A DNA stretch of 32,580 bases, from positions 1-32,580 of the forward strand of contig JAFAVP010000070.1 of assembly GCA_019242395.1 (NCBI GenBank). Reading direction: 5' to 3'. The notes below the pieces were generated by a model that made no database searches, was not told the DNA's origin, and saw only the letters and a program-made list of their open reading frames with translations. Shown here in pieces: positions 1 to 32,580 of the stretch (position 1 is the first letter of the stretch; each line of letters begins with the position of its first letter). Both the position numbers and the translations under genes were made by a program. The stretch is from Alphaproteobacteria bacterium. GTDB taxonomy: Bacteria > Pseudomonadota > Alphaproteobacteria > Micropepsales > Micropepsaceae.

Positions 1-2147
1 TGTGGCGCAAGCTGCCCGGCGCGCGCTCGGCCGGCCGTGTGCAGTCGGTGGCACTGCGTTTGATCGTCGAGCGCGAGGCCGAGATTGAAGCCTTCCGCGC
101 GCAAGAATACTGGACCGTCGAAGCCGATGTGCAGACAGATGCCGGCGGCTTCGCCGCGCGGCTGACGCACCTCGATGGCAAGAAGCTGGACAAGCTGTCG
201 CTCGGCAACGAGGCGGAGGCGAAGCGCGCGGCGGACGCGATCCGCGCGCAGGCGTTCCGCATAGGCAACGTGGAAAGCAAGCCGGCCAAGCGTCACCCTG
301 CCCCGCCCTTCATCACCTCCACCCTGCAGATGGAAGCCTCGCGCAAACTCGGCTTCAACGCCAAGCACACCATGCGAGTCGCGCAGCAGCTTTATGAGGG
401 CGTGGACATCGGCGGCGACGCCGTCGGGCTCATTACCTATATGCGGACCGATGGCCTGGATGTCGCGCCCGAGGCCATATCTGAAGCGCGCCACGTCATC
501 GAGGAACAGTATGGCAAGCGTTACTTGCCCGGTGCGCCGCGCCGATACACGAGCAAGGTGAAGAATGCACAGGAAGCCCATGAGGCCATCCGGCCCACCA
601 GCTTTTCGCGGCGGCCGGAGCAGATTGCGCTGCGGCTCGATGCCGACCAGGCCAAACTCTACGAGCTGATCTGGAAGCGTGCGCTTGCGAGCCAGATGGA
701 AAGCGCTGAACTGGAGCGCACCACCGTTGATGTTGTCTCCGCGGACAGCCGGATCACACTGCGTGCCACCGGCTCCGTGACGTTGTTCGATGGCTTCCTC
801 ACCCTCTACCAGGAAGGCAAGGACGACGAGCAGGACGAAGACGGCGCTAAGCTGCCGCGAGTGGAGGAAGGCGAAAGCGCCGGTATCGAGCAGGTGAAAC
901 CGGAACAGCACTTCACCGAACCACCGCCCCGCTATTCGGAAGCGAGTCTGGTGCGCAAGATGGAGGAGTTGGGCATCGGCCGCCCCTCTACCTACGCCAG
1001 CATCCTCTCCACCCTGCGCGACCGCGCCTATGTGCGGATGGAGCGCAACCGCTTCGTCCCGGACGACAAGGGACGCATCGTCACCACCTTCCTCACCAAT
1101 TTCTTCAAGCGGTATGTGGAGTACGGCTTCACAGCCGACCTCGAAGAGAAACTGGATGAAGTCTCCGCCGGTAAACTCGATTGGAAGCAGCTGCTGCGGG
1201 ATTTCTGGCGCGACTTCTCCGCCGCCATCGGCGAGACGAAAGAGCTGAAAATCTCCGACGTCATCGATGCGCTGGATGAAGTGCTGGGGCCGCATCTGTT
1301 CATGCCGATGGATGGCCAGGACCCGCGGGTGTGCCCCACCTGCGGTAACGGGCGGCTCTCCCTGAAACTCGGCCGCTTCGGCGCCTTCGTGGGCTGCTCC
1401 AACTATCCGGAATGCCGCTATACCCGGAAGCTAGGCCAAAGTGCGGAAGAGGCGAACAGCGAGCAACCCCGCGAGCTAGGCGTCGATCCGGAAACGGGGG
1501 AGCCGATCAGCATCCGCGTTGGCCGCTTCGGACCTTACGTGCAGCGCGGGGCTGGCGAGAAGCCCGCGCGTGCCACCATCCCCAAGGGGACCGATGCCGG
1601 AAGCATCGATCTCGAATACGCGCTGAGGCTGCTGTCCCTGCCGCGCGAGATCGGCAAGCATCCGGAAACCGGCGATCTCATCACGGCGAATTTCGGCCGC
1701 TTCGGGCCTTATGTGCAGCACCAGAAGACCTACGCGTCGCTGGAGTCGCCTGAAGATGTCTTCACCGTCGGCATCAATCGCGCTGTGACCTTGATTGCGG
1801 AAAAGAAGGCCAATCCGCGAGGCCGCCGAGGCCCGGAGCCGCTGAAGGAGCTTGGCCCCGCTGTGAATGGCGCCCCCATCAAATTAATGAACGGCCGCTA
1901 TGGCCCGTATGTCACCGACGGCACCACCAATGCCACCATCCCGAACGGCACCGATCCGCAAAGCGTCACGCTCGATCAAGCGCAGGCACTGATCGCCGAA
2001 CGCGAAGCCAAAGGCGGCGGCAAAAAGAAGACTAAGAGGGCGCCCGCGAAACCAAAGGCTTCCGCGAAAGCATCTGCCAAAGGCAAGAGGGCGAACTCAT
2101 CGAAAGGCAAATCTGCTGCCAAGAAGCCGGAGCCTGCTGAGACTTGA
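1..2147 (+). CDS. topA: DNA topoisomerase I (5'-truncated by window start)
   Basis: Frame is open from nt 3 (WRKLPGARSAGRVQSVALRLIVERE...). Contains ITYMRTDG active-site region, CPTCGNGRLSLKLGRFGAFVGCSNYPEC zinc ribbon, repeated GRFGPYVQ C-terminal modules and a Lys/Ala-rich tail. Confidence 0.97.
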   Translation, partial: WRKLPGARSAGRVQSVALRLIVEREAEIEAFRAQEYWTVEADVQTDAGGFAARLTHLDGKKLDKLSLGNEAEAKRAADAIRAQAFRIGNVESKPAKRHPAPPFITSTLQMEASRKLGFNAKHTMRVAQQLYEGVDIGGDAVGLITYMRTDGLDVAPEAISEARHVIEEQYGKRYLPGAPRRYTSKVKNAQEAHEAIRPTSFSRRPEQIALRLDADQAKLYELIWKRALASQMESAELERTTVDVVSADSRITLRATGSVTLFDGFLTLYQEGKDDEQDEDGAKLPRVEEGESAGIEQVKPEQHFTEPPPRYSEASLVRKMEELGIGRPSTYASILSTLRDRAYVRMERNRFVPDDKGRIVTTFLTNFFKRYVEYGFTADLEEKLDEVSAGKLDWKQLLRDFWRDFSAAIGETKELKISDVIDALDEVLGPHLFMPMDGQDPRVCPTCGNGRLSLKLGRFGAFVGCSNYPECRYTRKLGQSAEEANSEQPRELGVDPETGEPISIRVGRFGPYVQRGAGEKPARATIPKGTDAGSIDLEYALRLLSLPREIGKHPETGDLITANFGRFGPYVQHQKTYASLESPEDVFTVGINRAVTLIAEKKANPRGRRGPEPLKELGPAVNGAPIKLMNGRYGPYVTDGTTNATIPNGTDPQSVTLDQAQALIAEREAKGGGKKKTKRAPAKPKASAKASAKGKRANSSKGKSAAKKPEPAET

Positions 2148-2170
2148 GAAGCTTGTCGGGGGACAAAGCA

Positions 2171-2668
2171 ATGCGCTTCGCAGTGACTTCCATGTTTGTC
2201 GCAGCGGCGCTGAGTGTCTGCGCCGGCTCGGTCTCGGCCGACGATGCAAAGGAAGCGAAAGCATTCGTTGCTGGTCTCTTTGCGACCTACAAGGACAACA
2301 GCAAGCCGCCCGCGGGCGCACACCATGTCTATGATTCACAGCTGCAGGCGCTGATGGATGAAGACGCGCGTCTCGCCAACGGTGAAGTTGGTGCACTGGA
2401 TTTCGATCCGCTCTGCCAGTGCCAGGACTATCAGAAGCTTCAGGCGCAGCTCACCGTGCGCTCCGCTTCACCCACCGGTGCAATCGTTGCCGTAAAGATG
2501 ATCGATCTGGGGATGCCGAACGACAAACCGCGAGACGCGGTGCTCGACCTGGTGAAAGAACGCGGGGTTTGGCGCATTCACGACATCCACGCCGACGACC
2601 CGAAAAGCCTGCGCGCATTTCTCATTCAACAAAACGCCGAACGTGCGAAGCCTTCGAAGCACAAGTAG
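2171..2668 (+). CDS. Exported hypothetical protein, DUF3828-like
   Basis: ATG at 2171 followed by a signal peptide (MRFAVTSMFVAAALSVCAGSVSA); 'DFDPLCQCQDY' resembles DUF3828-type proteins. Ends TAG. Confidence 0.75.
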   Translation: MRFAVTSMFVAAALSVCAGSVSADDAKEAKAFVAGLFATYKDNSKPPAGAHHVYDSQLQALMDEDARLANGEVGALDFDPLCQCQDYQKLQAQLTVRSASPTGAIVAVKMIDLGMPNDKPRDAVLDLVKERGVWRIHDIHADDPKSLRAFLIQQNAERAKPSKHK

Positions 2669-2699
2669 CGACACCCTTCCGCCTCATGTAGACAGAGAC

Positions 2700-4910
2700 A
2701 TGGCAAGAAAAGGCAAGGCGCCTGCGCTGACACGCGAGGCGGTGCTTGAAGCGCTGGCGGCAAATCCCTCCGGCACCAAGCGCGACCTCGCGCGCGCGCT
2801 GCATGTCAGCGGCAATGAGCGCATCGCGCTCAAGCACATCCTGAAAGATCTGGAATCAGAAGGCGCAATAGCGCGGGGCCGCAAGCGTTCCTACGAAAGG
2901 CCGGGATCCCTACCCGAAGTGACCGTGCTGGAAATCAGCGGGCAGGATCCGGACGGCGAGTTGCTGGCCGCGCCGCAGCGCTGGGAAGGCGAGGAGCCGC
3001 CGCCGCAGATCATCGTCGTTCCCGGCCGCGAGGATGAAGCCCGTGGTTCGGCGCTCGGCGCGGGCGAACGCATTCTCGCGCGGCTGACGAAAACCCGGGC
3101 AGGCTACGAAGCGCGCATCATCAAGCGGCTCGGCGCGTCTGTGCACAAGGTGCTCGGCGTCTTCCGCCACGGCGACCGCGGCGGACGTGTTTCGCCCATC
3201 GACCGCAAGAGCAAATATGAATTCTTTATCGAGAGCCGTGATCGTGCGGATGCGCAGCCGAACGAGCTGGTGCTGTGCGAACCGCTTTCCGGCCGTGCCT
3301 CCGGTTTGCCGCGGGCGCGCGTGGTCGAACGCCTCGGCTCGATGAATGAACCCAACGCCGTGAGCCTGATCGCCATCCACGCGCACGGCATTCCGACAGA
3401 GTTTCCGCGCGAGGCATTGGAGGAAGCGGATGGCGCCAGGCCCCTCACCGACCCGTGTGGCCGCACGGATTTGCGCAACATTCCGCTCGTCACCATCGAC
3501 CCGGAAGACGCGCGCGATCACGACGACGCGGTGTGGGCCGGACCGGACGACGATCGGAAAAACAAGGGCGGTCACATCGTTATCGTCGCCATCGCCGACG
3601 TGGCGCACTACGTCACGCCCGGTTCGGCATTGGATCGCGAAGCATTCAAGCGCGGCAACTCGGCCTATTTCCCGGATCGCGTTGTGCCCATGCTGCCGGA
3701 GAAATTGTCGGCCGATCTTTGTTCCCTGATGGAAGTGGACCGGCCATGCCTCGCCGTGCGCATGGTGTTCGACCGCGACGGCAACAAGAAGGGGCACGAA
3801 TTCATCCGCGGCATCATGCGCTCCGCTGCAACGCTGACGTATCAACAGGCGCAGCGCGCGTTCGACGGCAAGGATAACAGCGCACTCGCAAATAATGTAC
3901 TCAAGCCGCTCTGGGACGCCTACCAGGCGCTGGCGCGGGCGCGGGATCGCCGCGATCCGCTGGCGCTCGATTTGCCGGAACGCCGCATCGTCATCGGCGA
4001 AGATGGCACGGTAAAGTCCATTGCCTTCCGCGAGCGGCTCGAATCCATGCGCCTCATCGAAGAGATGATGATCATGGCGAATGTCGCCGCCGCCGAGACT
4101 TTGGAGAAGGCACGTTCGCCGCTGATCTACCGCATTCACGAGCAGCCCTCAAAGGAAAAGCTGTACGCGTTTGCCGATTACCTGCGCACCACCGGGATGA
4201 GCTTCGCCAAGGGCCAGGTGGTGAAGCCGTCTACCTTCAACCGCATTTTGGCGCAGGCAAAGGGCGGCCCGAACGAACTGCCTATGAACGACGTTGTGCT
4301 GCGCACCCAGGCCCAGGCCGTGTATGCGGCCGAGAACGTCGGGCATTTCGGGTTGAATCTGCAGCGCTATGCGCACTTCACCTCGCCCATCCGCCGCTAC
4401 GCCGATCTGGTGGTGCATCGCGCGCTGATCCGCGCGCTGAAGTTGGGCGAAGGAGGATTGAGCGATGCACAGGCGGCCAAGCTCGGAGATGTGGCCGACC
4501 ACATTTCTATGACGGAGCGGCGCGCGATGGCCGCGGAGCGCGATTCCAACGACCGCTACGTCGCCGCCTACATGGAAGATCGCGTCGGCGCCATCTTCGA
4601 GGCGCGGGTCACCGGCGTCACGCGATTTGGGCTCTTCGTGCGGCTGCCGGAAAGCGGCGCCGAAGGACTGATCCCCGCGCGCACCTTGGGTTTGGAATAC
4701 TTCCGCCACGACGAGCGGCAGCATGCGCTTATCGGCGACCGCAGCGGCACAAAGTACTCTATGGGAGCCATACTCAGCGTGCAGCTGATGGAAGCCGCGC
4801 CACTCACCGGCGGCCTGCGCTTCGAACTCGCGGAAGCGAGCGCCCCGCCACGCCGTAGTTCTGGCCGGCCTAGGACCGACTCGCGCGCACGTACAAAGCT
4901 GCGGCGCTGA
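2700..4910 (+). CDS. rnr: Ribonuclease R (RNB-domain exoribonuclease)
   Basis: ATG at 2700; TIDPEDARDHDDAVWA and HFTSPIRRYADLVVHR RNB signatures, C-terminal S1 domain (GAIFEARVTGVTRFGLFVRL). Confidence 0.96.
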   Translation: MARKGKAPALTREAVLEALAANPSGTKRDLARALHVSGNERIALKHILKDLESEGAIARGRKRSYERPGSLPEVTVLEISGQDPDGELLAAPQRWEGEEPPPQIIVVPGREDEARGSALGAGERILARLTKTRAGYEARIIKRLGASVHKVLGVFRHGDRGGRVSPIDRKSKYEFFIESRDRADAQPNELVLCEPLSGRASGLPRARVVERLGSMNEPNAVSLIAIHAHGIPTEFPREALEEADGARPLTDPCGRTDLRNIPLVTIDPEDARDHDDAVWAGPDDDRKNKGGHIVIVAIADVAHYVTPGSALDREAFKRGNSAYFPDRVVPMLPEKLSADLCSLMEVDRPCLAVRMVFDRDGNKKGHEFIRGIMRSAATLTYQQAQRAFDGKDNSALANNVLKPLWDAYQALARARDRRDPLALDLPERRIVIGEDGTVKSIAFRERLESMRLIEEMMIMANVAAAETLEKARSPLIYRIHEQPSKEKLYAFADYLRTTGMSFAKGQVVKPSTFNRILAQAKGGPNELPMNDVVLRTQAQAVYAAENVGHFGLNLQRYAHFTSPIRRYADLVVHRALIRALKLGEGGLSDAQAAKLGDVADHISMTERRAMAAERDSNDRYVAAYMEDRVGAIFEARVTGVTRFGLFVRLPESGAEGLIPARTLGLEYFRHDERQHALIGDRSGTKYSMGAILSVQLMEAAPLTGGLRFELAEASAPPRRSSGRPRTDSRARTKLRR

Positions 4911-5617
4911 TGGAGAAAGCGCTCGAAGGATTCGAGAAGGACGAGGTGTTCGTCAAGAACCGGTTGCGGCCGAGGGATGCGGCCACGTTGGTGCTGGTGC
5001 GCCGCGATGCGGATGGGCCCCGTGTATTAATGGGGCGGCGCCACGGGAACATGACTTTTATGGCCAACAAATATGTGTTCCCGGGGGGCCGCGTCGATCC
5101 ATGCGATGGGCGGGTAAAGCTTGGCGGCGATTTCAAGCCGCACGTTTACGCGCGATTGCTGCGCGAAGTGAGCGAAAGGCGGGCGCGCGCGCTGGCCCTG
5201 GCGGCCGTTCGAGAGACCTTTGAAGAAACTGGAATCCTGATTGGCGAGAGGAGCAAGAATGTGCCGCGAGCGAGAAGCGCCTGGTCGCGCTTCTTCGCAC
5301 ATGGCGTAGTGCCGAAGCTGCATCAGCTGGATTACATTGCGCGTGCGATCACCCCACCCAACCGCCCGCGCCGTTTCGACGCCCGCTTCTTTATGGCGGA
5401 GGCCACTGCCATCGCGCGCGAACTGGATGCGCCGGACACCGACGAATTGCTCACACCCTGCTGGCTGAACTTCGCGGAAGCCCGCGCCATCGATATCCCC
5501 GCCATCACCCGCGCTGTGCTCGCGGAGATCGAGGCGCGGGTGTTAAGTACAGACAAGTGCCGCCCTGTTCCCTTCTTTCGCTTCCTGCGCGGCAAATCCC
5601 AGCTGGAATATCTGTGA
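4910..5617 (+). CDS. NUDIX hydrolase with interrupted Nudix box (NUDT7/NUDT19-like)
   Basis: VFPGGRVD ... AAVRETFEETGILIGE; start overlaps rnr stop. Confidence 0.88.
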   Translation: MEKALEGFEKDEVFVKNRLRPRDAATLVLVRRDADGPRVLMGRRHGNMTFMANKYVFPGGRVDPCDGRVKLGGDFKPHVYARLLREVSERRARALALAAVRETFEETGILIGERSKNVPRARSAWSRFFAHGVVPKLHQLDYIARAITPPNRPRRFDARFFMAEATAIARELDAPDTDELLTPCWLNFAEARAIDIPAITRAVLAEIEARVLSTDKCRPVPFFRFLRGKSQLEYL

Positions 5618-6777
5618 CCACGATCGCTGTTGATCGCCCGCACTTCTCGTTGGCTGCGATCCTCACCGCCTGCATCGCTTACGGCATAGGAATGGGGCTC
5701 ACCCTGCCGCTGCTGTCCATCGTGCTGGAGCGGATGGGCGAACCGGGTAGTGTCAACGGACTCAATCTCGCTACGGCCGGCCTCGCGTCCGTCGCGGTGG
5801 CGCCTTACGTGCCGCGCGCGATGGCGAAGATCGGCACGGCCGAAGTATTGGCGCTGGCGCTGGCCGTCGCGGCCTGCGCGCTCATCGCCATCTATTACGT
5901 ACCGAAGCTGTGGCTGTGGTTTCCGGTGCGCTTCCTGCTGTCGAGCGGATTGAACGCGCTGTTCGTGATCGCGGAATTCTGGATCAACCGCCTCGCGACC
6001 GCGCAGAACCGCGGCCGCTACATCGCGCTCTATTCGCTGTGTTTTGCCGGCGCCTATGGCATTGGCCCGGCGCTGCTGCAGGTTACCGGTACGAGAGGGA
6101 TCGTGCCGTTCGCGGTGGGCGCCGGGCTGCTGCTGGCCGCGATCCTTCCCGTGCTGTTCGCCCGCCGCACTGCGCCGCGGATCGAGCACGCGTTCGATAG
6201 TTCGGTGATTTCGGTGGTGCGCGCAGCGCCCGCCATTTTCGCCGCCGCGTTCGTGTTCGGCGCGGTAGACGCCGGCATGGCGGGCCTCATTCCGGTTTAC
6301 GCCATGCGCAAAGGCTACACGGAAGCGCACGCCGCGCTCTGCGTCACCGCGATGGCGCTCGGCAGCATCGTGTTTCAGTATCCGATCGGCGCGCTGGCGG
6401 ATCGCATGCGCAAGCGCAATCTGCTCGCCCTCTGCACCGCCACCGGCATTGTGGGCGCGGCACTCACGCCCTTTGTCGTAGATTCGCCGCTGCTGCTGTA
6501 CCTGGTGTTGTTCGTGTGGGGCGGATTGATCCTCGGCGTGTACAGCATCGGACTCACCATGCTGGGCCAGCGCTTCGAGGATTCGGAGCTGGCCAACGCC
6601 AACGCTGGCTTTGTGATTCTCTATTCGCTGGGGCTGCTGGCGGGACCGCTCGGCGAAGGCGTGGCGCTGGATGCCTGGAACCCGCACGGCCTGATGCTGT
6701 CGCTGGGCCTGATCTGCGCGGCGTATGTAGGCTTTCTGCTGTTCCGCCGGCCATCTGCCGCAGCGCGGTCGGTTTGA
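5614..6777 (+). CDS. MFS transporter
   Basis: GTG at 5614 overlapping the upstream TGA (GTGA). About 12 hydrophobic segments; QNRGRYIALYSLCFAGAYGIGP and PIGALADRMRKR MFS-type motifs. Confidence 0.88.
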   Translation: MTTIAVDRPHFSLAAILTACIAYGIGMGLTLPLLSIVLERMGEPGSVNGLNLATAGLASVAVAPYVPRAMAKIGTAEVLALALAVAACALIAIYYVPKLWLWFPVRFLLSSGLNALFVIAEFWINRLATAQNRGRYIALYSLCFAGAYGIGPALLQVTGTRGIVPFAVGAGLLLAAILPVLFARRTAPRIEHAFDSSVISVVRAAPAIFAAAFVFGAVDAGMAGLIPVYAMRKGYTEAHAALCVTAMALGSIVFQYPIGALADRMRKRNLLALCTATGIVGAALTPFVVDSPLLLYLVLFVWGGLILGVYSIGLTMLGQRFEDSELANANAGFVILYSLGLLAGPLGEGVALDAWNPHGLMLSLGLICAAYVGFLLFRRPSAAARSV

Positions 6778-6802
6778 AAGTGTCTTTACTTAACAAGCGT
6801 CA

Positions 6803-6852
6803 TCACCCGGTCGCGCGCCTTCTCGCGAGCGATCCGGGTGACCCATTTTTGT
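6803..6852 (+). terminator. Intrinsic terminator downstream of MFS gene
   Basis: TCACCCGG(6803-6810)/CCGGGTGA(6834-6841) with further inner pairing, followed by CCCATTTTTG. Confidence 0.65.
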
Positions 6853-7001
6853 TCAAGAATGGAAATTGGCTCGCCCGCATGAAGCGGGCGATGATGAATA
6901 GAGAGATGCGAACCAGAATAATGCAATTGCAATCTGCGTCGCGCGATTGTTTGTAATAGGCTGTGGATGCGGCAGGAATTGGTAGGGAAAACGTCTAGGT
7001 G

Positions 7002-7292
7002 ATGGCACGCGAGAAAGCTCATCACGAGATCGAGTCACCCGTAATTCGGCAGGCTGTTGAGCTTGCCACATCTGGCGGCAATGAAATCTCTGAGGTTCAG
7101 CACGGGTGGTCGAAATTGCGCGAGGTTATCGCGATGAAATTCCCCCTTTCCGACGGAACCCGGGAGCGCCTGTTTGCCATGCCCGCCCTGAGATATTATC
7201 CGCCATTCAAATCGCCTCACTATGTCCCTGATGAAGGATTCATCTGCGACGATGAGAAGGCGGCGATTTCTTTCCCGTGCCAAGCGCCCTGA
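7002..7292 (+). CDS. Hypothetical small protein
   Basis: 96-codon ORF between MFS gene and rpmG; no domain recognised. Confidence 0.35.
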
Positions 7293-7390
7293 AACTCAGA
7301 TTGGGATCGATTTGCCGCCGCCTATGGGTTGACTTTGGGCTTTCGCTGGCTAAGTTCCCCGCCCTTCAGGACATTCGAGGACTTCACAAA

Positions 7391-7558
7391 ATGGCAAAGC
7401 CGACCACGGCCAAAATCCGGCTCAACAGCTCCAGCGACACGGGCTTCTTCTACGTGACGAAGAAGAACACCCGCACCATGACGGAAAAGTTCTCGGTCAA
7501 GAAGTACGACCCCGTGCTGCGCAAGCACGTCGAGTTCAAGGAAGGCAAGATCAAATAG
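7391..7558 (+). CDS. rpmG: 50S ribosomal protein L33 (cysteine-free type)
   Basis: [55 protein letters not shown], full-length L33; ends TAG. Confidence 0.98.
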
Positions 7559-7581
7559 ATCTGTGCCACCGCTGTGAGACC

Positions 7582-7607
7582 AAAGCCCTGCCCATCGGCA
7601 GGGCTTT
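7582..7607. terminator. Bidirectional terminator between rpmG and the convergent hydrolase
   Basis: Perfect 11-bp stem AAAGCCCTGCC-catc-GGCAGGGCTTT with A-run 5' and T-run 3'. Confidence 0.85.
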
Positions 7608-7613
7608 CTGATT

Positions 7614-8519
7614 CTAGGCGGCCTTCTTGCGTTCGACGCGGGACAGAAAATCACCGATGTACTGAAGGTAGATCGGCACCAGCGCGTTCGTGAAATCATG
7701 CGCCATGCCGGGCACGATCACGAGTTCGCAGCCCGGAATAGAGGCCGCAGTGTCCTTGCCCCCTTCCGCGGGCACCAGCGGATCGTCCGCGCCGTGGATC
7801 ACCAGCGAGGGCGCGCGCACAGCCTTCAGCATCTCGTTGCGCGGCTCGGCCACAAGGATCACTACCAACTGACGCGCGGGCGCTACCGGATCGTACGGCG
7901 CGCGATCCACTTCCCGCTCCAGCAGCGCTGTCATTTCTTCTTCGGTGGGCGGATAACCAGGGCTGCCGATCGCCGTCCAGATCTTTCGCCCCGCCGCCAT
8001 GCGGTCTTCGCGGCTGTCGCTGGCCGGCGGCATGGTGAGCACCGCCATCACCTCCGGCTTGCCTTGCGGCAGGTCACGGCGGCCGGTGGTCGACATGATC
8101 GACACCAGGCTGCGGGTGCGCGACGGATGTTTCGCGGCCACAATTTGCGCAATCATGCCCCCCATGGAAGCGCCGACAATGTGCGCGCTGCCGATCTCCA
8201 GCGCATCCATCAGCCCCACGGTATCCGCGGCCATGTCGTCGAGCGTGTATGGCGCGTCCACCTTCTGGCCGGTCGCGAACTTCATCATCGCATCGGCCAC
8301 ATTGGGCACGCCGAGCTGCGAAAGGTGCGTGGACAAGCCTGCATCGCGATTGTCGAACCGGATGACGCGAAAGCCGCGCGCCGCCAGGCCCTCGCACAGC
8401 GCCACCGGCCACATCGTCATCTGCGCCGCGTAACCCATGATGAGCAGCACGGCCGGATCGCTCTTGCGCCCGAAGCTCTCGTATTCGATGTCGATGCCGT
8501 TGGCCCGCACTTGCGGCAT
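7614..8519 (-). CDS. Alpha/beta hydrolase
   Basis: ATG at 8519 (MPQVRANGIDIEYES...); VGASMGGMIAQ nucleophile elbow, VIHGADDPLVP, and a late His (GMAHDF). Confidence 0.92.
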   Translation of the reverse strand: MPQVRANGIDIEYESFGRKSDPAVLLIMGYAAQMTMWPVALCEGLAARGFRVIRFDNRDAGLSTHLSQLGVPNVADAMMKFATGQKVDAPYTLDDMAADTVGLMDALEIGSAHIVGASMGGMIAQIVAAKHPSRTRSLVSIMSTTGRRDLPQGKPEVMAVLTMPPASDSREDRMAAGRKIWTAIGSPGYPPTEEEMTALLEREVDRAPYDPVAPARQLVVILVAEPRNEMLKAVRAPSLVIHGADDPLVPAEGGKDTAASIPGCELVIVPGMAHDFTNALVPIYLQYIGDFLSRVERKKAA

Positions 8520-8584
8520 GGGTTGTCCCTTGCGATGGTTCTGCTCAGCGACTGTAGCACCCGCGCGCGCCTCTGCCACTGCCG

Positions 8585-10057
8585 ATGAAACGCGATCTCA
8601 ACCGCCTCACCAACCAACGCTTCGACCTTTTGGTGATCGGCGGCGGCATCACCGGCGCCTGCATTGCGCGGGATGCGGCGATGCGCGGGCTTTCGGTGGC
8701 GTTGATCGAAAAGAGCGATTTCGCGCACGCTACCAGCGCGCACAATTCGAGGCTAATCCACGGCGGTTTGCGCTATTTGCGCAATTTCGAGCTGAGGCTG
8801 GTGCGGGAATCCCTGCGCGAGCGGCGCATCTGGCAGCGGATTGCGCCCGCTTATGTGCATCCCCTGCCCTTCTTGGTTCCGTTGTATGGTGGCGGATGGA
8901 AAGCGCGCGCGACTCTTGCCGCCGGGCTGACCTTGTACGATCTCCTGGCGTTTGACCGGAGCGGACCCGACGATCCCGCGCAGCGCTTGCCGAGGCACCG
9001 CTGGCTCGATGCGAAATCTGCGCTGGCGATCGAGCCTGCGCTGGATGGCAGGGGCTTCGTGGGCGCCTTCGAATACTACGACGCGCAAATGGATTCGCCT
9101 GAGCGGCTGGCGCTTGCCTGCATCATGGATGCAGATGCGCACGGCGCGGTGGTCGCCAATTACGTTCAGGCGGAAGGCTTGCTGTTTCGCGAGGACCGTG
9201 CCGAAGGCGCGCGGGTAGCCGATGCCTTCAGCGACGCTGAGTTTGAGGTTCGCGCCGCAGTGACGGTGATTGCGGCGGGTCCCTGGGCGGATCTGTTCCT
9301 AAGGTTGGCGCTGGGGAAGCCGGTTTCGCACCGTCTGGTGCGCTCCAAAGGCATTCATCTCGTGGTGCCTCCAATGACGCAAACCCACGCGTTGACGCTT
9401 GCCACGAAGGGTGGTCACTTTTTCGTGCTGCCCTGGCGTGGTCATTCCTTGCTCGGCACCACGGACGCGCCCTTCACCGGCTCGCCGAATCACGTGGGAG
9501 TAGCGGAGGAGGACATTGCCGCATTCCTTGCCTTCATCAATGCGCATCTCCCCTCCGCTGATCTGCAGCGGGGCGACGTTAAGCACTTCTACGCCGGGCT
9601 GCGGCCGCTGGTGGATGACGGTCGCCGCAGCACCTACAACGCCAGCCGCCGCGCGGAGCTGATCGATCACGGTAAGGACGATGGCGTAGCCGCTCTCTAC
9701 TCTGCCATCGGCGGCAAATGGACCACCTCGCGCCGGCTCGCGGAGCAAGTGGTCGACAAGATTGATGCTAAACTCGGGAAATCCTTCGGTCGCTGCCGGA
9801 CGGCAACATCAGGGCTTCCCAATGTACCTGCCGCCGATCAGAGCGATGTTCTCCGTGCCGTGCGAGCGGAGATGGCGCTCACCATGGAAGACTTGGTGAT
9901 GCGGCGCACAGGCGTCGGGCTGCTGGGGAAACCCGGCGCCCACGTATTGGAAGGGATGTCGCGCACGATGGGCGCCGAGCTCGGATGGAGCGAAGAGCGG
10001 CGGGAACAGGAGATCGCTGCGATGGAACACAATTTCCACACGCGGGAATCTGCATGA
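8585..10057 (+). CDS. glpD: Glycerol-3-phosphate dehydrogenase (FAD)
   Basis: [77 protein letters not shown]. Confidence 0.95.
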   Translation: MKRDLNRLTNQRFDLLVIGGGITGACIARDAAMRGLSVALIEKSDFAHATSAHNSRLIHGGLRYLRNFELRLVRESLRERRIWQRIAPAYVHPLPFLVPLYGGGWKARATLAAGLTLYDLLAFDRSGPDDPAQRLPRHRWLDAKSALAIEPALDGRGFVGAFEYYDAQMDSPERLALACIMDADAHGAVVANYVQAEGLLFREDRAEGARVADAFSDAEFEVRAAVTVIAAGPWADLFLRLALGKPVSHRLVRSKGIHLVVPPMTQTHALTLATKGGHFFVLPWRGHSLLGTTDAPFTGSPNHVGVAEEDIAAFLAFINAHLPSADLQRGDVKHFYAGLRPLVDDGRRSTYNASRRAELIDHGKDDGVAALYSAIGGKWTTSRRLAEQVVDKIDAKLGKSFGRCRTATSGLPNVPAADQSDVLRAVRAEMALTMEDLVMRRTGVGLLGKPGAHVLEGMSRTMGAELGWSEERREQEIAAMEHNFHTRESA

Positions 10058-10992
10058 CGGCGTTCGTCGTGGTCAATCCACATTCCGCCGGGGGCCGCAC
10101 CGGCCGTGAGTGGGCGATCATCGCGCAAGAACTGCGCGATGTGTATTCCGACTTGAAGGTCGCGGAGACCCGCAACCGCGGACAGGCGACGGCCCTGGTT
10201 CGCAATGCGTTGCAGGGAGGGTATCGCGAAATTGTTGCCGTTGGCGGTGACGGCACCATCAACGAAGCCATCAACGGCTTCTTCGATCAAGAACGGTCCA
10301 TCGCGCCGGATGCCGTGTTCAGTTTCATCACCAGCGGCACGGGCGGTGATTTCCGCAAGAGCTTCGGCATCGCGCCAAGCTGGCAAGCGGCGGTTGACCG
10401 CCTCAAAACGCGTTCTGCTACCCCGGTTGATGTCGGCCGCGTCTCCTGCCTCGGCGCCTTGGGCACTCCGCTCGTGCGCCACTTCATCAACATCGGATCG
10501 TTCGGGCTTTCCGGCGCGGTGGTGGATTCGGTCAACCGCGCCCGCATCGCCAAACTGTTTGGCGGCAAGTTCGCCTTCGGCTTTCACAGCGCTCTCGACA
10601 TGCTGACTTACAGGGAACGCGCGGTGCGCCTGCGCATCGACAACGGCTTCGACGAAACCGTCTCCGTTTCCACCGTCGCCATCGCCAACGGGCAATATTT
10701 CGGCGGCGGCATGCGCGTGGCGCCGAACGCGGAACCCGGCGATGGGGTGTTCGAGATCGTAGTCATGGGCGGCGTCCCCAAGAGCCAGGCCATGGCCGAG
10801 ACGAAGCTGCTCTACACCGGCACCCATATCGGCCGCCCGCATGTGCGCGCCTTCCGTGGAAGGAAGGTCACGGCGGCGGCGCTACCCGAGACCAAATGCC
10901 GGCCGGTGCTGATCGAGCTGGATGGCGAGAATGCTGGCCGGCTGCCTGCCACCTTCGACATCCTGCCCGGCGCGCTAAAGCTTCGGTGTTGA
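10054..10992 (+). CDS. Diacylglycerol/lipid kinase (DAGK catalytic domain)
   Basis: ATG at 10054 overlapping glpD stop (ATGA); VVVNPHSAGGRTGREW, VAVGGDGTINEAINGF, SGTGGDF motifs. Confidence 0.92.
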   Translation: MTAFVVVNPHSAGGRTGREWAIIAQELRDVYSDLKVAETRNRGQATALVRNALQGGYREIVAVGGDGTINEAINGFFDQERSIAPDAVFSFITSGTGGDFRKSFGIAPSWQAAVDRLKTRSATPVDVGRVSCLGALGTPLVRHFINIGSFGLSGAVVDSVNRARIAKLFGGKFAFGFHSALDMLTYRERAVRLRIDNGFDETVSVSTVAIANGQYFGGGMRVAPNAEPGDGVFEIVVMGGVPKSQAMAETKLLYTGTHIGRPHVRAFRGRKVTAAALPETKCRPVLIELDGENAGRLPATFDILPGALKLRC

Positions 10993-11085
10993 GGCACATT
11001 CCGCCAGCGTTCACCATAAAACCGCTCGGGTTTTGCACGCGCTCCTGCCCGCGGGCATGTTCCGCTGTTTCAACCGGTAAACAGA

Positions 11086-12756
11086 ATGGCAATGGATCGC
11101 AGCAGGCTGCGCTGGAACGGCTGGGGGTTCGCGGACCATGATGACCCGATTTCCCGCCGCAATGACGTCTGGGGCTGGCTCGCGGCAGAACTCGGCATGC
11201 CGAGCCTGCTTGCCACCCCGGCCCGCGCGCTGGAGGAGCTGACTCTTCCACCGTCACAGTTGGACGCGAAGGACCGTCAGGTGCTGAATATCCTTTTCCC
11301 AGAACGCGTTCGCGAGGACCTCTTCGAGCGCGCTCTCCACGCGCGGGGCCGCAGCTATCAGGACTTGTTGCGCCTCCGTGCTGGCGATCTTTCCGAGGCA
11401 CCGGATGCGGTGGTGTATCCCCGCTCCAGCGAAGATGTGCTGAAGCTGCTGGCATTCGCGTCCGAGCGCTCCGCCGCTGTCGTGCCCTATGGTGGCGGCA
11501 CGAGCGTGGTCGGTGGCGTTACCCCGCATCGGGGACAGCATCGCGCGGTCATATCCGTCGATATCGCCGAAATGGATCAGATCGAAGCGATCGACGAGCA
11601 ATCCCTTACCGTGTCCGCCCAGGCTGGAATCTATGGGCCGCCGCTAGAGGCAGCACTGAAAAGGCGTGGCCTCACGCTCGGGCACTATCCGCAATCCTTT
11701 GAGTTCTCGACCCTCGGTGGATGGGTCGCGCACCGCGGCGCCGGACAGGCCTCGAATCGTTACGGAAAAGCTGAGGATTGGCTGGTGGGCGCGGAACTTG
11801 CCACCCCCCGTGGCATGCTGCGCGACGGTGATTTGCCCGCGACGGCTACAGGCCCTCGTATCGGTGACATCGTTGCCGGTTCTGAAGGCGTTTTTGGAGT
11901 CATAACGAAGGCTACTGTGCGCGTCCGTCCCGCCCCCGCAGCGGTTGAGGGACGCGCCTACCTGTTTCGCGATTTCGCGCGCGGCGCCGCCGCTATTCGG
12001 GACTGCGTGCAGAGCGAAACCCCCGTGGCCACGCTGCGCCTTTCCGATGTTGAGGAGACGCGCTTCTCCCGCGCTTACGTGAGAGCCGGGCAGAGGCGGA
12101 GCGGTTGGGATCAGGCTTCCGGTGTTGCCTTGGCGTTGGCATCCTTCAAGCGCCCGTGCGTTCTCATCGCGCAGTTTGAAGGTACGAAAGTGACGGTGCG
12201 CTTCGGACGGCAGAGATTTTCCCGAATCGCTCGGCACCACGGCGCGATCCCGCTTGGCTCCGGGCCCGCGATGCAATGGCGGGAAGCGCGATTTCAAGCG
12301 CCGTATCTCCGGGACCCCATGCTGGATCGTGGGCTGGGTGTCGATACGCTTGAAACCGCAACCAGCTGGTCAAAGTTGCACGGACTTTATACTGCCGTGA
12401 AAGCCGCGCTCGAACAGGGGATTGCGGCAAGCGTACCGCGCCCCGGCGCAAAAGGGATTGTGATGTGCCACATCAGCCATTCCTATCCGGATGGTGCGAG
12501 CCTCTATTTCACCTACATCTTTCCTCGCACGCTGGACGGTGACGACGTCGCGCAGTGGCTCGCGATCAAGCGGACGGCATCGGATGCGATTCTGGCGAAC
12601 GGCGGTACAATCAGCCACCATCACGGCGTGGGAGCAGATCATCTGCCGTGGATGGCGCAGGAGAAGGGCGCGCTCGGCATCGAAGTACTGCGCGCGATCA
12701 AGCGCACGCTCGATCCAAAAGGGGTTCTCAATCCCGGAAAACTCATTCCGCTGTAA
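11086..12756 (+). CDS. FAD-binding oxidase, alkyldihydroxyacetonephosphate synthase (AGPS)-like
   Basis: VVPYGGGTSVVGGV, TLGGWVAHRGAGQASNRYGKAEDWLVG, VAGSEGVFGVITKATVRVRP, and C-terminal GGTISHHHGVGADHLPW typical of AGPS-type FAD_binding_4 proteins. Confidence 0.88.
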   Translation: MAMDRSRLRWNGWGFADHDDPISRRNDVWGWLAAELGMPSLLATPARALEELTLPPSQLDAKDRQVLNILFPERVREDLFERALHARGRSYQDLLRLRAGDLSEAPDAVVYPRSSEDVLKLLAFASERSAAVVPYGGGTSVVGGVTPHRGQHRAVISVDIAEMDQIEAIDEQSLTVSAQAGIYGPPLEAALKRRGLTLGHYPQSFEFSTLGGWVAHRGAGQASNRYGKAEDWLVGAELATPRGMLRDGDLPATATGPRIGDIVAGSEGVFGVITKATVRVRPAPAAVEGRAYLFRDFARGAAAIRDCVQSETPVATLRLSDVEETRFSRAYVRAGQRRSGWDQASGVALALASFKRPCVLIAQFEGTKVTVRFGRQRFSRIARHHGAIPLGSGPAMQWREARFQAPYLRDPMLDRGLGVDTLETATSWSKLHGLYTAVKAALEQGIAASVPRPGAKGIVMCHISHSYPDGASLYFTYIFPRTLDGDDVAQWLAIKRTASDAILANGGTISHHHGVGADHLPWMAQEKGALGIEVLRAIKRTLDPKGVLNPGKLIPL

Positions 12757-13687
12757 GCGCCTCTCCAAGCGCCTTGGCGGCTGCCGCGAGCGCCTCGGCG
12801 GCCTGCGGTAGCACCGATTGCAGATAGATGAAATCATGGACCATGTCGGGATAGTCCCGCAGCGTCACCGGGACGCCCGCGCCACGCAGCTGTTCTGCGT
12901 AGGCAAGTCCTTCATCGTGCAAAGGATCGAAGCCAGCGATCATGATGTAGGCTGGGGGAAGTTGTTTGAAATTTTCCGCCAGCAATGGCGATGCCTTGGG
13001 GCTCGCCCTGTCGGCGTCCACCGCAAAATACTGACTGAAAAACCAGTCGAGCGTGTTTGCGTCCAGCAAATAGTCCTCCGCGAACTCGCGGCGCGATGCG
13101 GTTTGCGCATCAATGTGCGTAACGGGGAACAACAACATCTGGAAACCCAGTGCTGGCCCGCCAGTGTCACGTGCCATCTGACTTATGACGGCAGCAAGGG
13201 CCGCCCCCGCAGAGTCGCCGCCGACCGCCAGCCGGTTGGCATCGACACCCAGCTGCGCAGCGTTGGTCTCGATCCAGTTCACGGCTGCAAACGCATCGTC
13301 CACAGCCGTCGGAAACCGGTGCTCCGGGGCCAGGCGATACGCGACCGAAATCACTCGGCACTTCGATCCATTCGCAAGCAGACGGCAAAGCCCGTCATGC
13401 GTGTCGATGCTGCCGATGACGAAGCCCCCGCCGTGGAAGAACACAAGCGTCGCTTGCGGTTCGCTTCCCGAAGCGATGGGCGAATAGCTTCGCGCTGGGA
13501 TGTCGCCGCCTGCCACGGGAACACTGAAGTTTGCAATTTGTCCGATGGTAACGTCCTTTGGCCCGACTGCCTCCATCAACGCCGCCATCGTCCCCCGCGC
13601 GGCTGCCGCCTCCAACTGCCACAGCTTGGGAACAGGCTGGGCCATCAATTGGTCCAGGAACGCCTTCCAAACTGGATCGAGGGGCAT
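12743..13687 (-). CDS. Alpha/beta hydrolase, hormone-sensitive-lipase family esterase
   Basis: FFHGGGFVIGS oxyanion hole, VGGDSAGAALAA nucleophile elbow, YDMVHDF-type His region (DYPDMVHDF). Confidence 0.92.
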   Translation of the reverse strand: MPLDPVWKAFLDQLMAQPVPKLWQLEAAAARGTMAALMEAVGPKDVTIGQIANFSVPVAGGDIPARSYSPIASGSEPQATLVFFHGGGFVIGSIDTHDGLCRLLANGSKCRVISVAYRLAPEHRFPTAVDDAFAAVNWIETNAAQLGVDANRLAVGGDSAGAALAAVISQMARDTGGPALGFQMLLFPVTHIDAQTASRREFAEDYLLDANTLDWFFSQYFAVDADRASPKASPLLAENFKQLPPAYIMIAGFDPLHDEGLAYAEQLRGAGVPVTLRDYPDMVHDFIYLQSVLPQAAEALAAAAKALGEALTAE

Positions 13688-13753
13688 GGTGCAGCGCTTA
13701 ACGTGCGCTGAACTCAAAGCGCAAGGGCAGCATACCTTGGATAACTGCGAGGC

Positions 13754-13969
13754 TCAGTGAATGGTCAGGGGAACGCTCGGATCCAGGCGCCGGGCCAGGA
13801 TGTCGTCCAGCAACAGTGACAGGGACTGCCAAAAATGTACCCGCTCGCTCTGGCCGTCTGATGCGAGTGCAATGATCGCGTGTTGCGCGAGATGGCGCGC
13901 CGCAGTGCCATGCTCAAGCACAAGATCCGCAGCAAGTTCGCATAGATCGCCCGTTCGCATGTGCATCAT
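13754..13969 (-). CDS. Small hypothetical protein
   Basis: 71 aa, ADLVLEHGTAARHLAQHAIIALASDGQSERVHFWQSLSLLLDDIL; resembles small alphaproteobacterial helical proteins. Confidence 0.55.
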   Translation of the reverse strand: MMHMRTGDLCELAADLVLEHGTAARHLAQHAIIALASDGQSERVHFWQSLSLLLDDILARRLDPSVPLTIH

Positions 13970-13995
13970 CTAAGCATATTAACGTAAGCGCCCGG

Positions 13996-14439
13996 TTAAC
14001 GCCGGCAATATTCCGCATAGTCGCCCACTTTGATTTCGCCGCCGCACCGCACGACGCAGCAGACGCCTGCGCGCCATAGGGGGCGCAGCGCTGCGCGCAG
14101 GCTCTCGCGCGCGCGGTCCATCAGCTGGCACGGCCGCGTCTCCATCGTGATCTGCAACTCCACCTCGCCGATGCGCAGGACGCCACCGGCTTCTTGCGGC
14201 CGCTACAGATGGGCGAGCAGCAAATTGGCGCGGCGCGTTACCCACGGCAACTCGACACCGAGATCGCGGCAGGCGTCCTCCCAACCTTCCCGAAACAGCA
14301 CCGTGACCTGCCGGCCCTTCTTGGCGCCGCGTGCGTCCCCCGCAATACCGCGTTCCAGCGAAATGGAGGCGCTGGTCATCTCTTCAATCGGCGCCCCAAG
14401 CTCAGTCACGCGCGCAATGCCAACCAGACGGCCCATCAT
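13996..14439 (-). pseudogene. MOSC-domain protein interrupted by in-frame TAG
   Basis: One 148-codon frame: MMGRLVGIARVTELG...RRANLLLAHL[*]RPQEAGGVLRIGEVELQITMETRPCQLMDRARESLRAALRPLWRAGVCCVVRCGGEIKVGDYAEYCRR*. The amber is at 14203-14205; the C-terminal MOSC part remains intact in the same frame. Confidence 0.85.
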
Positions 14440-16307
14440 GGAATCTCAATCACGCCGGGCATTAACGGCCGGGCGTATAGCGCTTCCACCAGCAGATGCC
14501 GTCGTTCCAACGTCGCGCGCTGGTTCACGTAGCCTTTGTCGGTGATCTCGTTACCATCGATGGAGGGCGGCTCCAGCATGAGCATCGCGCGGCGAATGCG
14601 CCCCGAAGAACCGCCGCACTGCTTGTTGTGCTCCGCGAGCCGCTCGCGCAGGAATGCCTGAACCTTCGGGCTTTGCAGAACGGCTTCAGCGCCGGAGAGC
14701 GAATCATCTCCCGCAATGTCCTTCGCGGCTGAGATGTTTGGCCACGCGAGCAACCCGATGAAGGGCTTGTCGAGCCCGGAGATCACACAATCTTGAATCA
14801 GCGGCGACGCAGCAGCGATGACCTCCGCGCGCAAGGTGCCGACCGAAACCCAGGTGCCCGATGCCAGCTTGAAGTCCTCCGTCACACGGCCGTCGAATAC
14901 CAAACCCTGTTCCGGATCGTTCTCGTCGATGAATTTGGCGGCATCGCCGAGGCGATAGAAGCCCTCCTCATCGAAGGCGGCAGCGGTGAGATCAGGCCGG
15001 TGGAGATAGCCCGGCGTCACCGTCGGCCCTTTCACCCGTACTTCCATTTTCAACCCGTTGGGCACTAGCTTGAGTTCAATGCCAGGCAGCGGCAGGCCTA
15101 TAAGCCCCACCCGCTCAGTGGCCCAATGCACCACCGTGATGCCCTGCGTTTCCGTGGCGCCGTACATCGTGGTCAACGGGACGCGAAAGCCTGTGGCGGC
15201 AATCGCCAGGGCCTGGAAGCGGTCGGCGATGTCCTGGCTCAAGGTGGCGCCGCCATAACCGGAAAAGCGCAGATTGGCGAAGAACTTGTCGCGCAACGCG
15301 GCGTCATGCTCCATGGCATCGCACAACCAGCCGAACGCTACCGGCGCGGAGGCGAATGTTCTCGGCGAAATTTCGCGCAAGTTTCGGATGGTTTCGTCGA
15401 ATAGGCCCGGCAGCGGCTTGCCGGCATCTAGATACATCGTGCCGCCCGCGTTGAGATTGCCGTTGAAGGTGATGTTGCCCGCGGAGATGTGATTCCACGG
15501 CATCCATTCGAGACTGAGTGCAGTCTCCTCTTCACCTTCTGTTCGCAGCGCATCCATCGCCGCGATCACAGCACACATCATCCCGTGCGTCTGGATCACG
15601 CCTTTCGGCAGACCGGTAGAGCCAGAGGTGAATAAATATTTTGCGACCGTCGCGTGATCGATAGTGCCAATCGAAGCCGCCACACCGCGCGTCGGTTTAG
15701 TAGTGATGAGATCGGCATAGGATGTGGTCGCGCGATCGGAGACTGGAATGACCGTGACCACTTCCTCGTCCGTCAATCCAAGATTTGTAAGCGCGCGGGA
15801 ATAGTACGGGCCCTGCTCCGCGAAGATCATCTTCGGTTTCGCGGTGGCGAAAACGTGCCGCAACTTGCCGTGATCCATGCTCATCAAGGAGTACGCCACC
15901 GAGACCGGCGCCACTGGCATGCGCGCCTTCATTGCGCCTAGCATCATCACGGCATGCGCGATGGAATTTCCCGAAAGGATCATCAGCGGCGCATCTGGCC
16001 CCAGCCCGCGATCGAGCATTGCCTGCGCGACCGCATCGGCGCGCGCGTTTATTTCGCCATAGGTGATGAACCGCCAGTCGCCCGTTGCGCCTCCCTCAAG
16101 GGGTGTGCGCTCTGCGACGAAATTGCGCTCGGGATGCTGGCTCGCGCGCAGCTCCAGCAGGTGCGCGATGGAGCGGTGCATCGGGCCCAACGGATATCTC
16201 GAACGAAGGAAAACGGTGCCCCCGGCCGGCCACCGCACCTCAACCGCGGGCGGTTTCATGGGGATCGGCTTGAACGGCGGCAGCACCGCCTTGATCAGTA
16301 TATTCAC
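14436..16307 (-). CDS. Feruloyl-CoA synthase-like AMP-dependent acyl-CoA ligase
   Basis: KYLFTSGSTGLPKGVIQTHGMM, LTTMYGATETQG, FYRLGDAAKFID; overall similar to the feruloyl-CoA synthase family. Confidence 0.87.
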   Translation of the reverse strand: MNILIKAVLPPFKPIPMKPPAVEVRWPAGGTVFLRSRYPLGPMHRSIAHLLELRASQHPERNFVAERTPLEGGATGDWRFITYGEINARADAVAQAMLDRGLGPDAPLMILSGNSIAHAVMMLGAMKARMPVAPVSVAYSLMSMDHGKLRHVFATAKPKMIFAEQGPYYSRALTNLGLTDEEVVTVIPVSDRATTSYADLITTKPTRGVAASIGTIDHATVAKYLFTSGSTGLPKGVIQTHGMMCAVIAAMDALRTEGEEETALSLEWMPWNHISAGNITFNGNLNAGGTMYLDAGKPLPGLFDETIRNLREISPRTFASAPVAFGWLCDAMEHDAALRDKFFANLRFSGYGGATLSQDIADRFQALAIAATGFRVPLTTMYGATETQGITVVHWATERVGLIGLPLPGIELKLVPNGLKMEVRVKGPTVTPGYLHRPDLTAAAFDEEGFYRLGDAAKFIDENDPEQGLVFDGRVTEDFKLASGTWVSVGTLRAEVIAAASPLIQDCVISGLDKPFIGLLAWPNISAAKDIAGDDSLSGAEAVLQSPKVQAFLRERLAEHNKQCGGSSGRIRRAMLMLEPPSIDGNEITDKGYVNQRATLERRHLLVEALYARPLMPGVIEIP

Positions 16308-16385
16308 GGCCGTTCCTCTTCTGCCCGCCTACCGTCCGGCAACAATCTATCCTATATCTTCGGGCGCCGGTTGCGGAATTCACGA

Positions 16386-17594
16386 ATGACTGCGCGAAGT
16401 GTCCTGCTCGTCATCGGCGGCGGTATTGCCGCCTACAAATCGCTGGAGCTGATCCGCCGGCTCAGGGAGCGCGGATTTGCCGTGCGCGCGATTCTGACCA
16501 GCGCGGGCGCTGAGTTCGTAACGTCCCTTTCGGTTTCCGCGCTGGCGGGCGAGAAGGTGTTTCAGGACATCTTCAGCCTCACCGATGAAGCGGAGATGGG
16601 GCACATCCAGCTGTCGCGCGCGGCGGATCTGCTGGTGGTTGCGCCCGCCACCGCTGACCTGATGGCAAAGCTCGCGAACGGGCACGCCAACGATCTCGCT
16701 TCGACCGCGCTGCTCGCCACGGACAAGCGGGTGCTGATGGCGCCGGCGATGAATGTGCGGATGTGGAATCATCCCGCCACGCAGCGCAATATCGCGACAC
16801 TGAAGAAGGATGGCGTGCTGCTTATTGGCCCAAACGACGGCGAAATGGCGTGCGGCGAATTCGGCCCCGGCCGCATGGCGGAGCCGGAGGAGATTGTAGC
16901 CGCGATTGAGTCCGCCTTGCCGGACTCTGCGTCCGGCCCATTAGCTGGGTTCAAAGCCCTAGTGACCTCGGGGCCAACGCAGGAGCCGCTCGATCCGGTC
17001 CGTTTCATCGCCAACCGCTCTTCCGGAAAGCAGGGTTATGCGATCGCTGGGGCGCTGGCAGACTCCGGCGCACAAACCACACTGGTTTCCGGTCCGGTGG
17101 AGATTGCGCCACCATTGCGAGTGAAGCTGGTGAAGGTGCAGACCGCACGTGAGATGCTGGCAGCCTGTGAATCCGCCTTGCCCGTGGACATTGCGGTATT
17201 CACGGCGGCCGTATCTGACTGGCGGCCGGACAAAGTGTTTAACAGCAAGCTGAAGAAGCGCGAGGGCGGCAGCGTTCCCGATATTCAGCTGACGGCCAAT
17301 CCAGATATTCTCTCCATCATCGCGCACGGATCGAAGCGGCCTGCCCTAGTCATCGGCTTCGCCGCTGAAACGGATGATGTAGTGGCGCATGCGCGAGCGA
17401 AACGGACGAAGAAGGGCTGCGACTGGATCATGGCGAACGATGTTTCGCCCTCGACCGGTATCATGGGCGGCGAAAACAATACGGTGCATCTCATCACCGC
17501 AACTGGCGTTGAAGATTGGCCGCAGATGAGCAAACGCGACGTGGGCCGAAGGCTGGCCGCCCGCATTGCCCAGGCGTTGGGCAAAGCTGCGTGA
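16386..17594 (+). CDS. coaBC: Bifunctional phosphopantothenoylcysteine decarboxylase / phosphopantothenate-cysteine ligase
   Basis: [86 protein letters not shown]. Confidence 0.96.
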
Positions 17595-18031
17595 AAGTCC
17601 CGATAAAGCGTCTGCCACATTCGCAAGACCTGCCGCTGCCGGCCTACGCGACTGCGGGTTCCGCGGGCATGGATTTGCTCGCCGCTATCGATGGCGAGAT
17701 TGGCGTCAATCCGGCAGCGCGCGTCACGGTGCCGACGGGCCTCGTCGTCGCTCTACCGGAGGGATATGAGGCGCAAATCCGCCCCCGCTCCGGGTTGGCG
17801 CTCCACCACGGTGTCACCTTACTCAATGCGCCCGGCACCATCGACAGCGACTATCGCGGTGAGATCAAGGTCATTGTCATCAATCTTGGCGATACGCCGT
17901 TCCGGATTGCTCGGGGCATGAAGATCGCACAGATGGTGATCGCACGGCACGAGCGAGTCGAATTGTTCGAAGCAGATGAAATGCCTGCCACCAAGCGCGC
18001 CGCCGGCGGCTTCGGCTCGACGGGTTACTGA
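17591..18031 (+). CDS. dut: dUTP diphosphatase
   Basis: GTG at 17591 overlapping coa[63 protein letters not shown]. Confidence 0.97.
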
Positions 18032-18040
18032 AGAGGGCAC

Positions 18041-19006
18041 ATGCGAGAGGCACACAAGCCCGGTCGCGGGCGGATCTACAACAATATCACCGAAACAATC
18101 GGTGACACACCGCTGGTTCGGCTGAACCGTATGGCGAATGACGCTGGGGTGAAGGCCGAAATTCTGCTCAAACTGGAGTTCTTCAACCCCATCAGCAGCG
18201 TGAAGGACCGCATTGGCGTCGCGATGATTGAGGCCATGGAAGCAAAAGGTCTCATCTCGCCTGGCAACAGCGTGCTCGTCGAACCGACTAGCGGCAACAC
18301 AGGCATCGCGCTCGCCTTCGTCGCGGCCGCCAAAGGATACCGCATCATCGTGACGATGCCGGAATCAGTGTCGATAGAGCGTCGCAAGATGCTGGCACTG
18401 TTTGGCGCAGAATTGGTGCTCACCGAAGCCGCAAAGGGCATGCGCGGCGCCATCGCGCGCGCCCACGAAATCATCGCCACCACCCCGAACGCTGTCATGC
18501 CACAGCAATTCGAAAACCCTGCCAATCCAGACATTCACCGCCGCACCACGGCAGAAGAAATCTGGCGGGACACAGACGGCAAAGTGGATGTGGTTGTTTC
18601 CGGTGTAGGAACCGGTGGCACCATCACTGGGGTCGGACAGGTGCTCAAGGCTCGCAAGCCCTCGCTGCGCATGATCGCGCTGGAGCCAGAAGATTCGGCC
18701 GTGCTGTCAGGCGGCGATCCGGGGCCGCACCCGATTCAGGGTATCGGCGCGGGCTTTGTCCCCGCTATTCTGGACCGTGAGGTCATTGACGAAGTGATCA
18801 CAATTCCGGCCGCTCTCGCCTTCGAAACCGCCCGCAAGGTAGCGAAGCTTGAGGGTATCCCGGTGGGCATTTCCTCGGGTGCGGCCGTCGCCGGCGCACT
18901 TCAGGTCGCGACGCGCCCAGCGCTGGAGGGAAAAACCATTGTCACCATCATTCCCTCCTTCGCTGAACGCTATCTCTCCACGGCACTGTTCGAGGGCATT
19001 GCCTAA
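18041..19006 (+). CDS. cysK: Cysteine synthase A (O-acetylserine sulfhydrylase)
   Basis: [66 protein letters not shown]. Confidence 0.97.
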
Positions 19007-19159
19007 CACTGATTCTTTAAGCAGGCACGGGATCATCCGCACGCCCGATTCTCCGCCCATTCTCCACGCTGTAATGTTGAGCTCAGACCATCTGCGCCGC
19101 GCGAGCCCCTCATTAAATCTCGTTCTCCACCTGTTCCCAAGCGGTAAGACGGGTGTATC

Positions 19160-19745
19160 CTCACCTCCGTCCGGCTCTAGGAGGGACGTTGTCGGCCGTC
19201 TTCAACGTGAGCCAGGACCGGCGCTGACAGACACCGTGCGTAAACGGCGCACAGGAGACGTCAGGGTCGTACGGATCGAGCGCCGGTGCATCGCGACCTC
19301 GACGGAACCGATGTACCGGAATCGGCAGACGTGCCGGTTTGCGAAAGCCACATGAGGACCCGCGAGGGTGCCGTGCACGGCCCGCACCGCAGAGACAGCA
19401 GGGCGCCACAACCGATGCTCCCGGAAGCCCGCGGATTTCCGCGATGCCAGTCGAAACGGGAGACGGCGAAGGCTTAACACTCCTGCCGAGCGGGGCCAGC
19501 AAACGAGTCGAACCGATGCGGCCGAAAACCGCTGGGTGCGGGAGGCCTTCGTGGCACCCTTTTTTCCGCCTGACCGGCGGGCGCCGCTTGAAAAGAGCGG
19601 CCAACGTGCGCAAGGCCGTGAGGGCTTCCCGCACCGGCCCTCCAGGGGCCAGCAGGCAAAACGCGGAATGGCAGATTCGCGCGAAGGGCGGAGCATTGGT
19701 TCTGATCTCAGGCTTGGCGGCGCGGCTTGACCAGACCCGCCGTTT
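19160..19745 (+). ncRNA. Candidate large structured RNA (family not recognised); boundaries and strand provisional
   Basis: About 775 bp gap with no credible CDS. Hand-found helices include: GGCTC(19173-77)+ACGTTG(19186-91)/CAACGTGAGCC(19203-13); ACCGGCGCT(19217-25)/AGCGCCGGT(19279-87); GTGCG(19236-40)/CGCAC(19248-52); GCATCG(19288-93)/CGATGT(19309-14); AATCGGCA(19320-27)/TGCCGGTT(19332-39); CTCCCG(19418-23)/CGGGAG(19457-62) enclosing CGCGG(19430-34)/CCGCG(19439-43); terminator-like stem 19534-19559 + T6; then five abutting hairpins 19566-19681. Confidence 0.45.
19534..19565 (+). terminator. Intrinsic-terminator-like hairpin inside the candidate RNA
   Basis: GGGTGC(19534-39)/GCACCC(19554-59) followed immediately by TTTTTT (19560-65). 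Confidence 0.55.
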
Positions 19746-19781
19746 GTTCTTCACATCCCCGCCGCCTCGAAGGGACCGACC

Positions 19782-20228
19782 ATGTCGCTGATCCTCGAAT
19801 CCTCCTACTACGCGTTTGCGTTCTACGCCGCGATAAACGCCCTCATCATGCTGGTTCTCGGCATGCTGGTCACCCGGGCCCGTGTGAGAACGCAAACCGA
19901 CATTGGCGACGCTGGAAAACCGGAGATGGCCGGCCCCCTCAGGGCACACGGCAATAACACCGAATGGACGCCGATGGCGCTCCTCCTCATGTGGGTGCTC
20001 ACGGGGATGGGCTTCTCGAATTCCGGCCTCAGCGCGTCCATTTGGGTGATCCAAGGAATGGGCGTGACGCTCACACTCGGCCGGATATTGCACGGCATCG
20101 GCATTACGCGCTCGATCCGGCCTTCGCCACTGCGCTTTGCCGGCATGATTCTGACCTGGATTTCATACGTCATCGGCATCGTCGCAATTCTGTGGCTCGT
20201 CTTCACCTCCGGCACGGCTGCGACCTGA
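19782..20228 (+). CDS. MAPEG-family membrane protein
   Basis: Four hydrophobic segments; GPLRAHGNNTEWTPMALLLMWVLTG and TLGRILHGIGITRS typical of bacterial MAPEG proteins; AAGGGA RBS upstream. Confidence 0.88.
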   Translation: MSLILESSYYAFAFYAAINALIMLVLGMLVTRARVRTQTDIGDAGKPEMAGPLRAHGNNTEWTPMALLLMWVLTGMGFSNSGLSASIWVIQGMGVTLTLGRILHGIGITRSIRPSPLRFAGMILTWISYVIGIVAILWLVFTSGTAAT

Positions 20229-20232
20229 CTCC

Positions 20233-21573
20233 GTGACAAAACCCGATCCGGAACAGATTCTACAGCAGTTGATCGAAGCGGCGCGGCGGGCCGGGGCAGA
20301 CGCGGCGGATGCGCTGCTGGTCGAAAGTATTTCCGCCAGCGTCTCGTATCGCCTCGGCAAGCTGGAAGACGTGGAGCGGGCAGAGTCATCCGATCTTGGC
20401 CTGCGCGTATTCGTCGGCCAGCGGGTGGCATTTGTTTCCTCGACGGACCTTTCAGTTCGCGGCCTAAACGAATTGCCGGAACGTGCCGTCGGCATGGCGC
20501 GGCTGGCGCCGGAGGACAAGTTTGCCTGTCTGGCGCTGCCCGAGCTCCTGGCACACGATTTCCCGGCCCTCGATCTCCAGGATGAAAGTGAGCCTGCGGC
20601 GGAGGTTCTGGTTGAGTGTGCCCGCGCCGTGGAAAGCGCGGCGATGGCCGTCCCCGGCATCAGCAATTCGGAGGGCGGCGGTGCCAGCTTCAGCCGCAGC
20701 GCCGTCGCTCTTGCCACCAGCGAGGGCTTTTTCGGCCAGTATACCGCGACTATTCACGGCGTCGGCGTTGCCGTACTCGCCGGCGAGGGCACTGGCATGG
20801 AGCGGGATTATGAATCGGTAAGTGCCCGTCGCCTTGCCGACCTCGACTCTGCCGAAGCTGTCGGCCGTCGAGCTGGCGAGCGGACGGTCGCCCGCATCCA
20901 TCCGCGCAAAGTAAGATCACAAGCCGTGCCGGTGGTTTATGAGCCACGCGTTGCCTCCAGCTTGCTCGGCCATTTCGCTGGCGCGATTTCGGGGACATCG
21001 GTGGCGCGCGGTGTCACGTTCCTGAAGGACCGCATGGGCGAGACGGTGTTTTCATCCGGGATTCAGATCATTGACGATCCGCACCGGCTTCGGGGGCTTC
21101 GGTCCAAACCGTTCGACGGTGAGGGGGTGCGCAACCGGCGCATGGCCGTTGTTGAAAATGGCGTGCTGAAAACTTGGCTGTTGGATTGCGCCAGCGCCAA
21201 GCAACTGGGACTCGTGAGCACGGGCCACGCAGCTCGTGGCACGGGAGGTCCACCCTCACCTTCTGCGACCAACCTCTACATGGAAGGGGGAACACAACCC
21301 CCTCAAGAGCTGCTCGCCGGCATAAAAAACGGGCTGTACGTTACCGAACTGATCGGAATGGGCGTGAACGGCGTCACCGGGGATTACAGCCGGGGCGCAG
21401 CAGGATTCTGGATCGAGAATGGACAACTCGCCTATCCCGTTTCGGGGATAACCATCGCGGGCAACCTGAAGGACATGTTCCGCAACATGACGCCGGCGAA
21501 CGACCTTGAATTCCGCTATGGCATCAACGCGCCGACTTTGCGTGTGGAGGGAATGACGCTTGCCGGGGCTTGA
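20233..21573 (+). CDS. pmbA: TldD/PmbA family metallopeptidase-like protein
   Basis: LGLRVFVGQRVAFVSSTDLS, GTGGPPSPSATNLYMEGG, IGMGVNGVTGDYSRGAAGFWIENGQLAYPVSGITIAGNLKDMF. Confidence 0.92.
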   Translation: MTKPDPEQILQQLIEAARRAGADAADALLVESISASVSYRLGKLEDVERAESSDLGLRVFVGQRVAFVSSTDLSVRGLNELPERAVGMARLAPEDKFACLALPELLAHDFPALDLQDESEPAAEVLVECARAVESAAMAVPGISNSEGGGASFSRSAVALATSEGFFGQYTATIHGVGVAVLAGEGTGMERDYESVSARRLADLDSAEAVGRRAGERTVARIHPRKVRSQAVPVVYEPRVASSLLGHFAGAISGTSVARGVTFLKDRMGETVFSSGIQIIDDPHRLRGLRSKPFDGEGVRNRRMAVVENGVLKTWLLDCASAKQLGLVSTGHAARGTGGPPSPSATNLYMEGGTQPPQELLAGIKNGLYVTELIGMGVNGVTGDYSRGAAGFWIENGQLAYPVSGITIAGNLKDMFRNMTPANDLEFRYGINAPTLRVEGMTLAGA

Positions 21574-22366
21574 GGCCGATCTCGCACTCATTGAAGGAGC
21601 GGTTCGAGATGCCGGCGCAATCGCTCGGAAGTATTACCGGGGCTCCTATCGCAGATGGAACAAGGGCAAGGGCCAGCCGGTCACCGAATGCGATCTGGCA
21701 GTCGACAAGTTCCTTTCGGAGAGGCTCCGCCCTGCTCGGCCTGAATATGGCTGGTTATCGGAAGAAACAGAGGACGATCCCGAACGGCACAAGGCGCGGA
21801 TCACATTTGTGATCGACCCCATCGACGGTACCATTGCATTCTTGAAAGGACGACCGCATTTTACCATTTGCGCTGCAACGGTGTGCGACGGGCGGCCAGT
21901 CACCGCAGCGCTTTACAATCCCATCACAGGCGAACTGTTTACCGCGATGTCCGGCGCGGGAGCCCGGCTGAATGGGCAACAGTTACGTGTGAGCCAAAGA
22001 AGCGAGCTTGAGGGTTGCCGCATGCTGGGACCGAAGACGACCTTCGAGTCCGCTGCGGGAGACACGGCTCCTGCGACTCCATGGCCAGCCATGCAGGTCG
22101 AAACGCGCAATTCCGTCGCCTATCGGCTCGCGCTGGTGGCGTGCGGCAGCTTCGACGCTACGGTCGCGCTCTCGGCCAAACACGACTGGGACCTTGCGGC
22201 GGCCGATCTGATTCTGCAGGAAGCAGGCGGTATCGCGACCACGCATACGAATAAGATCTTTCATTACAATGGCGCAGAGCCCGTGCAACCTTCCGTGGTC
22301 GCTGCCGGACCCGCTTTGCACGGGGAAATCATTGAACGTGTAAGGAACATCAGGCTAGAGCGATAA
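21560..22366 (+). CDS. Inositol monophosphatase family protein (CysQ/SuhB-like)
   Basis: GWLSEETEDDPER, FVIDPIDGTIAFLKGRPHFTICAA, HDWDLAAADLILQEAGG motifs. Confidence 0.93.
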   Translation: MPGLEADLALIEGAVRDAGAIARKYYRGSYRRWNKGKGQPVTECDLAVDKFLSERLRPARPEYGWLSEETEDDPERHKARITFVIDPIDGTIAFLKGRPHFTICAATVCDGRPVTAALYNPITGELFTAMSGAGARLNGQQLRVSQRSELEGCRMLGPKTTFESAAGDTAPATPWPAMQVETRNSVAYRLALVACGSFDATVALSAKHDWDLAAADLILQEAGGIATTHTNKIFHYNGAEPVQPSVVAAGPALHGEIIERVRNIRLER

Positions 22367-22605
22367 TGGCTGGACGCGAAACGAGGCAACTGCTGCACTT
22401 GGTATTTGGTGGAGAGATCACCTCGCCGGACAGCGTGGAGTTTCGGGACCTATCGAACCTGCACATCGTTGGAATCTATCCCAGTTACAAGACGGCGCTC
22501 GCAGCGTGGCGGGCCGCCGCCCAGGCGACCGTAGATAATGCGAATATGCGCTATTTCGTGGTGCACCTTCACAGGGTCCTTGAACCCGAGAGTTCCGGAC
22601 CCTGA
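22366..22605 (+). CDS. DUF4170 protein
   Basis: QLLHLVFGGEITSPDSVEFRDLSNLHIVGIYPSYKTALAAWRAAAQATVDNANMRYFVVHLHRVLEP; typical size, sequence and position (IMPase-DUF4170-msbA). Confidence 0.82.
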   Translation: MAGRETRQLLHLVFGGEITSPDSVEFRDLSNLHIVGIYPSYKTALAAWRAAAQATVDNANMRYFVVHLHRVLEPESSGP

Positions 22606-22656
22606 ACCGCACCCTCGCTGGATCGCCGTACCCGTGCTAGACCCAGCAAACATTTC

Positions 22657-24498
22657 ATGACCCTCCACCCGCACGATTTGACAACCAAACCGGCGGCGCC
22701 TGCGCGCATCATGCATCCCGCAGAGCGCGTGAAAGCGCGTAGCCCTAGCGATTGGCGGATTATCCGCCGGCTGGTTCGGGACTATCTGGGAAGGCAATGG
22801 GCAGCGCTGAGCATCGCTGCCGCTTGCATGATCATAGCCGCAGGGACCAACGGCGCCCTGGCGGCTATTCTTAATCCTGCAATCAAAAAGATATTTCTGG
22901 ACAAGGTCCCGCACATGCTGGTGACCATTCCCCTCGAGATTATGGGCATCGTCTTGTTGCGTGCTATTTCAGGGTTCGGTGAACAGTACTTCACCAATTC
23001 CACGGCAGAGCGGATTGTTGCCGCCGTGCAGCGGGACATGTTCCGCAGCCAGATTACACTCGACCTAGGATCTCTAAACGCGATCCATTCCGGGGAAATG
23101 ATCTCTAAGTTTCTGTACGACGCGGCCGTATTGCGAAACGCGATTACCCGCGGCGTGGCTGGGCTAGGCAAGGAGATCGTGACCTTGCTTGCCTTGTTCG
23201 TGGTCATGCTGTTGCAGGATTGGCAGCTCACTCTTATCTCGTTGGCGCTCCTGCCCGCAGTTGCTTTCGTTACGCAAAAACTCGGGCGCTCTCTGCGCAA
23301 ATCCTCTACCCGTGGAATGGAGGAGACCGGCACTCTCGCGCGGGCGCTTTCGGAGACCCTCTCCGGCCGCCGCATTGTCAAGGCTTACAATCTCGAGGAA
23401 CACGTGGCCGCGATTGCCTATGGCCGGATTGAACGCCGGCTGCAATATGTCATCCGGGCGGTGCGTTCGCGCTCGGCTTCGGTGCCATCGACCGACCTAA
23501 TCGGCGGCATCGCTGCGGCAATCACAGTTGCTTTCGCCGGGTGGCAGGCGATGCACGGTCAGCTCGCCATCAACGAGTTTGCCTCTTTCATCGCCGCGAT
23601 GCTCCTGGCACAACAGCCGGTGCGAAATCTCAGTCAGCTGATGGCGATATCCAGCGAGGGCTTATCGGCCGCCAACCGGCTGTTCGAGATAATAGATGCA
23701 AAGCCGTCCATTATGGACGCACCGAAAGCAAAGCCGCTGCAGATCAACAGACCGCGCGGGGGCGGCATATCGTTTGATCGCATACGATTCCAATATCAGC
23801 CAGGCTCTCCGGCTTTAGATGACATCAGTCTGGAGATTCCTCCCGGGAAGAAGGTAGCGCTGGTTGGACCGTCCGGCGCAGGAAAGACCACGATTTTCAA
23901 TTTGATACTACGCTTCTACGATCCCCACGCTGGCACGATCAGCATAGACGGCCAGGACTTACGCACTGTTACCCTAACCTCGTTGCGCGAGCATATTGCC
24001 CTAGTGACTCAAGAAGCCATTCTGTTCGACGAAAGCATTGCCCAAAACATCTCCTTGGGGCGCACCGAAGCGAGCCATGAGGAGATTGTAGCCGCTGCCA
24101 AGGCTGCGGCGGCACATGACTTCATTGCCGCGATTGGTGGGTACGAAACCACCGTTGGTGAGGGCGGCCTAAAACTATCCGGTGGACAGCGGCAGCGCAT
24201 CGCGATTGCGCGTGCCATGCTGCGCAACGCTCCTATTCTTCTTCTAGATGAAGCGACATCGTCGCTGGACTCTGAAAGTGAGCGGCAGGTCCAGGATGCG
24301 CTTGCAAAGCTCATGGAAGGCCGTACCACCATCGTAATCGCGCACCGGCTGTCCACGGTTCTCGACGCGGACATCATTTATGTGCTCGACCGAGGCCGCG
24401 TAGTTGAAAGAGGTACGCACCCGTATTTGATCGCGCAGGGGGGGCTGTATGCGCGTTTGTACCGGCATAATCTCGAAGAGCCCTTGGGGTGCTCCTGA
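22657..24498 (+). CDS. msbA: ABC transporter, lipid A export permease/ATPase (MsbA-like)
   Basis: Fused TMD-NBD; Walker A GPSGAGKT, LSGGQRQRIAIARA, ILLLDEATSSLD; directly upstream of waaA-lpxK. Confidence 0.9.
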   Translation: MTLHPHDLTTKPAAPARIMHPAERVKARSPSDWRIIRRLVRDYLGRQWAALSIAAACMIIAAGTNGALAAILNPAIKKIFLDKVPHMLVTIPLEIMGIVLLRAISGFGEQYFTNSTAERIVAAVQRDMFRSQITLDLGSLNAIHSGEMISKFLYDAAVLRNAITRGVAGLGKEIVTLLALFVVMLLQDWQLTLISLALLPAVAFVTQKLGRSLRKSSTRGMEETGTLARALSETLSGRRIVKAYNLEEHVAAIAYGRIERRLQYVIRAVRSRSASVPSTDLIGGIAAAITVAFAGWQAMHGQLAINEFASFIAAMLLAQQPVRNLSQLMAISSEGLSAANRLFEIIDAKPSIMDAPKAKPLQINRPRGGGISFDRIRFQYQPGSPALDDISLEIPPGKKVALVGPSGAGKTTIFNLILRFYDPHAGTISIDGQDLRTVTLTSLREHIALVTQEAILFDESIAQNISLGRTEASHEEIVAAAKAAAAHDFIAAIGGYETTVGEGGLKLSGGQRQRIAIARAMLRNAPILLLDEATSSLDSESERQVQDALAKLMEGRTTIVIAHRLSTVLDADIIYVLDRGRVVERGTHPYLIAQGGLYARLYRHNLEEPLGCS

Positions 24499-24501
24499 CC
24501 A

Positions 24502-25779
24502 ATGGAGTCGTTGGCGCTATTAGGGTACCGCTATGGCACCATGGCCTTGGCTCCTCTGGTGCCGTTGGCCCTGCGCCGCCGAAGGGCGAAGGGAAAAGAG
24601 GACCGTAGCCGGATCCGGGAGCGATTAGGCTATCCGAGCTTGAGCCGCCCGACTGGTCAGCTTATATGGATACACGGCGCAAGCATCGGCGAATGCCTGT
24701 CCATACTACCGCTGGTGAGCGTATTGCTTGAGGCGCCGGGCCGCTCCGTTCTCGTTACAAGCGGCACGGTAGATTCGGCAAAGTTGATGGGTGAGCGTCT
24801 ACCTGCGGGTGGGTTGCATCAATATGCACCCGTTGATACGCCGTTCGCGACCGGTCGATTTCTGGATTATTGGAAACCGCATGTGGCCATCTTCGTGGAC
24901 TCCGAAATCTGGCCCAACATGTTGTCTGCCGCAAAGAGGCGCGGCATAGGCCTCGCACTGGTCAATGGACGAATGTCGGCCAAATCCTTTATTCGGTGGC
25001 AGCGTCTCAAAAAAATGGCTTCGGCGTTGCTCAGTAACTACGATGTCTGCCTCGCGCAGGATCAGGATAGCGCGAGAAGGCTGCGCGACCTTGGCGCGGT
25101 AAGTGTAACCATTTCTGGCAATCTCAAAGCGGATGCACCACCTCTGCCGGCGGACGCACAAACTCTGGCTTCACTCCAGCACGCTATCGGCGATCGGCCG
25201 GTGCTGCTTGCCGCCAGCACGCACCCGGGGGAAGAGGACATCATCCTTCCGGTTCATGATCATTTGCAACGCAAGCTCCCGAACTTGCTGACCGTGATTG
25301 CACCGCGCCATCCCGAACGTGGCGCGAGTATTGCCACGCTCTGCGGAGAACGTGCGAACGCTAGGAGAGCTGCGGGGATCTGGCCCACAAAGGAGACAGC
25401 CGTCTACATTGCGGACACTGTGGGAGAGCTTGGGTTGCTCTACCGGATCGCGCCAGCTTTTGCCTTTGTGGGAGGAAGTTTAGTTAAGCATGGCGGTCAG
25501 AATCCACTTGAGCCAGCGCGTTTGGCCTGCGGGGTTTTGGCAGGCCCTCACACGTGGAACTTTGCATCAGCTTACAACGCGATCTTTACCGCCCAAGGCG
25601 CCGGGATGGTAGGTTCAACAGGAGAAATGGCCGCGCTGGCAGCTCGCCTGCTCGCAGATCCTGCAGAAGCGCGTGCTTTGGGAGCAGCCGCCAAGGTTGC
25701 CGCCGAATCTTTGGGTGGAGCGGTGGAGCGAACCCGCAGTGCCATCGAACAGCTGCTTCGCGGCAATGCGTACGCCTGA
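24502..25779 (+). CDS. waaA: 3-deoxy-D-manno-octulosonic acid transferase
   Basis: LIWIHGASIGECLSILPLV, FVDSEIWPNMLSAAKRRGIGLALVNGRMSAKS, FVGGSLVKHGGQNPLEPA. Confidence 0.95.
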   Translation: MESLALLGYRYGTMALAPLVPLALRRRRAKGKEDRSRIRERLGYPSLSRPTGQLIWIHGASIGECLSILPLVSVLLEAPGRSVLVTSGTVDSAKLMGERLPAGGLHQYAPVDTPFATGRFLDYWKPHVAIFVDSEIWPNMLSAAKRRGIGLALVNGRMSAKSFIRWQRLKKMASALLSNYDVCLAQDQDSARRLRDLGAVSVTISGNLKADAPPLPADAQTLASLQHAIGDRPVLLAASTHPGEEDIILPVHDHLQRKLPNLLTVIAPRHPERGASIATLCGERANARRAAGIWPTKETAVYIADTVGELGLLYRIAPAFAFVGGSLVKHGGQNPLEPARLACGVLAGPHTWNFASAYNAIFTAQGAGMVGSTGEMAALAARLLADPAEARALGAAAKVAAESLGGAVERTRSAIEQLLRGNAYA

Positions 25780-26749
25780 GTTCTGGAACGGCGGCTCGCG
25801 CGCTGCTCAATGGACCCGTAGGGCACTAGCACCGGCAAGTTACGTGTACGCTGCCACGGTCAGTCTCAAGGCCCGACAGGGCAAGCCTTACCGGTCCGGT
25901 GCAAAAGTAATCTGCGTCGGCAATCTCACGGTTGGCGGGACCGGGAAAACCCCAGTTGCCGTTGCCGTTGCACGCATTCTGATTGCACGAGGTTACAAAA
26001 CCTATTTCCTGACCAGGGGATATGGCGGCCGCACACACGGGCCCGTATTAGCGGATCCAGACCATCACACCCCCAACGACATCGGCGATGAGCCGTTGCT
26101 GCTCTCCTCCGTCGCTCCCACGATCATCGCCCGAAACCGAGCAGCAGGCGCGCGCTTCGCCGATTCCGAGGGCGCGGACGTAATTGTTATGGACGATGGC
26201 TATCAGAATTTCACGCTGGCCAAGGATCTCTCGATGGTCGTCATCGACAGCGAGGAGGGGTTCGGAAACGGCCGCGTCTTACCGGCTGGCCCGCTGCGGG
26301 AACCGATTCAGCAGGGCCTCACGCGCGCCGATGCCATTGTTCTGGTCGGTAAGCCGCTCGTGATGCGGCTGCGCAAGCCTGTTCTTCAGGCGCGTCTTTC
26401 TGCAGCACCGGATGATGACTGGGTCGGCAAAAGAGTTATTGCATTTGCCGGGATTGGACGGCCGCAAAAATTTTTTCAAATGTTACGCGCGTTGGGCGCC
26501 CATGTGGTCGCAACGCATGCTTTTGCTGACCACCACGTTTATAGGATTGCAGAACTCAAGCAGTTGCGTGACCACGCCCTCGTCAGAGGGGCCTCCCTCG
26601 TGACAACCGAAAAGGATTTCATCAGGCTACCCCGGGAGGAACGCCAACAGCTTCTCTACCTCCCGGTCCGGGCGGAATTCGAGGATGCGCCGGCCCTACT
26701 GGCGTTGCTGAACAGGGTTGTTCCCGATCAACGGGGCACAGGCGCATGA
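25766..26749 (+). CDS. lpxK: Tetraacyldisaccharide 4'-kinase
   Basis: VICVGNLTVGGTGKTPVAVAVA, FLTRGYGGR, DVIVMDDGYQNFTLAKDLSMVVID; overlaps waaA 3' end by 14 nt. Confidence 0.96.
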   Translation: MRTPEFWNGGSRAAQWTRRALAPASYVYAATVSLKARQGKPYRSGAKVICVGNLTVGGTGKTPVAVAVARILIARGYKTYFLTRGYGGRTHGPVLADPDHHTPNDIGDEPLLLSSVAPTIIARNRAAGARFADSEGADVIVMDDGYQNFTLAKDLSMVVIDSEEGFGNGRVLPAGPLREPIQQGLTRADAIVLVGKPLVMRLRKPVLQARLSAAPDDDWVGKRVIAFAGIGRPQKFFQMLRALGAHVVATHAFADHHVYRIAELKQLRDHALVRGASLVTTEKDFIRLPREERQQLLYLPVRAEFEDAPALLALLNRVVPDQRGTGA

Positions 26750-27738
26750 TGGCGCGCAACCCGCCTTTCTTCCGAAAACTGCGGTACGGCGGCGAGGCGG
26801 CCGTATTTTTCCTTACCATGGGATTTTTCCGCCTGCTTGGCGTTGATGGCGCCTCATCGCTTGGAGGCGCTCTCGGACGGCATGTTCTGTACCGCACCTC
26901 GCTCAGCAACCGCGCTCGCGAAAACCTAGGCGTCGCCTATCCGGAGAAGTCGGAGTCTGAAATCGACGATGTGGTGCGCGAAATGTGGGATAATCTCGGC
27001 CGCACTATCGCGGAATACGCGCACCTGGACAAGTTCAACTTCCAAGGACCGGACGCGCGGATCGAACTCGCGAATTTGGACACGGCCGCTCGCATCATCG
27101 AGGCGGGCAAGGGAATCCTGTTCGTCTCCGGTCATTTCGGCAACTGGGAAATCATGCCGATCGCCGCCACCGAGTACGGACTCAAAGGCGCCCTCGTGTA
27201 TCGGCCGCTGAACAACCCTTACGTTGACCGTTGGATGGTGAGGCAGCGCGGCAAAAAAGGGCCTAAGGAGCATCTCGGGAAAGGCGCACAGGGCATCAAA
27301 CGCATTTTCACGCTGCTGCGGAATGCCAAGTCGATCTTTCTGCTGGTTGACCAGAAGACGAGCGAAGGCGTACCGGCGCCCTTCTTCGGCCGTCTAGCCA
27401 TGACCACGCCGGCGCCCGCCGCGCTGGCGCTCAAACTCGGCGCTGTCATTCTGCCGGTGACAAACGAGCGGCTGAGCGGCGCGCGTTTTCGCATGACGGT
27501 GCATGAGCCGATCATCTGTGAACCAAGCGGGCACCATGATCGTGATGTTCTGACCGTCACTACCAAAATCAATGACGTGATTGAGCGCGCTGTACGCTAT
27601 CGGCCCTCGCAGTGGCTCTGGATCCATCGCCGCTGGCCCAGTGAAGGTGACCAGCCGCGCAAGCGGCGCGGCCGGCAGGTTCAGGCTTTGCTCGGTGAAG
27701 CTGTGCGGGTCGAAAGCGATGGATCGAGTTTCATTTGA
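26746..27738 (+). CDS. Lysophospholipid/lauroyl acyltransferase (LpxL/HtrB family)
   Basis: ILFVSGHFGNWEIMPIAA (HxxxxE/D-type motif), VYRPLNNPYVDRWM, WLWIHRRWP. Confidence 0.93.
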   Translation: MMARNPPFFRKLRYGGEAAVFFLTMGFFRLLGVDGASSLGGALGRHVLYRTSLSNRARENLGVAYPEKSESEIDDVVREMWDNLGRTIAEYAHLDKFNFQGPDARIELANLDTAARIIEAGKGILFVSGHFGNWEIMPIAATEYGLKGALVYRPLNNPYVDRWMVRQRGKKGPKEHLGKGAQGIKRIFTLLRNAKSIFLLVDQKTSEGVPAPFFGRLAMTTPAPAALALKLGAVILPVTNERLSGARFRMTVHEPIICEPSGHHDRDVLTVTTKINDVIERAVRYRPSQWLWIHRRWPSEGDQPRKRRGRQVQALLGEAVRVESDGSSFI

Positions 27739-28529
27739 AACCAGTTCATGCCCCAGTGCAGGTGAGGGCCCGTCGCCCTGCCCTTCTTGCCCACCAGCCC
27801 GATTAGATCGCCACGCTTCATCGCCTGCCCCACCCTCACCTTCAGCGCGCTCTGGTGGATGTACATGGTGAAGACGCCATGGCCATGATCCATCACTGTG
27901 GTGCCGCCGGTAAGATAGAAATCAGCCTCCGCCAGAACGATGCTTCCGTCTGCCGGCGCATGAATGGCGGTGCCTTCGGGCGCAGCGATGTCCACGCCGA
28001 AGTGTGGAGCCTTGGGTTTGCCATTGAGAATGCGCTGGCTGCCGAAAACGCTGCTGATGATGCCAGCGGTAGGCCAATCAAACGGCTCGGCAAAGCCGAT
28101 GCCCGACGTATCGCGCTCACGCGCTTCCACGATCATCCCGTTTTCGCGATTGATTCGCTTCTGAATGTCTGGCGGCGGAGTGACAAGTGTTTCAGGCAGA
28201 CCGTTGATTCGCTGAACCTCATACGTGCGAGGGACTGGCATCAGATCATTGTTGGAGGTAAGGCCGTACCTCGTCGTTGTAACGGTTAGCCGCGCCGCCG
28301 CTTTTTGATCGTAGTCGAACCCAAAGGCAAAGTATCCATCCGGAGAGACGCTCAAGGGTTTGCCATCCAGCATCACCTTGCCCGGCTCAACCAGTTTTCC
28401 GACCAAGAGGCTGCCCTGCTCGCGGGTCCCCCTCAACGAGAATGGTGGCGGAGGAGGAGTGGCGCATGCCGACTTGGCAGCGGCCGTGAACGCAATCCCA
28501 GAAATCAGAAAGGACCGTCTCTCGATCAC
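27681..28529 (-). CDS. M23/LytM-type metallopeptidase with twin-arginine-like signal
   Basis: GTG at 28529 (VIERRSFLISGIAFTAAAKSACA); HFGVDIAAPEGTAIHAPADG, YIHQS, ATGPHLHWGMNWFQ catalytic motifs. Confidence 0.9.
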   Translation of the reverse strand: MIERRSFLISGIAFTAAAKSACATPPPPPFSLRGTREQGSLLVGKLVEPGKVMLDGKPLSVSPDGYFAFGFDYDQKAAARLTVTTTRYGLTSNNDLMPVPRTYEVQRINGLPETLVTPPPDIQKRINRENGMIVEARERDTSGIGFAEPFDWPTAGIISSVFGSQRILNGKPKAPHFGVDIAAPEGTAIHAPADGSIVLAEADFYLTGGTTVMDHGHGVFTMYIHQSALKVRVGQAMKRGDLIGLVGKKGRATGPHLHWGMNWFQMKLDPSLSTRTASPSKA

Positions 28530-28753
28530 CGCGGGGTAAATCCCCTCTCCTGGAACCGCTTCAGCGCAATCTGCGGGGAGACATACGCTTCCTGCAGATC
28601 CACGCTCCAATAGCGCAGCGCTTCCAGCGGAATGGCAGCGCCCGTCACAGCGCAGGTGACGAATGAGCCCGGCCGCACGACCCGGTATTCACCGTCCAGA
28701 TATTCTAGTTCTGCAAGCCCATCGGGCCGAAAATCGCGTTCCATCCGGTTCAT
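28526..28753 (-). CDS. DUF2093 protein
   Basis: MNRMERDFRPDGLAELEYLDGEYRVVRPGSFVTCAVTGAAIPLEALRYWSVDLQEAYVSPQIALKRF; position between xseA and M23 gene; stop overlaps M23 start (GTGA). Confidence 0.85.
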   Translation of the reverse strand: MNRMERDFRPDGLAELEYLDGEYRVVRPGSFVTCAVTGAAIPLEALRYWSVDLQEAYVSPQIALKRFQERGFTPR

Positions 28754-28799
28754 GGCGGAACTCCTGACACCGTGCGCTAAAACCCACAAGAGCCGCTGG

Positions 28800-30224
28800 T
28801 TAAAAGAGTTTGCCTTGCTCTTTCACATTCCTTTTAGGCCGTCCCGAGCGATGCAACGGTTGCCGCGGCGGCCCTATGGCCACGGCGCTGGTCGATTCAT
28901 CCGCAAAGGTGAGGATCAACTCTTCGCCGGAGTTCACATTGGCGGCACGCCGCTTCAGCATGCCGTCCTGGCTGCGCACGAGCGCGAAGCCGCGCTCCAG
29001 CACATTGCGATAGCTCACAGTCTCCAAAACACGCGACATGCTATCGAGCTTAACCTGCCGCTCCTCCATCCGTGCGTGCTCGCGGCGAACGAGGCGCTGC
29101 CCCAGCGCGACGACGCGCTCGCCACAAACGCCGATATGATGCTGCATGGACGTGGGCCGCAGCTTGGCTCCGGCATCGCCAAACGCACGCCGATGAATCT
29201 GTAGGTTCTTGAGCAGCGCTCGTCCAAGGTTGTCGGAAGTGTAATCCAGCCGCTGGCGCGAGTGCGCGAACAGCTGATCGGCCCGCGGCAGCACGCGCGC
29301 CAGTGCAGCAACAAGCGTGCGGCACTGCGAAACGCCACGCATCAGGCAGTTCGTGATCCGCCGCTCGTAATCCAGCGTTTGCGAGAGGAGTTCGGCACGG
29401 ACTGGCACAGCGATTTCGGCCGCCGCGGTGGGTGTCGGGGCGCGCCGATCGGACGCGAAGTCGATCAACGTGGTATCCGTTTCATGGCCCACGGCGGAAA
29501 TCAGCGGGATGGTGCTTTCGGCTACAGCGCGGACGACGATTTCTTCGTTGAACGCCATGAGGTCTTCGACGGAGCCGCCACCGCGCGCCACGATCAGTAG
29601 GTCAGGCCGTGGCACCGCGGCCCCCACCGAAATCGAATTGAAACCTCGGATGGCGGCCGCCACTTCCGCTGCTGCGCGCTCGCCTTGAACGGCAACAGGC
29701 CAGACGAGAACCCGGCGCGGGAAGCGCGCCTGCAACCGGTGCATGATGTCGCGGATCACCGCGCCGGTTGGCGAGGTGATGACCCCTATGACCTCGGGCA
29801 GGAACGGCAACTTCTTCTTGCGCGACTCGGCAAAGAGACCTTCGGCTGCGAGGCGCTTCTTGCGCTCCTCCAGCATCTCCATCAAGGCGCCGATGCCGGC
29901 GAGCTCGATCTGCTCGACGACGATCTGGTAGCGCGACGAACCCGGATAGGTGGTCACGCGGCCCGTACAGATCACCTCCAAGCCGTGCTGCGGCTTCAGT
30001 TTCAGCAGCCGCGCGGTCATCCGCCACACAACCGCGTTCAGGCAGGCTCTGTCGTCTTTTAGGTCGAAATAGATGTGCCCGGAGGAATGGGGCTTCAGGT
30101 TGCTGATCTCGCCCCGCACCCGCACGAGGGGAAACGCATCTTCCACTGTGCGCTTCAGTGCCGCCGCGATTTCGCTGACGCTGTACTCTAGAAGATTGGC
30201 GCGGGCCGATGCGGCTTCACTCAT
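28800..30224 (-). CDS. xseA: Exodeoxyribonuclease VII large subunit
   Basis: YSVSEIAAALKRTVEDAFPLVRVRGEISNLKPHSSGHIYFDLKDD, ITSPTGAVIRDIMHRL, IVARGGGSVEDLMAFNEE, ISAVGHETDTTLIDFASDRRAPTPTAAAE. Confidence 0.97.
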   Translation of the reverse strand: MSEAASARANLLEYSVSEIAAALKRTVEDAFPLVRVRGEISNLKPHSSGHIYFDLKDDRACLNAVVWRMTARLLKLKPQHGLEVICTGRVTTYPGSSRYQIVVEQIELAGIGALMEMLEERKKRLAAEGLFAESRKKKLPFLPEVIGVITSPTGAVIRDIMHRLQARFPRRVLVWPVAVQGERAAAEVAAAIRGFNSISVGAAVPRPDLLIVARGGGSVEDLMAFNEEIVVRAVAESTIPLISAVGHETDTTLIDFASDRRAPTPTAAAEIAVPVRAELLSQTLDYERRITNCLMRGVSQCRTLVAALARVLPRADQLFAHSRQRLDYTSDNLGRALLKNLQIHRRAFGDAGAKLRPTSMQHHIGVCGERVVALGQRLVRREHARMEERQVKLDSMSRVLETVSYRNVLERGFALVRSQDGMLKRRAANVNSGEELILTFADESTSAVAIGPPRQPLHRSGRPKRNVKEQGKLF

Positions 30225-30270
30225 GATTCCGCCGATGATACAGGACTAGCAACTTCGGTGGGGTGAATCT

Positions 30271-31536
30271 TTGCGGTTTCTTCTGATCGGATCTGGCGGC
30301 CGGGAGCACGCGCTTGCCTGGGCACTTTCGGCGAGCCCAATCGTCTCGAAGCTTTACAGCGCGCCTGGCAATGCGGGCATTGCGGAAGTTGCTGAGTGCG
30401 TTCCCATCGGCGCCATGGAGCTGGACCGGCTGGTCGAGTTCGCCAATGTGGAAAAAATCGACCTCGTGATGATCGGACCTGAGGCGCCGCTGGTCGCGGG
30501 ATTATGGGATCGATTGGAAGCGGCAGGCATCAAGGCGCTAGGACCGAGCGCGGCCGGAGGGGTGCTGGAAGGGTCGAAAGGCTTTGTGAAGGATCTCTGC
30601 GCTGCCAATGACATTCCGGCGGCGGCTTACAAGCGGTTCGGCGATGCAGGCGCTGCGAAACGCTTCGCGGCGGAGCTGGGCTTGCCAGTGGTGGTCAAAG
30701 CGGACGGACTGGCGGCGGGCAAAGGCGTTGTCGTCGCGGAGACCACTGCGGAACGGGACCGCGCCATTGACTTGATGCTGGACCGGCCCGGCGATGAACT
30801 CGTCGTGGAAGAATTCCTTGAGGGCGAGGAAGCCAGCTTTTTTGTGCTGAGCGACGGCGAAAATGTGCTGCCGCTGGCGGGGGCTCAAGATCACAAGCGC
30901 GCCTTCGACGGCGACAAGGGACCGAACACCGGCGGCATGGGCGCCTACTCACCGGCGCCGGTGCTCACGCCGGCGGTGATGGAGAAGACGCTTGAGCGAA
31001 TCATAAGGCCAACGATTGCGGCGATGGCCGCGCGGGGCACGCCGTACATGGGCGTGCTGTATGCTGGGCTGATGATCAAGGACGGGGAGCCCAAGCTCAT
31101 CGAATACAACTGCCGCTTTGGAGATCCGGAATGCCAGGTGCTGATGATGCGGCTGAGATCGGATCTGGCGACGGCGCTACTCGCCACCCGCGACAGGCAG
31201 TTGAACCATCTTGACTTGCGCTGGTCGGAAGACGCAGCGCTGACCGTGGTGATGGCGGCGAAAGGCTATCCCGGCGAGTACCCCAGAGGTTCTGAAATCC
31301 GCAACCTCGCCGCTGCGTCTCAAGTGGAGGGCGTGCAAATCTTCCACGCTGGGACCAACCAAGAAGCCGGCAAGCTGATCGCAACCGGCGGGCGCGTACT
31401 GAACGTGACGGCGACGGGCAGAAGCGTTGGCGAAGCGCAGCAGCGCGCCTACCGGGCGGTCGAGCTTATCGACTGGCCGGAAGGCTTCTGCCGCCGGGAC
31501 ATTGGCTGGCGCGCGATCTCTCGCAAGCAGCCTTAG
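30271..31536 (+). CDS. purD: Phosphoribosylamine-glycine ligase
   Basis: MRFLLIGSGGREHALAWAL, VIGPEAPLVAGLWD, GGMGAYSPAPVLTPAVMEKT, EYNCRFGDPECQVLMMRL; probable TTG start. Confidence 0.96.
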   Translation: MRFLLIGSGGREHALAWALSASPIVSKLYSAPGNAGIAEVAECVPIGAMELDRLVEFANVEKIDLVMIGPEAPLVAGLWDRLEAAGIKALGPSAAGGVLEGSKGFVKDLCAANDIPAAAYKRFGDAGAAKRFAAELGLPVVVKADGLAAGKGVVVAETTAERDRAIDLMLDRPGDELVVEEFLEGEEASFFVLSDGENVLPLAGAQDHKRAFDGDKGPNTGGMGAYSPAPVLTPAVMEKTLERIIRPTIAAMAARGTPYMGVLYAGLMIKDGEPKLIEYNCRFGDPECQVLMMRLRSDLATALLATRDRQLNHLDLRWSEDAALTVVMAAKGYPGEYPRGSEIRNLAAASQVEGVQIFHAGTNQEAGKLIATGGRVLNVTATGRSVGEAQQRAYRAVELIDWPEGFCRRDIGWRAISRKQP

Positions 31537-31858
31537 TCGGCTATTCCCATCACCACCGCCAGCATTCGGTTGAGAGCCTGGATTGTCGCAGCATCTAGCC
31601 GTCCAACCCGCGGACCGCACTTCGCGCGCCGCGCCGCCATGATCTTATCGGCCATGATTTGCGAAGGTTGGCGCAAGCCGTCTGCTCGCTACCCGGCACG
31701 TCAAGTCGATAGAGTGAGGCTTCCTGACGTTTGCTCGTAATCAGGCACACAAGAACGCTTTCTGTCTCAAGAAGTGTATCGGACTGGATGACAACCGCGG
31801 GACGCGGTTTGCCGTAATCGCCCGACAGCGCGACTGTGATGACATCGCCGCGCTTCAT
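31533..31858 (-). pseudogene. MazF/PemK-type toxin, frameshifted near 3' end
   Basis: MKRGDVITVALSGDYGKPRPAVVIQSDTLLETESVLVCLITSKRQEASLYRLDVPGSEQ, then the continuation GLRQPSQIMADKIMAARRAKCGPRVGRLDAATIQALNRMLAVVMGIAD* lies in another frame. 326 nt total (one short of 109 codons); shift near 31680. Confidence 0.82.
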
Positions 31859-32082
31859 GAAATCCAGTCGGTCGTATCCATATGCCTTTCGATAAAGGCG
31901 AGCGTCTCCTCTTCTTCCGGCGCCCCGCGCAACAGAGCTGCCTGACGCTTCGCCTTCCTGCGGAACGCCGCAGACCGTGTATCAGGCACCCATATGCGGA
32001 GTAACCGGAGCCCGCGTGCCTTGCGGGTTTCGCGGTAGCGGCGGAACTTGTCGAATTCTGCCTTCTTCGGAGGCCTGTTCAT
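31855..32082 (-). CDS. MazE-like antitoxin (DUF3018-type)
   Basis: MNRPPKKAEFDKFRRYRETRKARGLRLLRIWVPDTRSAAFRRKAKRQAALL...FIERHMDTTDWIS; ATGA overlap with downstream toxin ATG. Confidence 0.82.
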   Translation of the reverse strand: MNRPPKKAEFDKFRRYRETRKARGLRLLRIWVPDTRSAAFRRKAKRQAALLRGAPEEEETLAFIERHMDTTDWIS

Positions 32083-32091
32083 CTCCAGACG

Positions 32092-32103
32092 GTAGCGCGC
32101 TAC
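32092..32103. promoter_or_regulatory. 12-bp perfect palindrome upstream of antitoxin start; possible operator
   Basis: GTAGCGCGCTAC, ending 10 bp upstream of the proposed antitoxin ATG. Confidence 0.3.
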
Positions 32104-32177
32104 GGCCGTCGTCGCAAGCGAGCCCTTGTTTCGCCGCGCAACACGCCTCAAATAGCCGAGGCGGCTTAGGATAGTGC

Positions 32178-32580
32178 ATGGCCGAACCTCTCGACCGTCA
32201 GGAAGCGTTCTCCGGTACACAGGATGTGCGGCAGCAGCATCGTTTCGATGTGAAGCGGCTGGAGCGATATCTTGCTGACCACATCGCGGGCTTTGCCCCG
32301 CCGCTGGAAGTCCGCCAGTTCAAAGGCGGCCAGTCCAATCCGACGTACCAGCTCATCACGGCAAAGAAAAAATACGTGCTGCGCCGGAAACCCCCGGGGA
32401 AACTGCTGCCCTCCGCGCACGCGGTTGATCGCGAATTCCGGATCATCTCCGCGCTGCACCCCACCGGCTTTCCCGTCGCGCGGCCTTATCTGCTCTGCGA
32501 AGACGAGAGCATCATCGGCACCATGTTCTATGTGATGGAGCACGTGGAGGGCCGCATCTACTGGGGCCCGCTGCTGCCCG
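32178..32580 (+). CDS. Aminoglycoside phosphotransferase (APH)-family / ACAD10-like kinase, 3'-truncated by window end
   Basis: LADHIAGFAPPLEVRQFKGGQSNPTYQLITAKKKYVLRRKPPGKLLPSAHAVDREFRIISALHPTGFPVARPYLLCEDESIIGTMFYVMEHVEGRIYWG. Confidence 0.9.
   Translation, partial: MAEPLDRQEAFSGTQDVRQQHRFDVKRLERYLADHIAGFAPPLEVRQFKGGQSNPTYQLITAKKKYVLRRKPPGKLLPSAHAVDREFRIISALHPTGFPVARPYLLCEDESIIGTMFYVMEHVEGRIYWGPLLP

Follow-up and report, generated by a model that had tools for sequence, protein, structure and literature searches.

A family of large structured RNA genes in an alphaproteobacterial genus, with a diverged member between cysK and a MAPEG gene

Results

Between cysK (18041-19006) and a MAPEG gene (19782-20228), the window, i.e., the whole 32,580-nucleotide stretch of DNA that was analysed, contains a gap of 775 bases (19007-19781). 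An earlier note on this DNA had seen no ORF with recognisable motifs there, and this was borne out, as neither a Pfam-matching ORF nor a codon-position signal was found in the gap. The pairs MAPEG-pmbA and dut-cysK are each kept in relatives, but apart from each other, and the two closest relatives carry a glutathione transferase gene (named from its sequence) directly after cysK. As the gene order in the relatives differs, the RNA described below occupies a rearranged junction in the window genome. At the protein level the gap did not match any remnant of the glutathione transferase gene. BLAST searches with the gap against its own genome, the family, the class, plasmids, phages and E. coli yielded only short chance matches and a conserved block upstream of MAPEG. 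This block (TTGACC...TTGTTCTTCACATCCC, 19725-19774, forward strand) lies outside the RNA and is common to two relatives, G042 (86% identity over 49 bases) and G056 (79% over 52 bases), in both of which it is located directly 5′ of MAPEG and the RNA is absent from that place. It is probably the promoter or operator of MAPEG. Another apparently empty gap of the window, at 7390-7560, contains an ordinary gene which we take, by eye, to be rpmG (ribosomal protein L33).

For the cysK-MAPEG gap a large undescribed structured RNA had been proposed at 19160-19745. The RNA gene does lie inside this interval on the forward strand, but its extent had to be corrected to about 19165-19640. It is a diverged family member that spans 19169-19635 (approximate ends about 19165-19645), as given by the match of a covariance model of the 5′ domain (R3) at 19169-19269 and by a 3′ hairpin at 19530-19640, whose own model (R1) finds family members. 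The 5′ domain comprises P1 (GUCCGGCUC, 19169-77, with GAGCCaGGAC, 19209-18; overall 19169-19218), P2 inside P1 (GGGACG, 19183-88, with CGUCUU, 19197-202), P3a (CGGC/GUCG, 19219-22/19266-69), P3 (CUGAC/GUCAG, 19224-28/19260-64) and P4 (19234-40/19248-55). P1, P2, P3a, P3 and P4 are found in the minimum-energy fold of the window, agree with covariation in the family and fall within the R3 match. The P4 loop UAAACGG (family: NUAACGA) and the P2 loop UUGUCGGC (family: CCGG-type) have both diverged. The minimum-energy fold, which was computed before any relatives were known, contained the same P1, P2, P3 and P4 with its UAAACG loop, and the P3 pattern CGGC-G-NNNNN...NNNNN-G-GYCG is common to the window fold and the family.

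The central domain (19270-19529) is variable in length and sequence. It would be closed by the long-range helix P0 (CCGGCG, 19218-23, with CGCUGG, 19530-35; overall 19218-19535), which is predicted in group D (CGGCG following P1, CGCCG preceding the 3′ hairpin), is possible in almost all members (in L134 as CCGGGUG/CACCCGG) and is probable in the window RNA, where it includes one G-U pair, is not favoured by energy and competes with P3a as an alternative pairing. P5 (GCAUCG, 19288-93, with CGAUGC, 19514-19) and the central hairpins are assigned tentatively, and so is a conserved joiner (GCGGCCGAAAA, 19518-28). Group D exhibits at the corresponding place CUUC/GAAG and CUCC/GGAG, followed by the same joiner GCGGCC(C/G)AAAA. 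A stronger helix, absent from the earlier list of stems, is the 21-bp stem (19535-55/19615-35) of the 3′ hairpin (19535-19635), which is backed by R1 matches and covariation and encloses apical hairpins at 19566-80 and 19583-601 (GCCGCU-UGAAAAG-AGCGGC). All stems that had been listed are present in the sequence, but several of them are alternative pairings, and the family supports a different set. The 9-bp stem ACCGGCGCT/AGCGCCGGT (19217-25/19279-87), for instance, competes with the family-backed P3a and P3, and the partner of GCATCG at 19288-93 may be 19514-19 rather than 19308-13.

Compared with shuffled sequence, the folding energy of the whole region was lower (z of -2.3 to -3.1), and that of the 3′ hairpin, a region chosen after the fact, reached a z of -4.2. 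Several other windows of the contig, coding ones included, are similar, with z of -2.8 to -3.8. As the values are only moderately beyond the contig background, folding energy alone proves nothing.

The family was found with covariance models, whereas BLAST of the gap had revealed no conservation of the RNA in relatives. R1 was built from the 3′ hairpin of the window alone, with the single sequence entered twice, and matched three genus mates: G054 at one place, G060 at five and G040 at two. The aligned matches keep the outer stem, in G054 also the apical GCCGCY-UGAAAAG-RGCGGC hairpin, and G060 and G040 have several nearly identical copies, situated in different contexts. A BLAST search with one G060 copy added further members in about nine genomes; a match in G067 did not have the appearance of a member. 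The members have a 5′ domain and the 3′ hairpin in common and measure ~350-430 nt in total. Several copies in G060 and G040 (L082-L088) are followed downstream by a REP-like palindrome (GTCATGGTGAGGTGCTCCGC..GCGGAGCCTCGAACCATGAC). A model of 19213-19345 with a partly wrong structure (R2) gave only weak matches and was discarded.

R3 was built from twelve 5′ domains, not including that of the window, which were aligned in a register set manually by inserted N letters. It identified 33 places in 17 of the 96 genomes of the bacterial family, which are draft assemblies and at least in part MAGs. All of these places belong to the window's genus, of which 69 genomes were sampled, so that the RNA family is present in 17 of them and in the window genome, with one to six copies each. 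The matches take in the diverged groups D and E, which were outside the training set, and a single marginal match came from G414, which belongs to a different bacterial family of the same class and in which no 3′ hairpin was recognised. In the window R3 yielded one match (19169-19269, forward strand, 33 bits, E 5.7e-5, a rough value after a short calibration). Among 276 kb of unrelated decoy loci, the best scores were 24 bits for R3 and 15 bits for R1. In most members the two models match in the same order and with similar spacing as in the window. The family 5′ domain (P1-P4, a CCGG-type P2 loop and an NUAACGA-type P4 loop) is thereby recognised in the window via R3, and the 3′ hairpin of the window agrees with that of the family, which starts with C-GC-(C/U)GGGYGYGG and in several subgroups contains an apical hairpin with a GAAAA loop. 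The window genome showed one R1 match, and its RNA is apparently a diverged single copy that could be decaying; the R3 search of this genome was insensitive and missed even the known match in the window.

Neither the window nor representative members gave any Rfam 15 match at the gathering threshold or anything credible within the RNA in E-value mode, and the novelty proposed in the earlier note therefore stands. Outside the new RNA, a sub-threshold match to whalefall-1 RNA was seen at L097 (2790-2842; 23.8 bits, E 0.012). The phage, plasmid and viral collections searched yielded no family match, and the patterns on viral contigs were nothing specific. In the G076 copy (L133), the 3′ hairpin is interrupted by unrelated sequence, possibly derived from an IS element.

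The caveat that short stems arise easily by chance, and that covariation is needed, was addressed by compensatory changes in P1-P4 and in the 3′ hairpin. The hand-registered alignment of the twelve 5′ domains, window excluded, exhibited two-sided changes at 16 of 33 pairs and a covariation score of 0.476 (0.198 when shuffled), and P3 has such changes at all five of its pairs in the family. The R3-fitted alignment scored 0.623, compared with 0.225 for shuffled and 0.07-0.16 for slid controls, and the R1-fitted alignment of the 3′ hairpin 0.445 (shuffled: 0.151), with two-sided changes in 26 of 36 pairs. As both fitted alignments lean to their own structure and each includes two or three spurious opposite-strand matches, a structure-blind test matters. 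Ten group-D sequences, themselves retrieved by R3, were aligned without regard to structure, and their de novo fold was the same P1, P2, P3 and P4, with two-sided changes at 13 of 28 pairs. The family fold of P1-P4 and a 3′ hairpin is hence backed by extensive compensatory changes.

A perfect alphaproteobacterial LexA (SOS) box, GTTCTCCACCTGTTC, is located at 19122-19136 on the forward strand, 33-47 nt 5′ of the RNA start. By shuffling, 0.69 such boxes are expected per 32.6 kb, i.e., about 0.002 per 100 bases. The motif GTTCN7GTTC is the LexA motif of the Caulobacter SOS response (PMC12700426). Perfect GTTCN7GTTC boxes also precede each of the four members of group B whose upstream DNA could be read, and most of the recA promoters examined in the genus contain GAACN7GAAC, the same box on the other strand; in the window genome, the recA promoter contains GAACAAAGCATGTAC instead of a perfect box. 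A possible -10 element, TATCCT (19156-19161, forward strand), is suggested by its position only, and group C has TATAAT at a similar distance from P1. Going by the box, we infer that LexA controls the window RNA. The box is confined to the window and group B, and what lies upstream is different in groups A, C and D and in further ones; SOS control is therefore not family-wide, and while likely in the organism of the window it is lineage-specific. A (T)ATCCCC element occurs ~25-50 nt upstream in groups C and D and in the G414 copy. In group D it is part of a conserved inverted repeat (GGGGATA-N4-TATCCCC or, in variant form, GTGGATA-N4-TATCCAC) about 35-60 nt 5′ of the RNA (L127, L128, L129, L131, L132, L142, L143 and L145), which is possibly the operator of some regulator.

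Discussion

The RNA in the cysK-MAPEG gap belongs to a multi-copy family that is tied to no neighbouring gene or ORF and whose architecture is conserved, with P1-P4 in the 5′ domain, then a central domain that varies, and finally the long 3′ hairpin. With its covariation, the absence of an Rfam match and no coding potential, this family agrees with the large undescribed structured non-coding RNA that had been proposed. The contexts of the copies are unrelated apart from a few loci, with flanks otherwise common only to close relatives, and according to heuristic gene calls the downstream gene lies on the same strand in ~13 cases and on the opposite strand in ~16. No small ORF, either ATG-initiated or hydrophobic, is conserved or shared among the group-B members or the window, and the alignments of members are full of frame-breaking indels. 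The unrelated contexts, the use of either orientation and the lack of a conserved ORF therefore indicate stand-alone RNA genes rather than leaders or mRNAs. At two loci from different subgroups, L130 (G052) and L138 (G021), a convergent gene downstream encodes similar proteins (57% identity), which by eye we take to be TsaA/TrmO-like, and this suggests an old shared locus.

We consider it probable that the window RNA is a stand-alone RNA gene of ~470 nt from a new family of large structured non-coding RNAs, with its own promoter, an action in trans and, in this organism, repression by LexA. Transcription would start at P1, and the RNA, alone or as an RNP, would have a structural or regulatory role. 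Under LexA repression it would be made after DNA damage in the window organism and in group B, and in some genomes whole gene units appear to have been duplicated together with their upstream DNA. It is conceivable, albeit rather unlikely, that such a damage-induced multi-copy RNA acts as an RNA assembly (e.g., as oligomers via the CCGG loop) or as a ribozyme-like machine; the self-complementary CCGG loop of P2 is only suggestive of oligomerisation.

A similarly modest chance is given to the idea that a non-autonomous mobile element, moved by the machinery of another element, is transcribed into this RNA and that the structure serves transposition or retrotransposition. The near-identical copies in different contexts in G060 and G040 would fit with this, as would a presence that varies inside the genus and the situation in G017 and G021 (L125, L147), where the intergenic region beside a copper-transport ATPase gene contains the RNA in both genomes, but with its orientation to the flanking genes reversed between them. 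However, no transposase or reverse transcriptase was recognised among the neighbouring genes examined, the units repeated in G060 extend into the DNA on both sides of the RNA, as duplications of whole genes would, and related species have at least three loci in common. Moreover, no Rfam match to group I or II introns or HEARO was obtained, and the fold has been retained across a large divergence.

That the gap is merely a GC-rich rearrangement scar which folds by chance is very unlikely. The rearranged gene order and the modest z-scores would be in line with it, but two independently built models recover the domains of the family with correct order and spacing, and for the family as such it is refuted by the covariation and decoy controls. 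The idea of a complex leader RNA, raised as the other option in the earlier note, did not hold up. A riboswitch or attenuator of MAPEG acting in cis appears highly improbable even though the RNA and MAPEG share a strand, with the RNA upstream, and a small hairpin at about 19560 is followed by a T-run, as relatives without the RNA keep MAPEG's own conserved upstream block and the genes downstream of other copies differ, about half of them on the opposite strand. Type I toxin mRNAs are of similar size and fold strongly, in which they can be likened to this multi-copy RNA with its LexA box, and a hok- or tisB-like structured mRNA of a small toxin would fit both SOS control and multiple copies, but the lack of a shared ATG-initiated or hydrophobic ORF and the frame-breaking indels leave this hardly any probability.

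Several known systems come closest to the family. OLE, ROOL and GOLLD are large "ornate" bacterial RNAs of several hundred nt with multiple domains and a largely unknown function (PMC12286853). The new RNAs resemble them in size, multi-domain build, long-range helices and non-coding nature, but do not match them in Rfam, and differ in being chromosomal, multi-copy and found in one alphaproteobacterial genus. As in LexA-controlled alphaproteobacterial genes, including recA of the genus, a perfect box lies a short way 5′ of the RNA in the window and in group B; unlike in these genes, the product is a large structured RNA and other subgroups have no such box. HEARO/omega RNA and group II introns are likewise large structured RNAs with several copies per genome, yet for the new family no Rfam match to them was found and no reverse transcriptase, HNH or transposase gene was recognised beside its copies. 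Literature searches found no paper describing the family, which is new and without a detectable relative, although stand-alone structured non-coding RNAs as a general kind are already known.

Large bacterial RNAs with covariation-backed folds are uncommon, and those known earlier have proved to be ribozymes, RNP scaffolds or RNA cages. A single genus here offers a rich natural alignment, as the genomes concerned have one to six copies each and the subgroups differ widely. The LexA box in two lineages furthermore provides a testable hypothesis, induction by DNA damage, which most orphan RNAs lack.
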